Of a DNA stretch of 63,583 bases, positions 1 to 63,583 are shown piece after piece. The notes beneath the pieces are model-generated. The model was not told the DNA's origin. It saw nothing but the letters and a program-made list of their open reading frames with translations, and ran no database searches. Made by a program: the position numbers and the translations under genes. The DNA comes from Flavobacteriales bacterium (GTDB taxonomy: Bacteria; Bacteroidota; Bacteroidia; Flavobacteriales_D; Crocinitomicaceae): assembly GCA_015665275.1 (NCBI GenBank), contig JADFAL010000038.1, forward strand, positions 1-63,583, read 5' to 3'. The stretch's first letter is position 1; the number at the start of each line of letters is the position of its first letter.

Positions 1-2709
1 TGGAAGAATATCGTCGTTGATCGATTCGTTGATTCGAGCCACCATATCAGGATCGGTAGTTTCGGCGTCTAGCGTGATGATTCGCTGTCCGTCCAATCGT
101 CTTAATGTTTCCGGCGCACGACTCATTTCGAAATCTGCAATGGCTTGCAACTCTACTTCAGTTCCCTGAAGATTCCGAATTTTCATTCTTTGTAAATCGA
201 GTAGTGAGTTTCTATCTTGCTTCTTGAATCGAACCCATAACTTCACTTCATCTTTTCCGACAATTACGCGTTGCGCTTCGTCTCCGAAGAAGGATTGTCG
301 AATTTGTGTCAGTACTTCACCTTCCGAGAATCCATAAATGGAAGCTTCTGGACGTAGTTTAACTTCGACTTCATTTTTACCAGGAGGCATATCATCTTTA
401 ACGTTGATTACACCATCCATCTTGGTAAGTTTCTCCTTGATCTCATCACGAGCACTGATTAAGTTATTGTCATTCGATGATGTAATCCCCAAGTTTATTG
501 GCTTTCCAAAGCGTCGTTCACCTCCAACGTAAAGACTGCGTGTTAGTTTCCCTTCAGGAGTTTGTCTAAGCCGTCGATTGATTCGATTAATGAGTGTATC
601 AACTGGAGTTTTAGATTCTTCTCCATTGAAGAATACGTTAATCATTCCGGTATGATTGCCAAACTGGCCAATGCTCTCAGAAACGCCGACAGTACTGATG
701 TAGTAAGATAGTAGTGAATCTCCCGATTCCTCAATGATGCGCTGATTTTCTTCGATTAGAATTTGGGTAGCCCGTTTCTGGAACTCTTTTGTTTTACTAT
801 CGCTGTCTCCCGGTGTATACGCTGCTTCTATTGTAAATCGATCGGGTTGGATATCTGGGAAAAATGTAAAATTAATGACGCCACTCCTGAACAGTATTAG
901 TGAACTCACGACAAAGGCAAAAGGAACGAAGAACGTCAGGTAATATGCCTTGAATCGAATTCCAACCACGTGTTTCACGGTAGTCGCAAACCAACGATCA
1001 CGAACAGACTTAATTCCTTTATCAGCCCCACCACGAATGACGCTCTCCATCGGAGATTTTGTGAATCCAACAAGGAAAACTATGGCGCCGGTAACGATGA
1101 GAGCAAACGGGAATAGGAAACCGGCAACGGAAAATTCAGCAGGAAATAATCCTGATCCAAGAAAGATGATTACGATACCAATTATTAAGAAAAGGGCTCC
1201 TTTGAGGTATGAAAATGGCGTCTTCTTATTCTCAGAGAGTACGCTGTCATGGCCAAGGTGACCGGGAAGTACGATGAATGCTTCGAAGAGCGAGAAGGCG
1301 AGACAGGCGATGACTACGAATGACATTTCCTTGATCAATTCCATGCCTTCCACAAAGAAGAGAATGGAGAAGGCGACAATGGTTGTGAGAACCGAAGTGA
1401 AAACAGGCTTCAGTACCTCCATGGTTCCGTCTAACGCGGCAACTTTCGCTTTCTTTCCACGTTCGAAATGGGTGTATATGTTCTCGGCTATTACAACTCC
1501 GTCATCTACCAAAATCCCTACAACGAGAATCATTCCGAATAGGGAAATCATATTTATAGTTATGCCATACATGGCTCCGAAAATGAACATCCCGAGGAAT
1601 GAGAAAGGAATTCCAAACGCCACCCAAGCGGATAATTTCAGGTTCAAGAAGAGCCCAAGGAATAGAAGAACAAGCACCAATCCCATAATTCCATTTCGTG
1701 TAAGAAGATCAATTCGATCATCCAACATTCCATTGAATTCAAAGAAGATATTAAATTCATAACCGGGGTTTTCTTCCTCAAATTTCTTTTTAAACGCGTG
1801 AAGCTCTTCGGTGATATCTGTAATGTCTTGCTCTGGTGTTTTCTTTACTTGAAAGGTGGTGGAAGGATTGCCGTTGAATCGAGAAGTTTGTGATTGTTCA
1901 GAATACGTGATTTCGGCATCAGCAATATCGCCAATTCGGATTAACTCTCCCGAAGCAGTTGTTCTGAGCACAATGTCTTCAATGTCTTCCGTATCTGTTG
2001 ATCGATTGTTAGAACGGATATTCATTTCTTCCATTTTGCCGCGAATGACACCGGTTGTAATGTCGATGTTCTTGGTCTTAATAGCGAGTGCAATTTCATT
2101 GAGCGAAATGTCGTAGCGAATCAAATTTTGTTCCCGTGCACTAATGACAATCTCCTTATCCGGAAATCCAGTTTTTTCAATCTCTGTAATAGATTCCGTA
2201 TTGAGCAGTGCCGTTTCAACGTCATTCGAAACATCAATTAACTCGGCAATGTTCGCATTTTCATCTTTTGCAGACACTCCAACAAAGGCGACAATACTTG
2301 CAATTCCGAAGGCTTTCGGCATGGTGACCGTCGGTGGTTCTGTTCCAGCTGGGAATGAATTAATGGAATTGACGGCATTATCAATATCATTGAAGAGTAG
2401 CTCCATGTCAGCGTCATCTTCAGCAATAACAGTGATTTGAGCAAAGTTCTCCTGTGAGGACGATCGGATTTCATCAATCCCGTTAAATCCTCGAATTGCC
2501 TGCTCGATTTTTATGGTAATCCCTTCCTCCATTTCTGCAGGAGAAGCTCCGGGGTAGTTAACGCTGACAATGATGCGTTTTGGCGCTTCTTCTGGAAAGA
2601 ACGATCGATTCGTATTGAACAATGTGAACAATCCGAACATAATTATGATCACAATGGATGCATTTCCCCAAATCGGTCGGTCAATGAAAAATTGTATTAA
2701 TCTTCTCAT
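1..2709 (-). CDS. RND-family efflux transporter permease (3' end cut by window)
   Basis: Inner-membrane proton-driven pump subunit of a tripartite efflux system. The gene starts at 2709 (protein begins MRRLIQFFIDRPIWGN) and stays open for 903 codons to the window edge; full-length RND pumps have about 1,030-1,150 residues, so the C-terminal part is missing. An N-terminal transmembrane helix is followed by a large periplasmic loop. The helix-4 signature VDDGVVIAEN places two Asp at residues 402-403, where AcrB has its proton-relay Asp pair. The ATG overlaps the stop of the upstream membrane fusion protein gene by four bases (ATGA), which indicates translational coupling. Substrate cannot be read from the sequence. 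It could belong to the HAE1 (drug) branch; the acidic pair does not by itself rule out a metal pump. No TolC homologue is visible; one may lie beyond the left edge. Confidence 0.93.
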   Translation of the reverse strand, partial: MRRLIQFFIDRPIWGNASIVIIIMFGLFTLFNTNRSFFPEEAPKRIIVSVNYPGASPAEMEEGITIKIEQAIRGFNGIDEIRSSSQENFAQITVIAEDDADMELLFNDIDNAVNSINSFPAGTEPPTVTMPKAFGIASIVAFVGVSAKDENANIAELIDVSNDVETALLNTESITEIEKTGFPDKEIVISAREQNLIRYDISLNEIALAIKTKNIDITTGVIRGKMEEMNIRSNNRSTDTEDIEDIVLRTTASGELIRIGDIADAEITYSEQSQTSRFNGNPSTTFQVKKTPEQDITDITEELHAFKKKFEEENPGYEFNIFFEFNGMLDDRIDLLTRNGIMGLVLVLLFLGLFLNLKLSAWVAFGIPFSFLGMFIFGAMYGITINMISLFGMILVVGILVDDGVVIAENIYTHFERGKKAKVAALDGTMEVLKPVFTSVLTTIVAFSILFFVEGMELIKEMSFVVIACLAFSLFEAFIVLPGHLGHDSVLSENKKTPFSYLKGALFLIIGIVIIFLGSGLFPAEFSVAGFLFPFALIVTGAIVFLVGFTKSPMESVIRGGADKGIKSVRDRWFATTVKHVVGIRFKAYYLTFFVPFAFVVSSLILFRSGVINFTFFPDIQPDRFTIEAAYTPGDSDSKTKEFQKRATQILIEENQRIIEESGDSLLSYYISTVGVSESIGQFGNHTGMINVFFNGEESKTPVDTLINRINRRLRQTPEGKLTRSLYVGGERRFGKPINLGITSSNDNNLISARDEIKEKLTKMDGVINVKDDMPPGKNEVEVKLRPEASIYGFSEGEVLTQIRQSFFGDEAQRVIVGKDEVKLWVRFKKQDRNSLLDLQRMKIRNLQGTEVELQAIADFEMSRAPETLRRLDGQRIITLDAETTDPDMVARINESINDDILP

Positions 2710-3839
2710 TTTTTCTCCTCGCTTTCAACGGGTTTGTAGATCATATCTTTATTCGGAGCGCCTACTTGTTCTGTAACAACGCGTTGCCCGTCTTGAATAC
2801 CTGTTACGTAAACAGTGTCTGGTTTTCGGCTCACTTGTTTCACATCAACATAGGTCAGTTTGTCACCTTTCAGCACCAGAACTTTTCTATCTTTCACGGC
2901 TCTTCTTGGCAATGCAACCGTCTTTTCGTTGGAGATGAAATCAATCTCAACATTGAGGTAAAGTCCGTTGTAAACACGTTCTCCCTCTTCAGGTTTAACT
3001 GAGTAATAGACATCTGCCGATTGTGTTCGCTGATTTATTACATCTGAAACGCGAATGATAGAACCGGTAGCGATCAATTTTCCATTCGGATCTTTGAATC
3101 GTGCCGTTTTCTGTTCTTTGTACATCTTCAAATCTTCCAATGAAACTGGAACTTTCAATTCAAATTCTCCAGTTCTGGCAATTTTGGCAATCTGAACTCC
3201 TGGATTTACAATCGATCCCGGCTCGGAATAGACTTCGGTTACAGTTCCAGAGAAAGGAGCGATGTACTCGTATTTTTTCAGGCGGTTGTCTTGCGCAATG
3301 ATATTGAAGTATTCGGTGAGGACATTTCGAACAGTCCAGAATTGCTTTTCTTTCCTTGTATTGAGTTTAGGGAAGGCTGGAATATCAGAGCGCAGAGAAG
3401 TTAAGCCAACAAGAAATTGATCCCATTTATCTTTTTCTTCAGGCATGTCTAATGCCAAATCAGGCAGTGCTTGTGTTATTATACTTGCCAGACTCATGCG
3501 TCGAGCAAACAAACTGTATGCAGCCTCCTGTCCGTCAATTCGATACAGTATCGATCCTGATCTAAATGAAACACCGGGCTTCAAGCGCTGGTCTCCCTGC
3601 TGCAGTTTTCCTTGTACCTCAAACGAAACTAGCAGTTCGGTATTCGGTGCTACCTGTCCGTATGAACTCATGGGGATTTTATGCAATTCGTTAATAACGA
3701 TCGCAGTAGGAACATTTACCGTTTTGTTCTCCTTTTTGATTTGCTTTTCATACTCTTTGGCATTCATTAGTATCGGAATGTACATGGCTCCCGAAATGAA
3801 TAAGAAAATGCCTAAAAGAATGATTTGACTACGTTTCAT
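2706..3839 (-). CDS. RND efflux membrane fusion (periplasmic adaptor) protein
   Basis: HlyD/AcrA-type adaptor of 377 residues that would link the inner-membrane permease to an outer-membrane channel. A hydrophobic signal or anchor covers residues 5-24. A biotinyl-lipoyl half-motif follows near residue 195 (YEYIAPFSGTVTEVYSEPG), then beta-barrel and membrane-proximal segments (VSLEDLKMYKEQKTARF onward) and a short charged tail ending EEKK. The helical hairpin is short, as expected for RND adaptors. It is first in a two-gene operon and overlaps the permease gene by four bases. A one-mismatch Bacteroidota -7 box (TACCTTTA on the minus strand, 3863-3870) lies 23 bases before the ATG. No regulator gene is adjacent. 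Confidence 0.92.
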   Translation of the reverse strand: MKRSQIILLGIFLFISGAMYIPILMNAKEYEKQIKKENKTVNVPTAIVINELHKIPMSSYGQVAPNTELLVSFEVQGKLQQGDQRLKPGVSFRSGSILYRIDGQEAAYSLFARRMSLASIITQALPDLALDMPEEKDKWDQFLVGLTSLRSDIPAFPKLNTRKEKQFWTVRNVLTEYFNIIAQDNRLKKYEYIAPFSGTVTEVYSEPGSIVNPGVQIAKIARTGEFELKVPVSLEDLKMYKEQKTARFKDPNGKLIATGSIIRVSDVINQRTQSADVYYSVKPEEGERVYNGLYLNVEIDFISNEKTVALPRRAVKDRKVLVLKGDKLTYVDVKQVSRKPDTVYVTGIQDGQRVVTEQVGAPNKDMIYKPVESEEKK

Positions 3840-4025
3840 GCAGTGCGTATTGATGTTTCCTGTAAAGGTACAACTTACCCGGGTATTTGTTCATGAAAAT
3901 GATTGAATCCGGCGGATTTGAATATGAATGGTCCAATTGATAGGTTGAAGGTGAATGTGAATAACTGTTGAAAAAAATGTGGATAACGTATTTTTTACAC
4001 CTGAATTACAAGGTTAAGCCTTCGT

Positions 4026-4033
4026 TAACTTTG
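4026..4033 (+). promoter_or_regulatory. Bacteroidota -7 promoter box for the 4058 gene
   Basis: TAACTTTG is an exact match to TAnnTTTG and lies 24 bases before the ATG at 4058. It falls inside the longest possible reading frame (from 3968), so transcription probably begins after that upstream ATG. No TTTG is seen at the usual -33 spacing. Confidence 0.55.
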
Positions 4034-4057
4034 TATATATTAATTCAACCTCAATCA

Positions 4058-4597
4058 ATGTTCGGAACGATTCTAAGGAAAAAGGTATCTGACGATAAGT
4101 TGGCTAACGTTTTCATCAATGGTCTCTTTAAGACTATCGATGAAGGTTTCCCTGTAATAGCTGAGTTCATCAATGATGATCAAGCTTTCGTTACCTCTCC
4201 GAATATTGCTTCAAATCACAGTTACGAGTTCTCTTTAATTGTTGTAGTTGGGAATCTTTCCTTCTTGGAAAGTGCCTTCGAACCAGAACAAGCGAATCGC
4301 GTAGAAGCGTTGGTATTTGAAAAACTGGCACGGATCTATGAAATGGAAAAGGGAGAGTTTAAGCAGTTACTGAAAGATTACAAGAATTTAATGTGGCGTC
4401 TAAATCATCCATCGAAGAATATGATTTACGCAATGTCGAAAGCGATTTTCGATAAGTACACCTTGTATAACTATCAGGACGAATATTTCAAACGAATGCA
4501 AGCGCCAAATCCGCTTTTTTTGAAGCGTATGGATGAAGTCATTGAAAACTTTATTTGGGATTGGGATGCATTCTTCCGTAAGTACAAACTGGACTAG
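4058..4597 (+). CDS. Conserved hypothetical protein, 179 residues
   Basis: I do not recognise a family with confidence. The product is soluble, mixed alpha/beta and acidic, with no signal peptide or transmembrane segment. It begins MFGTILRKKVSDDKLANVF and ends with aromatic residues (FIWDWDAFFRKYKLD). The frame is open from 3968, but I chose the ATG at 4058 because an exact -7 promoter box lies at 4026-4033, inside the longer version, and because the extra 30 residues look like translated leader. It stands alone: a divergent efflux operon is upstream and a terminator follows directly. A housekeeping cytosolic role is only a guess. Confidence 0.75.
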   Translation: MFGTILRKKVSDDKLANVFINGLFKTIDEGFPVIAEFINDDQAFVTSPNIASNHSYEFSLIVVVGNLSFLESAFEPEQANRVEALVFEKLARIYEMEKGEFKQLLKDYKNLMWRLNHPSKNMIYAMSKAIFDKYTLYNYQDEYFKRMQAPNPLFLKRMDEVIENFIWDWDAFFRKYKLD

Positions 4598-4631
4598 GTC
4601 CAAACTCCAAGTATAAATTTCTCTAATTCGG

Positions 4632-4658
4632 AAAATAGCTCGTAAGGGCTATTTTTTT
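4632..4658. terminator. Bidirectional rho-independent terminator
   Basis: Stem AAAATAGC (4632-4639) pairs with GCTATTTT (4648-4655) around an 8-base loop, followed by more T. It lies between the convergent genes ending at 4597 (+) and 4658 (-), and the A-rich left arm lets it work on both strands. Confidence 0.75.
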
Positions 4659-5254
4659 CACCTCCTTCTTCGATTGGTGCTTTGTTGACTATGTTTATTT
4701 CGATTTGATTTTTTAGGTTCATGTTCGAATGCGAAAAATGGTAGGGAAGCGAATACGATCCATATAACAGTCTGGCTAGAGACTATTTGCAGAGAATGGT
4801 TGGCGTAAAATAAAAGCCCAGACAGGAGTGTAAAAACTAGGGCGTATTGTATTTTAACTTGGTGCATGGAATATCGGTCTTTGTGTTTTTGGCTAAGATT
4901 CCTAACGTTTCTATAATATTGTTTCCAGCTAGTAGATTTGTCTTTTGAAAAGAACTGAGTAATCATAGTGAGGTTGTGAATCATGTAAATCATCGAAATT
5001 CCTAGTAAGAACCATTGAGCCATGTTGTAAATGAAGTCCCAATTCGTTTGGAATTCATTTATCATTCCATGTAGATACATTGAAAGCGTATAATTCGCCG
5101 CAAAGAAGATCATAATGCACGAGCTCCCAATGCTTAATATGAATCGATGCCTGTCTGTTAGTTTTGTTTTGGTAAAGCCATGAAACAAAGAGTAGAGCGA
5201 GAACAAAATTCCAATTAGTGACAACGCTTTATAAAACGCATTTGGTGCTTCCAT
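4658..5254 (-). CDS. Hypothetical integral membrane protein, 198 residues
   Basis: Family not recognised. About five hydrophobic segments are visible: residues 8-26, 38-58, 78-96, 135-150 and 160-175. The hydrophilic loop between the third and later helices is basic (KDKSTSWKQYYRNVRNL), and the C-terminus is strongly basic (ends NRRRR), which puts the tail in the cytoplasm by the positive-inside rule. It is the last of three consecutive minus-strand genes (6141 to 4658) separated by short gaps, probably one transcript. No catalytic motif is visible. Confidence 0.7.
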   Translation of the reverse strand: MEAPNAFYKALSLIGILFSLYSLFHGFTKTKLTDRHRFILSIGSSCIMIFFAANYTLSMYLHGMINEFQTNWDFIYNMAQWFLLGISMIYMIHNLTMITQFFSKDKSTSWKQYYRNVRNLSQKHKDRYSMHQVKIQYALVFTLLSGLLFYANHSLQIVSSQTVIWIVFASLPFFAFEHEPKKSNRNKHSQQSTNRRRR

Positions 5255-5293
5255 GATTTTACTGTCCAGAATCCAGTAAAGAAGTGCAATTGA

Positions 5294-5731
5294 TTATACG
5301 AGTGTGATTCCTTCATTGAGTCTCTTTGTGATTTTTTTATCATGAGTTACAATGGAAACGAGAACGAAAGTAAGTATGAAGTAAAACGGCCACGAGCTGA
5401 TTTTTTCCTCAAAGTCATAATATTGATCATTTTTCCTTGGTAGAAACGCTAAAAAGCTGAATAGAAAAGATAGCTGTAAATCGAAAAATAGTTCTTTCCA
5501 ATTGGTAGAGAGGTGCCTTGCTTCTACAATAACTCCTGCAATTAATGCAACAATGCTAAACGAGATCAACGTTTGCTCTGCTTCATGAACTCTCACACCG
5601 ATGTACCATAGCAAAGGAATTAGGAGACAGGCCAGTACTAAAATATAGGGACGTTTATTAAAGTCAAACCACTTATTCTTTTGAGTTGGGGTGTTTCTCT
5701 TTTTTCCTTTTCTCCTAGCTCTCCTAGACAT
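5294..5731 (-). CDS. Hypothetical integral membrane protein with basic N-terminus, 145 residues
   Basis: Family not recognised. The first 20 residues are extremely basic (MSRRARRKGKKRNTPTQKNK), followed by about four transmembrane segments: residues 30-45, 56-70, 85-97 and 114-130. The basic leader suggests a cytoplasmic N-terminus that may touch nucleic acid or phospholipid head groups; that is inference only. It lies 39 bases from the next gene (starts 5254) and 11 bases after the preceding one (ends 5743), so the three are probably co-transcribed. Confidence 0.65.
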   Translation of the reverse strand: MSRRARRKGKKRNTPTQKNKWFDFNKRPYILVLACLLIPLLWYIGVRVHEAEQTLISFSIVALIAGVIVEARHLSTNWKELFFDLQLSFLFSFLAFLPRKNDQYYDFEEKISSWPFYFILTFVLVSIVTHDKKITKRLNEGITLV

Positions 5732-5742
5732 TTGTGCTCAGC

Positions 5743-6141
5743 TTAATATTCAGAAATATCATTGCGAATCAAATACACTTCAACAATAATTCTTGAAACC
5801 AGTTCCAGATCTATTTCATCAATAGGCATTTGTAATTGATAGGTTGCTTTTCGGTCTGCCGAATCAGTCTTTACGATAACACCAAACTGCAGTAGAACTT
5901 TTCTGACAAGCAATTTACCGCCATAACCATATTTAAAGGAGTTATTGTTTAGTTCTTGTTGCTCGGCAATCCGGTGGAGCATCTTGTAGGTTTTGTGAAA
6001 GTACTTGCGCAATTGTCGCTCTCTAACTGGGGTAAGTTCGTCACCGTGAAGTATGTCACCCGTATATTTCGCCATCGCATTAAGTTCCTTCAAGAAGAGC
6101 TTGCGTTCTGGGCTTCCCGGGGTAAAAATTGGATTTGGCAT
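5743..6141 (-). CDS. Hypothetical soluble protein, 132 residues
   Basis: Family not recognised. The protein has no signal peptide or membrane span. A helical, basic first half (residues 10-65, including KLFLKELNAMAKYTGDILHG) is followed by a shorter half with alternating hydrophobic residues (GGKLLVRKVLLQFGVIV and LVSRIIVEVYLIRN). It is the promoter-proximal gene of the three-gene minus-strand run. The 131-base gap upstream of its start (6142-6272) holds no good promoter match on this strand. Confidence 0.6.
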   Translation of the reverse strand: MPNPIFTPGSPERKLFLKELNAMAKYTGDILHGDELTPVRERQLRKYFHKTYKMLHRIAEQQELNNNSFKYGYGGKLLVRKVLLQFGVIVKTDSADRKATYQLQMPIDEIDLELVSRIIVEVYLIRNDISEY

Positions 6142-6272
6142 GGATGATTTAAGAAATTACAAGTTTGTGTTGAGATTTCCTAGTGAATTAACATTTGCTA
6201 TTTAGCCAATTGGCTAATTACCTACAATTTTAAATAGTATAATTTTGAATTTGTAGGAACGTTAAAATTCCA

Positions 6273-6902
6273 CTAATTCCTCACATACACGACCTTCTTC
6301 GTCTCAAAGAATTCTCCTTCGAAGAAATCGGGGATGTCGAAGTATTGTACCGCTTTCTTCACCGTTTTCATTTCTTCGCTTAGATCGCCACCTTTTAAAT
6401 AAAGAATGCCGTTCTTGAGGTCGTTTTTATTCTCTTTTAAGAATTTGCCCTTGGTCCAATTTAAGAATTTCGGCATAGCCGTAACTGCGCGGCTTACAAT
6501 GAAATCGAATTGCTGGTCTATTTTTTCCGCGCGTTCATGAATGCCCTTGACATTGGTCAGTTTTAAGGCTTGAGCAACATGATTTACCACTTTAATTTTC
6601 TTCCCGATGGAATCCACTAACAAGAAATCACATTCAGGATATAAAATTGCCAACGGAATGCCTGGGAATCCACCTCCTGTTCCAACGTCTAAAATCTTCG
6701 AGCCATCTTTGAATGACATCACCTTGGCAATTGCCAGTGAATGCAATACATGCCGTTGGTAAAAATTATCAGTGTCTTTTCGTGAGATGACATTAATTTG
6801 AGAATTCCAGTCATTGTACAGAATTTCCAAATCGGCAAATTGTTCACGCTGTTTTTCTGTAAGGTCTGGGAAATATTGAAGAATCAATTCGATGCCTTCC
6901 AT
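6273..6902 (-). CDS. rsmG: 16S rRNA (guanine527-N7)-methyltransferase RsmG
   Basis: Methylates N7 of G527 in 16S rRNA using SAM; loss of the enzyme gives low-level streptomycin resistance in other bacteria. The 209-residue length is normal. The SAM-binding motif KILDVGTGGGFPGIPLAI lies near residue 70, and the RsmG-typical SRAVTAMPKFLNW follows near residue 137. The RHVLHSLAIA segment near residue 50 is also typical. The start codon shares one base with the stop of the ECF sigma gene (TAATG at 6902), so translation is probably coupled. Placing rsmG after a sigma factor is unusual; elsewhere it often sits with gidA or parA. Confidence 0.95.
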   Translation of the reverse strand: MEGIELILQYFPDLTEKQREQFADLEILYNDWNSQINVISRKDTDNFYQRHVLHSLAIAKVMSFKDGSKILDVGTGGGFPGIPLAILYPECDFLLVDSIGKKIKVVNHVAQALKLTNVKGIHERAEKIDQQFDFIVSRAVTAMPKFLNWTKGKFLKENKNDLKNGILYLKGGDLSEEMKTVKKAVQYFDIPDFFEGEFFETKKVVYVRN

Positions 6903-7507
6903 TAAATGGTGTCTTTATTTTTCTCCATCATGTTCGCTAGGAAATCACGTGCACGAAACAATTGTGCTTTTACGGTTCCAAGAGGGAGATTCAATTCTTC
7001 CGAGATCTCTTCGTAGCTCAACTCCTCGAAATAACGCTTTTCTACAAGAATGCGGTAGCGCGGTTTAAGCTTGGCAACTACTTCACGCATCATGATCACC
7101 TTCTGCTTGTGCTCCATTGTTTCCTCAGGGTCACGCGTATTGCTTTTCGCGTCAATTTTTATGCGTTCGCCATCGTCTGTTTGAATTCCAGAATCCATGG
7201 AGGTTACTTTGATACGTTTCTTACGTATGAAATCGATACAGTTGTTGGAGGCAATTTTGAACAGCCAAGTCGAAAAGGCATAACTTGGAGAGTATTGTTC
7301 CAATCGTCTGAAGGCTTTCCCGAAAGCTTCGATCGTTAAATCATCAGCATCATCGGTGTTCTTAACCATTTTCAGCATCATGAAGTAAATCGACTCCCGA
7401 TAACGATCCATGAGTGTTGCATAGGCCGACTGATCGCCGTCGATGGCACGTCCCACGAGTTCGAGGTCTTGCTGCGCTTTGTCTGATAAGTGATCTTTGT
7501 TCACCAT
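6902..7507 (-). CDS. ECF-type RNA polymerase sigma-70 factor
   Basis: Sigma factor of 201 residues with region 2 (residues 25-95, including NTDDADDLTIEAFGKAF and the -10 recognition part STWLFKIASNNCIDFIRKK) and region 4 (residues 138-190, including YRILVEKRYFEELSYEEIS and the helix-turn-helix LPLGTVKAQLFRARDFL). The linker between them is longer than usual and rich in charged residues (about 100-135). No anti-sigma gene lies nearby, so it may be controlled by expression level or belong to the anti-sigma-independent Bacteroidota ECF groups. It overlaps the upstream glycosyltransferase gene by seven bases and rsmG by one. Confidence 0.93.
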   Translation of the reverse strand: MVNKDHLSDKAQQDLELVGRAIDGDQSAYATLMDRYRESIYFMMLKMVKNTDDADDLTIEAFGKAFRRLEQYSPSYAFSTWLFKIASNNCIDFIRKKRIKVTSMDSGIQTDDGERIKIDAKSNTRDPEETMEHKQKVIMMREVVAKLKPRYRILVEKRYFEELSYEEISEELNLPLGTVKAQLFRARDFLANMMEKNKDTI

Positions 7508-8640
7508 TTTTTTGTATCGCTCTTATCGCTGGTGTAGTAGAAAATAGGAGTTACGATTGCGTAAACAACATCCAAAACTGGTAGCCATGCAATAAATTTG
7601 GTCGCTCGCAATTTCTTAAAGGCATTCCCAAGAATGATCCATTTCCAAGTGAATACAAACAGATACACTGCAAGCGTTAACCAAAGGAAATTGCGGTCAA
7701 AGCACAAAATAACGAAGGAAGCGGTAAAGATTAACAGGGTAAGCGGATAGATTCCTAACATCCATTTCTTAATAACCCGATATTTTTCCGTTGTTGTGTA
7801 GTGTCGTGCCTTCTGACGGAACAATTTTCCCCATGAAGATGCACCGTCCGAAAAGCAATACGAATCTGGATCAATATTGATGGTATAATTCTGTTTTTTG
7901 GCAGCATCCTGAATAAACAAATCATCATCACCAGAAGATAGTGCATAGTGCGATTTAAATCCATTCGCCTCCTCAAATGCAGATTTCGTGTATGCCATAT
8001 TTCGTCCAATCCCCATGTATGGGAGTCGTGCTTTGGCAAAAGAGAAGTAGTTCATAGCAATCCAAATCGTATCGAAACGAATGAAACGATTCAACATGCC
8101 CTTTTCATGACGGTAAGGTCCGAATCCAAGTACAATTTGTTTTTTATCACTGAAGCGGCTCGCCATGCTACGGATCCAATTTTTAGAGGCGGGTTGACAA
8201 TCGGCGTCAGTAAACAAGAGATGTTCGTATTTGGCTCCGCGAATTCCAATCGTAAGAGGAAGCTTCTTACCGTATTTCAAGTGTTTGCTTCGTCCCACTT
8301 CAATTACACGCAGATTTGGAAATTGTTGTACATACGCATCAAGGACATATTGTGAATCATCCATACTTTGATGATTGATCACGATCACCTCAAATTCCGG
8401 ATAATCTTGATCCAAAATAAAGGGCAAATGCTTGTATAAATTTTCGGACTCGTTGCGCGCAGCAATAATCACCGAGATAGGAGGCAAGTTCTCATTGAGT
8501 TGCTCTTTTGCGGTTTTATGGAAAGCGAAGCGGGCATAAATCAACAGGATAAAAAGCAGGTGCACCAAGGCCATCCCGCAAAATCCAAAGAAGAGATAGG
8601 TGCTCCAGTCGTCATGAAATTCGGGAAGAAATTCGAGCAT
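7501..8640 (-). CDS. Family 2 glycosyltransferase, membrane-anchored
   Basis: Processive-type GT2 enzyme of 379 residues. An N-terminal membrane helix (about 14-38) precedes the GT-A domain: PPISVIIAARNESENL near 52, the metal-binding DxD as LLFTDADC near 140, and SSGDDDLFIQDA near 230. An RQKARHY motif near 273 stands at the place of the QxxRW signature. Two or three C-terminal transmembrane helices follow (about 290-360). It probably makes or extends a surface polysaccharide or glycolipid; the sugar cannot be predicted. It is first in the GT2-sigma-rsmG operon. The start ATG at 8640 has no exact -7 box upstream. Confidence 0.9.
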   Translation of the reverse strand: MLEFLPEFHDDWSTYLFFGFCGMALVHLLFILLIYARFAFHKTAKEQLNENLPPISVIIAARNESENLYKHLPFILDQDYPEFEVIVINHQSMDDSQYVLDAYVQQFPNLRVIEVGRSKHLKYGKKLPLTIGIRGAKYEHLLFTDADCQPASKNWIRSMASRFSDKKQIVLGFGPYRHEKGMLNRFIRFDTIWIAMNYFSFAKARLPYMGIGRNMAYTKSAFEEANGFKSHYALSSGDDDLFIQDAAKKQNYTINIDPDSYCFSDGASSWGKLFRQKARHYTTTEKYRVIKKWMLGIYPLTLLIFTASFVILCFDRNFLWLTLAVYLFVFTWKWIILGNAFKKLRATKFIAWLPVLDVVYAIVTPIFYYTSDKSDTKKW

Positions 8641-8684
8641 TCAAATCACTTTGCTACAAAGATGCGGGCTTTCTCAAATACATT

Positions 8685-8692
8685 TATCTTTG
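8685..8692 (+). promoter_or_regulatory. Bacteroidota -7 promoter box for tgt-lptG
   Basis: TATCTTTG exactly matches TAnnTTTG and lies 24 bases before the tgt ATG at 8717, the same spacing as for the 4058 gene. It excludes the upstream TTG start at 8651. Confidence 0.6.
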
Positions 8693-8716
8693 CGCGGGTT
8701 AATTATCAACATATTT

Positions 8717-9847
8717 ATGCACTTCGACTTACTTCACACCGACGAAAAATCTAATGCAAGAGCCGGTGAGTTACATACCGATCACGGCGTGATCGAAACG
8801 CCAATCTTTATGCCAGTGGGTACTGCCGGCAGTGTCAAAGGGGTGCACCAACATGAGTTGAAAGATTCCGTTGAAGCACAAATCATCTTGGGCAACACCT
8901 ATCACTTGTTTTTACGACCCGGTTTGGAGGTTATTGAACCTGCCGGAGGGTTGCATAAATTCATGAATTGGGACCTCCCCATTTTGACTGATAGTGGCGG
9001 TTATCAGGTATATTCTCTTTCCGGAGCCAGAAAAATCACAGAAGAAGGCGTGCGTTTTCAATCGCATGTGGACGGAAGTTATCACTTCTTTACTCCTGAG
9101 AGAGCAATCGATATTCAGCGAAGTATCGGGGCCGATATCATTATGGCATTCGATGAGTGTACACCGTACCCTTGTGATTACGAATATGCTAAAAGTTCAA
9201 TGCACATGACACACCGTTGGCTCAAAAGGTGTTTCAATCAATTTGAGAAAAACGGACCAAAATACGGTTTCGAGCAAGCACTATTTCCTATTGTTCAGGG
9301 AAGCGTTTACAAGGACCTTAGAACGGAATCTGCGGAAACAATTGCTTCGCATGATGCCATTGGAAATGCTATTGGCGGATTGTCCGTTGGGGAGCCTGAT
9401 GATGAACTTTACGCAATGACAGATCACGTTTGTGGAATCCTTCCGAAAGAAAAGCCACGCTATTTGATGGGGGTAGGAACACCGGTGAATATTCTAGAGT
9501 GTATCGCTATGGGAATCGACATGTTTGATTGTGTGATGCCTTCAAGAAATGCGCGCCATGGAATGTTGTTTACGTCTGAAGGAATTATCAATATCAAGAA
9601 TAAGAAGTGGGAAAAGGATTTTTCTCCTATCGATCCGAATGGAACGTCATACGTTGATACTGCATACAGCAAAGCCTACTTACGACATTTGGTTCGTGCG
9701 AAAGAAAATTTGGCAATTCAAATCGCTACGATACACAATTTATCTTTCTATTTGTGGTTAGTGAAGGAAGCCAGAAAGCACATTTTGGCCGGGGATTTTG
9801 CTACTTGGAAAGATCAAATGGTACCAAAATTGAGTAACAGACTCTAA
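8717..9847 (+). CDS. tgt: tRNA-guanine transglycosylase (queuine/preQ1 insertion)
   Basis: Exchanges guanine-34 of GUN-anticodon tRNAs for preQ1 in queuosine synthesis. I take the ATG at 8717 (376 residues, normal length), not the TTG at 8651, because of the promoter at 8685. Active-site motifs are present: LTDSGGYQVYSL near residue 88, FPIVQGS near 200, GGLSVGEPDDE near 232, and the nucleophile motif DMFDCVMPSRNARHG near 266. The Cys-x-Cys-x2-Cys zinc ligands of the E. coli and Zymomonas enzymes are absent: the aligned stretch reads PIDPNGTSYVDTAYSKAYLR, while the fourth ligand His is kept (IATIHNLSFY). I recall this as a Bacteroidota trait. The stop codon directly abuts the lptG start. Confidence 0.96.
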   Translation: MHFDLLHTDEKSNARAGELHTDHGVIETPIFMPVGTAGSVKGVHQHELKDSVEAQIILGNTYHLFLRPGLEVIEPAGGLHKFMNWDLPILTDSGGYQVYSLSGARKITEEGVRFQSHVDGSYHFFTPERAIDIQRSIGADIIMAFDECTPYPCDYEYAKSSMHMTHRWLKRCFNQFEKNGPKYGFEQALFPIVQGSVYKDLRTESAETIASHDAIGNAIGGLSVGEPDDELYAMTDHVCGILPKEKPRYLMGVGTPVNILECIAMGIDMFDCVMPSRNARHGMLFTSEGIINIKNKKWEKDFSPIDPNGTSYVDTAYSKAYLRHLVRAKENLAIQIATIHNLSFYLWLVKEARKHILAGDFATWKDQMVPKLSNRL

Positions 9848-10927
9848 ATGTTATCCATTCTAGACAAATATATCATCAAGCGTTTTTTGCAAACGTTCTT
9901 CTTCATTTTTGGAGTGGTGATGCTCTTGTCTATTGTCTTCGATGTCGCCGAAAAACTATCCTATTTCCTAGAGCGTAATGCCTCCTGGAAAGAATTATTG
10001 CTCGATTATTACGTCAGTTTTATTCTGTACTTCGGAAACATGTTTTCCTTCCTGATCATATTCATTAGTGTGATCTGGTTTACGGCGAAAATGGCACGCG
10101 ATACCGAGATTATTCCAATTTTGAATAGCGGAAAGCCTTTTGGGAGATTTGTACGTCCTTACATGATTACGGCTACCATTTTGATGGTGATCTCATTGAT
10201 TCTGAATCATTTCGTTATTCCGAATACCAATCGAATGCGTTTGGATTTCGAGGAGAAGTATTACCGCGAACAAATGTTTGTGGATGAGTATCATGCCGAA
10301 TACCCGGGCGGGCAGATTGTGTATTTCAAATCGTATAATGCCGTGACCGATCGTGCTATGGGATTTGTTTTGGAGCAGGAAGATGAATCGGGTCAGAAAG
10401 TAGATTATTTCATCAAGGCGGAGTCGGCACAAAATATCCGAGGTACGGACAAATGGATTCTGCGAAATTACTACGAACGAATTCATGGTGATACCAACGA
10501 TATCATCCGTGATGGACTTCAAAAGGATACCACGTTTCAATTTCGGATTACGGAAATTGCCAAGCGCGAAAATGTTGCGGAAACCATGCCGTATTTTGAG
10601 TTGAAAGATTTCATCGAACGCGAACGCATTAAAGGATCTTCCATGGTGCCGTTATATGAAATAGAACTCTATCAACGAACTTCAAATCCTTTCGCTACCT
10701 ATGTTTTGGTGATTATTGGAATTGCTGTAGCAAGTCGTAAGAGAAGAGGAGGAGTCGGAATCGGCCTTGCGATCGGAATCTTGATCAGTTTCATGTACAT
10801 CTTCGCAATGAAGGTGGTGAGTGTTGCTGCAACCAATCTCGGTTTTCCTGCTTATTTTGCCGTATGGATTCCGAACGTCATGTTTGCTGGACTGGCCTAC
10901 TATCTCTACAGGCGGGCCATGCGATAA
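9848..10927 (+). CDS. lptG: LptF/LptG-family permease of the LPS export transporter
   Basis: YjgP/YjgQ-family inner-membrane subunit of the Lpt ABC transporter, which extracts lipopolysaccharide for transport to the outer membrane. The 359 residues show the family layout: transmembrane helices near 14-34, 52-78 and 99-120, a periplasmic beta-jellyroll domain (about 125-270, including YPGGQIVYFKSYNAVTD), then three C-terminal helices (about 280-355). It starts one base after the tgt stop codon (TAAATG), a tgt-lptG pairing that I recall as common in Bacteroidota. LptF and LptG cannot be told apart with certainty here; the partner is elsewhere. Confidence 0.88.
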   Translation: MLSILDKYIIKRFLQTFFFIFGVVMLLSIVFDVAEKLSYFLERNASWKELLLDYYVSFILYFGNMFSFLIIFISVIWFTAKMARDTEIIPILNSGKPFGRFVRPYMITATILMVISLILNHFVIPNTNRMRLDFEEKYYREQMFVDEYHAEYPGGQIVYFKSYNAVTDRAMGFVLEQEDESGQKVDYFIKAESAQNIRGTDKWILRNYYERIHGDTNDIIRDGLQKDTTFQFRITEIAKRENVAETMPYFELKDFIERERIKGSSMVPLYEIELYQRTSNPFATYVLVIIGIAVASRKRRGGVGIGLAIGILISFMYIFAMKVVSVAATNLGFPAYFAVWIPNVMFAGLAYYLYRRAMR

Positions 10928-12136
10928 TTATTGTTCCAAAGGAATCTCAAAGAAGTAACAGCTGTTCTCGCGGGTCTGTGTTCCTTCCATTTGCTCGGTA
11001 AGAATTTCAATGAGTTCCAGCCCGAAACCATTTTCTTCAGAAGGTTCGAGCCATTCTCCACTATCTGAATAATTTAGAAGTAAACATTCTCTTTCTTTAT
11101 CGCCTTCCAAACGTATTTGAATGATTCCACTAGAAGCTCCTTTGAAGGCGTGTTTCATTGAATTTGCTACCAGTTCATTGACCAAAAGACCTAATGGAAC
11201 GATCATCTTTAAATCCACGAATTCCTCATCCGCCAATAAATTTACTTGAACAGAAACGCGCTCTTCCGATAAGGAGACCAATTCGGAGGTCAGGTCTTGC
11301 AGGTATTCGCGCACATTAATTTTTGACGGTTCTTTTTCCTGATACAATTTTTGGTGAATCATCGACATTGTCAAGATCCGATTGATGGCAACGGTGAATT
11401 GCTTTTGTGCTTCTTCCGATTCAATATCTGATCGCTGCATTCGGAGTAAACTGATGATGATTTGGAGATTGTTTTTTACGCGATGATGCACTTCTTTTAC
11501 CAGCGTGATGTTCTCCTTGTTTTTCAGTAAGACTTCCTGATTTTGTTCTTCCAGGCTGGTGTTTAACTCTTGCAATTGCTTACGCGCATACTGCTGGAAA
11601 ACAACATACTGATTCAGCAAATAGGCAATTGTCGTGAATGCCAATAAAATCTCCAGATACAATGCCAACTTGTCTCCGGTGTCATGAATTTGAACCTCAA
11701 AGAAGTGAGGGTTTAGATTGAAGGCAACATAAAAACCGAGGCCGACAACATGGAAAGCAGTGATGATAATTCCTGGAATTCTACCAAGTCCTACAAAAGC
11801 AAAAAGAATGGTGGATATGATCCAAAGTAGATCGCCAAAATGAGCAGAATCGAGAATGGTATTAATTGTGAATTGCGTGATAATACTTCCGGTAATTGTA
11901 TAGATCCAAAAGGCCAGTTTGCTCTTTTTAGTCTTGTACAAATAATACAGAATCCCTAAGGCAATTATATCTACGGCTGCGTAAACGATAGCAGATTCCA
12001 AAAGTATTTCTCGGAAAACAAATGCCAAGGCAGTGAAGACGAGGAAAAAGAGGATGCAAAGCCGCCAGGCCATCAGGAAACGTCCTTTCTCTTCAAAGGA
12101 AGAGATCGTACTGGTGTCTGGCGTAAATAGACTCAT
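10928..12136 (-). CDS. Sensor histidine kinase, HisKA_2 type, six-helix membrane sensor
   Basis: Orphan sensor kinase of 402 residues. Six hydrophobic helices fill residues 20-185, followed by a coiled coil (QLQELNTSLEEQNQEVLLKN). The HisKA_2 dimerisation domain carries the phospho-acceptor His (EVHHRVKNNLQIIISLLRMQ, near 216), and the ATPase domain has VNELVANSMKHAF (N box), a Gly box around GEWLEPSEENGFGLELI, and a short tail. The frame is open to a TTG at 12145, but I choose the ATG at 12136, since a -7 box covers 12143-12150. No response regulator is adjacent. The stop codon abuts the lptG stop codon on the opposite strand with no base between them. Confidence 0.9.
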   Translation of the reverse strand: MSLFTPDTSTISSFEEKGRFLMAWRLCILFFLVFTALAFVFREILLESAIVYAAVDIIALGILYYLYKTKKSKLAFWIYTITGSIITQFTINTILDSAHFGDLLWIISTILFAFVGLGRIPGIIITAFHVVGLGFYVAFNLNPHFFEVQIHDTGDKLALYLEILLAFTTIAYLLNQYVVFQQYARKQLQELNTSLEEQNQEVLLKNKENITLVKEVHHRVKNNLQIIISLLRMQRSDIESEEAQKQFTVAINRILTMSMIHQKLYQEKEPSKINVREYLQDLTSELVSLSEERVSVQVNLLADEEFVDLKMIVPLGLLVNELVANSMKHAFKGASSGIIQIRLEGDKERECLLLNYSDSGEWLEPSEENGFGLELIEILTEQMEGTQTRENSCYFFEIPLEQ

Positions 12137-12142
12137 TTGCCC

Positions 12143-12171
12143 CAAAAGTAGTCATTTCTTAATGACCCCAA
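12143..12171 (-). promoter_or_regulatory. Promoter of the HisKA_2 kinase, predicted leaderless
   Basis: On the minus strand TTG (12171-12169), 18 bases, then TACTTTTG (12150-12143), a full match to TTG-N17-23-TAnnTTTG. Only six bases separate the box from the ATG at 12136, so the transcript should start at or next to the start codon. Confidence 0.6.
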
Positions 12172-12244
12172 TAGAGCAATTTATAGTTAACTTAGTCCTT
12201 ACGTATTATAACAAAGGGACCTTTCTTTTTGCAAACTAATTCAC

Positions 12245-12625
12245 ATGAAATTATTCCTTACAATAATTGGATTTTTGCTCAGCTTACAAGCGATGAGTCA
12301 AACGGACTGCGCGTCGCACAAAACAGGAAAGTATATTGTGAAAAACGCGAGAATTGGAGATACGTACATTAAGAGAACTAAGAAGTATCAAATTGAATCG
12401 GTAAAGAATCCATCTACAGGATTAGTAACTAAGACAAAGGATAAGATTGTCTGGATTGATGATTGTACGTATCGACTTATACCAATTAAAATTGATGATC
12501 CATCTGGCATTGTTGGAGATGATATTCTCACATTTGAACTTATTGAAACGGGCGAGGATTACTATGTTGTCAGCGTTACTGGTTTGCCCGGACCTCCCGT
12601 GGTCGTTCGTGTGGATAGGCAATAA
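12245..12625 (+). CDS. Small secreted protein, 126 residues
   Basis: A signal peptide (MKLFLTIIGFLLSLQAMSQ, cleavage after residue 19) precedes a compact exported domain of about 105 residues. Visible elements are DCASHKTGKY, an IKRTKKYQIESV strand, KIVWIDDCTYRLI with the second Cys (residue 77 region), and YYVVSVTG. The Cys near residue 22 and that near 77 could form a disulfide. This layout resembles a widespread small periplasmic Bacteroidota family that is often misannotated as DNA topoisomerase IV; I place it there from memory with moderate confidence. Function is unknown. It stands alone, and I see no exact -7 box upstream. Confidence 0.75.
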   Translation: MKLFLTIIGFLLSLQAMSQTDCASHKTGKYIVKNARIGDTYIKRTKKYQIESVKNPSTGLVTKTKDKIVWIDDCTYRLIPIKIDDPSGIVGDDILTFELIETGEDYYVVSVTGLPGPPVVVRVDRQ

Positions 12626-12646
12626 AATCCGCTAGTTTTAAGCGGG
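12621..12646 (-). terminator. Rho-independent terminator behind the 12650-12927 relic
   Basis: CCGCT (12629-12633) pairs with AGCGG (12641-12645) around a 7-base loop. On the minus strand the hairpin is followed by ATTTTATT, so it terminates leftward transcription. It lies four bases past the stop of the degraded minus-strand reading frame, which supports a former gene there. Confidence 0.5.
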
Positions 12647-12649
12647 ACT

Positions 12650-12927
12650 TTACGCTCTTTTGCGAAGGAAGATCACCATATTCAGAGAGAATATACCACC
12701 ACTTTGGAATGTGCGATCGCGTAAGTGGAATGTAGGACTGCCGATACCTGATTGTTGGAAGGTGCTTATATCTGGAAGCCTGTTGTGTGTATTTGTATTA
12801 AGCGACCAGTTTCCATATGGTTCAAAACAAGCCCGCCGAAAAAGCCCAAATCAGAACGACTTGGTTCCTGACTTAGCCCCAAGAGGGGAGACAGGAAAAC
12901 AAAAAGTCCAACCAATTGCGTTTTCAG
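12650..12927 (-). pseudogene. Degraded relic of a small secreted protein (start lost, frameshifted)
   Basis: Two overlapping minus-strand frames together read like one protein. The first, from a CTG at 12927, gives a good signal peptide (LKTQLVGLFVFLSPLLGLSQ) and then SDLGFFGGLVLNHMETGRLI, and hits a stop at 12766-12768. In a shifted frame the text resumes as ISTFQQSGIGSPTFHLRDR and FQSGGIFSLNMVIFLRKRA, ending in TAA at 12650-12652, just before a terminator hairpin. The simplest reading is a gene that lost its ATG (now CTG) and took one indel near 12768. The family is not identified; it could be one copy of a dispersed element. The frame is also open upstream into the next gene, so it might instead be a chance reading frame. 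Confidence 0.4.
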
Positions 12928-12994
12928 ACCCTTAAGATACGAAGAATCAGCGATCGAGATTGGGGAAGGGATACAATAAAAATTATCACAGTCA

Positions 12995-14485
12995 TTAACC
13001 TTGATTATCCTTTGTTTCAATCAAATCCAACGTTACTGAATACACACTTTTACGAATCATCTTCGCTTTGAACCAGCCGTAAACACTCATGAAAAAGATA
13101 TCATCTTCCTGAGAAGATTTCCAAGGAATGGTGCGTTCCACAAACTTTTGAAATTCTTCCGTTTCAATGGCACTCGGGTGATTCAAGTAATGCTTCAGAA
13201 CGCGCAAAAAGGGTTTGATTTGATGGTTCGCCTTGGCATTAAAGAAATCTTTGTGTTGTCTTGAGAGGTTTTCAATTCTCGAATAGGCGAAGTCCACATT
13301 TCCCGATTCAATGTGAAGTATGATTTCCAGAAACCGCCGGTTAACGACCCATTCGATTCCAGCGATTCGTTGATAGTATCCGTCCGTTCGATACAGTTGG
13401 CTCAGGTGGGACTTAGCTTCGTTGTACTTTTCTTGCTGGGCAAGGATCATAATGTGCGTTAATGCTACTTGAAGGCGCTCCAGTGTGTCTTCTTTTGATG
13501 TGAAATTGATCCGTTCAATTTCCGTCAAAGCGGCTTTCACATTACCTATAAAGTTAGTATTCAGGGCCTTTAATAAATGATACTTCATAGCGCGTTGATC
13601 GTAAAACTTGCCGCTAAAAGCTTGCATTTGTTCATGCATTCGTTCCAGATATGATAAACTGCTTAGGAAAGAGCGCTGACGGAAATGTATGTTCGCAAGG
13701 AGATACAGCAAATCAATGTGATAAAGATGATTACGTTCGTTAGCCAATTCTTCAGGACTCAGTTGTTCAATTTTATCCGCGAAAAACAAATTGACGGAAT
13801 GATAGGATCTTGAATGAGCTGCTGCATAATCGAGTATGGTAGCGAGTTGATACAAGGATTTTAGGCCGTATCCTTTTGAAATCGAGATGCCGTATTTTCG
13901 AAAATTATCCTGAACCAACGCGTCGAAATTTATCTGTTTTTTGCCTTGCTCACTTTCAATAAAGGCTCGTTTCACCTGAGCAAAAACCATATTCAGTCGT
14001 TCTTGCAACAAGAAATTAGTGGTATTGTCTTCCAGTTTTTGAATTAAAACCTCTTGTTCAGAAAAGGGGGCTTCGTGAGAAATTTCAATCAAGGAATGGT
14101 AGGTTTCATTGAGTAACGAATAGTGTTGAATTTCCGATGCTTTGAATTCGGCTTTGTGGAGTAGCTTTCTTCCCGTTTCAAATTTTTCCAGCTGCAACAG
14201 CTTTCGCGCCAGAACTAGCGAACGTATGATCTGTGCTTCCTGCGTAAGTTCGCCTTCAAAGACTCTGGCAGACATGAATTCAGACAATGATTCAGTTAGG
14301 CGCATCTTCAGAACATGGTACGCGTTTGTACCTAATTCAGCCTTTAATTTGCCTTCATTTCCTTTATTGAGAGCCTTAAACAGTGCAATGTTTCTACCTT
14401 CTTTTCGCTTGCTCCGTTTCGATAAAAAGCGTTGGAACTCTTCCTTGTCGGTTGTGCTCATTATGGTAATTAGGTCATAAATCAT
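12995..14485 (-). CDS. Conserved hypothetical helical-repeat protein, 496 residues
   Basis: Large soluble protein with no signal peptide, almost entirely alpha-helical, of TPR-like build: repeated paired helices such as ARKLLQLEKFETGRKLLHKA, LYLLANIHFRQRSFLSSLSY and ALTHIMILAQQEKYNEAKSH. The N-terminus (residues 1-70) is basic, with RFLSKRSKRKEGRN. No catalytic domain is visible, so a scaffolding or adaptor role is the most that can be inferred. The start at 14485 (MIYDLITIMSTTDKEEF) lies at the edge of a very AT-rich intergenic region; MSTTDKEEF at 14461 is an alternative start. It is transcribed alone, divergently from the YiaA/B gene. Confidence 0.8.
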   Translation of the reverse strand: MIYDLITIMSTTDKEEFQRFLSKRSKRKEGRNIALFKALNKGNEGKLKAELGTNAYHVLKMRLTESLSEFMSARVFEGELTQEAQIIRSLVLARKLLQLEKFETGRKLLHKAEFKASEIQHYSLLNETYHSLIEISHEAPFSEQEVLIQKLEDNTTNFLLQERLNMVFAQVKRAFIESEQGKKQINFDALVQDNFRKYGISISKGYGLKSLYQLATILDYAAAHSRSYHSVNLFFADKIEQLSPEELANERNHLYHIDLLYLLANIHFRQRSFLSSLSYLERMHEQMQAFSGKFYDQRAMKYHLLKALNTNFIGNVKAALTEIERINFTSKEDTLERLQVALTHIMILAQQEKYNEAKSHLSQLYRTDGYYQRIAGIEWVVNRRFLEIILHIESGNVDFAYSRIENLSRQHKDFFNAKANHQIKPFLRVLKHYLNHPSAIETEEFQKFVERTIPWKSSQEDDIFFMSVYGWFKAKMIRKSVYSVTLDLIETKDNQG

Positions 14486-14658
14486 GTTTTAATATTGTAA
14501 TAAATTAAGTTATTAAACTATTTAATATCAGTTATATATGATTTATATTTATAAGATAAGTTGTAATATAATTGAAATATTTGAATTTCGTACTGCTTGA
14601 TTTCATAACACCTTTGAATTGTCAAACCGGAACAAGTGTTCTAAAAAAAACAAGAGTT

Positions 14659-15108
14659 ATGAAACAGGAAAATTTTGATGTAAGAGAAACAATTGAAACA
14701 AAACAAGAGTCAAGTGGATTCAAACCAACACCAGCATTCATTGGTACATCGTGGATAGCACTTGGTACAGGACTGATTTCTTACTGCATTGGTCTCTGGC
14801 ATGCGGATATGTTACTCAACGAAAAGGGCTATTACTTCGTGGTTCTTTTATTCGGCCTGTTCTCGGCAATTTCTGTTCAGAAGTGTGTGCGAGACAAATC
14901 GGAAGGGATTCCCGTAACTGATATTTACTACGGAATTAGCTGGTTTACGACCATCGCGTCTGTAGTTCTGTTGGTTGTCGGATTAAGAAATGCCGATCTC
15001 GCACTCAGCGAAAAAGGGTTTTACGGGATGTCTTTCACGTTGGCGCTGTTCGCATCGATTGCTGTTCAAAAGAACACGCGTGATTTGAAAGCGTTCAATG
15101 AAAAATAG
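14659..15108 (+). CDS. YiaA/YiaB-type inner-membrane protein with duplicated domain
   Basis: Protein of 149 residues from the ATG at 14659. The longer frame from 14572 adds a leader rich in unlikely residues, so I do not use it. A charged cytoplasmic tail (residues 1-26) precedes two copies of a two-helix YiaA/B domain: copy one has [27 protein letters not shown] and SVQKCVRD; copy two has [27 protein letters not shown] and AVQKNTRD. The shared pattern (SW, N/H-A-D, EKG-YF/FY, VQK--RD) shows internal duplication. Function of the family is unknown. It stands alone; the 173-base upstream region is over 80 percent A+T. Confidence 0.82.
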
Positions 15109-15197
15109 TTAGGTATAGATGCAGCGTTTTTGAAAACACGTGTATCTATAAGAATAGTAGAGTAAATCAGAGAATGATTTTTTAGGTAGTAGTAAGC

Positions 15198-15257
15198 AAA
15201 AAAGGGAGCGCAGATTTCGAGTTGCAGAGATGTTCGAAATTCTAGCTCCTTTTTTTA
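15198..15257. terminator. Long bidirectional terminator hairpin between yiaAB-type gene and mutS2
   Basis: An A-run and GGAGC (15205-15209) pair with GCTCC and a T-run (15245-15256). Inside, ATTTCGA (15214-15220) pairs with TCGAAAT (15234-15240). The A-run and T-run flanks suit both convergent genes. Confidence 0.7.
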
Positions 15258-15310
15258 TTCTCCAACCTTTAGCTTTCAACCTTCAACTTTCCAAAGGTCG
15301 TAGCTCTATC

Positions 15311-17437
15311 TCACTGTATCCATTGCAACTTATTCTTCTCCACCTTCATGCGGGCAAAGCCAAACGTTACAGTCATGGTGTCTCCCGAGATTTCCTCAAC
15401 CGTCCCAGATTGTTTCGTAGCAACCAGTTTCACTTTCGATCCAACCTTGATCTTGTCTCTGTTGAAAGGGTCTTTTTCCTTTACGGGGCGTTTTTTCTTC
15501 TTACTTGTCGATTTCTGAGCCGCCGCAGCTTTCAGTTTTTCAGCATTTTTAAGCTCTTCCGCTTTCGTGCGCTCCACTGCTAAAAACTTGCGAACTTCCT
15601 CCATTAAGGGTTGATTGATTGTCTTTTTACGCGATCGAGTATTGTACCGGTCGATGAAAGTCTTCATCTTCTTTCCCATCCGAAGCAGGGTCTCATTGGA
15701 TGTTTGCTTCGAGCGCATATCCTTGATCTTACGTTCGTAATATTCCTTCTGATCGGTATACTCGTTCAGTGCTATTTGAGCAGTCTCTTGCGCCTCGATG
15801 TGTTCCTTATTCAGTCGTGATAGATAATTCTTCTCCTTCTGCAAAGCATTCAAAAGCTGATCCATCTTCACTTTTCGGTCGTCTAATTTTGATTTTGCAT
15901 CTTCAATCAATTCATCCGGAATTCCGTTGATTTTAGCTACTTCAAACGTGAATGAACTTCCTGGCTGACCGATGTCCAATTTGTATAGAGGTTCCAGTGT
16001 CTCCGTATTAAATAGCATGCATCCATTCCGGGCGTTTCGGAGTTTGTCCGCCTTCAATTTGATGTTTGCGTAGTGCGTGGTAATCACACCAAAGCTCTTC
16101 TTGGTATAAATGGTTTCAAAAATAGATTCTGCCAACGCACCTCCCAAATCAGGATCGGACCCAGTTCCAAATTCGTCAATTAAAAACAAGGTGTTGCGAT
16201 TCGCCGTGTCGAGGAATTGCTTCATGCGCTTCAATCGATAGCTGTAGGTGCTAAGTTCATTGGCAATGGATTGATTGTCTCCAATGTCGCTCAGAATATT
16301 TTGAAAGAAACACATCACGCTGTTTTCGTGAACCGGAACCAACAATCCAGACTGAAGCATTAATTGTAACAATCCCACCGACTTCAATGTGATACTTTTT
16401 CCTCCGGCATTCGGTCCTGAAATGACCAACATTCGTGAGAATTTGTCCAATTGGATTTGCTGGGGAAATGTATTTTTTTTCTGTGCTTTGTTATTGCGCC
16501 AAAGAAGGGGATGATACGCATCAATCAACTCAATCTGTAGTTCATCGGAAATATGCGGACGATTACATTCTAAGGCTGTTGCTAAGCGTGTTTTGGCATT
16601 AATAAAATCGAATTCTGTTAAGATGATCTGGTATTCTTTGATCAATCCGATGTACTGAAGCAGTTCTTTTCGAAGAATTTGAAGGATACGGAAAATCTCT
16701 TTTCGTTCATCGTCCATCAACATTTCCAATTCGTTGTTCAGAGCAATGTTGACTTGTGGCTCGATGTAGGTTAATGACCCCGTATTACTAGATCCGACAA
16801 CAGATCCCTGAATCTTTCGTTTGTGCGACGAGAGAATTGTTAGTACGCGACGGTCGTTGATGAATGTTTCTCTCGTATCCCCTAAAACACCGTTCTTTTG
16901 ATGTTTGCGTACTTCCTTGTCGAAGTTCTGATTGATCTGTTTGCGCACGACTTTAATATTCGTCCGAATGGAATACAATTCTGGTGACGCATCATCCTTG
17001 ATTTGACCACTTCGATCGAATACTTTTTCTATTGCCTGAATGATCTCTTTCGTATAATGAGCATGCTCCAGCGTTTGCGATAACAGCGGATATTCTTCTT
17101 CCCGTTTGTCAAAGAAATGCAACAGGTCATTGACCAATCGACTCGCCATGTGGATGCGCATAAAACCTTCCAATGAAATCGATGCATTCTCAATTGGAAT
17201 CAGTCGGATTTCATTTTCCAACTCTTCAAATTCTAATTGAGGAAAGGTTTCTCCGGTAATTCGAACCTGTTGAAATTCAAATGTTTTATCCAGCTGATAT
17301 TGAATTTCTCCAAAGTTTGGAATAGGCGCGAGTTCCTTCAAGCGATCTTGGGCGGTTGGCTGTTTTGCATACTCTACTGCCCACGTACGAATCGTGTCAA
17401 ATTCTAAATCTGAAAGCGTTTGTGCATCTACTGCCAT
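15311..17437 (-). CDS. mutS2: MutS2-family DNA-binding ATPase lacking the Smr domain
   Basis: MutS2 proteins bind branched DNA and limit recombination, or act on collided ribosomes in Bacillus. The 708 residues show the clamp and core helices (residues 1-330), then the ABC-type ATPase: Walker A in ISGPNAGGKSITLKSVGL near 335, the signature and Walker B FLIDEFGTGSDPDLGGALAE near 413, and GVITTHYANIK near 445. A long charged coiled coil (about 520-640) and a small beta C-terminal domain (KVGSKVKLVATKQSGTVEEI) follow. The Smr endonuclease domain of Firmicutes MutS2 is missing; I recall this as usual in Bacteroidota, so nuclease activity is unlikely. An exact -7 box lies four bases before the ATG. 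Confidence 0.93.
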   Translation of the reverse strand: MAVDAQTLSDLEFDTIRTWAVEYAKQPTAQDRLKELAPIPNFGEIQYQLDKTFEFQQVRITGETFPQLEFEELENEIRLIPIENASISLEGFMRIHMASRLVNDLLHFFDKREEEYPLLSQTLEHAHYTKEIIQAIEKVFDRSGQIKDDASPELYSIRTNIKVVRKQINQNFDKEVRKHQKNGVLGDTRETFINDRRVLTILSSHKRKIQGSVVGSSNTGSLTYIEPQVNIALNNELEMLMDDERKEIFRILQILRKELLQYIGLIKEYQIILTEFDFINAKTRLATALECNRPHISDELQIELIDAYHPLLWRNNKAQKKNTFPQQIQLDKFSRMLVISGPNAGGKSITLKSVGLLQLMLQSGLLVPVHENSVMCFFQNILSDIGDNQSIANELSTYSYRLKRMKQFLDTANRNTLFLIDEFGTGSDPDLGGALAESIFETIYTKKSFGVITTHYANIKLKADKLRNARNGCMLFNTETLEPLYKLDIGQPGSSFTFEVAKINGIPDELIEDAKSKLDDRKVKMDQLLNALQKEKNYLSRLNKEHIEAQETAQIALNEYTDQKEYYERKIKDMRSKQTSNETLLRMGKKMKTFIDRYNTRSRKKTINQPLMEEVRKFLAVERTKAEELKNAEKLKAAAAQKSTSKKKKRPVKEKDPFNRDKIKVGSKVKLVATKQSGTVEEISGDTMTVTFGFARMKVEKNKLQWIQ

Positions 17438-17441
17438 GCCG

Positions 17442-17449
17442 CAAAGATA
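17442..17449 (-). promoter_or_regulatory. -7 box of mutS2, predicted leaderless
   Basis: TATCTTTG on the minus strand, four bases before the ATG at 17437 (TATCTTTG-CGGC-ATG). No TTG at the -33 position. Predicts transcription starting at or very near the start codon. Confidence 0.5.
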
Positions 17450-17646
17450 CTGCTTCTGATGTATTAAATACTGGTATAAATTGGCTCATTTTGAAACAGA
17501 TGAAGAATGCTAAGACTGCTGAAGGAAGGGAAAGTTACAGCAGTTAACACATCTTGATTTTAATTAGTTAATCTTAAATTTTGTTGGAGTTTTTTCAGTT
17601 TTATCGAGAGGCGTTGGAACTACATTGGCCTAAAAATAAATTGGTT

Positions 17647-18345
17647 ATGAAGTATTCACTGAACATTTTAATTGTAGTCACGACACTTGTTCTGACAGGT
17701 TGTGCGAACTACAACAACTTCCACAAAAGGAAATACACTAGAGGTTTTTTTCAACCGAAGACGGAAAGGTTGAGGGCATCGGATGATAAGAAAATTGAAA
17801 GTACACCAGAACGTGTAGAAGTTTTAGCGAAATCAGCTGAAAGTGTGCGGTCGCCATTAAGAACAGCTTCGAGTAAAACGACAGCATCTCAAAAAATTAA
17901 GGACGAACTTGATGCGCGAGAGCAAGAAAAGTCTCAGTATGAAAGTGCAGTTCTTCAGGAGAAGGAAATAGACAAAGTCGTCCTTCCGGGCACGGAGCGC
18001 GTAAGCGAAAAGGTGAGTGATTCCAAGAGGAAAAGCAAGCGAACTTCATTGACTGCATCAGAGCGAAATGCCAGAAGCACTTTTGTTTTGGGTATTGTAA
18101 GTATCAGCTTGCTTAGTGCTATCACTGCCACTACCATTATTCTTGCATTTACCTCCGGTTACTTCTTTATGGCCTTCGGTTTGATGAGAATTCCCGCTTT
18201 GTTAGGATTTCTTGGTTTATTCAAGGGCTCCTTCTTTTATGATAAACAAAAACCATTGACTGGAAAGTACAGCAAGTATCGAAAAAAAGGTCTTTTCCTC
18301 TCATTTCTTACCGTTGTTTTATGGATTGTACTTTTTCTCGTTTAA
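17647..18345 (+). CDS. Lipoprotein with C-terminal membrane helices, 232 residues
   Basis: I take the ATG at 17647 because it gives a lipoprotein signal (MKYSLNILIVVTTLVLTGC, lipobox LTGC, Cys at residue 19); the frame is open from 17581. A charged, low-complexity middle (residues 20-150, many Lys, Glu and Ser; includes VLAKSAESVRSPLRTASSKT) is followed by three hydrophobic segments (about 158-180, 182-198, 212-231). Combining an N-terminal lipid anchor with C-terminal inner-membrane helices is odd for an outer-membrane lipoprotein and suggests retention in the inner membrane. The family is not identified, though similar lipid-anchor plus helix proteins occur in related marine Flavobacteriales (from memory). 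It converges with the pirin gene across a strong terminator. Confidence 0.7.
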   Translation: MKYSLNILIVVTTLVLTGCANYNNFHKRKYTRGFFQPKTERLRASDDKKIESTPERVEVLAKSAESVRSPLRTASSKTTASQKIKDELDAREQEKSQYESAVLQEKEIDKVVLPGTERVSEKVSDSKRKSKRTSLTASERNARSTFVLGIVSISLLSAITATTIILAFTSGYFFMAFGLMRIPALLGFLGLFKGSFFYDKQKPLTGKYSKYRKKGLFLSFLTVVLWIVLFLV

Positions 18346-18386
18346 AAGAGTTGAGCTCCTAACCACGAGTTTCATGCGCTGAAAAA

Positions 18387-18418
18387 GAAATGCGTCTCGT
18401 TGCAATGAGACGCATTTC
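18387..18418. terminator. Strong bidirectional terminator
   Basis: Perfect 12-base stem GAAATGCGTCTC (18387-18398) with GAGACGCATTTC (18407-18418), 8-base loop. It lies between convergent genes ending at 18345 and 18425; minus-strand read-through meets TTTC and TTTTTC after the stem. Confidence 0.85.
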
Positions 18419-18424
18419 CATTTA

Positions 18425-19579
18425 CTACGATTTTATTTCTTCGGTTCCGTCAGAATGCAAAGCGAATCGTCCTTTCTCTCTGTCGTGTACCTGATCGTAT
18501 CTCGACCAAGGCCAACCACCGAACTGCGTTGCATGATAATCTTCGAAGGTTTGTTGGATCTCCTCTCGCGTGTTCATTACAAAAGGGCCATGTTGAACTA
18601 CCGGTTCGCCAATGGGCTTGCCTTGCAACACGAGAATTTTGGAAACGTCAGCACCTGCTTGTAAAGTCAACGCCTGATTCTCATCTACTTCTGCAGCGTG
18701 GTAATTCGGAATGAACTGCTCGTTAATAACCAAGTCATTCCCTTCATAGTAATACAAAGTTCTGTTCACTCCTTGAGATGCAGCCGGAAGTTCATATGTC
18801 CCGTTGGGTTCCAACTTGATATTGTAAATGGCCACTTCATTTTCTTCAGGATTTGCCCAGGAATTGGGTGGTGCAACCGGGGCTGCCTTATCAATTAGCT
18901 TTCCTGCCAGTACTTCTATCGTTGCTTGTAAAATGTCATCTTCTTTTTCTTCAATTACAGGAATGGATTCGCTCCAAAGCATTTTAAAATGAGGATCTAC
19001 CATCTTACTTCGCTTCGGTAAGTTCAACCAAATTTGAAAGAGCTCCATCGGATTTTCCTTTTCTGATTCAATCAAAGGGAACATTTCCGAGTGTTGTACA
19101 CCTCTTCCTGCAGTCATCCATTGCACATCACCATTACCATATCTTCCTGCCGCTCCAGTGGAATCAGCATGATCGACCATGCCCTCACGAACCACCGTGA
19201 TGGTTTCAAATCCTCGATGCGGGTGCCCAGGAAACCCAGGAACAGATTGTCCGTGATACATGCGGAAGCCATCTTTCAGTAAAAAGTCTTGCCCCATTTG
19301 GCGTCCTTGAAGATAAGAAGGGTCTGGGCCCATCTCTTCATTTCCTTTCGGATATTTATCTTCGTGATGCACGCAAAAAAGAAAGGGATCGCGTGTTTCC
19401 CACTGAAAGCCTAAGGCGCGTACTTCTTTAACAGGATGTTCCATAGTTTCCTCCTCTTCTTTGTTGTCTTTATCTGATTGCTTCGTGCTGTTAGCTAAAA
19501 ATGGCAATGCGACCAGTGATGAACCACCGATCAATAATTTGCCTAAAAAGCCTCGACGATCGTTTTTCGGATTTTCCAT
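18425..19579 (-). CDS. Pirin-family bicupin with twin-arginine (Tat) signal
   Basis: Bicupin metalloprotein of 384 residues. The metal ligands of the N-terminal cupin are all visible: HPHRGFET near residue 119 (two His) and GRGVQHSEM near 157 (His and Glu). Pirins of this class can have quercetinase-like dioxygenase activity or act as redox cofactors, and are normally cytoplasmic or nuclear. Here the first 30 residues are a Tat signal (NDRRGFLGKLLIGG, then a hydrophobic stretch ending ALPFLANS), followed by an acidic linker (DKDNKEEEETMEHP). Export as a folded, metal-loaded protein is therefore predicted. The second cupin (about 265-345) is degenerate. It is divergent from xth, with a perfect palindrome between them. 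Confidence 0.9.
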   Translation of the reverse strand: MENPKNDRRGFLGKLLIGGSSLVALPFLANSTKQSDKDNKEEEETMEHPVKEVRALGFQWETRDPFLFCVHHEDKYPKGNEEMGPDPSYLQGRQMGQDFLLKDGFRMYHGQSVPGFPGHPHRGFETITVVREGMVDHADSTGAAGRYGNGDVQWMTAGRGVQHSEMFPLIESEKENPMELFQIWLNLPKRSKMVDPHFKMLWSESIPVIEEKEDDILQATIEVLAGKLIDKAAPVAPPNSWANPEENEVAIYNIKLEPNGTYELPAASQGVNRTLYYYEGNDLVINEQFIPNYHAAEVDENQALTLQAGADVSKILVLQGKPIGEPVVQHGPFVMNTREEIQQTFEDYHATQFGGWPWSRYDQVHDREKGRFALHSDGTEEIKS

Positions 19580-19590
19580 TCTCTAAAATG

Positions 19591-19604
19591 TTTACCATGG
19601 TAAA
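19591..19604. promoter_or_regulatory. Operator-like perfect palindrome TTTACCATGGTAAA
   Basis: A perfect 14-base palindrome lies between the divergent pirin gene (start 19579) and xth (start 19653), 11 bases before the pirin ATG. It resembles a binding site for a dimeric regulator such as MarR or TetR type. No regulator gene is nearby. Confidence 0.5.
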
Positions 19605-19652
19605 TATAATACATTTAGTTGACATTTCTTACTTTTAACTCAAAGCAACAAC

Positions 19653-20432
19653 ATGCAGATAATTTCATTCAATGTAAACGGCATTCGAGCGATTGCCAAG
19701 AAGGATTTTCATAAGGATATGGGCGAACTAAATGCCGATGTCATTTGCCTTCAGGAAACAAAGTCAACAGTAGATCAAGCGCGAGAGGTAGTGGCGAATT
19801 TGGATGGCTATCATTACTTTGGGAACGAGTCAAAAGCCCGAAAAGGATATTCTGGAACTGGCGTATTAACGAAGGTGAAGCCATTGTCGCAACGTTGCGA
19901 TATGGGAATCGAAGAACACGACCAGGAAGGGCGCGTGATTGCCCTGGAATTTGAAGACTATTTTTTAGTGACCGTTTACACGCCGAATTCAGGAAATGAT
20001 TTAAGACGTCTTGAGTATCGTCAAGGATGGGATACTGCATTTTTGAACTATCTGAAAGATCTTGAACAGGAGAAGCCCGTAGTTGTTTGTGGTGATTTCA
20101 ACGTGGCACATAAGTCCATTGATTTGGCACGTCCAAAGGCAAATTACAATAAGTCGGCTGGACACATGCAGGAAGAAATTGACGGAATGGATGCCTATAC
20201 TTCAAACGGTTTCGTCGATACCTTCCGATTGAAATATCCAGAAACTCCAGAGCAATATTCCTGGTGGAGCTATCGCGGCGGAGCTAGAGAAAGAAATGTA
20301 GGCTGGAGAATCGACTACTTTTTGGTTTCTGAATCCATTCAAGATCGCGTGAAACAAGCATTCATTTTAACAGATGTATTTGGTTCTGATCATTGTCCGG
20401 TTGGGATAGAGTTGTTGAATGGCCTGGAATAG
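19653..20432 (+). CDS. xth: Exodeoxyribonuclease III (AP endonuclease)
   Basis: Cleaves the phosphodiester bond 5' of abasic sites and removes 3'-blocking groups in base-excision repair. The 259 residues match the ExoIII/APE1 fold: IISFNVNGIRA at the N-terminus, VICLQETKS with the metal-binding Glu near residue 35, VVVCGDFNVAHKSIDLARP near 145, WWSYRGGARERNVGWRIDY near 210, and the catalytic FGSDHCPVGI near 245. A one-mismatch -7 box (TACTTTTA, 19630-19637) lies 15 bases upstream. The gene is divergent from the exported pirin and is followed after 44 bases by a thioredoxin-fold gene. Confidence 0.96.
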   Translation: MQIISFNVNGIRAIAKKDFHKDMGELNADVICLQETKSTVDQAREVVANLDGYHYFGNESKARKGYSGTGVLTKVKPLSQRCDMGIEEHDQEGRVIALEFEDYFLVTVYTPNSGNDLRRLEYRQGWDTAFLNYLKDLEQEKPVVVCGDFNVAHKSIDLARPKANYNKSAGHMQEEIDGMDAYTSNGFVDTFRLKYPETPEQYSWWSYRGGARERNVGWRIDYFLVSESIQDRVKQAFILTDVFGSDHCPVGIELLNGLE

Positions 20433-20476
20433 TTCAGCTCTGTAAAGCCATTCTAAGTTCTTCGTCTAACGACAAA

Positions 20477-21088
20477 ATGAAAAATTCTATGAAAGTTGTT
20501 TTAGTCGCGTTCGTGATATTGATTGCCGGAGTTGTAATTGGGCAAGATCAGATGTATGACGTATGTCCATTGAAAGTTGGTGAGGAAGTACCGGGAGACG
20601 TGTCATTGGTCAATGCGGATGGCGAATCGAAGATGATGAGCGACGTGCTCTCAGAAAAATCGATTGTCATATTCTATCGAGGTGGATGGTGTCCTTATTG
20701 CATGCGCCATTTATCAGCATTGCATGAGGTAAAACAAGAAATAGCGGATTTAGGTTATGACTTGGTGGCAATCACACCAGATCAGTTTGACTCTCTTGGT
20801 GTAAGTGAATCAGAAGCACAAACGGATATCGCAATTTATTCGGATAGTGATGCAGACGTCATTGAAGCGTTTGGTTTGGGATGGAAGGTTAACGATGAAT
20901 TGCATGAGAAGTACGTAACGAAGTACGAATTGGACTTAACCGAATGGTCAGGAGATGAACACAGAATTCTTCCTGTGCCTGCCGTTTACGTGATTCACGA
21001 TGGAGTTGTGCAATATCAATATGTCAACCCGAAGTATTCGGTTCGATTGAAACCAGAAACGCTTATTGCAATTTTGGAAACGCTTTGA
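20477..21088 (+). CDS. Secreted peroxiredoxin-like thioredoxin-fold protein
   Basis: Exported AhpC/TSA-family protein of 203 residues. The frame is open from 20393, but that part overlaps xth and looks uncoded, so I take the ATG at 20477 (ATG at 20489 is also possible). A signal peptide spans residues 1-26 (ends VVIGQ). The thioredoxin fold carries GGWCPYCMRHLSALHEV with a WCPYC redox pair near residue 75, then DLVAITPDQFDSLGVSE, and cis-Pro PVPAVYVI near 170. The two-Cys WCxxC type fits a peroxidase-like or disulfide reductase role in the periplasm. It probably shares a transcript with xth, suggesting oxidative damage defence, and ends one base before the convergent gene. Confidence 0.85.
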   Translation: MKNSMKVVLVAFVILIAGVVIGQDQMYDVCPLKVGEEVPGDVSLVNADGESKMMSDVLSEKSIVIFYRGGWCPYCMRHLSALHEVKQEIADLGYDLVAITPDQFDSLGVSESEAQTDIAIYSDSDADVIEAFGLGWKVNDELHEKYVTKYELDLTEWSGDEHRILPVPAVYVIHDGVVQYQYVNPKYSVRLKPETLIAILETL

Positions 21089-21089
21089 T

Positions 21090-21740
21090 TCATTTGTAAA
21101 CGACCAATCGCTTCGAAATCTTATTGTCGTTTTGATCGAGAACGGTGACTAAATAGTCTCCCTTTTCGTAGTCCTTGATGCGCAATTTGAACCGATTGTA
21201 GCCAGAAGCAATGGAGATTTCAATCTCCTCAACGATTTCGCCACTGCGACTCATAACCGTTAAAAATCCTTCGCTGGAAACCATAGAGTCATAGGTGATA
21301 TTGACTTCCTTGTGCGCTTTTCCTTCAACGGGAATCAATTGCATGTTCTTCAAGGATTTTCGGCGAATGATAGCGCTGTCCAAAACGACAGTGTCTTCGA
21401 ATAAATCCACTCGGATGAGTCGATAATGCTCCAATACTCCTTCCGGAAAGTCAATGATGGAAGTTTCGTAGCTGTTCGAACTGTTGTGATCACCAATAGA
21501 TGTAAATGAGGTAACTGGATTCCAGACTTCTTTGTCCAACGATTTCTCTACTAGAACGGTTTTTCCAACTTTCTCTGATGCAACAACAAATTGCACATGA
21601 ATCACTCTTGATGAAAGTCGAACTTCAAAGGACTCTACTTCAATATTGGAAAGTGTAGAATCAGCATTTGAGGCACGAACGGTGCTTACAGATAGTAATA
21701 CAAAAAAGAAGAGTACAAGTGGTTTTTCGACCCAGTACAT
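21090..21740 (-). CDS. Secreted protein with T9SS-like C-terminal domain, copy 1
   Basis: Protein of 216 residues with a signal peptide (about residues 1-23, ending STVRAS). The body has a beta-sandwich-like segment (IEVESFEVRLSSRVIHVQF; VLVEKSLDKEVWNPVTSF; LEHYRLIRVDLFEDT), typical of fibronectin-like Bacteroidota secretion modules. The C-terminus has sorting-domain features: GEIVEEIEISIASGYNRFKL, then YEKGDYLVTVLDQNDNKISK and a final RLVVYK. It is clearly homologous, over its whole length, to the gene at 21890-22546 in the same orientation, 149 bases upstream. Function unknown; it ends one base from the convergent stop at 21088. Confidence 0.8.
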   Translation of the reverse strand: MYWVEKPLVLFFFVLLSVSTVRASNADSTLSNIEVESFEVRLSSRVIHVQFVVASEKVGKTVLVEKSLDKEVWNPVTSFTSIGDHNSSNSYETSIIDFPEGVLEHYRLIRVDLFEDTVVLDSAIIRRKSLKNMQLIPVEGKAHKEVNITYDSMVSSEGFLTVMSRSGEIVEEIEISIASGYNRFKLRIKDYEKGDYLVTVLDQNDNKISKRLVVYK

Positions 21741-21889
21741 AGTTTTGGTTTGTGCACGTTAGTATAGCGTAGTCTCTTGGTACTTAGTGATTCAAAAGTA
21801 TGCCTCAAATGGCAATGATACAAGGGAAAGAGACAGTTAATTTCGTAACGTAGCAGGATTCGCTGAAGCTAAGTTGATTAGGTCGAAAA

Positions 21890-22546
21890 TTATTTTCGAA
21901 CCACCAAGCGCTTTGAGATTTTATTACCGAATTCATCACGGATGGTAGCAAGATAGTCTCCCTTTTCATAATTTTTAATATGCAATTCAAAACGGTTGTA
22001 TCCTTCCGAAATGGAGACGTCAAATTCTTCTACAATTTCTCCCGTTCGTGACATTACAGTTAAGGTTTCTTCGGAGGAGATCATGGAGTCGTACGAAAGT
22101 GTCATTTCCTTGTTCACTTTCCGTGGCACAGGAATCAGAAGCATGTTGGTTAATACTTGTCGATTGATATTCACACGATCCATTTCTGCTGCTTCTCCAT
22201 TGGCGTCTACACGAACAATTCGGAAATACTCGTTAACTCCTTCCGCAAAGTCAATTTCTGAGATTTCATACGTATGCTGTTCTTTGTGACTTTTAATGGA
22301 GGATACTTTTGTAACTGCGGTCCAAGTTTTCTGATCCAATGATTTCTGAATGAGGAAATGATCCCCAAACTCTTCTGAGCTTACGCTCCATCGAAAGTGA
22401 ATAATTCGGGCGGATAATGTAGCCTCTAGATTGTTAAACTCAATTTTTGAAGCCGTGCTATCTCCTTCTTCCTCAAATGCATAGGTAGAAGTGCTTAGCA
22501 AAAGCAACGTAAAAATGAACGTTATTTTATTGAACGAGTTGAGCAT
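21890..22546 (-). CDS. Secreted protein with T9SS-like C-terminal domain, copy 2
   Basis: Protein of 218 residues, paralogue of the 21090-21740 product: both share YDSM-SSE--LTVMSR-GEIVEE in the C-terminal third and an ending NKISKRLVV-K, and both have the KSLD--W segment near residue 70. A signal peptide covers residues 1-23 (ending STYAF). The N-terminal half is a beta-rich sandwich with FLIQKSLDQKTWTAVTK. The tail (GYNRFELHIKNYEKGDYLAT) has the look of a type A T9SS sorting domain. The proteins differ mainly in the variable central strands, as expected after an old tandem duplication. Confidence 0.8.
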   Translation of the reverse strand: MLNSFNKITFIFTLLLLSTSTYAFEEEGDSTASKIEFNNLEATLSARIIHFRWSVSSEEFGDHFLIQKSLDQKTWTAVTKVSSIKSHKEQHTYEISEIDFAEGVNEYFRIVRVDANGEAAEMDRVNINRQVLTNMLLIPVPRKVNKEMTLSYDSMISSEETLTVMSRTGEIVEEFDVSISEGYNRFELHIKNYEKGDYLATIRDEFGNKISKRLVVRK

Positions 22547-22756
22547 AGTTTGTTAGCAGTTCCTATGTATGCATAATAAGATACTACTAACTAAACGGTT
22601 TAGCAAGAAATCTAGTTGCTAGTTATCAACAATAAAAATGTTGGTAATACACGAATAGAATTTACCGCTGAAGATTGGCTGGCATTGATTGAACATACTG
22701 CAGTGTTTGTTGAATCGAGGCTATTCTCTATCCTGGTCAGTTAAAAATGATTTAAT

Positions 22757-22838
22757 GCACCCCTCTTTAATTCTCCCCTCAAAAGGGAGAGGTAATTTCC
22801 TCCTCCCTTGAGGGAGGTGCCGTAGGCGGAGGGTGACA
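22757..22838. repeat. Intergenic palindromic repeat (REP-like)
   Basis: The block contains CACCCCTC, a hairpin CTCCC-N7-GGGAG (22773-22789), a hairpin CCTCCCT-TG-AGGGAGG (22802-22817), then GCCGTAGGCGGAGGGTG. The outer CACCC (22759-22763) can pair with GGGTG (22831-22835). This is the layout of short G/C-rich mobile palindromic repeats seen dispersed in Bacteroidota intergenic regions (from memory). I saw no second copy in this window. It sits 17 bases from the psd stop and occupies most of the 308-base gap; the rest of the gap shows nothing. Confidence 0.6.
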
Positions 22839-22854
22839 GTTGCACCATTTGTCA

Positions 22855-23520
22855 TTACTTCAACTCGCCAATCTTCGTCATGCGTCCTTGAACAACGTCG
22901 CCAATCTTTACATCGATTTTAGCATCTAAGGGAAGGAGAAGGTCTACACGTGATCCGAACTTGATGAACCCGAACTCTTCCGCTGCGGTGACTTTTTGAT
23001 CTTCACGAACGTAATAACAAATGCGCCGTGCAACGGCTCCGGCAATTTGTCGGAAGAGTACCTTTTGACCGTTTGCATGCTCCGTAACAATGGTAGTGCG
23101 TTCGTTATCTGTACTACTTTTCGGGTGCCAAGCTACTAGGAACAAACCTTTGTGGTACTTGACGTATTTAATAACTCCTGAAATGGGATTGCAATTCTGA
23201 TGCACGTTCAACGGCGACATAAAGATCGAAATCTGAATACGCTTGTCTTTGAAATATTCTGTTTCCTCCACTTCTTCAATCACGACCACTTTGCCATCAG
23301 CAGGACAAACGATATCGTTGACATCAAATTTCGGTACTCTTTTCGGTATGCGAAAAAACTGAACCACAAGGTAAAACATGACCAAAACGCCAAGAGATAA
23401 TAAAAGGAAAAGCCAAAGCCATCCTACTGCTTGATACAAGAAATAATTTCCGGTTTGAATGGCTGATAGAATAAGCAGCGCAACAAGAATGATGGTGTAT
23501 CCCTCGCGGTGGATTTTCAT
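22855..23520 (-). CDS. psd: Phosphatidylserine decarboxylase, short pyruvoyl type
   Basis: Makes phosphatidylethanolamine from phosphatidylserine at the inner membrane. The 221 residues are the short archaetidylserine-type form: two N-terminal hydrophobic helices (about 8-28 and 33-52), then VCPADGKVVVIEEVEETEYF near 70, FMSPLNVHQNCNP near 100, and the self-cleavage motif FGSRVDLLLPL near 190, where cleavage at Gly-Ser would form the pyruvoyl group. It follows cdsA (13-base gap), so two steps of phospholipid synthesis are joined: CDP-diacylglycerol and then PE; the serine synthase step is elsewhere. A -7 box (TATCTTTG, 23535-23542) lies 14 bases before the ATG, inside the cdsA 3' end. Confidence 0.9.
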   Translation of the reverse strand: MKIHREGYTIILVALLILSAIQTGNYFLYQAVGWLWLFLLLSLGVLVMFYLVVQFFRIPKRVPKFDVNDIVCPADGKVVVIEEVEETEYFKDKRIQISIFMSPLNVHQNCNPISGVIKYVKYHKGLFLVAWHPKSSTDNERTTIVTEHANGQKVLFRQIAGAVARRICYYVREDQKVTAAEEFGFIKFGSRVDLLLPLDAKIDVKIGDVVQGRMTKIGELK

Positions 23521-23533
23521 GAATTAGTTTTGG

Positions 23534-24382
23534 TCAAAGATACGGATAAATGGATGCCCATGCCATAAAAAACGGTACGGAGAAGAACACCGCATCGAAG
23601 CGATCTAGAATTCCTCCATGCCCTGGAAGAATGGATCCAGAGTCTTTTATTTTTAATGATCTCTTGAACAATGATTCGTACAAATCTCCCAAAATGGCGC
23701 AAGGAGCTATGATTAATGCGGCTCCAATCCAGAAACCAAGCGATTCGTTCGTATCGAATAGGGTGCCAATTAAAAACCCAACCAATATGGTCATCAAAAC
23801 TCCCCCAAGCGTTCCTTCCCAAGTTTTTTTCGGAGAAATTCGTTCGAACAATTTTGTTTTTCCGATGAGGCGACCGGTTAAGTAGGCAAATGTATCGTTG
23901 GCCCAGATCAATAGGAACATTCCTCCAACTTTAGGCATAAAGAATCCATCGGTTGGGCGAATATCGTTAAAGTTATGATCGTGGAAATTCATTTCTGTTA
24001 CCAAGAAGAAAGGGAGTACGATGTAAAAAATACCGGCAATCTGAATGGTGCTATTCAAAATTGGGTTCTTCTTCTTCCTCCAAAGCTCGGTGAGCATCAT
24101 AATGAGAATAACAGGCACAATTAAGGTGTAGCAGGCAATTGTTAGAACTTGATATAAGGTCAGAACTGCAATGGTAAAAATGACGACCCCGCCTAAAGTT
24201 CCGATTCTCCAATCGACTTCAATGGTACGTTGCGATTGAAACAACTTGTTGAATTCTACCAACCCCAAAATCATAAAGCCAGCAAATACTGCTGTTGCAT
24301 ACCAGTCGTCCAAGAGGATAGACCCCAAAATCACGGCAACGAAAATTGCTCCTGTGATAGATCGAACGACCAGATTATTCAT
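23534..24382 (-). CDS. cdsA: Phosphatidate cytidylyltransferase CdsA
   Basis: Multi-pass inner-membrane enzyme converting phosphatidic acid and CTP to CDP-diacylglycerol. It has 282 residues and about seven transmembrane segments. The signature lies near the C-terminus: SPKKTWEGTLGGVLMTILVG near residue 185 and LGDLYESLFKRSLKIKDSG near 235, then PGHGGILDRFDA near 258 with the conserved metal-binding Asp. The start codon overlaps the DUF2007 gene end by eight bases, and the run ftsH-DUF2007-cdsA-psd is one transcription direction. An exact -7 box with TTG at N19 sits just before the ATG, so cdsA could also be transcribed independently. Confidence 0.94.
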   Translation of the reverse strand: MNNLVVRSITGAIFVAVILGSILLDDWYATAVFAGFMILGLVEFNKLFQSQRTIEVDWRIGTLGGVVIFTIAVLTLYQVLTIACYTLIVPVILIMMLTELWRKKKNPILNSTIQIAGIFYIVLPFFLVTEMNFHDHNFNDIRPTDGFFMPKVGGMFLLIWANDTFAYLTGRLIGKTKLFERISPKKTWEGTLGGVLMTILVGFLIGTLFDTNESLGFWIGAALIIAPCAILGDLYESLFKRSLKIKDSGSILPGHGGILDRFDAVFFSVPFFMAWASIYPYL

Positions 24383-24638
24383 GAGTCAAATTTAGGATTT
24401 CGCGTGCTTTCTCCAAGTCTTCTTGACGTACTTTTAGGTATAAATAGCCGAAGGCCTGATACGAAGAATCCCGCTGATCAAAAATCACAGCGGGAACTTC
24501 TGCTTCAACTAATTGCATATGCTTAATGCGAATGACGTATTCATCACGTGATTCGAAAATGGTTACCCATTCAGGCTCCGGGACTAGTTTCGTCCGCAGC
24601 GCCGTCCACCGGTTTTTCATTTTCCGAATCAGCTTCAT
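24375..24638 (-). CDS. DUF2007-type small protein, 87 residues
   Basis: Protein of 87 residues belonging by appearance to the DUF2007 putative signal-transducing group: WVTIFESRDEYVIRIKHMQL, then VEAEVPAVIFDQRDSS and LYLKVRQEDLEKAREIL resemble the family core of an alternating strand-helix-strand layout. Function unknown. The start is uncertain: ATG at 24638 overlaps ftsH by 68 bases and ATG at 24620 by 50, and no in-frame ATG follows ftsH before the conserved part, so overlap with ftsH is real whichever is used. Its end overlaps cdsA by eight bases. The arrangement ftsH-DUF2007-cdsA suggests a link with membrane quality control; that is inference. Confidence 0.78.
   Translation of the reverse strand: MKLIRKMKNRWTALRTKLVPEPEWVTIFESRDEYVIRIKHMQLVEAEVPAVIFDQRDSSYQAFGYLYLKVRQEDLEKAREILNLTHE
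24387..24416 (-). promoter_or_regulatory. Promoter-like site before cdsA, inside the DUF2007 gene
   Basis: On the minus strand TTG (24416-24414), 19 bases, then TAAATTTG (24394-24387), and the cdsA ATG four bases later. It matches the full TTG-N-TAnnTTTG form, but lies in coding sequence of the upstream gene, so chance is possible. Confidence 0.4.
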
Positions 24639-26718
24639 TCGTATCGTGCTTTTCTTCTTTGTCTATTTTGATATCGTCCACACGTGGTACTTCTGGTACT
24701 CGTACGGGTTCTTCCTCAACTACAACAGCCTCTTGAATCGGTTCTTCTTCTTTTTTATCCCAAGGACGTTCACCGAAGATAGCTACCAAATCCTCTTTGA
24801 AGATAACTTCTTTTTCTAGGAGTTTGTTGGCAAGCTGCTCTAATTTTTCTTTGTTGTCGCGCAAAAGTTGCAATGCTCGATCGTATTGTGATTCTATCAG
24901 TTTGCTCACCTCTTCATCGATAACATGCGCAGTTTCATCTGAGTACGGCTTCGTAAACTGATTTCCGTGCGGATCATAGTAAGAAATGTTACCGATCTTA
25001 TCATTCAATCCGTAAACAGTCACCATGGCGTAAGCTTGTTTGGTTACTTTTTCCAAATCACTCAAGGCTCCGGTACTAATCTTTCCAAATGTCAATAGCT
25101 CTGCTGCACGACCTCCAAGAGACGTACACATCTCATCCAAAATTTGTTCTGTTGTGGTGATACTGCGTTCTTCCGGCAAGTACCAAGCAGCTCCTAAGGA
25201 ACGACCTCGCGGTACAATTGTCACCTTAACCAATGGATTTGCATACTGCAACAACCATGAAACAGTTGCGTGTCCAGCTTCGTGGAAAGCAATCGCTTTT
25301 TTCTCTTCTGGAGTAATGATTTTGTTCTTTTTCTCCAATCCACCGATGATTCTGTCTACGGCATCTAGGAAATCTTGTTTGTCCACAGCCTTCTTCTCTT
25401 TACGAGCAGCAATCAAAGCGGCTTCGTTACAAAGGTTGGCGATGTCTGCTCCAGAGAATCCTGGTGTTTGGCGTGCTAAGAAATCAACGTCCAAATCTTT
25501 TTCAAGTTTCAATGGCTTCAAGTGCACTTGGAAGATCTCTTGACGCTCGTTCAAATCTGGCATGTCCACAAAAATCTGACGGTCAAATCGTCCAGCACGC
25601 GTCAATGCGTTATCAAGTACGTCTGCACGGTTTGTTGCTGCCAAGATGATTACCCCAGAGTTGGTTCCAAATCCGTCCATCTCTGTCAAGAGTTGATTTA
25701 AGGTATTCTCACGCTCGTCATTCGAACCGAAGCTATTATTTTTTCCACGGGCACGTCCGATGGCATCAATCTCATCAATAAAGATGATTGCTGGTGCTTT
25801 TTCTTTCGCTTGCTTGAACAAATCACGTACACGTGAGGCTCCAACTCCTACGAACATTTCCACGAAATCTGATCCTGAAAGTGAGAAGAAAGGAACTTGT
25901 GCTTCTCCGGCAACTGCTTTTGCTAGCAAGGTTTTACCTGTTCCCGGAGGTCCTACTAAAAGGGCTCCCTTCGGAATCTTCGCTCCTAGTTCTGTGTATT
26001 TTTTCGGGTGCTTCAAGAAGGCTACAATTTCCTCAACTTCTTCCTTCGCTCCCTCTAATCCAGCAACGTCTTTAAACGTTGTGTTGGTCGTTTTACCGTT
26101 CTCGTAAACTTTCGCTTTGGACTTTCCAATGTTGAAAATCTGTCCGCCGCCACCGCCGCCACCGCCGCCAGTCATACGACGCATCACGAACATCCAAATA
26201 GCTAGGATAATAATTAATGGAAGCAAGAAACTTAAGATTCCGCTGAAGTAGTTGACTTCATCTTCTGAAGAAGGATCAACTGAAGGGACTTTTAGATCCG
26301 TTTCTTCACCTGCTTCTTCTGCATCTGCAATGTCCTCTTGGATTTCTTTTCTTCGATCATCAAGGCGCCGCTCGAAAGTTTCAACACTTCCTAATTTTAG
26401 CGTAAATTCCTTTTCACCTCCAAGTGTATTGCCTTTTTTAAGAGCGTCTCGTAACTTCTTGAAACGCGCTTCTTCTGATTTTTTCACGAAGGATCGCCCT
26501 TCTTTTGTCAACGTGAAATCAAGTCGATCTCTGTTGATAATGACCATTTTATCGATATAGTCTTGTTCCCAAAGTTCGATTACTACTTTTTGAGAACCGA
26601 TCTCTGTTTCGGAGCCAGAAGACATGAACAATTGAACGCCGATGATGGCAACTCCAATTGCTGCGTAAATCCAGTATATCGAAAATGGACTCTTCTTTTT
26701 GTTTTTGTTATCGCTCAT
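24571..26718 (-). CDS. ftsH: ATP-dependent zinc metalloprotease FtsH
   Basis: Membrane AAA+ protease of 715 residues that degrades misfolded and regulatory membrane proteins. Two transmembrane helices (about 12-28 and 165-182) flank a periplasmic domain, followed by a nine-Gly run (residues 186-194), Walker [14 protein letters not shown] near 255, Walker [12 protein letters not shown] near 310, [23 protein letters not shown] near 365, and the zinc motif HEAGH near 478. The tail after 645 is a Glu/Val/Pro-rich acidic extension ([17 protein letters not shown]...). It follows rsfS by nine bases and leads the DUF2007-cdsA-psd run. I see no promoter between rsfS and ftsH. Confidence 0.97.
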
Positions 26719-26727
26719 TTTTAATAA

Positions 26728-27105
26728 TTAATCAAGGTTTGGTACATCTACTCTGACGGCGTCGGCCCACAAATCTTCCAGTTCATAAAAGGTGCGTGTT
26801 TCTTTGTAGAACACATGGGCAACTACGCTCACATAATCCAAAAGGACCCATTCACGATTGCTTTTCCCTTCAACACTGTAAGGTTTTTCCGACAATTCCT
26901 TGCGAGTATGGCGTACAACAGACGAACTGATTCCGTCTACCTGAGTTGAAGAATCTCCGCTACAGATGACAAAATAATCGCAAACTGCGTTATGAATTTC
27001 TCGTAGATCGAGCACCACAATATCTTTCGCTTTATTCTCTTGCATTCCCTCTACGATTGCATCGCAGAGTGCTTGTGAGTCATCCTCTCTCAACTCTTTC
27101 TCCAT
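26728..27105 (-). CDS. rsfS: Ribosomal silencing factor RsfS
   Basis: Binds ribosomal protein uL14 and blocks subunit joining when nutrients fall. The 125 residues carry the RsfS/Iojap pattern: KDIVVLDLREIHNAVCDYFV near residue 28, ICSGDSSTQVDGIS near 48, and REWVLLDYVSVVAHVFYKET near 85 with the conserved Trp. Length is normal. The exact -7 box TAGATTTG (27133-27126) lies 20 bases before the ATG. It heads the rsfS-ftsH-DUF2007-cdsA-psd run and is divergent from birA, with which it shares overlapping promoter boxes. Confidence 0.95.
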   Translation of the reverse strand: MEKELREDDSQALCDAIVEGMQENKAKDIVVLDLREIHNAVCDYFVICSGDSSTQVDGISSSVVRHTRKELSEKPYSVEGKSNREWVLLDYVSVVAHVFYKETRTFYELEDLWADAVRVDVPNLD

Positions 27106-27125
27106 GTACGTTTTTTATACCTTTA

Positions 27126-27139
27126 CAAATCTAACTTTA
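27126..27139. promoter_or_regulatory. Overlapping divergent -7 boxes of rsfS and birA
   Basis: On the minus strand TAGATTTG (27133-27126) for rsfS; on the plus strand TAACTTTA (27132-27139, one mismatch) for birA, 47 bases before its ATG. The two boxes share the TA at 27132-27133, so polymerase can hold only one at a time. Confidence 0.45.
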
Positions 27140-27186
27140 TATTTACAGAAAACCAGCCGAAATCGGTTGAACTATCAATAATCCCT

Positions 27187-27912
27187 ATGCAGGAAATCGG
27201 TCGTTCCATCATCCGTTTGGAATCTGTAGATTCTACGAACAATTATACTGCCAATCGTGCTCGAGAGAACGATTTGCGTCATGGCGCTGTTATTTTGGCA
27301 GTAGAGCAAACGGCCGGCAAAGGACAGATGGGCGCTCACTGGCAGTCAGATGCGGGTTTAAACCTGACATTTTCGGTCTTTTTGAATAACGTCAATCTGT
27401 CAGTACAGCGTCAGTTCCTTTTAACAAAAATTGTGTCTTTGTCACTCGTTGATTTGCTCGGAAAATGGGGCGTTTCAGCAAAAATCAAGTGGCCGAATGA
27501 TATTTATGTCAACGAGCGTAAAATTGCCGGAGTTTTAATTGAAAATGTAATTCACGGGAAGACCATTACTCGATCAATAATTGGTATTGGGTTGAATGTA
27601 AATCAAAAGAATTTTGGAGACCTGCACGCTACCAGTTTATCATTGGAAAAGAAGATGCACTTTTCGATTGATGAGGTGTTATTCTCATTTATTGCCGCAT
27701 TTAACAAAAGATTGAAGGAACTGGAGGCGAAATCAACACACGAAGACTACCACGATTTGCTGTATCTGTTAAACGAAAAACGAAAATTTGAAGATAGTGA
27801 AGGCGCGTTTGAAGGGATTATTCAAGGCATTGCAGAAAACGGAAGACTAATTGTTTACCGGGATGGGGAATTACAAGAATTTAACTTGAAAGAAATAAAA
27901 TTTCTTAGCTGA
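27187..27912 (+). CDS. birA: Biotin-[acetyl-CoA-carboxylase] ligase, monofunctional
   Basis: Attaches biotin to carrier domains of acetyl-CoA carboxylase via biotinyl-AMP. The 241 residues contain the catalytic domain only, without the N-terminal helix-turn-helix of bifunctional BirA, so it should not act as a repressor. Motifs: ESVDSTNNY near 14 (substrate binding), EQTAGKGQMGAHWQS near 42 (the biotin-binding GRGR-like loop, here GKGQ), IKWPNDIYVN near 98, and KIAGVLIE near 111. The C-terminal SH3-like domain follows from about residue 190. It overlaps the convergent SRPBCC gene end by eight bases. Confidence 0.95.
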   Translation: MQEIGRSIIRLESVDSTNNYTANRARENDLRHGAVILAVEQTAGKGQMGAHWQSDAGLNLTFSVFLNNVNLSVQRQFLLTKIVSLSLVDLLGKWGVSAKIKWPNDIYVNERKIAGVLIENVIHGKTITRSIIGIGLNVNQKNFGDLHATSLSLEKKMHFSIDEVLFSFIAAFNKRLKELEAKSTHEDYHDLLYLLNEKRKFEDSEGAFEGIIQGIAENGRLIVYRDGELQEFNLKEIKFLS

Positions 27913-28303
27913 ACTGCTCTACCAGTTTCTTCGACATAAAATTGAAGAGGTTGGTCAATGGTTTTTCAACCATCATTCGTAAGAAGGCGTTTACTTCGCC
28001 ATCAAAAAGGATATATCCTTCCGTTACGGCACCGTTTTCATTCATGAAGATGGTCAACTTGAAGGGAAAGGGAGATTTTTCTCCGGATTTCAGATACAAT
28101 TCATTCGAACCATTATTGCCGTCCTGAACCAAAGAGATGGTAATTCCTCCCTGAACTTTGAAAGAGCATTTTTCTTCGTTCGCTTGAAAATCAGAGATTT
28201 TGTCCATCGGAAGAAGGTGCTCCATGTTGTTTGCATCACCAAGAAAAGATCGAACCGTTGCTTGATTCGCGTTTACAATTACGTTATCCGCTTTGATTTT
28301 CAT
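27905..28303 (-). CDS. SRPBCC-fold protein, 132 residues
   Basis: Small protein with the layout of the START/Bet v1-like (SRPBCC) superfamily. I start at the ATG 28303 (begins MKIKADNVIVNANQATV); a longer frame from 28330 overlaps pyrE. The N-terminal strand, FLGDANNMEHLLPMDKI helix pair near 18-33, a central beta-sheet and a C-terminal long helix (LRMMVEKPLTNLFNFMSKKL) match a ligand-binding pocket protein. It follows pyrE by one base and may be co-transcribed. No enzymatic residues can be named; ligand unknown. The family call is from pattern and not proven. Confidence 0.68.
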   Translation of the reverse strand: MKIKADNVIVNANQATVRSFLGDANNMEHLLPMDKISDFQANEEKCSFKVQGGITISLVQDGNNGSNELYLKSGEKSPFPFKLTIFMNENGAVTEGYILFDGEVNAFLRMMVEKPLTNLFNFMSKKLVEQFS

Positions 28304-28304
28304 A

Positions 28305-28946
28305 CTACTTCTTCCATTCTTTGGGAGCACGGCGCCATTCGCTCAATGATTCCATATCGTTCTCTGTAATCCACTCGTCTTTCAGGGCTACTTCTACCAA
28401 GGTGTTGTAATCGGAAAGTGTCACATACGGACATTCTGCGTTGGCAAAATTTTCATGAGCCAAATCGAAACCATAAGTGAAAATGGCAACCAATCCGCGG
28501 ACATCTAATTTTGCATCTCTCAAAGCTTCAACTGCCTTCAGGCTGCTTCCTCCTGTAGAGATTAAATCTTCGATTACCACGATTTTTTGTCCTTCCTCGT
28601 AAAAGCCTTCAATTTGATTTCCCATTCCATGGGCTTTAGCAGAACTTCGAACGTAGATAAAAGGAACGCCTAATTCCTGTGCAACCAAAGCCCCTTGTGC
28701 TATACCACCTGTTGCTACACCAGCAATAGCATCCGGTTTTCCGAAATGATCAAGAATCGCTTCCGAGTATGCCTGACGGATGAACGTTCGGATGTTTGGA
28801 TGCGATAATGTAACTCGGTTGTCGCAATATATAGGAGAATTAATTCCCGATGCCCAAACAAAAGGATCATTTGGACTTAACTTAACAGCTTTGATTTGTA
28901 GCAAAAATTCAGCTACTTTTGATGCCTTATCAGTGTTCAAAATCAT
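28305..28946 (-). CDS. pyrE: Orotate phosphoribosyltransferase
   Basis: Converts orotate and PRPP to orotidine 5'-phosphate in pyrimidine synthesis. The 213-residue protein has the PRPP-binding motif VVIEDLISTGGSS at residues 123-135, the dimer-contact loop YVRSSAKAHGMGNQIEG near 98-115 (the K/R-rich loop contributed to the other subunit) and the N-terminal SGINSPIYCDNR near 33. The start ATG at 28946 lies eight bases from the ATG of the divergent Nudix gene. An exact -7 box (TACATTTG) lies five bases upstream. Confidence 0.96.
   Translation of the reverse strand: MILNTDKASKVAEFLLQIKAVKLSPNDPFVWASGINSPIYCDNRVTLSHPNIRTFIRQAYSEAILDHFGKPDAIAGVATGGIAQGALVAQELGVPFIYVRSSAKAHGMGNQIEGFYEEGQKIVVIEDLISTGGSSLKAVEALRDAKLDVRGLVAIFTYGFDLAHENFANAECPYVTLSDYNTLVEVALKDEWITENDMESLSEWRRAPKEWKK
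28890..28921 (+). promoter_or_regulatory. Full-consensus promoter of the Nudix gene, inside pyrE
   Basis: TTTG (28890-28893), 20 bases, TACTTTTG (28914-28921): an exact TTTG-N20-TAnnTTTG match, 33 bases before the Nudix ATG at 28955. It lies in the first codons of the oppositely transcribed pyrE gene. Confidence 0.65.
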
Positions 28947-28951
28947 GGGTG

Positions 28952-28959
28952 CAAATGTA
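28952..28959 (-). promoter_or_regulatory. -7 box of pyrE, predicted leaderless
   Basis: TACATTTG on the minus strand ends five bases before the pyrE ATG and overlaps the start codon of the divergent Nudix gene (28955). A TTG (28978-28976) lies 16 bases upstream, slightly short of the usual spacing. Confidence 0.5.
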
Positions 28960-29569
28960 CAAAGTTTTTATTGATCAAAAGCCTGTAGTTTTCATCGAAA
29001 AAGAAGAGTTATCCACAGATTTTCTAGTGGAAAAGGCGAAGAATGTTACAGACATGGATGCGCTAAAACTACTATTGAGAGAGGCTTCAATTGATTCGCC
29101 AGTTTTTCTAACGGCCAAGAATCCAAAGAAGACATTCAAAGCATTTTTTTCCGATTTCAAAAAGATTGAGGCAGCAGGCGGAATCGTTCAACGTAAGAAG
29201 AAATTTCTTGTCATAAAGCGCAAGGGACTTTGGGATATTCCGAAAGGTAAAATTGATAAAGGAGAGGATGCTGAAACCGCCTGCGTTCGCGAAATCATGG
29301 AGGAGTGTGGAATTGACGGACATTCTATTGTACATCCGTTGTGTGAAACCTACCACTGTATGAAATGGAACGGGCAACCTGCCTTGAAACGAACCTATTG
29401 GTACATGCTTGCTTATGATGGGCTAAAAGAAACCACACCTGAGACCAAAGAAGATATTACCGAGGCGAAATGGATGTCTCGCGAAAAACTACTCGACATT
29501 CGCAAGAAAACATTTGGGTCAATTAACGTTGTACTCGACGCCTATTTGGAGCATTATCCTGAGGAGTAA
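28955..29569 (+). CDS. Nudix hydrolase, 204 residues
   Basis: Hydrolase of nucleoside diphosphate derivatives. I take the ATG at 28955 (begins MYKVFIDQKPV); the frame from 28919 lies inside the opposing pyrE gene and overlaps its promoter. The Nudix box is GKIDKGEDAETACVREIMEE plus CGI at residues 98-120, matching Gx5Ex7REUxEExGU. An N-terminal segment of about 70 residues (VDQKP...KNVTDMDALKLL) precedes it, not part of the minimal Nudix fold. Substrate unknown; the Arg/Lys-rich strand before the box (GGIVQRKKKFLVIKRKGLWD) is usual. A good promoter lies at 28890-28921. Confidence 0.9.
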   Translation: MYKVFIDQKPVVFIEKEELSTDFLVEKAKNVTDMDALKLLLREASIDSPVFLTAKNPKKTFKAFFSDFKKIEAAGGIVQRKKKFLVIKRKGLWDIPKGKIDKGEDAETACVREIMEECGIDGHSIVHPLCETYHCMKWNGQPALKRTYWYMLAYDGLKETTPETKEDITEAKWMSREKLLDIRKKTFGSINVVLDAYLEHYPEE

Positions 29570-29596
29570 GAAAGAACTCATATTAAACCTATACGG

Positions 29597-30361
29597 TTAA
29601 TCATTCTTATGCAAAACAACCGGACTCGCCTGGGCCGTTGGCATTATCACAATATCATTGAGTGTAACATGGGGCGGTCGCGTCGCGGCAAAATAAGCTG
29701 TTTCGGCTATGTCTTTCGCAAGCAAGGGTTGATATCCTTGATACACTGAATTTGCAGCATTTTGATCTCCTTTGAATCGTACCACAGAGAATTCCGTTTC
29801 TGCTGCTCCCGGAGCAATATTGGTTACTTTAATTCCGTGAGAGACTAAATCGATACGCATGGCTTGAGACAATGCATCCACGGCATGTTTCGATGCACAA
29901 TACACGTTTCCTCCCGGATACACCTGTTTGCCCGCAATCGATGCGATGTTGATAATTTGTGCATTATCATTTTCCTTCAGCAGTGGAATTACTGCTTTCG
30001 AAACGTAGAGCAATCCCTTCACATTCGTGTCTATCATGCGTTCCCAGTCATCTATTACACCTTCGTCAATCGGTCCTTTCCCAACGGCTAGGCCAGCGTT
30101 GTTGATCAATAGGTTGATCTGTGATCGTGTCTCTGATGGAATACCTGAAATAGCTTCGTTCACCGCTTCATTGTCACGCACGTCAAAACATAAGGTCAAT
30201 ACAGAAATTCCGTACGTTGATTCAAGTTCAACTTTTAAAGTGTCTAGTCGCTTTTCACGTCTTCCAGTGATGACCAAGTCCCATCCATTTTGAGCGAATT
30301 CATGAGCGCATGCTTCTCCAAATCCTGCCGTTGCTCCGGTGATCAATGTTGTATTATTCAT
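29597..30361 (-). CDS. Short-chain dehydrogenase/reductase (YdfG-like)
   Basis: Classical SDR of 254 residues: cofactor loop TGATAGFGEACA at residues 8-19, NNAGLAVG near 85, catalytic Ser in NIASIAGKQ near 138, and YxxxK in YCASKHAVDALS near 153. The residue after the second strand is TGRREKRL (Arg-rich), suggesting NADP(H). It resembles the YdfG/3-hydroxy acid dehydrogenase group in the sequence IAPGAAETEFS near 182. The gene overlaps the upstream membrane protein gene by eight bases, which indicates coupling. Substrate not predictable. Confidence 0.92.
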   Translation of the reverse strand: MNNTTLITGATAGFGEACAHEFAQNGWDLVITGRREKRLDTLKVELESTYGISVLTLCFDVRDNEAVNEAISGIPSETRSQINLLINNAGLAVGKGPIDEGVIDDWERMIDTNVKGLLYVSKAVIPLLKENDNAQIINIASIAGKQVYPGGNVYCASKHAVDALSQAMRIDLVSHGIKVTNIAPGAAETEFSVVRFKGDQNAANSVYQGYQPLLAKDIAETAYFAATRPPHVTLNDIVIMPTAQASPVVLHKND

Positions 30362-31826
30362 GTTTTAAAGATTTTGATTTCTCTTGGTAAAGAATCCCTG
30401 TGATCATCAGAATGACAATATACACCGGAATGCGATATCGGGCAATAGCGCCCAAAACAGGGGTGGTCCATCCGATAATTAGTGACAATAAAAGCGCGAA
30501 TAGAATCAGTCCCGCCACCCTAATTTTTTCTTGTTCCGAAAGTTTTTTTCTTCGTGAAATGGCCAAGAGTAAGGCGCCAAAGAGTACTATAGTTTCAAGG
30601 AATGCAATCCAGTTCAAAGCACCACCTGGATCTCCTGGAAGAGGACGTAATAACGTATGGTATAAGGCTTCGGGAATGTTCTTAATTAATTGGGTGTACG
30701 AATTGTTGATAGGAGTTACTGGAATAAAACCATTCGATTGTGTGTTCTCAAAATACTTGATCCATCGTTCGCCATTTTCTTTCTTCAAAAGAATAGGAAC
30801 AGGGTCGGAGATTTGACCAAGTTTTAGAATTTGAGCATTCACATCACGCTTTAACCAAACAGTATCGTGATCTCTGTTTAAAGAGGCAATTTGATCGGTT
30901 CGGAAATAATAAAAAACGCTATCTGCATAAACATGCAATCCGCCACGCCCTACCTGAACAAAGTCAAATTGCTTACGACTGATAGTTTGAATGGCTTTCT
31001 CTTTTGGTTTAGGAAACAAGGTAAATGCCAATCCCGCAAATACTCCAAGAATTAAGAAAGCCCCAGCAATTTTATATTTCGGAAGCCATTTAGCTGCTGC
31101 AAGAAAGATCAGCATTGGAATTAGCATGAAGATCACGTAGGGTTTGAACCCGAGTAGCAAAAATCCACCAATAACTCCAAAAAGAATCTTCTTTCGGATA
31201 GTATCGTCATGAAATACGCCGCGTAAAAAGAGTCCCAATCCTAATAACATGAAAGGTTCCTTCAGAATGCTCGAAGACCAAAAGAATACGCTCGGTAAGA
31301 GTAATAAAACCCAGAAAACAATGGAGCTATTGATGGTAACCATCGATTTCCCAGTGATATACAAATGCTTTACACCCATCAAACCAACAAAGCAACAAAC
31401 GAGTGCATGTGCCGTCTCTGAATTAAAGCTGATGAAATGAATAAGGCTATGTACGCGAAGAATGTTCTTATTGTCATTGATTAACGATTGCGCTCCGATA
31501 TCCCAATGCGTTGTTTCAGGTAAATATGTTTCAATTAGGGGCTGCGTTTCTCCAACGCCGGTGAGGAATTTAAAATAGGTAAGAGGAGATTCCCAAAAAA
31601 CCTTGTTTAGCATTTGACTTTCGCGCATGAATACTCCCGCATCTTCGCTAAGTGTTCCTTGACCTAACACTTCCGTATATACAAAAAGGAAGCAAAGCGC
31701 CATTCCAACTTTTAGCGCAAACGCAATGGGGAAAGCCCATGGATGCAATTCAGGAACGGATAAAGAACGCCAGTAGCGGAGCCCCAGAAAAAAGATCAGA
31801 AAAAGTACAATTGTGTACAAAATCAC
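30354..31826 (-). CDS. Polytopic membrane protein, 490 residues, function unknown
   Basis: About ten to eleven transmembrane segments, with one soluble loop (about residues 265-385, including a long hydrophilic stretch KAIQTISRKQFDFVQVGRGG) between helices. The layout recalls Wzy-like polymerases or GT-C type glycosyltransferases, but I see no diagnostic motif. I use GTG at 31826 as the start since it gives a hydrophobic first helix (ILYTIVLFLIFFLGLRYW) and no ATG precedes it. It overlaps the SDR gene by eight bases. Upstream, 137 bases separate it from the divergent htpG start. Confidence 0.72.
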   Translation of the reverse strand: MILYTIVLFLIFFLGLRYWRSLSVPELHPWAFPIAFALKVGMALCFLFVYTEVLGQGTLSEDAGVFMRESQMLNKVFWESPLTYFKFLTGVGETQPLIETYLPETTHWDIGAQSLINDNKNILRVHSLIHFISFNSETAHALVCCFVGLMGVKHLYITGKSMVTINSSIVFWVLLLLPSVFFWSSSILKEPFMLLGLGLFLRGVFHDDTIRKKILFGVIGGFLLLGFKPYVIFMLIPMLIFLAAAKWLPKYKIAGAFLILGVFAGLAFTLFPKPKEKAIQTISRKQFDFVQVGRGGLHVYADSVFYYFRTDQIASLNRDHDTVWLKRDVNAQILKLGQISDPVPILLKKENGERWIKYFENTQSNGFIPVTPINNSYTQLIKNIPEALYHTLLRPLPGDPGGALNWIAFLETIVLFGALLLAISRRKKLSEQEKIRVAGLILFALLLSLIIGWTTPVLGAIARYRIPVYIVILMITGILYQEKSKSLKHE

Positions 31827-31963
31827 GCGTCGAAATTTCCGGCTAATTTAGTGATTATTCAAACTAAGGTGTCACAATGTCCAACAATCGCGGACACTTT
31901 GTCAGTTAACTTCCGATGGCACAGTCATTGACCTATCAAAAGCACTAACAAATTGAAAAAAAG

Positions 31964-33853
31964 ATGAAAACAGGTCAGATTAATGTTCAAACGGAAAATA
32001 TTTTTCCAATCATTAAAAAATTCTTGTATTCCGATCACGAGATTTTTCTTCGTGAATTAGTATCAAATGCAGTAGATGCCTCGCAGAAATTGCGCGTGCT
32101 TTCCTCGAATGGAGAGTACAAAGGTGAGGTTGGAGACTTGAAAGTGGAAGTTCTTTTAGATAACGAAGCTGGAACTTTGACTATTCGCGATGCTGGAATT
32201 GGAATGACGGATGCCGAGATCGATAAGTACATCAACCAAATTGCGTTCTCGGGAGCTGAAGAGTTTGTGAAACAATACGAGGGCAATGAAGGTGCCGAGC
32301 AGATTATTGGGCATTTCGGATTAGGTTTCTATTCCGCATTCATGGTGGCAGATAAAGTTCAAATCCGCACGTTAAGTCGTCAGGATGGGGCACAAGCTGT
32401 ACAATGGGAAAGTAATGGTTCTCCGGAATACACTATTGAGGAGATTGAAAAGGATACGCGAGGAACTGATATCGTGCTGTTTATTTCTGAGGAATCGAAA
32501 GAATTCATGGAAAAGGCACGCATACAAGGGATTTTGGATAAGTACTGTAAGTTCTTGCCAATCCCCGTTTTCTTTGGAACTAAGACGGATTACCAAGACG
32601 ATCCAAATGGAGAAAAAGACGATAATGGTAAAGTGAAACGCGTGGCCGTAGATGTTCCAAATCAAGTGAATAACGTGTCTCCAGCGTGGACGAAATCACC
32701 TTCGCAATTGACAGAAACGGAGTATGGAAACTTCTATGGAGAGTTATATCCTGGTTCAATGGATTTGCCGTTGTTCAATATTCACCTGAATGTTGATTAC
32801 CCGTTTAACCTTACTGGAATTCTTTATTTCCCGAAGATTTCAGAGAACGTTGAAGTACAACGAAACAAAATCAACTTGTATTCGAATCAAGTATTCATTA
32901 CAGATTCAGTAGAAGAAATTGTGCCGGAATTCCTGACACTTCTTCATGGAGTAATTGATTCTCCGGACATTCCGTTGAACGTATCTCGTTCGTACCTTCA
33001 AAGTGATAGCAACGTAAAGAAAATTTCGTCGCACATTACGAAGAAAGTTGCCGATAAATTGGCGAGTATGTTCAAGACAGATCGCGCCGATTTTGAATCG
33101 AAGTGGGAAGATTTGAAGATTTTCGTTCAGTACGGAACACTTTCGGACGAGAAGTTTGCTGAGAAAGCAAAGCAATTCACTTTGATGAAGGATACGGACG
33201 GAAAGTACTACACAATTGAGGAGTACAAGGAAAAAGTAGAAGCCCTTCAGAAGAATAAGGAAGACAAAATCATAATGTTGTACACGAACAATTCCGAAGA
33301 ACAATTTGGATTTGTAAAGAAAGCAAATGAACGTGGGTACGGCGTTTTGGAGTTGGGTGGACCATTAACATCGCACTGGATTGCAAAAATGGAACAGTCT
33401 TTTGATGGAATTTCATTCGCCCGCGTGGATGCCGATACTTTGGACAAGTTGATTCAAAAAGAGGAGGAGATTCCTTCGAAATTAACAGAAGAAGATGAAG
33501 GTGCATTGCGTCCGATGTTCGAAGAAGTAGTGAACAAGGAGAAATACACAATTCAGTTCGAAAGCATGCACTCTAATGATGCACCAATAATTGTTACGCA
33601 GCCTGAGTTTATCCGTCGAATGATGGAACAACAAGCTATGGGTGGCGGAGGATTTATGGGCGCCTTCCCGGAAATGTATAACTTGGTCATCAATTCGAAT
33701 CACGAGAAGATCAGTCAGATCCTGAATACGAAGACAAAGAAGTCTCAGGAACGACAGGTAAAACAACTTACCGATATCGCGTTGTTGTCGCAGGGCATGC
33801 TGAAAGGCGAGGAATTGAATGCCTTTATCGAACGTAGTATCGAGTTGATATAA
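31964..33853 (+). CDS. htpG: Molecular chaperone HtpG (Hsp90)
   Basis: Bacterial Hsp90, ATP-driven chaperone dimer. The 629 residues are typical: N-terminal GHKL ATPase with FLRELVSNAVDASQKLR near residue 26 (catalytic Glu and Asn), IRDAGIGMTDAEIDK near 74, and GHFGLGFYSAFMVADKVQI near 113; middle domain with PLFNIHLNVDYPFNLTG and SENVEVQRNKINLYSNQVFI near 300; C-terminal dimerisation domain. The 110-base leader shows no exact promoter box. A hairpin follows the gene, and next comes a DjlA-like J protein in the same direction. Confidence 0.97.
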   Translation: MKTGQINVQTENIFPIIKKFLYSDHEIFLRELVSNAVDASQKLRVLSSNGEYKGEVGDLKVEVLLDNEAGTLTIRDAGIGMTDAEIDKYINQIAFSGAEEFVKQYEGNEGAEQIIGHFGLGFYSAFMVADKVQIRTLSRQDGAQAVQWESNGSPEYTIEEIEKDTRGTDIVLFISEESKEFMEKARIQGILDKYCKFLPIPVFFGTKTDYQDDPNGEKDDNGKVKRVAVDVPNQVNNVSPAWTKSPSQLTETEYGNFYGELYPGSMDLPLFNIHLNVDYPFNLTGILYFPKISENVEVQRNKINLYSNQVFITDSVEEIVPEFLTLLHGVIDSPDIPLNVSRSYLQSDSNVKKISSHITKKVADKLASMFKTDRADFESKWEDLKIFVQYGTLSDEKFAEKAKQFTLMKDTDGKYYTIEEYKEKVEALQKNKEDKIIMLYTNNSEEQFGFVKKANERGYGVLELGGPLTSHWIAKMEQSFDGISFARVDADTLDKLIQKEEEIPSKLTEEDEGALRPMFEEVVNKEKYTIQFESMHSNDAPIIVTQPEFIRRMMEQQAMGGGGFMGAFPEMYNLVINSNHEKISQILNTKTKKSQERQVKQLTDIALLSQGMLKGEELNAFIERSIELI

Positions 33854-33863
33854 AAATAATCCG

Positions 33864-33887
33864 GCTGTCCGTCTTTTGGCGGACAGC
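33864..33887 (+). terminator. Hairpin after htpG (weak terminator or attenuator)
   Basis: GCTGTCCG (33864-33871) pairs with CGGACAGC (33880-33887) around 8 bases; only TTAATTT follows. It may reduce read-through into the J-protein gene and not end transcription fully. Confidence 0.55.
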
Positions 33888-33901
33888 TTAATTTAAGGAG
33901 T

Positions 33902-34672
33902 TTGTATAGTATTTTATTCGCCATTGGAGGCTATCTGTTATTAGGAAATATTTGGGGAGGAGTCCTCGGTTTTATTATTGGAGGAGGAGTTGATAACTAT
34001 CGACGTATTCAAGGTGCTGCGCAACGAGCAAACGGAGGGAGAAGAGTTTCTCCGGAAGAAATGTTCCAGTATTATCAGAAGCGTTCCACCTCTAACGATG
34101 TTCCAACCATGTTGATGGCTTTGTCAGCAGCTGTAATGAAGGCCGATGGCAAAGTGTTGAAGTCAGAGTTGAACTTTGTGAAGTCCTTCTTCACGCAGCA
34201 ATTTGGGGCACAATACTCGCAACAGCACTTACAAACGCTGAAAAAATTCCTGGATTCCAACGAAATTCCGCTGCAGCGGATCTGTAATGATATTAAGTTG
34301 AGAATGCAGCCTGAGGTTCGCGTTCAATTGTTGCATTATATGTTTGGTATAGCAAAAGCCGATGGAGATGTGTCTCCATCGGAAATCAATGTAATTAGTC
34401 GAATTGCCGATATGTTGGGCGTTTCGCGTCAGGATTTCGAATCCGTGAAGAACATGTTCTACCGCAACGTTGACTCCGACTATAAAGTTTTGGGTGTTGA
34501 AACGGATGCAACAGATGAGGAAGTGAAAAAGGCGTATCGAAAAATGGCCATCAAATTCCACCCGGATAAAGTAGCCCAAATGGGAGAAGAATATCAGAAA
34601 GGTGCGAAAGAGAAATTCCAGAAAATTCAAGAATCCTACGAAGCAATTAAGAAGCGAAGAGGGATGAAATGA
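33902..34672 (+). CDS. DjlA-like membrane J-domain protein with TerB-like domain
   Basis: Co-chaperone of 256 residues. A glycine-rich N-terminal membrane helix (residues 3-28, GNIWGGVLGFIIGGG) anchors it. A TerB-like helical domain (about 58-175, two acidic helices with ADGKVLKSELN and KADGDVSPSEINVIS) follows, then a J domain near 190-256 with the HPD tripeptide (AIKFHPDK). This order matches E. coli DjlA. There is no ATG at the 5' end of the frame: a TTG at 33902 lies only one base after an AAGGAG stretch, so the start may be TTG or a rare ATT at 33911. It follows htpG by 48 bases. Confidence 0.87.
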   Translation: MYSILFAIGGYLLLGNIWGGVLGFIIGGGVDNYRRIQGAAQRANGGRRVSPEEMFQYYQKRSTSNDVPTMLMALSAAVMKADGKVLKSELNFVKSFFTQQFGAQYSQQHLQTLKKFLDSNEIPLQRICNDIKLRMQPEVRVQLLHYMFGIAKADGDVSPSEINVISRIADMLGVSRQDFESVKNMFYRNVDSDYKVLGVETDATDEEVKKAYRKMAIKFHPDKVAQMGEEYQKGAKEKFQKIQESYEAIKKRRGMK

Positions 34673-34729
34673 GAAAGTGTAGCTTTCCAAAGAACGTGGT
34701 TGAGCCAAACTGGTTAGAAAACCGAGGAT

Positions 34730-34769
34730 AAAAAGAAAAGGTGCTTACGAATAAGTACCTTTTCTTTTT
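34730..34769. terminator. Strong bidirectional terminator
   Basis: A 17-base stem (34730-34746 with 34753-34769, one G-T pair) around a 6-base loop, with A-run and T-run arms. It lies between the J-protein (+) and the metalloprotease (-), 14 bases from the latter's stop. Confidence 0.85.
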
Positions 34770-34783
34770 GGAAGTAGTGTAGG

Positions 34784-37700
34784 TTATAATTTCACTATCG
34801 ATCGAACCGTCGTATATCCATTCAATTCGAAAGTATATGTTCCCCGTGCTAAGTTCCCCATGGTAATGTGATTGGTTCCTTCATGAAGAGGACCTTGCAT
34901 TACCACGCGACCTGTCGCGTCATACATCGTAAATTGTTTAGCATCAAGTTCGCCAATTTCTACCGTCAATTCGCCGTACGTAGGGTTCGGGAAGATGGAG
35001 AAAGAAGCCGCATCGAATTCATCAATTCCAATCGTGTTAATCGTCATACAAATCGATGTGTCTGAACATGCTCCGTCAGTTACAATAACCGCGTAGTTTC
35101 CATTTGCTGTTGCATCAAATGTAAGCGCCGTTGCTCCAGCGATTGGCGCATTATTGTTATCACAATCAATCCATTGGTAGGCAGTTCCAAAAATGTAATC
35201 TGCCTGAAGCGTGTTGTAATCCAACTGCGTCACACCATTGTCAACGTTTGTAACGGTCAGAAGAAGTGTCACAACCGAATCACATCCGTTGGAAGCACCT
35301 CCTGCAATTGTAAATGTTGGCGTGTTCGTTGAGCTCGTGTAGGTGTTTCCGTCAATCCATGTGAAGGGGCCACAAGAAGTCTGGCTATCTGATCCAAACA
35401 CACTGCTCAGGATGCTCAAGTTCAACGTTACAACTGAATCACATCCATTGCTTCCTGTCAAAGTAAACGTCGCTGTGTTATTAGATGTAGTGTATGTGTT
35501 CCCATCAATCCACGTGAATGATCCACAGGTTGTTTGAACATCTGTCCCAGTAGAAGGACTATTTACAGTTAAGTCCAATGTGATGATAGAGTCACAACCA
35601 ACACTGTTCGTTGTTGTAAACGTCGCAGTATTGGTAGACGATGTATACGTATTTCCATCAATCCAAGTGAATGCACCACAAGACGTTTGAACATCTGTAG
35701 ATGCGGAGTTGTTATTGATCGTTAGATTCAACGTAATTACAGAATCACACCCAACGCTATTCGTTGTAGTGAATGTGGCTGTGTTGTTTGATGAAGTATA
35801 AGTGTTTCCATCGAGCCAAGTAAATGATCCACATGCGGTTTGAGCATCTGTTCCCGTCGTTGCATTATTGATGGTCAGATTCAAAGTGATTACTGAATCA
35901 CATCCTGCGCTGTTCGTTGTCGTAAACGTAGCTGTGTTATTCGATGATGTGTAAGTATTCCCATCAATCCACGTGAACGTGCCACATGCCGATTGAACAT
36001 CAGTTGACGTTGTTGCATTGTTTACAGTTAAGTTCAAGGTCACAATCGAATCACATCCGTTTACCGAACCTCCAACAATTGTGAATGTTGCCGTATTGTT
36101 TGAAGATGTGTACGAGTTTCCATCAATCCATGTGATAGGCCCACAAGAAGTTTGTGTATCCACTCCTGTTACGCTGGTGTTAATGGTTAAGTCCAAAGTA
36201 ATTACTGAGTCACAACCTACGCTGTTCGTTGTGGTAAACGTCGCGGTGTTGTTGGATGAGGTGTACGAGTTTCCGTCAATCCATGTGTAAAAACCACAAG
36301 CCGACTGAACATCTGTTGATGTTGTGGCATTGTTGATGGTCAAATCCAAAGTGATAACCGAATCACATCCAACACTGTTTGTTGTGATAAATGTTGCTGT
36401 ATTGTTCGATGAAGTGTATGTGTTTCCATCTAGCCAAGTATACGTTCCACATGCCGATTGAACATCCGTAGAAGTTGTGCTGAAGTTCACCGTCAAATCC
36501 AATATCACCAGTGAATCTGCTCCGTTTGATGCTCCTCCCGGGAGTAGGAATGTAGCTGTGTTATTGGAAGCTGTATACGTGTTTCCGTCAATCCATGTGT
36601 AAGAGTCACAAGCTGTTTGAACATCCGTTCCTAACTCTGTAGGCAGTGGAGTAGTACAAATTTCAATAGCCCATCCTGTTAATGCTCCACCATCTAGGTT
36701 GAATGCATCTTCAATAGTCAAGGTCCATGTTCCGTTCGGGTTCTCTCCATCAAATGCACTTAACACTTGATTCGGTTGATACAATCCTCCGCCAACTGGT
36801 GGACATGGAATCGTTCCGTAGGCTTGCGCAGATTCATCATCCAAAGCAATATCGAAATCATTCTGAGTAGTACAAATGTTATCAATCAATATTACGTTGG
36901 TTCCCGTTGGGCTCGTAAGTGTGAATATCAAATCACTGATATACGTGTGATTTCCTTGAAGCTGAACAACATTCAAATCACTGATCGTTCCTGTTGCCGG
37001 AACCGTTATTGTTGAAGTTACCGTGGGTGTTCCAGAAGCAGAAATGGCCACTGGTACATTCGTTGATGCATAGGTATTACATGAACTAGTCGTAAATGAG
37101 AAGGTAGCAGAGTATGGAGAGGTTCCGCATCCAGTTACCACTCGAACGCGCCAGTAGTACATCGTTGAGTTGCTCAAACTAGCCGAAGTATAAGAGTTTG
37201 TTGCCAACCCTGTTGCTTGATCTATAATGGTCGTAAACCCTGCGTCCGTTGCGATGTCGATCTCATACGTTGCGCCATTATCCGGTGAAGCTACCCAAGT
37301 GAATGTTGTACCTGTTGAAATTCCCGTAGCAGCATCTGCTGGAGTTGTTAGCGCAATTGCTGCCGGTGAACCATTGTTAATGTTTAAATCCAATGATAAC
37401 GACTGCGGTCCTGAAGTACTTGTTGCATCAACAGAGAAGGTATATGCTCCCGGTGTTACTGCTCCAATGTTTGAAATTGTCAATACGGTACTCGCTGTTG
37501 GCGTAACTGGATTCACACTGAAGTTAGATGTTGCCCCGGCAGGTAAACCGGTAACAGAAAGAGTAACAGGATCAGAATAGCCTCCAATCTCACCAATATC
37601 GATTGTATATACCGCGTCGTTTGGAGAACAAACGGTAGCTACGTTATTCGTTGTAGATAAAGTATAGTCGAATGTAGCTCCCGCAATCTCGAAATCATTG

Positions 37701-39643
37701 TCTGAAATATCGAAGAACGTTCCAGTGGTATTCACTACCATGATACGCGCAGTAGTTGTTGGCGTATTTGGAACTGTAACTGCATGTGATCCATCGTTTG
37801 GCGTATTCGTTGCTAATACAGTTGGATAGGTTAAACCTCCATCGGTTGATAGCAAGATGTCTACGTTGGAACAAGAAACCGGTGCTTGATCTGTATTTGC
37901 GACGTCCCAAGTAACTGTTTCTGTTGATAAGGCATTCCAAATAATTCCTGTTGCTGAAGGGTACAAAACGATGAATGGACCCGAGTTTCCGTCAATATCC
38001 ATTGTTACATCAACATAATCAGTACAAGATCCTCCGGCAGCATTGTCACGCGCCGTTACACGGAAGTTCATGGTTCTGGTTACGGTAGGTAGTACTTCCC
38101 ATGTAAACGGACCTCCATTGGATAAGTCAGTAAGGTTAGGGAAATAGCGTGTTGGACTCGTTGTTGAAGAGAAGCTACGGAAGTTTGGTCCACCGGTAGA
38201 AGTTGACACGGGCGGTTGTGTGCTCACCTGGTTGTTCATTTGCTCCCAGTTGTACGTAAGAATGTCTCCATCAGGATCTGTTGCGGTCGCTGTTAACTGG
38301 AAAGGTGTACCTGATGGCACTGCCACGTTCGCGTTCGTTCCAGTAATTGTCGGTGCTGAATTCGTTAATGGTGTTGAAACCTGACAAGTATGCCCATCGA
38401 TTTCCGCACCAATCTCTTGCATGCTGATAGCGTGAAAATGGTCGTCACTATTGTTTTGAACGTTCGGAGCACAAATTCCTGCGTAACCCATAATTGTACT
38501 TGCGCTTCCGGGCTCCATGGCTGTTGCGTTATTTCTATTACAGTTGTTATTCTGCGTATGGTTGGCGCCAAATTGGTGTCCCATTTCGTGTGCTACGTAA
38601 TCTACGTCGAATGGATCGCCTACAGGAGCACCACTTCCAGTTACGCCTCGAGCTTTATTTCCGCCAGCACAAACAACTCCAAGACCGGCAATTCCGCCAC
38701 CCCCGGTAGAGAATACGTGTCCTATATCGTAATTCGCCGAACCAATGGTTCCATCAACTTCGGCTTGATTCTGACCGAGCATAGTTCCTCCGTTGTTGTT
38801 TGTGTATGGGTCGGTTCCGGAGTTGGTGAAAATCAAAAGGTTGTTGTTTGCAATGATGTTCATTCGCACCGCGAAGTCACGTTCGTAGATCCCGTTTACA
38901 CGATTCATGGTGGTTACTTGAGCGGCCAAAGCGCCCGCTACAGTTCCTCCGTGGAAGGTAGTATACTCCCCAGTCGCAGCCAAAGCCAATCGATATTCAC
39001 GAAGTTCACACGTATTATAGGCCAATCCTTGCGGATCAACCGGAGTAGTTGTAATGCCTGTAGTTACCGAACAATCGATCATTTTAGAAACAGACGAGGC
39101 AAAATCAGTACGGTTATAAATAATGTAGTGCTGTGTATCGCCTCCTCCGAAAGAATACGGATCGATGAAGATGGTACTTTTACCAGCTACCATAATCATG
39201 GCATGGAAGCCTTGAGGAGTATAGTCGAAACGGACTTTTTTACCTGGGTCCGTTGTGCTCACTCCGGCAAATGTTCGGATATCCGGATACATCGTTTGAA
39301 GTGGCTCTTCCATGATTGGAGAATTCACAATACGGAATGTTTCCATAGATCCGTCAGGAAGAGGCAAGTCAATAGTAACGATCTTGGATTGCGCCAATAC
39401 GCTAAATTCCATTGGAGCGTCATCCAATTTTAGCAGAAGTTCCGATTCGTCCAAATGAACAGTTCGATAGGATGTTGGAACTATGTATCGCGTTCCGGAT
39501 ATCGGAATGCTTGACTCTTTCATGTTGGTCCAAGGGCCGGTTGCACTCAATGTTGAGTTATTGTCCTGTGCAAAAGCGAGATGACCGAAAACATGAAATA
39601 CAAGGAATACCGCCGTGAGACGGCGAAATAAGGAGGCTTTCAT
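34784..39643 (-). CDS. T9SS-secreted reprolysin-like metalloprotease, 1619 residues, nine-repeat C-terminus
   Basis: Extracellular zinc endopeptidase. A signal peptide (residues 1-25) and a propeptide-like domain lead into the M12B-type catalytic domain: HEMGHQFGANH at 352-362 (H352, E353, H356, H362) and the Met-turn STIMGYAGIC near 385. Ig-like and fibronectin-like domains follow (about 430-890), then a P/Homo B domain (about 895-1000) such as occurs next to subtilases. Residues about 1002-1468 hold nine imperfect 50-residue repeats, and the last 75 residues are a T9SS sorting domain (SIFPNPTYGELTVEIG, YDATGRVVMQG). Cell-surface release or attachment is expected. A one-mismatch -7 box (TACATTTA, 39669-39676) lies 25 bases before the ATG. 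Confidence 0.93.
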   Translation of the reverse strand: MKASLFRRLTAVFLVFHVFGHLAFAQDNNSTLSATGPWTNMKESSIPISGTRYIVPTSYRTVHLDESELLLKLDDAPMEFSVLAQSKIVTIDLPLPDGSMETFRIVNSPIMEEPLQTMYPDIRTFAGVSTTDPGKKVRFDYTPQGFHAMIMVAGKSTIFIDPYSFGGGDTQHYIIYNRTDFASSVSKMIDCSVTTGITTTPVDPQGLAYNTCELREYRLALAATGEYTTFHGGTVAGALAAQVTTMNRVNGIYERDFAVRMNIIANNNLLIFTNSGTDPYTNNNGGTMLGQNQAEVDGTIGSANYDIGHVFSTGGGGIAGLGVVCAGGNKARGVTGSGAPVGDPFDVDYVAHEMGHQFGANHTQNNNCNRNNATAMEPGSASTIMGYAGICAPNVQNNSDDHFHAISMQEIGAEIDGHTCQVSTPLTNSAPTITGTNANVAVPSGTPFQLTATATDPDGDILTYNWEQMNNQVSTQPPVSTSTGGPNFRSFSSTTSPTRYFPNLTDLSNGGPFTWEVLPTVTRTMNFRVTARDNAAGGSCTDYVDVTMDIDGNSGPFIVLYPSATGIIWNALSTETVTWDVANTDQAPVSCSNVDILLSTDGGLTYPTVLATNTPNDGSHAVTVPNTPTTTARIMVVNTTGTFFDISDNDFEIAGATFDYTLSTTNNVATVCSPNDAVYTIDIGEIGGYSDPVTLSVTGLPAGATSNFSVNPVTPTASTVLTISNIGAVTPGAYTFSVDATSTSGPQSLSLDLNINNGSPAAIALTTPADAATGISTGTTFTWVASPDNGATYEIDIATDAGFTTIIDQATGLATNSYTSASLSNSTMYYWRVRVVTGCGTSPYSATFSFTTSSCNTYASTNVPVAISASGTPTVTSTITVPATGTISDLNVVQLQGNHTYISDLIFTLTSPTGTNVILIDNICTTQNDFDIALDDESAQAYGTIPCPPVGGGLYQPNQVLSAFDGENPNGTWTLTIEDAFNLDGGALTGWAIEICTTPLPTELGTDVQTACDSYTWIDGNTYTASNNTATFLLPGGASNGADSLVILDLTVNFSTTSTDVQSACGTYTWLDGNTYTSSNNTATFITTNSVGCDSVITLDLTINNATTSTDVQSACGFYTWIDGNSYTSSNNTATFTTTNSVGCDSVITLDLTINTSVTGVDTQTSCGPITWIDGNSYTSSNNTATFTIVGGSVNGCDSIVTLNLTVNNATTSTDVQSACGTFTWIDGNTYTSSNNTATFTTTNSAGCDSVITLNLTINNATTGTDAQTACGSFTWLDGNTYTSSNNTATFTTTNSVGCDSVITLNLTINNNSASTDVQTSCGAFTWIDGNTYTSSTNTATFTTTNSVGCDSIITLDLTVNSPSTGTDVQTTCGSFTWIDGNTYTTSNNTATFTLTGSNGCDSVVTLNLSILSSVFGSDSQTSCGPFTWIDGNTYTSSTNTPTFTIAGGASNGCDSVVTLLLTVTNVDNGVTQLDYNTLQADYIFGTAYQWIDCDNNNAPIAGATALTFDATANGNYAVIVTDGACSDTSICMTINTIGIDEFDAASFSIFPNPTYGELTVEIGELDAKQFTMYDATGRVVMQGPLHEGTNHITMGNLARGTYTFELNGYTTVRSIVKL
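35240..36640 (-). repeat. Nine tandem coding repeats of about 155 bases
   Basis: Nine units, each about 50-54 residues, with the pattern DVQ-ACG-FTW-DGNTYTSS-NTATF-TTNS-GCDS-ITL-LTI. Each has a fixed Cys pair (ACG and GCDS) and a Trp; the pair could form a disulfide. Units 2, 3, 5, 6 and 7 are nearly identical in the middle; units 1, 4 and 9 carry a longer GGAS/GGSV-NG loop. Confidence 0.9.
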
Positions 39644-40015
39644 CGTTGTTTTAGTTTTTGGTTTGGTCTAAATGTAATAAAGCTTAAGGAATTATAAAAT
39701 CATTAATTCTTAACAGAATCTGGAAAACGTGATAAAATATTCACGATTTCTCGCTAAGGTCAAGGGATTTGGAATTTATCCGGCCTCCTTTTTATCTAAA
39801 AGTCTGTAAATGAGTTGAATTATTAAGTTTTCAAGATGCCTCCAAGCGTGTAAACCGCGTAAAATGAAGGGGAGGGGCTAAAAATGCCCTGAAATTCTAG
39901 GATTGGAATATTTAGATTGTACAGAAATTTGTTCAGTGTGTACAGTATTTACTTTGCCCGAACTTGCATGTCATCGAAGAGCAACGGATCGGAAATTAGG
40001 TGCGCTTTATTAGGA
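39644..40015. other. Intergenic stretch with no gene
   Basis: 372 bases between the RsmI-like gene end and the metalloprotease start. It holds the -7-like site at 39669-39676 and A/T-rich sequence around 39680-39760; a small G-rich stretch lies near 39870. I see no reading frame of interest, no tRNA and no clear hairpin with a T-run. Confidence 0.6.
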
Positions 40016-40729
40016 TTATTGCACTTTCCCAATAGAAAAAATGGTAGGCTTCTTACTTAAATCATATGCCTTTTCGCGCCAGTCCAATACAGACATCGTT
40101 TGTATGTTCTCGTCTCCCATAGTGATATTGGAAGCAATGGAAAGCATAGTAACGTCGTTTAGTTCATTCAACAAATCTTCCAGTACATTCATATTTCGGA
40201 ACGGCGTATCCATGAACAAATGCGTCATGCCAGTTCTGCGTGTATCCGCTTCAAAATCTCTTAATCTTCGAATTCGATCCTTTCGCTCTTTGGGTAAATA
40301 CCCATGAAAGGCAAATTCTTGCCCGGAAAAACCACTTCCCATCAATGCCATCAATATAGATGAAGGGCCAACCAATGGTTTTACATGAATTCCATTGGAA
40401 TGGGCAACAGCAACTACTCCCGCACCGGGATCAGCAACACCGGGGCATCCTGCTTCTGAAAGTATTCCGATATTCTCGCCTTTAATAGCAGGTTGAACGA
40501 ACTTTCGAAGTTCGGACGGATCCGTTTTTCGGTTCAGAATGAAGAATCTTGAATCATCAATTGGGAATTCTCGATCCAACTTACGAAGGTAACGGCGTGC
40601 AGTCTTGATGTTTTCGACAATAAAACAGCGCAATTCAGTGGTTTGTTTAATGACTTCAGCAGGAATTACGTCTTCCGCCTGTTCTCCCCCCAACAGTGTG
40701 GGAAGCATATAAATTATTCCTTTCTTCAT
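40016..40729 (-). CDS. RsmI-like SAM-dependent methyltransferase (tetrapyrrole methylase fold)
   Basis: Protein of 237 residues of the tetrapyrrole methylase family, closest in appearance to RsmI (16S rRNA 2'-O-ribose C1402). The SEAGCPGVADPGAGVV motif near 95, VGPSSILMALMGSGFSGQEF near 125 and AFHGYLPKE near 145 are all present. It lacks the extra C-terminal RsmI domain, and I recall a short second RsmI-type paralogue as common in Bacteroidota, so the target is uncertain. Its start overlaps the end of the phosphatase gene by four bases. Confidence 0.85.
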   Translation of the reverse strand: MKKGIIYMLPTLLGGEQAEDVIPAEVIKQTTELRCFIVENIKTARRYLRKLDREFPIDDSRFFILNRKTDPSELRKFVQPAIKGENIGILSEAGCPGVADPGAGVVAVAHSNGIHVKPLVGPSSILMALMGSGFSGQEFAFHGYLPKERKDRIRRLRDFEADTRRTGMTHLFMDTPFRNMNVLEDLLNELNDVTMLSIASNITMGDENIQTMSVLDWREKAYDLSKKPTIFSIGKVQ

Positions 40730-41184
40730 GATTTCAAGTCTGAAATGATCTTAGATGTTGCTTCATCCAGCATATTGAATACGTCAACAAACCCTTGGTC
40801 TCCTCCATAGTAAGGATCAGGTACTGACATATTTTCTCCCGGGTAAATTTCGTTTAAAATGAGTTTGACCTTTTGCTTGTCTTCTTCATTCCGAGCAAGT
40901 TTGTACATATTATCGCGATTGCTTTCGTCCATAGCGTAGATCACATCGAAACGATCATAATCGGCTTGCACAAATTGGCGTGACGAAAGATCATCAATGT
41001 TTACGCCCATGCTTTTCGCTGTAGCGCGCATTCGAGGGTCAGGAGCATCGCCTGAATGGAATCCGGAAGTTCCAGCAGAATCTACTTCAATATCCAATCC
41101 TTTCTGAGCTACTTTATCTCGTAGCAGGCCATCCGCTATCGGAGAACGACAAATATTTCCCAAACAAACCATCAGAATTTTCAT
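40726..41184 (-). CDS. Low-molecular-weight protein tyrosine phosphatase
   Basis: Phosphatase of 152 residues. The P-loop CLGNICRS at residues 7-14 (Cys nucleophile at 7, Arg at 13) opens the protein, and the general acid DPYYGG lies near residue 122. Length and layout are those of the LMW-PTP/ArsC-like fold. It could act on exopolysaccharide kinases or small phospho-substrates; no kinase is next to it. Co-transcribed with the RsmI-like gene (four-base overlap). An exact -7 box lies four bases before the ATG. Confidence 0.93.
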   Translation of the reverse strand: MKILMVCLGNICRSPIADGLLRDKVAQKGLDIEVDSAGTSGFHSGDAPDPRMRATAKSMGVNIDDLSSRQFVQADYDRFDVIYAMDESNRDNMYKLARNEEDKQKVKLILNEIYPGENMSVPDPYYGGDQGFVDVFNMLDEATSKIISDLKS

Positions 41185-41188
41185 GCTA

Positions 41189-41196
41189 CAAAACTA
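41189..41196 (-). promoter_or_regulatory. -7 box of the phosphatase gene, predicted leaderless
   Basis: TAGTTTTG on the minus strand, then TAGC, then ATG at 41184. No clear -33 TTG at 17-23 bases. Confidence 0.5.
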
Positions 41197-41336
41197 CGAT
41201 TCCCTTCACTGAACGCCTAAAAATGTTCGGCCATTCTAAAGAAATATTCATTGCCTGTAGGAAAATCGCTCATTTTTTCCAACCGTAACCGATTGACTAT
41301 CGTTAGTTTATATGTAAGAAGCAAGTAAGCGATTAT

Positions 41337-42206
41337 ATGAGACAATTAAAAATAGCCAAGCAGGTGACCAACCGTGAAACGGCGTCACTTGATAAATACC
41401 TACAAGAAATCGGACGTGTCGATTTGATTACGGCCGACGAAGAGGTACGTCTCGCGCAACGCATTAGGGAAGGGGATAAAGAAGCGTTGGAGCGATTAAC
41501 GAAAGCAAATCTTCGATTTGTAGTTTCGGTAGCCAAACAATATCAAAATCAAGGTATGTCATTGCCAGACTTGATTAATGAAGGTAACATGGGACTTATT
41601 AAAGCGGCTGAACGTTTTGACGAAACACGAGGATTTAAGTTTATTTCTTACGCCGTTTGGTGGATTCGACAATCAATTTTGCAGGCTTTGGCAGAGCAAG
41701 CAAGAATTGTACGCTTGCCACTGAATAAAATTGGAACGATCAACAAGATCAATCGTGCCTATTCTGAATTAGAACAACGTTTGGAACGTCCGCCATCAGC
41801 TGAAGAATTGGCTGAAGAGTTAGAGATTTCTGTAAACGATATTCGAAATTCATTAAAGAACAACGGGCGTCACGTATCTATGGATGCGCCGCTAGTAGCA
41901 GATGATCAATCGTCATCGAGCATGTACGACATCTTACCAAACGACTCATTGCCAGGGCCTGAGAAAAACTTAGTACTGGAATCATTGCGTAAAGATATTG
42001 AACGGTCACTATCAACTCTGACTTCCCGAGAAGGAGATGTGGTACGTTTGTACTTTGGATTGAATGGGAAACACCCCATGACATTAGAAGAAATTGGAGA
42101 ACGATTTGAATTGACGCGTGAGCGTGTTAGACAAATCAAAGAGAAAGCGATTCGTCGATTGAAACATACTTCCCGCAGCCGGATGTTGCAATCATACCTT
42201 GGTTAA
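41337..42206 (+). CDS. rpoD: Primary sigma factor RpoD (sigma-A), short form
   Basis: Housekeeping sigma factor of 289 residues. Region 1.2 begins near residue 15 ([20 protein letters not shown]); region 1.1 is absent, as in other Bacteroidota primary sigmas. Region 2 (about 55-130) has [36 protein letters not shown]; region 3 has [15 protein letters not shown]; region 4 holds [20 protein letters not shown] near 243. The protein fits the TAnnTTTG promoters seen throughout the window. The stop overlaps the priA stop on the other strand by four bases. No exact -7 box in the 152-base upstream gap. Confidence 0.95.
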
Positions 42207-44686
42207 GCGGGGTCAACATCAATAATCGATCGAATTGACTTATTATTAGGAGCGCTGAAAAACTCATCCATGATGAAAGCTATGCGCTCCTTCACTTTTT
42301 TATCGTTCGCGTCCCTCTCGATTTTCAACGTTATTTTCTTTAAATACTGATTGTAAATTCTCTTTACAACTGGAAATTCCGGTCCTAATACGCGTTCTTT
42401 GAACGTTTCACGAAGTTTATTGGCCAATTCGGTAGACGCACGATTTAACTCGTTCTCATTTCGGTGTTTTAGCGTAATATCAATGACCTTATAGTAAGGA
42501 GGGTAGAAGAAGTTTTTCCTTTCGATGATTTCCGCGTCATAGAATCCAACAAAGTCGTGGTGGGTGACTTTCCCAATAACCCAATGATCTGGATCGCCAG
42601 TTTGGACAATTACTTTTCCGCGTTTGTCACGACGACCTGAGCGACCTGCCACTTGCGTCATCAATTGAAAGGAACGTTCAAACGCTCGGAAGTCTGCTCG
42701 ATTCAACAACATGTCGGCATCCAGAATTCCAACAAGATTCACATTGTCAAAATCCAATCCTTTTGTAACCATTTGGGTGCCAATGAGGATGTCAATTCTA
42801 CCATTATCGAAATCATCTAAGATGTTTGCATAAGCATTTTTCGAACGTGTGGTATCCAGGTCGAGGCGCTTCACCACTTTTTCGGGGAACATTACCGCCA
42901 GTTCATCTTCAATTTTTTCCGTACCAAAACCAAGCATTTTCAATCGATTACTGCCGCAGGCTTTGCAAGATCCAATGGGAGGAGTGGTGTAGCTACAATA
43001 ATGACACTTGAGGTTATTGCTGTGCTTGTGATATGTTAGAGATACATCGCAGTTCACACATTTCGGCGTCCAATTGCACACTTCGCACATCCACATCGGT
43101 GTATATCCTCTGCGGTTTTGGAAGAGAATTATTTGTTCCTCCATATTGAGGTGCTCACGGATGTGTTCCATCAAGTAATTGGTGAAATGCGATTGCATGC
43201 TCTTTTGCTTGCGTTCTTTTCGAACGTTGGCAATCAGAATTTCCGGTAATAAATTGGCTCCAAATCGATCCGTTAAGGAAACCAAGGTGTATTTCCCCGA
43301 CTTCGCATTGTGATAGCTTTCAATGGATGGAGTCGCCGACCCCATAACGATATTTGATTTGTGAATTTTACTCAGTACGATGGCGCAATCTCTTGCATTG
43401 TAGCGGGGAGATGGATCGTACTGTTTGAAAGAAGATTCATGTTCCTCATCGACGATGATTAATCCAAGATTGCTAAACGGTAAGAAGATAGACGACCTGG
43501 CTCCTAGAATGATGCGGAACTTATTGGGGTCGTCATTTAAAACATGATTCCAGATTTCTACACGTTCGTTCTGATTGAATTTGGAGTGATATACCCCAAC
43601 TTGATCTCCAAAATACGCCGATAATCGTTGAATAAGTTGTGTTGTTAGTGCAATCTCAGGCAGCAAGAACAATACTTGTTTTCCTCTGTCTAGGTGCTCT
43701 TGAATGAGTTGCACATAAATTTCTGTTTTTCCAGAACCCGTAACACCGTGTAACAATACTACTTTTTCGTCATCAAACCCTTTACGTGTCTCTTCCAGTG
43801 CAGTTTTTTGAGATTCCGATAATTCCTTGAATGCAGTGCCTTCATACGGATTGTCCTCCAAACGCGAGACTTCCATTTTTTCCTGAAAGAGTACGCCCTG
43901 TTTCTCTAGTGTATTCAATGAAGATTGAGAAACACCTTCCTCGATTAAAGTTTTACGCAGCACAATTTCCGTCTCGTCATTAGCAATTTGAATGTGTCGC
44001 AATACACCCAAAAGCGCGTTCAACTGTTTCTCTTTACTTTTAACTCCGTCCAGTTCGGCAATAAATGCTTCCAGCAGATCTTCATTCCGGAAATCTTCTG
44101 TAATTCCCACAAAAACTTTCGTCTTGGGAATGAATTTTTCGTTGAGTTCCTCCAGAGAAAGAACGGCTTTTTTATCTATCAATGCCTTGATAACAGGCTG
44201 AATAGTTTTAATGCCAACGATCTCTGAAATCTCTTTTAAATCCAAAACTTCTCGAATTTCCAGAGTGTCTATAATATCCAGTTCACGCTCCGTAAAGAAT
44301 CGAGGATCTTTTTTGAAGTCGGGATGAAGTACAATTTTAGTTTCACTGGCCAATTTGAAATTGGATGGAAGTGCCGCGTTCATAACGTCTCCAATGGGCG
44401 CCATATAGTACGTTGAAATCCACTTCCAGAAACTGTATTGATTGGGATGAATGATGGGACGTTCGTCCAGAATATACTCGATGAGTTTGGCCTGATAGTT
44501 TTCAGGAACCGTTTCATGAATCCGCGTTACAATTCCAGTGATTCTCTTTGATCGACCAAAAGGAACGACAACACGCGCACCATTAAAAATGGCATCGTTC
44601 ATATCAAACGGCACTCGATACGTGAATTCGTTACGAATGGGAACCGGAAGAATGAGGTCTACAAAAAGCGTTTTCCTTTCAGGCAT
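42203..44686 (-). CDS. priA: Primosomal protein N' (replication restart helicase PriA)
   Basis: Restarts stalled replication forks by loading the replisome at D-loops. The 827 residues show the N-terminal 3'-end binding domain, Walker [19 protein letters not shown] near 313, Walker B DEEH near 415, and paired zinc-binding cysteines near 540-590 ([14 protein letters not shown] and [18 protein letters not shown]). Helicase motifs V-VI include [16 protein letters not shown] and AGRSGR near 680. A one-mismatch -7 box (TACCTTTA) lies four bases before the ATG. The gene ends overlapping rpoD by four bases. Confidence 0.96.
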
Positions 44687-44690
44687 TCGC

Positions 44691-44698
44691 TAAAGGTA
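44691..44698 (-). promoter_or_regulatory. Near-consensus -7 box of priA
   Basis: TACCTTTA on the minus strand, one mismatch in the last base, four bases before the priA ATG at 44686. The spacing matches the group of predicted leaderless genes. Confidence 0.35.
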
Positions 44699-44711
44699 GA
44701 AATTGAACCGA

Positions 44712-45857
44712 TCAGTTACAAGCCCAAGGCTGACCTTGCGCAATATCCAAAGTCTGCTGGCTACAGAATAAGTACGGTCCAGTAATTGGCCCTACACACA
44801 ATTCCGCAGTTGAGTTGCGATCAATAGCACGTGTGTTTTGATTAACTCCAACCATTGGATGGTAGACACGGTAGGTGAATCGAGACGAGAACAATCCAAG
44901 CACTGGGTGATCGTTTGTTGCTGTCAAGTTCGTAAAAGTTGGTTTGTTCTGTGCGAGTGAAGAACTTGGCTGATTAACCAAGATGTAATTGTATAAATCT
45001 TCAGAACCACCTACAATTTCAACCGTAATTCCTTCCAGGTTTCGTCGAGTCACAGCAGGGTCGCCTGCGGCACTTGCATTCGCAATGAGGTTATAGAAAC
45101 TTTCGCCTTGACTAGAGAAGTTGGTTGTAGCACCAGTACCGGTAGGAAGCTCACCCCATGTCCAATCAATTTGCTTTGTTATTGAATCGCTTCCGAAGTA
45201 TTCTTTGTAATCGATAAGCAATTTCGTGTTCACCACTTCTGCATTTCCGTGCGTCACAAACATTGGGGCTGTGGTGTATTCACCCGTCGTAACTGCATTC
45301 GTTGCAAACTTGAACTGATAATTTGGTGAGTCGGTAGAGGTTGATATTCCTGTAACCACTTCCGTAGATCCGAAAACTTCAAATTCCGAAGACGTTCCTT
45401 CATTAATTAAAATACGCAGGTTATACGCAGCGTTAGCACTCAATGAACCGAATGTTGGACTGTTGCTATTGTCCTTACTTCCTGAATAGAACGCATATAC
45501 GATTTGATCTGGCGCATAGAAAACACCATTCGTTTCTTTGGTATCTACTAAAGTGTCAAACAAAGTCCAAATTCTTCCTGTTCCACCGCCAGACAATTGT
45601 TCCGTAACGGTGGCTGAAACACTTTGAAAGTAATTTGAATCTGGAATTTGGGAGATCTCAAGTGAGTTTCCTGGTCCTATAAAAGCTCTGGTAATTTTAA
45701 TCAGGTGTATGGAATCTGCTTGATCCAATAAACCATATACTACGGCTGTTTCTGTAAAATCGCCGGAAATTTCAATGTCCTCGTTACAAGAATTAAATCC
45801 GAAAACCACCAAAAACGCGGCAGCAAGAAGAAAGAGAGTCTGTTTCATTTTATTCAT
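44712..45857 (-). CDS. Lipoprotein, DUF4249-like, 381 residues
   Basis: Exported lipoprotein: signal with lipobox FNSC near residue 21-24 (Cys 24), then a beta-rich body of about 355 residues (ETAVVYGLLDQADSIHLIKI near 38; GSLSANAAYNLRILINEGTS near 140). The order of strands fits the DUF4249 group (secreted proteins next to SusC/TonB systems), but no TonB gene is adjacent here and I am not certain. ATGs at 45857 and 45848 are both possible; an exact -7 box TAACTTTG (45876-45869) lies 11 or 20 bases before them, favouring 45848 by spacing. Function unknown. Confidence 0.72.
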   Translation of the reverse strand: MNKMKQTLFLLAAAFLVVFGFNSCNEDIEISGDFTETAVVYGLLDQADSIHLIKITRAFIGPGNSLEISQIPDSNYFQSVSATVTEQLSGGGTGRIWTLFDTLVDTKETNGVFYAPDQIVYAFYSGSKDNSNSPTFGSLSANAAYNLRILINEGTSSEFEVFGSTEVVTGISTSTDSPNYQFKFATNAVTTGEYTTAPMFVTHGNAEVVNTKLLIDYKEYFGSDSITKQIDWTWGELPTGTGATTNFSSQGESFYNLIANASAAGDPAVTRRNLEGITVEIVGGSEDLYNYILVNQPSSSLAQNKPTFTNLTATNDHPVLGLFSSRFTYRVYHPMVGVNQNTRAIDRNSTAELCVGPITGPYLFCSQQTLDIAQGQPWACN

Positions 45858-45936
45858 ATGAGTAGCGCCAAAGTTACGAAAAAGAAGTTGATCGATTTAC
45901 CCGTTCAATCAATCAGAATTGTAGTTAAATCAATTG

Positions 45937-47004
45937 CTAGTCTTTCACCTTGTTCATTCCCATGGTACGTAGCATCCAATTTGGAAGATGTTTCCCCGGT
46001 TTGCGATTTTTTAGGTGAATGTACCATCCTAGTTTTTTCATAATTGGAACCTTGTGCGTTTCCACAAATTCGATCAATGTTCCATCCGGATCTTCAATGT
46101 ATGAGAAACGTCCTCCTGCTTCGCCCATGTCAAAGGTATTGTCGCTATCCACAGTGAAAGGGAATCCTTTGTCAGCGCATTCTTTTTTCAGGCTGTCCAT
46201 TCCCTGAACGTCGAAACAAAGGTGTATAAAGCCCCAGTCTCCCCAGTAGCGGTTGGCGAAAATGGATGTAGCATCATTACGATCCAAGGCTTGCACCAAT
46301 TCGATTTGAGATGGACCTAGTAAGCGCGCGAATGGACCGCGACGAGCGTTTTTATGCGTTAGCAATACACGACGCACTTTTTTATCTCCAGAAGCCAATC
46401 CTTTCAAATCATCAAACGTGCCTGTTTCATCGTAAACCACTGTTTCATATTCAAGGATGTCTTGATATACGGCTAAGGCTTTGTCGATATCACTTACTCC
46501 GATTACCGTTCCTGCCGGTCCTCCGCATTTGGATGGATGTCCTGTGTTTTGGAACCATCCTTTACCTTCTACAATGTTGAAGATATTTCCGTTTGGATCT
46601 TTCACAAAGAAGGATTTTTCACCGTTTGGAGCTGTTTCCAGTTCTCCTTGAATATCGGCATTGTTCTCCTTGAAGTATTTGAAGGAAGCTTCTACATCTC
46701 TAGATTTGATGCGACAAGCGTACAACCCGTAATCGCCGAGTTGAATATCAAAAGTGGCTTTCTCCGTTGGTCTGGAAGTGAATTGCCAAATCTCAAAACC
46801 GGCACCGCCATCCATACTCAATGCCATGGTAGCTGTTCTGGAATGAACTTTTCCACCTGTGTAATCGATCATTAGAGGAGCCTCTGCCGCTTCTTCAAAA
46901 ACGCGAACATTGACTCCGAAAAACTTGCGATACCATTTCCAAATTTCCTGAACATCGGGAACCCCGATCCCCATTTGCTGTATTCCACAGATGATTTTTT
47001 CCAT
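45937..47004 (-). CDS. Two-domain VOC (glyoxalase/dioxygenase fold) protein
   Basis: 355 residues from the ATG at 47004 (a TTG at 47025 lies in the promoter box and is not used). Two vicinal-oxygen-chelate modules: the first near residues 5-140 (MGVPDVQEIWKWYRKFFG, FFVKDPNGNIFNIVEG), the second near 155-325 (IGVSDIDKALAVYQDILEYE; WGFIHLCFDVQGMD; DPDGTLIEFVETH). His in FIHLCFD and Glu in LIEFVETH are candidate metal ligands. It lacks the recognisable 4-hydroxyphenylpyruvate dioxygenase C-terminal signature, so I do not call it HppD. A lyase, dioxygenase or isomerase is possible. Its promoter is at 47023-47030. Confidence 0.75.
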   Translation of the reverse strand: MEKIICGIQQMGIGVPDVQEIWKWYRKFFGVNVRVFEEAAEAPLMIDYTGGKVHSRTATMALSMDGGAGFEIWQFTSRPTEKATFDIQLGDYGLYACRIKSRDVEASFKYFKENNADIQGELETAPNGEKSFFVKDPNGNIFNIVEGKGWFQNTGHPSKCGGPAGTVIGVSDIDKALAVYQDILEYETVVYDETGTFDDLKGLASGDKKVRRVLLTHKNARRGPFARLLGPSQIELVQALDRNDATSIFANRYWGDWGFIHLCFDVQGMDSLKKECADKGFPFTVDSDNTFDMGEAGGRFSYIEDPDGTLIEFVETHKVPIMKKLGWYIHLKNRKPGKHLPNWMLRTMGMNKVKD

Positions 47005-47022
47005 TGCTAACTTTTGAGGTGG

Positions 47023-47030
47023 CAAATATA
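47023..47030 (-). promoter_or_regulatory. -7 box of the VOC gene
   Basis: TATATTTG on the minus strand, exact match, 18 bases before the ATG at 47004. It overlaps the alternative TTG start at 47025, which it rules out. Confidence 0.5.
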
Positions 47031-47037
47031 CGGTTCC

Positions 47038-49329
47038 TCAACGAATCGCACGCTCATTGAAGAGCACATATCCCATACTAAACTGGAAAGAAAACGGTGA
47101 TTCCTGTTGCGGGAAATAGTTGGTAGTAAAGCGTATTGGACCTATGAAACTATGGAAAATGGCGGAAGCGGATGCCATAATTGTTGAATTTTCCAAACTA
47201 CTGACGAGTTGCTGTTTTCCGTCGTCATCTAAGCGCAACTGCGTAAAGGGTTGATAAAAATAAGCGTCCAATCGCAAGTCGATCACCTTCTTTATGGTGA
47301 AAACAGTATTGCCGCCTATCGCCGCAAACTGAGGGGAGCGATATTCTGGAAGGAAATAGGTTTTAGCATCCGGTACCAAGGAGAACTCGGTAAGCGCTAA
47401 GAGAGATGCCGTATAATTCGCAAAAACTGTTTGACTGTTCGAAACCGCTTGTCCATGTATCCCAAAATGGAAAAAAGGCTGGTCCACGATAAAGGATTGG
47501 AAGTCCAGGCGCATGTTGATCCATTCGTGATATCCTTCAATATCGAATGGTAAATCAGAAGTGGACCCAGAAAGTGTACGCTCTTTGCCGTTTACATATC
47601 GAAACTCAAAATTGAAGTAGTTTCCAGAGGAGGCAAATTGTTTTCTGTTCAGGGTGTTGTGTGTCAGTTTAAAGTAAGCGGAGTAGCCATCAAAATTGGT
47701 GATGTCGGCGGTGTCTACACTGGTGAAGTCTTCGATTTGATAGTAATTATCATCCAAGCGAAACATGCGCATTCCTGCGGTTGCTTTGATGGTATTTGTT
47801 ACAGGGATGCTCACATTTCCCCCAAGATAAATCTCATTTTGAACCAGAAATGAAGGTTTGGATTCCTCAAAAAACGTAGCAAAACTTCGAAAGTAGTCCC
47901 ATCGATTCAATACAAAATAACCAGCAATGGAAGTGGGGAAAACGGCCGGTAAATCTACTGTTGATTGTGCTTTTGCAGATCCGTAAAACTTCCCAAAATA
48001 GGTTTCCACTTTCGTTTCGGTACTGATTTTGCCAATGGATTGGAACGTCAATCCGGCGTACCCTGTATTTACCGGGCGGGATGAAATATGTCCACCGATA
48101 TCCAGTTTAAAATCACGGGACTTTCGAACGTTCACGTTCATCTTGTAAGTGCTGTCAGAGTTTTTCGAAAGGGTTGGGTAGAGGAAGTCCACTTGTGGAG
48201 CTGCGTATAGGCGATAGTACCGCTTCTCTAATTGACTTTGAACTAATACTTCGTTCTTTCTCGGACGAATCAAAGAGCGTTGCGCAAATCCAATTCGTTG
48301 TTTTTCAAACTGAGTTTCTACTTCGGTTACCTTGAGTTCCATCGCTTGGCTTCTGAAGTTCATACGCTGTTCTCTTATGCTATCCGCTTGGGAGGTTGCA
48401 GAGACGTAGATGCGAATGGAATCGATGTAGGCAATAGTAGCGTCATATCCACTTTGAATGGCTTCTCGAGCACTTTTATCATCGAAATCAAAAGACGAAA
48501 CATCGGCTTGAGGTTCAATAATGATACCTTGTTCACAGGGTAATTCATATTTCGTGTGACTCACCAACATATTGGTTACCTGTCCGATAAGGTCGTCTTC
48601 TGTTGGAGGATCGGCGTTGTAAGATACATTACTTCCAATGATGAAATCAGGATTGAAATCACTGTACATAACATCTGCAGGGAAGTTGTTATACAAACCG
48701 CCGTCGAAGAGCAGAATATCATCCACGCGAATAGGGTAGAAGTAAAACGGATACGTCATTGAAGCGCGAACCGCTGCATTTAAGTCCCCACTATTAAAAA
48801 TGACCGGGTTTTTCTCTGCAATATCAGATGCGACACAACGAAAAGGAACGAATAAGCTATCGAAATTTTTATCGTGGACAGCGGAAACACTCCCCAAAAG
48901 GCGCATCATTTCAAAGTCTAAAAATGCAGAAGAGGTAAAGTTGGTAGGTAAGGATCGCTTCAGGATACTGTCTTTTGAAAACGACAAACTGACCATCCCG
49001 GCATGAGCTTCTTCTTCGCGAAGCAGGAATCGGTCCTTACTCGGTAGCCCACCATTCGCCATCATTTCAAAATTCTCACTAATTACTATGGCTTCTATTT
49101 CCTCTGGGCTGTAGCCGGCAGCGTACAAACTCCCCACCAATGCTCCCGCTGAGGTTCCGGTAATATAGTCGATTGGAATATTTTTTTCTTCGAGTGCCTT
49201 GAGAACGCCAATGTGCGCTAATCCTGTGGCGCCTCCACCGCTAAGCACAACGCCCACCTTTTCCTGAGCCAATGAAGCAGTAGTCAGAAAGAAAGATAGA
49301 ATGACGAGGTGTAGCTTGTTTGCGGCCAA
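47038..49329 (-). CDS. Patatin-like phospholipase fused to an outer-membrane barrel (PlpD-type)
   Basis: Protein of 763 residues with a signal peptide (1-22, cleaved after SLAQ). The patatin domain has the oxyanion loop GGGATG at 31-36, nucleophile GTSAG (Ser60) and catalytic DGG (Asp209). A linker with charged helix (about 300-345) precedes a beta-barrel of about 400 residues, rich in aromatic and alternating residues and ending FSFQFSMGYVLFNERAIR, like the surface antigen (BamA/TpsB) C-terminus. This is the type Vd autotransporter layout. The start is a TTG at 49329, with no ATG before it. Possible roles are membrane remodelling or lipid-targeted attack. The gene diverges from the methyltransferase at 49378. 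Confidence 0.9.
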   Translation of the reverse strand: MAANKLHLVILSFFLTTASLAQEKVGVVLSGGGATGLAHIGVLKALEEKNIPIDYITGTSAGALVGSLYAAGYSPEEIEAIVISENFEMMANGGLPSKDRFLLREEEAHAGMVSLSFSKDSILKRSLPTNFTSSAFLDFEMMRLLGSVSAVHDKNFDSLFVPFRCVASDIAEKNPVIFNSGDLNAAVRASMTYPFYFYPIRVDDILLFDGGLYNNFPADVMYSDFNPDFIIGSNVSYNADPPTEDDLIGQVTNMLVSHTKYELPCEQGIIIEPQADVSSFDFDDKSAREAIQSGYDATIAYIDSIRIYVSATSQADSIREQRMNFRSQAMELKVTEVETQFEKQRIGFAQRSLIRPRKNEVLVQSQLEKRYYRLYAAPQVDFLYPTLSKNSDSTYKMNVNVRKSRDFKLDIGGHISSRPVNTGYAGLTFQSIGKISTETKVETYFGKFYGSAKAQSTVDLPAVFPTSIAGYFVLNRWDYFRSFATFFEESKPSFLVQNEIYLGGNVSIPVTNTIKATAGMRMFRLDDNYYQIEDFTSVDTADITNFDGYSAYFKLTHNTLNRKQFASSGNYFNFEFRYVNGKERTLSGSTSDLPFDIEGYHEWINMRLDFQSFIVDQPFFHFGIHGQAVSNSQTVFANYTASLLALTEFSLVPDAKTYFLPEYRSPQFAAIGGNTVFTIKKVIDLRLDAYFYQPFTQLRLDDDGKQQLVSSLENSTIMASASAIFHSFIGPIRFTTNYFPQQESPFSFQFSMGYVLFNERAIR

Positions 49330-49377
49330 TTTCGTTCTTTTGTGCTAAAATACGGATATTCCGAGAAAAGGTTTGGT

Positions 49378-50571
49378 ATGAAGGAAGTAAGCGGTTCAGA
49401 TAGATCATTGGTAATTACCCTGAAAACATTTTATGGTTTCGAGGATGTTTTGAAAGAGGAACTAGCTGAACTTGGCTTTCCAGATGCTATAAAATTGAAC
49501 CGTGCGGTTCAGATAACAGGGACGTGGCGTGATGTCTATTACCTGAATGTTCATCTCAGATGTGCACTCTCGGTGTTGGTTCAAGTGAAGAAGTTTCGTA
49601 TTCGTGACGAAGACGATTTGTACACCCAAGCAATGAAAATCGATTGGACCAAATACTTCGATGTCAAGAAGACTTTCGCGGTCAAAGGTGCCGTTTATTC
49701 CGATTTCTTCAAGCATTCTCAGTATCCGTTTCTATTGGTGAAAGATGCCATCGTTGATACCTTTCGGAAGAATTTGAACGACAGACCAGACGTCAATACA
49801 AAGAAGCCGCAGGTGATGTTTGATGTATACATCAACAACAAAGAAGTAACAATTTCCTTAAATACTTCTGGTGCGCCATTGTTCCAAAGAGGATATCGAG
49901 ATGAAGCCGGATTAGCTCCAATGAATGAAGTGGCCGCTGCCGGATTAATCCGAATGTCGGGTTGGGATAGAAAATCGACGTTTGTAGATCCGTTTTGTGG
50001 TTCAGGAACATTTTTGATTGAAGCGGCATTGATGGCAGCGAACCTTCCTGCTACTTTGGAAAGACATCATTTTGCGTTTAAAAACTTTGCCAATTTCGAC
50101 GAAGAAATTTGGGACGATATTCAGAATGCTATTCCAAAACGAATTACAGAATTACCTTGTTTGATCGTTGGTTCGGATAAAAACGCTGAAATGGTGATGA
50201 AGGCGCGACGAAATCTTCGTAGATTACCGATTGGCCGATTTGTGAAAGTGAACGCTGATAGTTTTCAAGAATCTAAAAGCCCCGCTGAATCTGGTGTAAT
50301 GATTACGAATCCTCCGTATGGTGAACGTATGGGAGATGAAATTGAAGAATTGTACGAAGAGTTGGGCGATTGGATGAAAACTGAGATGCAAGGATTTAGT
50401 TGTTGGATTGTGTCATCAAATATGGAAGCATTCAAGTTTGTAGGATTGCGTCCTGACAGAAAGGTCAAGGTGTTCAACGGAAGTTTGGAGTGTTCTTTCC
50501 GAAAATATGAAATCTACGCGGGATCTAAGAAAGCGAAGCATCAAGAACAGCCGGATGAATCCGAATCCTGA
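49378..50571 (+). CDS. THUMP-domain RNA methyltransferase (RlmL/TrmN-like)
   Basis: Class I SAM-dependent RNA methyltransferase of 397 residues from the ATG at 49378. The longer frame from 49342 runs toward the divergent patatin start and is unlikely. A THUMP-like N-terminal domain (residues 10-165; FYGFEDVLKEELAELGFPDA, LNVHLRCALSVLVQVK) precedes the methylase fold with FVDPFCGSGTFLIEAALMAA near 202 and NPPYGERMG near 318. This resembles 23S rRNA m2G (RlmL N-terminal half) or tRNA m2G6 (TrmN) enzymes; the base cannot be resolved here. It is followed 58 bases later by the FHA gene. Confidence 0.88.
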   Translation: MKEVSGSDRSLVITLKTFYGFEDVLKEELAELGFPDAIKLNRAVQITGTWRDVYYLNVHLRCALSVLVQVKKFRIRDEDDLYTQAMKIDWTKYFDVKKTFAVKGAVYSDFFKHSQYPFLLVKDAIVDTFRKNLNDRPDVNTKKPQVMFDVYINNKEVTISLNTSGAPLFQRGYRDEAGLAPMNEVAAAGLIRMSGWDRKSTFVDPFCGSGTFLIEAALMAANLPATLERHHFAFKNFANFDEEIWDDIQNAIPKRITELPCLIVGSDKNAEMVMKARRNLRRLPIGRFVKVNADSFQESKSPAESGVMITNPPYGERMGDEIEELYEELGDWMKTEMQGFSCWIVSSNMEAFKFVGLRPDRKVKVFNGSLECSFRKYEIYAGSKKAKHQEQPDESES

Positions 50572-50629
50572 TTTATACTTATCCTTGAAATAAATAATTC
50601 CCTATATTCCCTCCTCAAAGCTGATAAGG

Positions 50630-52222
50630 ATGGAGATCGTAAGAACAGTTGGGAGTGGATTGAGCAATAGAATTGTTATTAGTAAACCCGGTATTGCTGA
50701 AACGCACGCCGAAATCACCTATGCAACTGGACATTTGATGATGGTGGAGGACCTGGGGGCTGCCGCAGGGACTTTTGTCAACAATCGAAGAATCAAGGGG
50801 AAGAAAATTTTGAAACCCGGAGATATTCTATGTTTCGGAGATTATATTTTTCCATTCGAAGAGCATTATCCGGAAATGTTGAAGACACAGCAGGATGATT
50901 CTGTTTTGGATTCGGGAGAGGATGATGGAGAACCGGAAGATGTGCGTGCGGAAAATGACGCGAGGCAAGAAGAAATAATGACGGGCCTTTCGGGCGTTAA
51001 ACGATTTATTTATTCACTGCAGTTTCCCAAAGATAGACAGATGTTACAGCGCATTTGGATTCTCGTGATTGCTTCAGTGATGCTTCTGTCGCTCGTTTTA
51101 CCATGGCTGTCATGGTCGAATCCATACAATGCATCGTATCTGGAAGATGATAAATTCGAGGCGATTTCGGGCATCGAAATGTTTATTGATATGCTGGAAG
51201 TAGAAGTTTCTGGAGCTCCCTTGATGTATATCGCATTGTTTGGCGTAACGATGCTGATCATTCTGGGGACAATTACAACGGTGATCTGCTATTTCTTGGT
51301 CGCATTGAAGGCATGGAGACCGCCAAGTCTTATTGCGATTCGGAGACTCTCTCAAACAGTATTGATTTTATTTGGGATCAATTTCTTCCTGCAGTTTTTA
51401 CGCTATGTCTGGTATTGGTTGGATGGAGAGAATGCATTGGTAATTACAAATCGCTTGACCAATTCAGGTATTTCTGAGTCTCGTGTATACGTTGAATATT
51501 TAGGAATTGGATACTGGTTGTGCGCATTTGGAATTTTATTGGTGTTGCGCTCTACGAGAAACGGTTTGTGGCGACCTGATTTCATTCGAAAATGGGCTCC
51601 GCTGAGTTTTACTTTCTGGCTGCCATATGTTCTTTTGATTGTATTGGTGCATCAAGGCATTGGTGTGGCTCAAACGACTTTTGATACAGAAGAGTACCGA
51701 AGTAATTCGCGTAATACGAACAGTTTGTTTTTTGATCAGAAAAAGGTGAAGGAACGCGTCGATCAAAGTGGACCAGACGTAGCAAATCGAGCGTATTTGT
51801 TTCTCATTCGCGAATTGAAACGCGATGAGGATAAACAAGATCGATTGCGTGGGTTGAGCAAAAAAAATGAAGAACTTCGGAAGAAAGAATGGTCGTACGC
51901 TCTAATCACATGGCTTAGTCTGCATGGCTTACTCATTGTTTCTGTAATTCAGATGTTCCGCAGAAGCATTCGAGGGATAACAACGTTTATTTTTGCTTCG
52001 GTACTGGTGTTATTTTCGGTAGGCTTGATTTACAGTTTGTACGCCTTGTTAGATCTTCGACCTCCGCTGTCAGGAAATGTCGAGGTTTCTATTGGTTATA
52101 GTTGTTATCTGATAATTGCGGCTGCCGTGGGAATGTTAGGCGAACAATTCTACTTCTGGACCACTCGCAATGAGGTGAAGGTAGTGAAAGAAACTGCTGA
52201 TACGTTGGATGATTTGGTATAG
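50630..52222 (+). CDS. FHA-domain multi-pass membrane protein, 530 residues
   Basis: The N-terminus is a forkhead-associated domain (residues 1-85): GSGLSNRIVIS, TH in ETHAEITYATGHLMM, the loop DLGAAAGTFVNNRRIK and LKPGDILCFGDYIFPFEE. FHA domains bind phosphothreonine peptides. An acidic linker (about 85-120) follows, then six or seven transmembrane helices (about 142-500), with a charged cytosolic stretch of about 60 residues near 360-420 (EYRSNSRNTNSLFFDQKKVK). FHA fused at the N-terminus to a multi-helix protein suggests a membrane protein recruited by Ser/Thr phosphorylation; no kinase or phosphatase pair is adjacent. Family unassigned. Confidence 0.8.
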   Translation: MEIVRTVGSGLSNRIVISKPGIAETHAEITYATGHLMMVEDLGAAAGTFVNNRRIKGKKILKPGDILCFGDYIFPFEEHYPEMLKTQQDDSVLDSGEDDGEPEDVRAENDARQEEIMTGLSGVKRFIYSLQFPKDRQMLQRIWILVIASVMLLSLVLPWLSWSNPYNASYLEDDKFEAISGIEMFIDMLEVEVSGAPLMYIALFGVTMLIILGTITTVICYFLVALKAWRPPSLIAIRRLSQTVLILFGINFFLQFLRYVWYWLDGENALVITNRLTNSGISESRVYVEYLGIGYWLCAFGILLVLRSTRNGLWRPDFIRKWAPLSFTFWLPYVLLIVLVHQGIGVAQTTFDTEEYRSNSRNTNSLFFDQKKVKERVDQSGPDVANRAYLFLIRELKRDEDKQDRLRGLSKKNEELRKKEWSYALITWLSLHGLLIVSVIQMFRRSIRGITTFIFASVLVLFSVGLIYSLYALLDLRPPLSGNVEVSIGYSCYLIIAAAVGMLGEQFYFWTTRNEVKVVKETADTLDDLV

Positions 52223-52292
52223 TCGCCCAATTCGACATAATGACTTTATATCCTAATTAATTCTAATTGGACACAATTTAAATTTCAGGGCA

Positions 52293-52321
52293 AATAAAAA
52301 AGGGAACCCAATTGGATTCCC
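52293..52321 (-). terminator. Rho-independent terminator of gltA
   Basis: GGGAACC (52302-52308) pairs with GGATTCCC (52314-52321) around AATT with one mismatch. On the minus strand it is followed by TTTTTTATTTG. It lies between the convergent FHA and gltA genes. Confidence 0.75.
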
Positions 52322-52344
52322 TCTTCTGAATATTCTTTAATCGA

Positions 52345-53634
52345 TTAACGATTCGCTACATCAACGTAATCACGTTCGTTGGCTCCAGTGTAAATCTGAC
52401 GTGGACGTCCGATTGGTTCACCGTTCTCGATCATTTCTTTCCATTGTGCAATCCATCCTGGAAGACGTCCGATAGCGAACATCACTGTAAACATCTCCGT
52501 TGGAATTCCGATTGCTTTGTAGATGATTCCTGAGTAGAAATCAACGTTCGGGTACAAGTTACGCGCTTTGAAGTACTCGTCTTCCAAAGCAACTTGCTCC
52601 AATTTCTTTGCGATGTCCAACAATGGATCATCCACACCTAGTTTTTCCAATACCTCATCACACGCTTTCTTGATGATCGTCGCACGAGGATCGAAGTTTT
52701 TGTATACACGGTGTCCGAATCCCATCAAACGGAACGGATCTTCTTTGTCTTTTGCTTTTGCTACCCACTTGTCAAGATCACCTCCATCGTTGTGGATTGT
52801 TTCCAACATTTCAATAACTGCTTGATTCGCTCCACCGTGAAGTGGTCCCCAAAGGGCAGAAATACCTGCTGAGATAGAAGCATATAAGTTAGCGTGAGAT
52901 GAACCTACGATACGCACTGTTGAAGTAGAACAGTTTTGCTCGTGATCTGCGTGAAGGATCAACAACTTATTCAATGCTGATACTACTACTGGATCTGGTT
53001 CGTAATCTCCTGTTGGCATGCCGAACATCATGTACAAGAAATTTGCTCCGTAATCCAAATCATTTTTTGGATACATCAACGGATGACGCATTGCGTTTTT
53101 ATATGACCATGCAGCCAAAGTTGGCAATTTCGCAATCAAACGCTGAATCGTCAAATCTTTTGCCTCTGGCGTTCGATTCGGGTCCAAAGATTCAGGGTAG
53201 AAAGTTGATAGTGAACAAACCATGGATGCCATAATTCCCATCGGGTGCGCCTTTGCAGGGTATGCCTCAAAGAATTGTTTCATGTCTTCATGCACCAACG
53301 TGTGATTCGTAATGCTCTCTTGAAAGCTAGCTAACTCAGCTTGAGTTGGTAATTCACCATAGATCAACAAAAACGATACTTCCAAAAAGCTGGCTTTGTC
53401 TGCCAATTGCTCAATAGGATAACCACGGTAACGAAGAATTCCATTCTCACCATCCAAATACGTAATCGCACTTTGACAACTTCCTGTATTCTTAAAACCT
53501 GAATCCAAAGTAATGTATCCACCCGTTGCTCCTCGGAACTTTCCGATGTCAATTCCTTTCTCTTGTTCAGTTCCTTCCACTACAGGTAGCTCGTAAGTCT
53601 TCCCTCCTAATTCTATCTTCGCGATTTCACTCAT
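52345..53634 (-). CDS. gltA: Citrate synthase
   Basis: Condenses oxaloacetate and acetyl-CoA in the TCA cycle. The 429 residues match type II bacterial citrate synthase: an N-terminal beta-rich segment, HADHEQNCSTSTVRIVGSSH near 235, GPLHGGANQAV near 271, GFGHRVYKNFDPRATIIK near 315 and VDFYSGIIYKAIGIP near 370, holding the catalytic His, His, Asp. Length is normal. An exact -7 box lies 53 bases upstream, giving a leader of about 45 bases. Divergent neighbours: the FHA gene (convergent on the left), DPP IV (same strand) to the right. Confidence 0.97.
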   Translation of the reverse strand: MSEIAKIELGGKTYELPVVEGTEQEKGIDIGKFRGATGGYITLDSGFKNTGSCQSAITYLDGENGILRYRGYPIEQLADKASFLEVSFLLIYGELPTQAELASFQESITNHTLVHEDMKQFFEAYPAKAHPMGIMASMVCSLSTFYPESLDPNRTPEAKDLTIQRLIAKLPTLAAWSYKNAMRHPLMYPKNDLDYGANFLYMMFGMPTGDYEPDPVVVSALNKLLILHADHEQNCSTSTVRIVGSSHANLYASISAGISALWGPLHGGANQAVIEMLETIHNDGGDLDKWVAKAKDKEDPFRLMGFGHRVYKNFDPRATIIKKACDEVLEKLGVDDPLLDIAKKLEQVALEDEYFKARNLYPNVDFYSGIIYKAIGIPTEMFTVMFAIGRLPGWIAQWKEMIENGEPIGRPRQIYTGANERDYVDVANR

Positions 53635-53687
53635 TTTTCTATCTAAATCTTATCTATTTATTCAGTTCGGTCGCCTAAGATAATACA

Positions 53688-53695
53688 CAAATTTA
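53688..53695 (-). promoter_or_regulatory. -7 box of gltA
   Basis: TAAATTTG on the minus strand, exact TAnnTTTG, 53 bases before the ATG at 53634. No -33 TTG at the usual spacing. Confidence 0.45.
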
Positions 53696-53730
53696 TTTCT
53701 ATCAAGACTTCCTGTGAATAAGTATTCTAC

Positions 53731-55890
53731 CTATAAATTTTCCAGGGTATATTTATACATCATTCGGAAGAGATGATTGCGTGTATTTCCTCCGAAAATA
53801 CCGTGATTTTTGTTCGGGTAAATGAACAAATCAAAATCCTTGTCAGCGGCAACCAATGCGTTCACCATCTCCATTGTATTCTGGTAATGAACGTTGTCAT
53901 CACCCGATCCGTGAATTAATAAATAGTTTCCTTTAAGTTTTTCCACGTGATTGATGGGGGAGTTGTCATCGTATCCAGATGCGTTCTCAGCCGGGGTGCG
54001 CATAAATCGCTCCGTGTAAATGTTGTCGTAGTACCGCCAGCTCGTAACCGGAGCAACCGCAATTCCCATTTTAAAGTAATCAGCTCCTTTGGTCATCGCG
54101 AGAGAAGTCATAAAGCCACCATAACTCCATCCCATAATTCCAATGCGGGCTGGGTCAACGTAAGGCATTGTTTGCAATTCTTTGGCTACAGCGATGAAGT
54201 CTTCGGTCTCTAATTTCCCAAGTTCAAGATACGTACTCTTCTTAAATGCTTCTCCGCGACGCATTGTTCCTCTAGGATCTACGGAAACTACGATGTAGCC
54301 GCTTTGTACTAATAGTTGATGATACATCAAATTGAATCCACCCCATGAATCTGAAACAGTATTCGATCCCGGACCTCCATAAATATTGATGTAAACCGGA
54401 TATTTTTTGCTCGGATCAAAATCTGCAGGTTTGATCACCCATCCGTTCAATTCTGTTTCGTGTCCTTTAAACTTTACGAATTCTTTCTTCCCCAAATTGT
54501 ATGGTGCCAGCTTATCCATTAAGGCCTTGTTGTCTTCCATTACAGTGATTTCCTTTCCTTTGCTGTTGCATAAGGTGTAAACGGGCGCCGTATTTGCGGT
54601 GGAGTAGGTTTTAATGAAATACTTCATTCCATTAGAGAAATCTGCTTCGCTGGTACCATGCATTTCGCTGATACATTCTTTCTTTGAACCGTCCAATTTG
54701 ATTTTATGAATCGTTTGATACAGCGGTCCAGATTCCGCAGACGAGAAGTATACTACATTCTTAGCATCGATTCCGTAGCAGTCTATAACATCCCAATTAC
54801 CGCTGGTTACTGCACGAGATTCTCCGTCAAAGGTCAATGCATAAATATGATTGTACCCATCTTGCTCGCTTGTTCGAAGGATGGTATTACCGTCTTCAAG
54901 GATCAACAGGTTGTCATCGATTTCAACGTATGTTTTTGAAGTCTCCGTGTAGAAGGCCTTAGTTTCCATTTTTGCATCATTAATCGTCATCAAATGATAT
55001 TTCAATTCGTTCTGATGACGGTTCAATGTCTGAAGCACCAATTTATTTTCCGTTTTCGACCATTGCAAACGAGGAATATATTCGTATTCGCCTAGGTTGA
55101 TGTTCATTCGATTTGTTCCATTTACGTCGATTACATACGCTGTAACTTTCGAATTGTCTTCACCCGCTTTCGGGTATTTGAAGGTGTACAAATCTGGGTA
55201 CAATTCATTGAAGTATTTCATGGTGTATTCCTGCACGTCAGATTCATTAAAGCGAAGGAATGAAATCCACTTGCTATCGGGAGACCATCCGTAAGCTTTC
55301 GTAATGGCGAATTCTTCTTCGTACACCCAGTCTGTAGTACCGTTGATGACCTTGTTGGTTTCTCCATCTTGTGTCAATTGCGTCACTTTTCCCGAAGCAA
55401 TGTCTTTTACATATAAGTTGTTTTCGAAGATGTACGATACTTTTTTACCATCAGGAGAATACTCAGCCAGTGTTTGCGGTTCGCGCTCTGCGTCCAGGGG
55501 TTGAACCTCATTGGTGTTCAAATCGATCAGGTAATAAACGGCACTGTAGCTTCTGCGATAGATGGCTTCCGTTTTTGTAGAGATCAATGCTTTGGTTTCA
55601 TCGGCATTAAAGCTGTAATCGTCCATACCAATATTTGCCAACAAGTCCGGAGCAATAATTGTTTCTCCTTCCCCCTCGTAATCTGAGAACTTATGTTTCG
55701 TTACCGAAAGGCCGTCAGGAGTTTTTGTTGTTTTTGAGAAATAATTCCCGTCATCCATAGATCGAAATCCAGCAACTGATGCAGGGAAAAATTCATAGTA
55801 TTTCCAGATTTTTTCAACAGTTATTTTCTTGTCTTGCCCGTAAGCAACAGAAATGCTGCAAATACAGATGAAAAGGATAAGATGTTTCAT
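53731..55890 (-). CDS. Dipeptidyl peptidase IV (family S9B)
   Basis: Exported serine exopeptidase releasing Xaa-Pro dipeptides from peptide N-termini. The signal peptide (1-18, ends SVAYG) is followed by an eight-bladed propeller (about 40-460; WVYEEEFAITKAYGWSPDSK carries the Glu pair that grips the peptide N-terminus, near 190-200), then the alpha/beta hydrolase: GWSYGGFMTSLAM with Ser589, the Asp in HGSGDDNVHYQN near 665 and His in KNHGIFGG near 695. Length (719) is normal. A one-mismatch -7 box (TATTTTTA, 55920-55913) lies 22 bases before the ATG. It may complement secreted proteases such as the 1619-residue one by peptide uptake. Confidence 0.94.
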   Translation of the reverse strand: MKHLILFICICSISVAYGQDKKITVEKIWKYYEFFPASVAGFRSMDDGNYFSKTTKTPDGLSVTKHKFSDYEGEGETIIAPDLLANIGMDDYSFNADETKALISTKTEAIYRRSYSAVYYLIDLNTNEVQPLDAEREPQTLAEYSPDGKKVSYIFENNLYVKDIASGKVTQLTQDGETNKVINGTTDWVYEEEFAITKAYGWSPDSKWISFLRFNESDVQEYTMKYFNELYPDLYTFKYPKAGEDNSKVTAYVIDVNGTNRMNINLGEYEYIPRLQWSKTENKLVLQTLNRHQNELKYHLMTINDAKMETKAFYTETSKTYVEIDDNLLILEDGNTILRTSEQDGYNHIYALTFDGESRAVTSGNWDVIDCYGIDAKNVVYFSSAESGPLYQTIHKIKLDGSKKECISEMHGTSEADFSNGMKYFIKTYSTANTAPVYTLCNSKGKEITVMEDNKALMDKLAPYNLGKKEFVKFKGHETELNGWVIKPADFDPSKKYPVYINIYGGPGSNTVSDSWGGFNLMYHQLLVQSGYIVVSVDPRGTMRRGEAFKKSTYLELGKLETEDFIAVAKELQTMPYVDPARIGIMGWSYGGFMTSLAMTKGADYFKMGIAVAPVTSWRYYDNIYTERFMRTPAENASGYDDNSPINHVEKLKGNYLLIHGSGDDNVHYQNTMEMVNALVAADKDFDLFIYPNKNHGIFGGNTRNHLFRMMYKYTLENL

Positions 55891-56230
55891 GGTCGATTTT
55901 AAAATTTCCGATTAAAAATACTGATACTTTTCTCCACTAAACCGGATTAGGCTGAAAACATTAACCCATTGTTAATATTTATTTAGTGTAGGCACGGAGT
56001 TTTTGTCATACATTTGCACCGTATCGGCCTTGTGTTCTCCTTGATATCGCATCTGATTGAAACCACAAAGTCGTGAAACACAGAGACAATGAACTAATGC
56101 AATTACCCACATCGGTGAATATTACCATTCAAAGATGTATACTACTTCAAGAGATCGAACTCAACGGTCCTGTGCATTATTTCGTTGTACCTATTGTTAA
56201 TTCGTAACACTTATTTAATCGTTTTCAGCT
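55891..56230. other. Intergenic region with divergent promoters and one tiny reading frame
   Basis: 340 bases between DPP IV (-) and the lamin-tail gene (+). It contains the DPP IV -7-like site (55913-55920), an exact plus-strand TACATTTG box (56009-56016) far upstream of 56231, and a 44-codon plus-strand frame 56073-56207 with GTG start (MKHRDNELMQLP...). The leader from 56009 would be about 210 bases long. No hairpin terminator seen. Confidence 0.5.
56009..56016 (+). promoter_or_regulatory. -7 box for the 56231 cluster (long leader)
   Basis: TACATTTG, exact match, 214 bases before the ATG at 56231. It would give a long leader that includes the small 56073-56207 frame. No TTG at 17-23 bases upstream. 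Confidence 0.4.
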
Positions 56231-57211
56231 ATGAAAAGAACATTACTTTTTTTAGGAACTGTCTTCATGGGCGTATCTGCTTCTGCTCAAGATTGTTCTG
56301 ATCTATTTATCTCCGAGTACGTAGAGGGGGTAAGTAACAACAAAGCACTAGAAATTTATAACCCAACAGATCAACCTATTGATTTGTCGCAGTACTTCGT
56401 TGCTCGATACAGCAATGGTTCGACTTCGCACACATCGGCTCAAACAGCTTCTATTGCCGTTGAGTTGGTAGGTACCTTGGCACCGTATTCAACGCATGTT
56501 GCTGTAATCGATAAACGTGATTCTACCGGAACTGGGCAAGAGGCACCAGTATGGGATGAGTTGCAAGCAGTTGCTGACGAATTCTACAGCCCTGTTTACG
56601 ATCAGTCATATGCATTCTACTTTAACGGTAACGATGCATTGATTCTTTACAAAGGAAACATTAGCGATATCGGTAACCAGCAAGTTATTGATGTATTCGG
56701 AAAAGTGGGTGAGAATCCAGGTCCTGATTCAGGATGGTCTACAGGCTTCCCGTACAATGATGGTTCAGGAGTTATTGTTTCACAAGATCATTCATTGATC
56801 CGTAAGGCATCAATAATGACAGGACAAATCAATCCTTTCCCTTCTTTCTTTGATCCATTATTAGAGTGGGATTCAATTCCAGCATTGATCGAAGTACAAG
56901 GAAACACAACAGGAAACTGGGCATCTTTAGGATCACATTCTTGTGATTGTGCTCAAGGAAGCGTTAACGAAATTGCAAACGTTGTCAATGTAACTGTTGC
57001 TCCGAACCCATCAAACGGTTCATTCACTGTAGGTAACATCATCAGTTTTACAAACGTTCAGGTGATCAATTCATTGGGACAAGAAGTGTACGCTGTTAAG
57101 AACAACGGACAGACTTCTCTTACAATTGATCTTTCAGAGCGACGTGGAGTATACTTCGTGAAGCTTTCAGGTGAAGGTGATGCGGTAACGCGTCGTGTTA
57201 TTATCAAATAA
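56231..57211 (+). CDS. T9SS-secreted lamin-tail-domain protein, 326 residues
   Basis: Extracellular protein: signal peptide (1-19, ends SASA), then a lamin tail domain (about 22-210; CSDLFISEYVEGVSNNKALE, IYNPTDQPIDLSQYFVARYS) and a T9SS sorting domain in the last 75 residues (VAPNPSNGSFTVGN, SLGQEVYAVKNNG, RGVYFVKLSGEGDAVTRR). Bacterial LTD domains often come with extracellular nucleases and are thought to help bind nucleic acid or anchor the protein, without catalysis of their own. Here it precedes a TonB receptor and a T9SS nuclease, which fits that role. A terminator hairpin follows directly. Confidence 0.88.
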   Translation: MKRTLLFLGTVFMGVSASAQDCSDLFISEYVEGVSNNKALEIYNPTDQPIDLSQYFVARYSNGSTSHTSAQTASIAVELVGTLAPYSTHVAVIDKRDSTGTGQEAPVWDELQAVADEFYSPVYDQSYAFYFNGNDALILYKGNISDIGNQQVIDVFGKVGENPGPDSGWSTGFPYNDGSGVIVSQDHSLIRKASIMTGQINPFPSFFDPLLEWDSIPALIEVQGNTTGNWASLGSHSCDCAQGSVNEIANVVNVTVAPNPSNGSFTVGNIISFTNVQVINSLGQEVYAVKNNGQTSLTIDLSERRGVYFVKLSGEGDAVTRRVIIK

Positions 57212-57223
57212 GATTTTATTCAT

Positions 57224-57253
57224 GGTCCTTGACTTCGGTTGAGGACCTTTTTT
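57224..57253 (+). terminator. Strong terminator with cUUCGg loop
   Basis: Ten-base stem (57224-57233 with 57238-57247, two G-T pairs) closed by an extra-stable UUCG tetraloop and followed by six T. It separates the lamin-tail gene from the TonB receptor, although the next ATG is only 12 bases further on. Confidence 0.9.
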
Positions 57254-57264
57254 ATTCATAGGCA

Positions 57265-60117
57265 ATGAAAGCAATTCTAGTTGTTCTTGCTTCGTTTCTT
57301 GCGATGGCTTCTTATGCCCAAAAAGGAACGTTGAGTGGAACTATCACTGATAACGTATCAAAGCAACCTGTTGTAGGAGCAAAAATTGTGTTCTCTTCCG
57401 AATTTCGTGCAATTACCGATTACGATGGAAATTACAGCATCAAGGATATTCCATACGGGTCGTACGAAGGAACTATTACAATGCTTGGTTTTGATACTCT
57501 AGCTATTTCAGTTAATATCGATCAGCCCCAAGTTTCCAACGATATCATTTTAGGCGGAAGTCAGGAGTTGGATGAGGTACGAGTAATTGGAAACATTGCA
57601 GAGGATCGTAAAACACCCGTAGCGAAAACAACGTTAGATGCCAAAGCTATTCGCGAGGAACTCGGTTCGCAAGATTTGCCCATGATTTTAAACTCTACAC
57701 CAGGGGTTCACGCTACTGAGCAAGGAGGTGGTGATGGAGATGCACGTATTACTATTCGTGGATTCAACCAGCGAAACGTTGGGGTGATGATAGATGGAGT
57801 ACCTGTGAACGACATGGAGAACGGATGGGTATACTGGTCGAACTGGTTCGGTTTGGACAATATTACATCTCAAATTCAGGTACAACGTGGATTGGGCGCT
57901 ACGAAATTGGCCATGCCATCTGTTGGAGGTACCATGAATATCCTTACGAAGAATACAGGAGGTAAAAGAGAAATTACCGCACGTCAAGAATACGGTACAG
58001 GAAACTTCTTGAGAACTTCTGTTTCTTACAAATCCGGAACATTGAAAAATGGATGGGGAGTATTGTTCTCTGGTTCATACAAACAAGGCGACGGTTGGGT
58101 AAACGGATTGAGCACACAAGGTGGATTCTATTACCTAAAAGTCCAAAAGAAATTAGATAAGCACGTCATCTCATTGAGTGGGTTTGGTGCGCCTCAACAG
58201 CACGGTCAGCGTGCTTTCCAACAAGGAATTTCGTACTGGGATAAAGAGTACGGTAGAAACATGTTCGAAGGAAGCGATGAATTGTACAACATTATCACGC
58301 GCTACCGAACGGATGGAGATTACAATGCCTATACTCAAGGATTGCAGTCGCAAGGATTGAATGCCTTTTCGGTACAACAGTACATGACGAATTATGTCGA
58401 TACCACAGGGGCTGAAAACCGAGGAGTTCGATACAATGAGCATTACGGATACAGAACAATTAATGGTGAGCGCCAACTATTCAATGAGCGCCGCAACTAT
58501 TACCATAAGCCACAAATTACCTTGAAGGATTTCTGGAAAGTCAATGACAAATTGTCGATCTCCAATATGGTGTATACTTCCATCGGTCGTGGTGGCGGAC
58601 AACGCTATTTCAATTCCAGTTCCACCATCATCGCAGATGAAGATGGTTTGGTTGATTGGGATCAGATCGTTCAGAACAATCAGTATACAACTTTCGGAGG
58701 TCAGCAGCTTCCAACGATTGATCCTTTTTACGATCCTACAATGTTGAAGTCGTCTCAAATTTTGTCTGCTTCGGTAAACAATCATTTTTGGTTGGGAGGC
58801 TTGTCTCAGTTCGATTATGATCATACGCCATACCTTTCATTTGCTGGAGGATTGGATTACCGCTACTACAAAGGACAGCATTATAACGAAGTATTGGACC
58901 TTTTAGGAGGAGAGTACTTTGTGAATACGCAGGATCAGAATGCTGCATCTGACATGAAGCAGGTTGGGGATAAAATTGGTCGTCAGCCATGGCACAACAA
59001 TCGTGATGGATTGGTTCAGTGGGCGGGAGCATTCGGTCAAATGGAATACTCGAAAGGAGCTTGGACTGCCTTTGTAAATGCATCAGTTGTTGCGAACTTC
59101 TATAAAGGAATTGATTACTTCCGTGGTAGACAGATGGTTTTGTCTGATACAATTTTAGAGATCGGATATGACGATGTAATTACCCATAACGGAGCAACGT
59201 ACGATCGCAATTCCCAAGGGCTTCGTGATCACCAAACGGATTGGGTAAATAAAACAGGATTTACCTTTAAAACAGGAGCCAATTACAACGTTACGGAGAA
59301 GCAAAATGTTTTTGTAAATGTTGGGTACTTGTCTAGAACACCAATGTTTAACAATGTAATCGATAACCAGAACAACCGCGTTTTTGATACGCTTGTAAAT
59401 GAAAACATTCTAGCCTTCGAATTCGGATATGGCTTCCGTTCAAAGAAAGTGAGCTTGAATGTGAATGGTTACTTTACGAATTGGACCAACCGTCCACTGC
59501 CATTTGGGTTGTCTGTTCAAGACCCTCTGGATCCTTTGGAAGTGATTATTGTGAACATTCCGGGGATGGATGCACGTCACATGGGGATTGAAGTTGATGG
59601 AGTTTACCGTATTAATAAGAAAATCACGCTTGAAGGAATGGCAAGTATCGGAGACTGGATTTGGAATTCAGCAGAAGATATTGTGGTATACAACGACACG
59701 ATTACATTTGATGCGCGTGGTGTACATGTGGGGGACGCTGCTCAATCGACGTATGCAGCATCAATTCGATGGGCACCGATCAAAGGAGGGTATTTGAAAT
59801 TGAAATACACGTATTTTGATCGTTACTACACAGATTTCGATCCAATTTCATTGACAGGTGCAACCGCTGGTCGTGATTCATGGCAAATGCCAGATTACGG
59901 ATTGATGAGTTTGCATGCAGGGTATCGATTACCATTGAAAGAAACAACACTGAGCTTCCGCGCGAATGTCATCAACTTGTTGAATACAACCTACATTCTT
60001 GATGGGACAAATAATAGAAACTTTGATGAAGCGGAGGATAATTTCAATGCACAGTCAGCATCGGTATTCTTTGGACAAGGAATTCGTTTCAACGTTTCCG
60101 TTGGATTTGAATTTTAA
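57265..60117 (+). CDS. TonB-dependent outer-membrane receptor with carboxypeptidase-like domain
   Basis: Active transporter of 950 residues. A signal peptide (1-18) precedes a carboxypeptidase-regulatory-like domain (about 20-105; LSGTITDNVSKQPVVGAKIV, DYDGNYSIKDIPYGSYEGTI), a TonB box-like stretch DEVRVIG near 107, then the plug (LPMILNSTPGVHATEQGGGD, IRGFNQRNVGVMIDGVPVND near 165-200) and a 22-strand barrel ending NVSVGFEF. No SusD partner lies next to it, so it is not a classical Sus pair. Substrate is inferred from its neighbours (nuclease, nucleotidase): nucleotides, nucleosides or phosphate are possible. It is 27 bases from the nuclease gene and probably co-transcribed. Confidence 0.92.
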   Translation: MKAILVVLASFLAMASYAQKGTLSGTITDNVSKQPVVGAKIVFSSEFRAITDYDGNYSIKDIPYGSYEGTITMLGFDTLAISVNIDQPQVSNDIILGGSQELDEVRVIGNIAEDRKTPVAKTTLDAKAIREELGSQDLPMILNSTPGVHATEQGGGDGDARITIRGFNQRNVGVMIDGVPVNDMENGWVYWSNWFGLDNITSQIQVQRGLGATKLAMPSVGGTMNILTKNTGGKREITARQEYGTGNFLRTSVSYKSGTLKNGWGVLFSGSYKQGDGWVNGLSTQGGFYYLKVQKKLDKHVISLSGFGAPQQHGQRAFQQGISYWDKEYGRNMFEGSDELYNIITRYRTDGDYNAYTQGLQSQGLNAFSVQQYMTNYVDTTGAENRGVRYNEHYGYRTINGERQLFNERRNYYHKPQITLKDFWKVNDKLSISNMVYTSIGRGGGQRYFNSSSTIIADEDGLVDWDQIVQNNQYTTFGGQQLPTIDPFYDPTMLKSSQILSASVNNHFWLGGLSQFDYDHTPYLSFAGGLDYRYYKGQHYNEVLDLLGGEYFVNTQDQNAASDMKQVGDKIGRQPWHNNRDGLVQWAGAFGQMEYSKGAWTAFVNASVVANFYKGIDYFRGRQMVLSDTILEIGYDDVITHNGATYDRNSQGLRDHQTDWVNKTGFTFKTGANYNVTEKQNVFVNVGYLSRTPMFNNVIDNQNNRVFDTLVNENILAFEFGYGFRSKKVSLNVNGYFTNWTNRPLPFGLSVQDPLDPLEVIIVNIPGMDARHMGIEVDGVYRINKKITLEGMASIGDWIWNSAEDIVVYNDTITFDARGVHVGDAAQSTYAASIRWAPIKGGYLKLKYTYFDRYYTDFDPISLTGATAGRDSWQMPDYGLMSLHAGYRLPLKETTLSFRANVINLLNTTYILDGTNNRNFDEAEDNFNAQSASVFFGQGIRFNVSVGFEF

Positions 60118-60144
60118 ATTAGAATTAGCAACAAACATAACAGT

Positions 60145-62415
60145 ATGAGAAAAATAGGATTAATCATTGCAGTGCTTACAGGAAGCTTCTTTTCGTTTGC
60201 ACAGCTGAACATTGCCGATGCGCGTACCTTCGGTATCGGTTCTACAGTGACGATTTCTGGAATCGCAACCAACGGCGGGGAATTAGGGCCTATCCGATAC
60301 GTACAAGATGCTACGGCAGGATTGGCGTGTTATGGAGGACCAATGACAGGTGTAAATGAAGGTGATTCAATCACTGTAACTGGACCGCTTATTGAATTTT
60401 CAGGATTGTTGGAGATTTCAATTGTACAGAGTGTTACCGTGCACAATCAAGCAGTGGTTCCACCAACGCCTTTGAATATTCCAATTACTTCTGCCGCAGA
60501 ATCATTGGAGTCGCAGTTGGTTGAGATTGAAAATGTAACATTCGTTCAATCTGGAAACTTTTCAGGAAACACGACTTATCAGATTACAGATGGTACCAAT
60601 CAATTGGATGTGCGTGTAAATAGCGGAACGAACTTGGTTGGGACAGCAATTCCTGGAGGGCCGATAACCATTACTGGACCACTTGGACAGTTCAACGCAA
60701 ACTATCAGATTGTACCACGTTCTACGAATGATGTCGTAACGTACGTGGCGCCATTGTATGAAATCAACGTTTTGTTGGATGGATCAACTGTGCTACACAC
60801 ATCTGATTATTTCATTGGAAGTTCATCTTCTGTATCCGTAGAAATCGAAAACTACGGAACACAAGATTTGATCGTTTCTGGAGCAACGTTTACAGGTCCA
60901 GATGCAGGAGACTTCAACTCAAACATTGGAGCACCTACTATTGCTGGAGGAAGTTCTCAAACATTTACAATTAACTACGCGCCTTCAAATACGGGTTCAC
61001 ACTTTGCAACATTAGAGATCGCATCAAACGACGCAGACGAGAATCCTTACATTATCAATTTTGAAGGGGTAGGAACAGATAACTTGGCAACTGAGCCAAC
61101 ATCAAATCCGACAGGGTTGACATTCCCTACTGTAGAAGCATACACAGTGAATGGAACCTATGCTGCAGGAACTGGAGCAACGAACTATTTAGTATTGTGG
61201 AAGACAGGAAGTGCAATTACCGGAGTCCCAATGGACGGAAACACATATTTACGTGGTGATGTTGTTGGAGACGCAAAAGTTGCCTATGCAGGACCGGGAA
61301 CTACATTCACACCTCGCGGTGTAATCGCGAATCAGGATTATCACTTTGCAGTGTATGCATTTAACGGCCAATCGGGTTATGAAAACTACCAAGCGACTTC
61401 ACCAGCTACAGGAAACGTAACAAGCGGCGGGTCAAACATTGGAAGTTACTACGGAAGCATCACAGCAGCTTCTTCTTCATTGCATACCGACTTACAAGCA
61501 TTGATCAATCCGCATACAGAAGTATCATACTTCTTGTACAAGTTGACGTTGATGGATCAGTTCGAGGTTCGTGACACAACTGGAGGGCAGTCCTTCGTTG
61601 AATGTGCGTACACAGGAGAACGTTACGTATTTGATGATCCATTTGATTGGACTGCGACAGGGTACAGCCGTGAGCATACGTTTGCACATTCATGGATGCC
61701 AACATTCCCAGCAGATCAGCCAGAAGAGCCAGAGTACAACGATCAACACAACTTGTACCCGGCAAACTTGGCTGAAGCAAACTCGCCTCGTAGTAACCTA
61801 CCTTTGGGAGAGATTGACGGAAACGTTGTAGATTCATACTTGGAAGGAGCCACTGGGTTTAGTGGAAGTCAATTGGTATATGAGCCGAGAGACAGTCAGA
61901 AAGGAAACGCAGCACGTGCGATTTTCTATATGGTAACTTGTTATGGGTTCCCATTGACAGGAAATTTGAATGCAGACGAACAAGATCAAGATTTATTGAA
62001 ATCGTGGCACTTTAATGATGTGCCTGACAACTACGAAATTGCACGTCACGAGTTTATTTACAACCAACAAGGTAACCGTAACCCGTATATTGATTCAATT
62101 GCATGGGCTTGTTTCGTTGATTTTGATGCATTTGGATATGATGCGACGAACTGTAACTTGAGCATTGAAGATCAGGTTCAGAACAGCATGGTTGTGTATC
62201 CAGTACCAGCGACTGAGAACGTATATGTTCAGGTGAACGGAACGAAAATTACGAGCTACGAAGTGATCGACATGCAAGGACGTGTTGTTGCTTCTACTAA
62301 GGATGCAAACGAAGATGTCGTTATTTTCAACTCCAATGAATTTGAATCCGGAAGCTACATTGTAAAAGTTGTAACACCATTTGGTGAGGCACAACGCAAA
62401 ATGATCATTGAATAA
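60145..62415 (+). CDS. T9SS-secreted endonuclease I-family nuclease, multidomain
   Basis: Protein of 756 residues. After a signal peptide (1-20) come two OB-like modules (about 20-200; DUF5689-like; VTISGIATNGGELGPIRYVQ), an Ig/HYDIN-type choice-of-anchor D module (about 210-320; IVSGATFTGPDAGDFNSNIG), a fibronectin-like module (about 325-425), and the endonuclease I domain (about 440-670) with YSREHTFAHSWMP (R509-E510-H511) and NDQHNLYPANLAEANSPRSN near 535. The last 75 residues are a T9SS tail (YPVPATENVYVQVNG, IDMQGRVVASTKD). It should degrade external DNA or RNA without strict sequence preference. Its stop shares one base with the next start (TAATG). Confidence 0.9.
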   Translation: MRKIGLIIAVLTGSFFSFAQLNIADARTFGIGSTVTISGIATNGGELGPIRYVQDATAGLACYGGPMTGVNEGDSITVTGPLIEFSGLLEISIVQSVTVHNQAVVPPTPLNIPITSAAESLESQLVEIENVTFVQSGNFSGNTTYQITDGTNQLDVRVNSGTNLVGTAIPGGPITITGPLGQFNANYQIVPRSTNDVVTYVAPLYEINVLLDGSTVLHTSDYFIGSSSSVSVEIENYGTQDLIVSGATFTGPDAGDFNSNIGAPTIAGGSSQTFTINYAPSNTGSHFATLEIASNDADENPYIINFEGVGTDNLATEPTSNPTGLTFPTVEAYTVNGTYAAGTGATNYLVLWKTGSAITGVPMDGNTYLRGDVVGDAKVAYAGPGTTFTPRGVIANQDYHFAVYAFNGQSGYENYQATSPATGNVTSGGSNIGSYYGSITAASSSLHTDLQALINPHTEVSYFLYKLTLMDQFEVRDTTGGQSFVECAYTGERYVFDDPFDWTATGYSREHTFAHSWMPTFPADQPEEPEYNDQHNLYPANLAEANSPRSNLPLGEIDGNVVDSYLEGATGFSGSQLVYEPRDSQKGNAARAIFYMVTCYGFPLTGNLNADEQDQDLLKSWHFNDVPDNYEIARHEFIYNQQGNRNPYIDSIAWACFVDFDAFGYDATNCNLSIEDQVQNSMVVYPVPATENVYVQVNGTKITSYEVIDMQGRVVASTKDANEDVVIFNSNEFESGSYIVKVVTPFGEAQRKMIIE

Positions 62416-63134
62416 TGATTCGGAATTTTGTCTTTATATTAATACTTGGAGCAGGCCTATGGGCCTGCTCTGATGTTTATACACTCTCTGCCGAGGACAA
62501 AACCACTTTAGTTGATAGCGGAATTGAGTCCAATGCATCGATAGATTCTATCATTGCTCCATATCAGAATGAGTTGTCACAGACGATGGATGAGGTGATT
62601 GCATACGCCCCCGAAGATTTTACCAAAGGAAGGCCCAACGGGACATTGAATGATTGGGCGGCCGATGCTATATTATACCACGAACTACGCGTCTCAACAG
62701 ACGTCCAATTTTCAGGGCCTGTGATATGTCTATTGAATGTGGGAGGACTTCGGAATCCTATTAGTAAAGGTGATGTAACCGTTGGTGATATTTACAAATT
62801 AATGCCGTTCGACAACGAAATTGTTTGGGTGGAAATGCCATTGGATTCGCAAGAGGATATTATCAAGTACTTGCAGGCCTCAGGCGGGGAGCCCTTATCT
62901 GGTGCCGTTTTATCGAAGGATAAATTCATTTTTGAAAATGCTAAAGAATTTTACAATTCCTTTTGGGTCATTACTTCGGATTACCTAATGAACGGAGGTG
63001 ATAAAATGGATTTCTTTGAAAAGAAGATTCGAATGAAATACGGAAGTGGTTTGATGCGCGATGCTATGTTGAACGAAGCGAAATTTCAAGACACATTGAA
63101 TGTTACTGATGGTGATAGAATCATTTTAGAATGA
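62415..63134 (+). CDS. 5'-nucleotidase C-terminal-domain lipoprotein (split enzyme)
   Basis: Exported lipoprotein of 239 residues: short signal with lipobox near residue 18 (LGAGLWACS). The mature part is only the 5'-nucleotidase C-terminal (substrate-binding) domain: RPNGTLNDWAADAI near 75, CLLNVGGLRNPISKGDVTVG near 108 (normally NGGGIR), and FWVITSDYLMNGGDKM near 188. No metallophosphatase N-terminal domain precedes it; that domain is encoded by the next gene, starting at 63131 and overlapping by four bases (ATGA). The pair thus looks like a 5'-nucleotidase cut in two, with domain order reversed on the DNA. Function in the absence of the partner is unclear. Confidence 0.85.
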   Translation: MIRNFVFILILGAGLWACSDVYTLSAEDKTTLVDSGIESNASIDSIIAPYQNELSQTMDEVIAYAPEDFTKGRPNGTLNDWAADAILYHELRVSTDVQFSGPVICLLNVGGLRNPISKGDVTVGDIYKLMPFDNEIVWVEMPLDSQEDIIKYLQASGGEPLSGAVLSKDKFIFENAKEFYNSFWVITSDYLMNGGDKMDFFEKKIRMKYGSGLMRDAMLNEAKFQDTLNVTDGDRIILE

Positions 63135-63583
63135 ACAGAAGAGACTTTTTACGTAATACCGCATTAATTTCTGGAGGAACCATGATGGCTCCTTCACTAT
63201 TTGCTAAAGATGTATTGGAGTCGAGCGCATCCAAAGGAGATAAAATTACCATTCTTCATACCAACGATACGCATTCCAATATTGATCCTTTTCCTGAGAA
63301 CCACGCGAAGTATCCGGGACAAGGTGGAGTTTCACGTCGTTTCGAAATGATTCAAAAGATTCGTTCCGAAGAAGAAAATGTTTTGCTACTCGATGCCGGT
63401 GATATCTTCCAGGGAACCCCGTATTTCAACATGTTCGGCGGAGTGCTCGAGATGAAGTTGATGTCGAAGCTTGGTTACGATGCTGCCACGATGGGGAATC
63501 ACGATTTCGACGGTGGAATGGATGGATTCAAGAGTGCGAAGGAATATGCAGACTTCCCCTTTTTATGTTCGAATTACGACTTC
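63131..63583 (+). CDS. Tat-exported 5'-nucleotidase metallophosphatase domain (partial)
   Basis: Cut by the window end after 151 residues. It starts at 63131, overlapping the previous gene's stop (ATGA). The first 25 residues are a Tat signal (NRRDFLRNTALISGG, then a hydrophobic part ending APSLFAK). The metallophosphatase motifs follow: ILHTNDTHSNIDPF near 38 (Asp and His metal ligands), VLLLDAGDIFQGTPYF near 90 (metal-bridging Asp) and GYDAATMGNHDFDGGM near 117 (Asn, His). This is the catalytic half of UshA/5'-nucleotidase, hydrolysing nucleotides to nucleosides and phosphate. Whether its own C-terminal domain follows cannot be seen. Confidence 0.9.
   Translation, partial: MNRRDFLRNTALISGGTMMAPSLFAKDVLESSASKGDKITILHTNDTHSNIDPFPENHAKYPGQGGVSRRFEMIQKIRSEEENVLLLDAGDIFQGTPYFNMFGGVLEMKLMSKLGYDAATMGNHDFDGGMDGFKSAKEYADFPFLCSNYDF

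What the first reader, a model, noticed from the sequence alone, without database searches (positions are those of the whole stretch)
62415..63583. 5'-nucleotidase split into two overlapping genes with different export routes
Seen in sequence: gene 62415-63134 encodes only the substrate-binding C-terminal domain with a lipobox (Sec/lipoprotein route), and the next gene starts with an RR-type Tat signal and holds the metallophosphatase domain, overlapping by four bases. Established: in UshA the two domains are one chain and both contribute to the active site. Inference: the two halves may meet outside the cytoplasm, one tethered by lipid and the other delivered folded and metal-loaded. The conserved NGGG of the C-domain reads NVGG here.
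Basis: partly seen in the sequence, partly recalled or inferred. Interest (0 to 1): 0.6.

Follow-up and report, generated by a model that had tools for sequence, protein, structure and literature searches.

The report
Textbook phosphatase split into two genes
An enzyme that strips phosphate from nucleotides, one chain in E. coli and humans, is here encoded as two neighbouring genes, a lipid-anchored binding half and a separately exported catalytic half, and the same pair recurs in many other Bacteroidota.

Summary
Confirmed. Window 62415-63134 encodes a lipoprotein holding only the 5'-nucleotidase C-terminal (substrate-binding) domain. The next gene overlaps it by four bases and starts with a Tat-type signal and a metallophosphatase domain. 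The contig stops at the window end; the gene evidently continues on another contig of the same genome and ends without a C-domain (about 305 aa). The pair is not peculiar to this genome: it adjoins in the 30 same-genus loci read, and in a 296-genome Bacteroidota sample all 70 other genomes with the stand-alone metallophosphatase (E up to 1e-60) carry the stand-alone C-domain just upstream. Order is C-domain then metallophosphatase, the reverse of the 24 fused genes read. In both domain trees the split form is one side of a branch, so one old origin is likely. Both halves keep most UshA active-site residues, and AlphaFold2 places them together confidently (pTM 0.84, as one read-through chain, no control). 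Best reading: a two-subunit periplasmic 5'-nucleotidase, here behind a secreted endonuclease gene, suggesting DNA or nucleotide scavenging. Weak points: no activity data; some pairs look Sec/Sec rather than Sec/Tat; NVGG is ordinary. My paper searches listed no account of the split.

The parts
62415..63134 (+). Lipoprotein holding only the 5'-nucleotidase C-terminal (substrate-binding) domain, 239 aa
   Evidence: PF02872 53.9 bits; AF2 model pLDDT 91.7, whose VIA-align rows are 5'-nucleotidase-family and SoxB C-domains from Z 22.1 to 11.2, then a drop to 2.3
62457..62468 (+). Lipobox L-W-A-C, lipidated Cys18 expected
   Evidence: sequence; lipobox-like Cys in 94 of 100 split C-domain proteins
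62736..62747 (+). NVGG motif (UshA GGG region), ordinary N-x-G-G of the family
62805..62816 (+). PFDN: Phe and Asn equivalent to UshA F429 and N431 (roles recalled)
   Evidence: F 85 and Y 4 of 89; N 89 of 89
62994..63002 (+). GGD motif (UshA D504 region)
   Evidence: D in 78 of 89
63131..63134 (+). ATGA overlap of stop and start codons
   Evidence: 24 of 30 same-genus pairs, own included, overlap by 1 or 4 bases
63131..63583 (+). Metallophosphatase (catalytic) half with Tat-like signal; cut by the contig end, evidently continues at G000:C27:3-473
   Evidence: PF00149
63134..63151 (+). Tat-like motif NRRDFL
   Evidence: sequence; TatC present in this genome
63266..63274 (+). D-x-H metal motif (UshA D41, H43; roles recalled)
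   Evidence: 88 of 89, a gap in the other row
63497..63511 (+). NHxxD: metal ligand and catalytic dyad (UshA N116, H117, D120; roles recalled)
   Evidence: 88 of 89, a gap in the other row
60145..62415 (+). Upstream T9SS-type endonuclease I gene; its stop shares one base with the C-domain start
   Evidence: PF04231, Por_Secre_tail; a homologue lies upstream of the pair in 29 of 30 same-genus loci, own included

Best explanation
The two genes encode the two subunits of one periplasmic 5'-nucleotidase of the UshA/CD73 family. The C-domain subunit is exported by Sec, lipidated and held at a membrane facing the periplasm. It binds the nucleoside part of the substrate between two aromatic residues. 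The metallophosphatase subunit is exported (with a Tat-type signal here and in most relatives read) and carries the dimetal site and catalytic His-Asp. The two dock like the two domains of UshA, and the covalent hinge is replaced by a protein-protein interface. Product: nucleoside plus phosphate. In this genus the genes follow a secreted endonuclease gene, so the enzyme probably finishes the digestion of DNA or nucleotides taken from outside. Shown: gene anatomy, conservation, residues, co-occurrence. Predicted: folds and mutual arrangement. Inferred: physical complex, location, substrate, role in scavenging.
For: Adjacent in 30 of 30 same-genus loci read, and C half just upstream in 70 of 70 other sampled Bacteroidota genomes with the stand-alone catalytic half at E up to 1e-60, while other neighbours differ by lineage in the loci looked at (DHDPS, DnaA, GH3, PorZ, mutase). 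One-base or four-base overlaps suggest translational coupling. The genome has one PF02872 match. Most active-site residues kept in both halves. Predicted folds: catalytic half of L117 Z 31, window C half Z 22 to 5'-nucleotidases. Read-through model of the L117 pair pTM 0.84, which by rough arithmetic needs a predicted inter-domain error of about 3-5 A, against about 0.55 for free domains. Mirror-tree r 0.75, n 66, highest of 500 permutations 0.21. In E. coli CpdB the N domain alone loses most activity on 3'-AMP and dinucleotides and the C domain alone is inactive (PMC7922932, abstract and passages).
Against: No experiment. The model was a tethered single chain of a relative (L117), without a control pair, and no coordinates or PAE could be read. 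CpdB's N domain alone still works on 2',3'-cyclic nucleotides and bis-4-NPP, so a catalytic half might act alone on some substrates. Not all recalled UshA binding residues are kept: R375 aligns with R in 31 of 89 split rows and R379 with a gap in 89 of 89, though the 23 fused Bacteroidota rows are alike (R in 7; gap in 17). The C half is less conserved (mean column identity 33% over 44 rows against 54% over 26, different row sets). In 9 of the 70 pairs outside the genus the genes lie more than 100 bases apart, up to 614; I did not check what lies between. Mirror-tree agreement is expected from plain co-inheritance.
Confidence: 0.77

Rival explanations
1. Two independent proteins: the metallophosphatase is a self-sufficient phosphatase or cyclic phosphodiesterase, and the C-domain lipoprotein is a separate nucleotide-binding or sensing protein.
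For: CpdB N domain alone keeps activity on 2',3'-cyclic nucleotides and bis-4-NPP (PMC7922932, abstract and passages); the C half is less conserved; solved chains of about 340 residues with only this domain exist, such as YfkN 3gve.
Against: In the 296-genome sample no stand-alone catalytic half at E up to 1e-60 was found without the C half (70 of 70); C halves keep the aromatic pair, R410 and N431; confident arrangement in the read-through model.
Confidence: 0.17
2. Assembly or sequencing artefact: a normal fused 5'-nucleotidase gene broken by a frameshift or misjoin.
For: The window gene is cut by a contig end, and one locus (L064/L074, G105) does look like a fused-order gene in two frames.
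Against: Order is reversed (C before metallophosphatase) against 24 of 24 fused genes read; each half has its own signal; the pattern recurs in 100 of 101 loci and in an annotated Bacteroides record.
Confidence: 0.01
3. The pair makes a complex but with another main substrate (for example UDP-sugars, NAD or cyclic nucleotides), not 5'-nucleotides of DNA. This overlaps with the best explanation: same complex, other substrate, so the odds do not add to 1.
For: Family members vary in substrate (recalled); the NadN C-domain model also matches, just above its cut-off; the best NCBIfam matches are all far below their cut-offs and include multifunctional enzymes.
Against: Catalytic halves of relatives L011 and L117 are closest to 5'-nucleotidases (2z1a, venom enzyme, CD73); the neighbour is an endonuclease in this genus (29 of 30), though in only 1 of 71 loci elsewhere.
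Confidence: 0.25

Closest known systems
E. coli UshA (5'-nucleotidase/UDP-sugar hydrolase), human CD73, Thermus 2z1a
   Same: Both domains present by fold and by most catalytic and binding residues
   Different: One chain, metallophosphatase first, one signal peptide; here two chains, reversed order, two signals. UshA R379 has no counterpart
Fused Bacteroidota 5'-nucleotidases (24 of the 30 loci L040-L069)
   Same: Same phylum, same domains; L061 and L065 are nearest to the split clade in the catalytic tree (SH-aLRT 89)
   Different: 24 of 24 have metallophosphatase then C-domain in one frame
E. coli CpdB dissected into N and C domains (PMC7922932, abstract and passages)
   Same: Artificial version of the same split; shows division of labour
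   Different: Laboratory construct; no mixing experiment in the passages shown
SoxB thiosulfohydrolase
   Same: Family relative; Tat export of it is recalled
   Different: Single chain, sulfur substrate (recalled)
Bacteroides finegoldii plasmid record NZ_OY725905.1, '5'-nucleotidase' plus 'metallophosphatase'
   Same: Same two genes, same order, 26 bases apart
   Different: Catalytic half has a Sec-like start by eye; annotated as two proteins without comment in the gene table seen

Membership tests
UshA/CD73-type 5'-nucleotidase | Metallophosphatase domain with dimetal ligands and His-Asp dyad | tested here: met
   PF00149; equivalents of the recalled UshA ligands in 85-89 of 89 rows, position 254 being H instead of Q in 86, as in 23 of 23 fused rows. 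The window holds only the first half of the gene; the rest was read on contig C27 but not included in the residue count
UshA/CD73-type 5'-nucleotidase | C-terminal substrate-binding domain with aromatic pair, Arg and Asn | tested here: met
   PF02872; R410 86, F or Y at 429 89, N431 89, Y, W or F at 498 89 of 89, but R375 31 and R379 0 of 89; fold Z 22
UshA/CD73-type 5'-nucleotidase | Both domains in one chain, metallophosphatase first | tested here: not met
   Two genes, reversed order, no C-domain in the catalytic gene. So it is not an UshA-type chain; it is filed as a split variant that works like one
UshA/CD73-type 5'-nucleotidase | 5'-nucleotidase activity with hinge-bending domain motion | not testable with these tools
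   needs enzymology and structures
Tat substrate | RR motif with hydrophobic stretch, and Tat machinery in the genome | tested here: met
   NRRDFL start, TatC; RRx[FL] 77 and RKx[FL] 18 of 100 pairs
Tat substrate | Export that depends on Tat | not testable with these tools
   needs a tatC mutant
Bacterial lipoprotein | Signal peptide ending in a lipobox Cys | tested here: met
   LWAC at residues 15-18; lipobox-like in 94 of 100

The most novel reading that the evidence does not exclude
An obligate two-subunit hydrolase whose halves cross the membrane by different machines (substrate-binding half unfolded by Sec and lipid-anchored, catalytic half folded by Tat with its metals) and meet only in the periplasm. 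UshA's hinge rotation would be replaced by a reversible subunit interface, so turnover could be controlled by assembly. The arrangement would have arisen once, by a domain-order-reversing fission, and been kept in many Bacteroidota lineages.
Probability: 0.4. Interest if true: 0.68.

Novelty: new variant of a known kind. Interest (0 to 1): 0.55.

Why it matters
UshA and CD73 are model enzymes for domain rotation in catalysis (recalled); a natural two-chain form would test whether the covalent hinge is needed. It also gives a case of one active site assembled from Sec-exported and Tat-exported parts. It would correct the annotation of a gene pair found in 71 of 296 sampled Bacteroidota genomes, the window's own included, a group that one study puts potentially among the most important in extracellular DNA turnover in marine sediments (PMC8289736, passages only).

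Tried and rejected
Artefact reading rejected by recurrence and reversed order. NVGG as an anomaly rejected. Loss of Tat as the reason for Sec-like catalytic halves in G288 and G296 rejected: both have TatC. The endonuclease neighbour as a general partner rejected: 29 of 30 same-genus loci (not L018) but 1 of 71 other loci, the one being L137 of the same family; only about 1.5-2.3 kb of upstream flank was searched, less where a contig ended. Other lineages have other neighbours in the 19 loci looked at, of which some neighbour genes were named by Pfam.

Led nowhere: fold comparison of the read-through model aligned essentially the catalytic half only, as these aligners follow chain order, so the docking geometry could not be compared with open or closed UshA. 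A search of another phylum failed once and was not pursued; the plasmid collection gave 253 records, 20 listed, all under 60% identity, which I did not check for fusion except the best, the Bacteroides pair. Paper searches that ran listed no title or abstract start about a split 5'-nucleotidase; one search found no paper at all; the library lacks most subscription papers. Papers seen: PMC7922932 abstract and passages; PMC8475336, PMC9958556 and PMC8289736 passages only; the others in listings only.

Rows dropped and limits: 3 of 33 other same-genus genomes (G002, G003, G006; 79-83% complete) gave no C-half match; G010 gave one but was handed no locus. The 60 short-frame loci are the ones under 400 aa in the listed part, which was cut. 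L074 (G105) had no C hit by the model, so 59 of 60. The residue counts use 89 split pairs, without L074 and without the 11 pairs read later, and 23 of 24 fused rows (L069 left out as too long). From the catalytic tree the truncated or disturbed rows L010, L025, L029, L031 and L038 were dropped; in both trees same-genus rows were thinned to one in three. The trees are quick IQ-TREE runs without bootstrap. The regex for lipoboxes missed L082, L123 and L128, which look normal by eye, and L111, L120 and L134, which have none or an unsure start. The Tat regex does not test for Sec-type signals, so L091 was counted among the RK rows; the five others are L027, L038, L073, L115 and L135.
Full report
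1. The observation. Window 62415-63134 encodes a 239-residue protein with a signal ending LWAC and one domain, PF02872, the 5'-nucleotidase C-terminal domain. The next gene starts at 63131, sharing ATGA with the stop of the first, and begins MNRRDFLRNTALISGG followed by a calcineurin-like metallophosphatase domain. The window is a whole contig, so this gene is cut at 63583. A profile of 26 relatives finds its missing part in the same genome: the window piece covers model positions 1-147 and G000:C27:3-455 covers 146-296. Contig C27 starts with the same 8 bases that end the window, and the frame stops at base 473 without a C-domain. The protein would be about 305 residues, as in complete relatives (300-308 in the same genus). 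The genome has a single PF02872 match.

2. How widespread. Of 60 genomes searched with the C half, own included, 47 match. Of the 33 other same-genus genomes 30 match; G002, G003 and G006 do not. In the 30 same-genus loci read, own included, a catalytic half lies directly downstream; 24 overlap by 1 or 4 bases, 5 have gaps of 1-4 bases, and one (L038) has a disturbed start. In a sample of 296 Bacteroidota genomes of at least 90% completeness, 155 have a PF02872 match, and the listed open frames fall mostly into about 240-300 and 500 or more (the list was cut). I fetched the 60 listed matches with frames under 400: 59 have a stand-alone metallophosphatase downstream. Searching the same sample with the catalytic profile at E up to 1e-60 gave 72 genomes from 39 of 140 genera, of which one is the window's and one (G178) is a fused protein. 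Of the other 70, 59 were already seen and the remaining 11 all have the C half just upstream. So 70 of 70 have the pair, in the order C-domain then metallophosphatase; 61 of the 70 lie within 100 bases, the rest within 614. Weaker catalytic halves and C halves in the unlisted part were not examined. Fused genes in the same phylum have the other order in 24 of 24.

3. History. In a tree of catalytic domains (92 rows, 68 split) the split form is one side of a branch with SH-aLRT 96; in the tree of C-domains (94 rows, 70 split) with 85. The nearest fused rows in the catalytic tree are L061 and L065 (89). One origin is likely. Because the order is reversed, a simple break of a fused gene cannot explain it. 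A tandem duplication with loss of the outer domains could, but this is inference.

4. Residues. Roles of UshA residues are recalled; their letters were checked on the E. coli gene. In 89 split catalytic halves the equivalents of D41, H43, D84, N116, H117 and D120 are kept in 88 or 89, H217 in 86 and H252 in 85 (one N), the rest gaps; position 254 is His instead of Gln in 86, as in the 23 fused Bacteroidota rows compared. In 89 split C halves R410 is kept in 86, F429 as F or Y in 89, N431 in 89, F498 as Y, W or F in 89, and D504 in 78. Against this, R375 aligns with R in only 31 and R379 with a gap in all 89; the fused Bacteroidota rows are similar (R in 7 and gap in 17 of 23).

5. Structure. 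The window's C half is predicted with pLDDT 91.7; its strong matches among the PDB chains aligned are C-domains of 5'-nucleotidases, NadN and SoxB (Z 22.1 down to 11.2, next row 2.3). A relative's pair lying in one frame (L117) was modelled as one read-through chain: pLDDT 89.1, pTM 0.84, with residues 259-280 between the halves under pLDDT 50. By rough arithmetic, free domains would give about 0.55, and 0.84 needs an inter-domain error of about 3-5 A. No control pair was run. In that model residues 24-35 of the C half form a strand, while residues 17-40 of the window's C half alone are coil; the proteins differ, so this is only a hint. Fold comparison matched the catalytic half to 5'-nucleotidases (Z 31).

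6. Export. C halves: lipobox-like Cys in 94 of 100. Catalytic halves: RRx[FL] in 77 and RKx[FL] in 18 of 100; 4 look like Tat lipoproteins. TatC is present in the window's genome and in 24 of 24 others searched. Exceptions: L115 (G288) and a Bacteroides finegoldii pair have Sec-like catalytic halves, and L091 (G296) looks so by eye, although G288 and G296 have TatC. So a Tat-type signal is common but not required by the arrangement.

7. Context. In this genus a T9SS-type endonuclease I gene precedes the pair (29 of 30 loci). In the window a TonB-type receptor and a lamin-tail-domain protein come before it, and genes with like sequence starts do so in L006-L008. Elsewhere the neighbours differ in the loci looked at (endonuclease in 1 of 71), and the catalytic half is the constant partner. 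Together with a report that Bacteroidota degrade extracellular DNA and encode nucleases and periplasmic nucleotidases (PMC8289736, passages), this suggests nucleotide dephosphorylation after DNA breakdown. This step is inference.

8. Mechanism. In E. coli CpdB, removing the C domain cuts kcat on 3'-AMP and dinucleotides 30- to 44000-fold, while 2',3'-cyclic nucleotides and bis-4-NPP lose only 1.4- to 3-fold, and the C domain alone is inactive (PMC7922932, abstract and passages). The split pair is the natural counterpart. The likeliest reading is a two-subunit enzyme. That each half acts alone remains possible and needs enzymology.

9. Novelty. The parts are known, and a public record holds the pair under separate names. 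My paper searches listed nothing describing the split. I rate it a new variant of a known kind.

Noticed in passing
56231-62415, and upstream of the pair in L006-L008: T9SS-type endonuclease I gene whose stop overlaps the C-domain start, with a TonB-type receptor and a lamin-tail-domain secreted protein before it; looks like a DNA-foraging operon.
   Followed up: partly
L064/L074 (G105): A fused-order 5'-nucleotidase that appears in two frames (metallophosphatase 208 aa, then C-domain 378 aa); frameshift or recent break, unlike the conserved split.
   Followed up: no
L038 (G029:C42): Catalytic half whose signal region and first residues are out of frame; sequencing error or decay not distinguished.
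   Followed up: no
L076, L099, L116, L126: Catalytic halves with a Cys after the Tat-like signal, possible Tat lipoproteins, so both halves may be lipid-anchored there.
   Followed up: partly
L143 564-1313 and L006 7741-8484: A gene of about 250 codons follows the pair in this genome and in L006; the L006 copy is weakly DUF3575-like (below cut-off), function unknown.
   Followed up: partly
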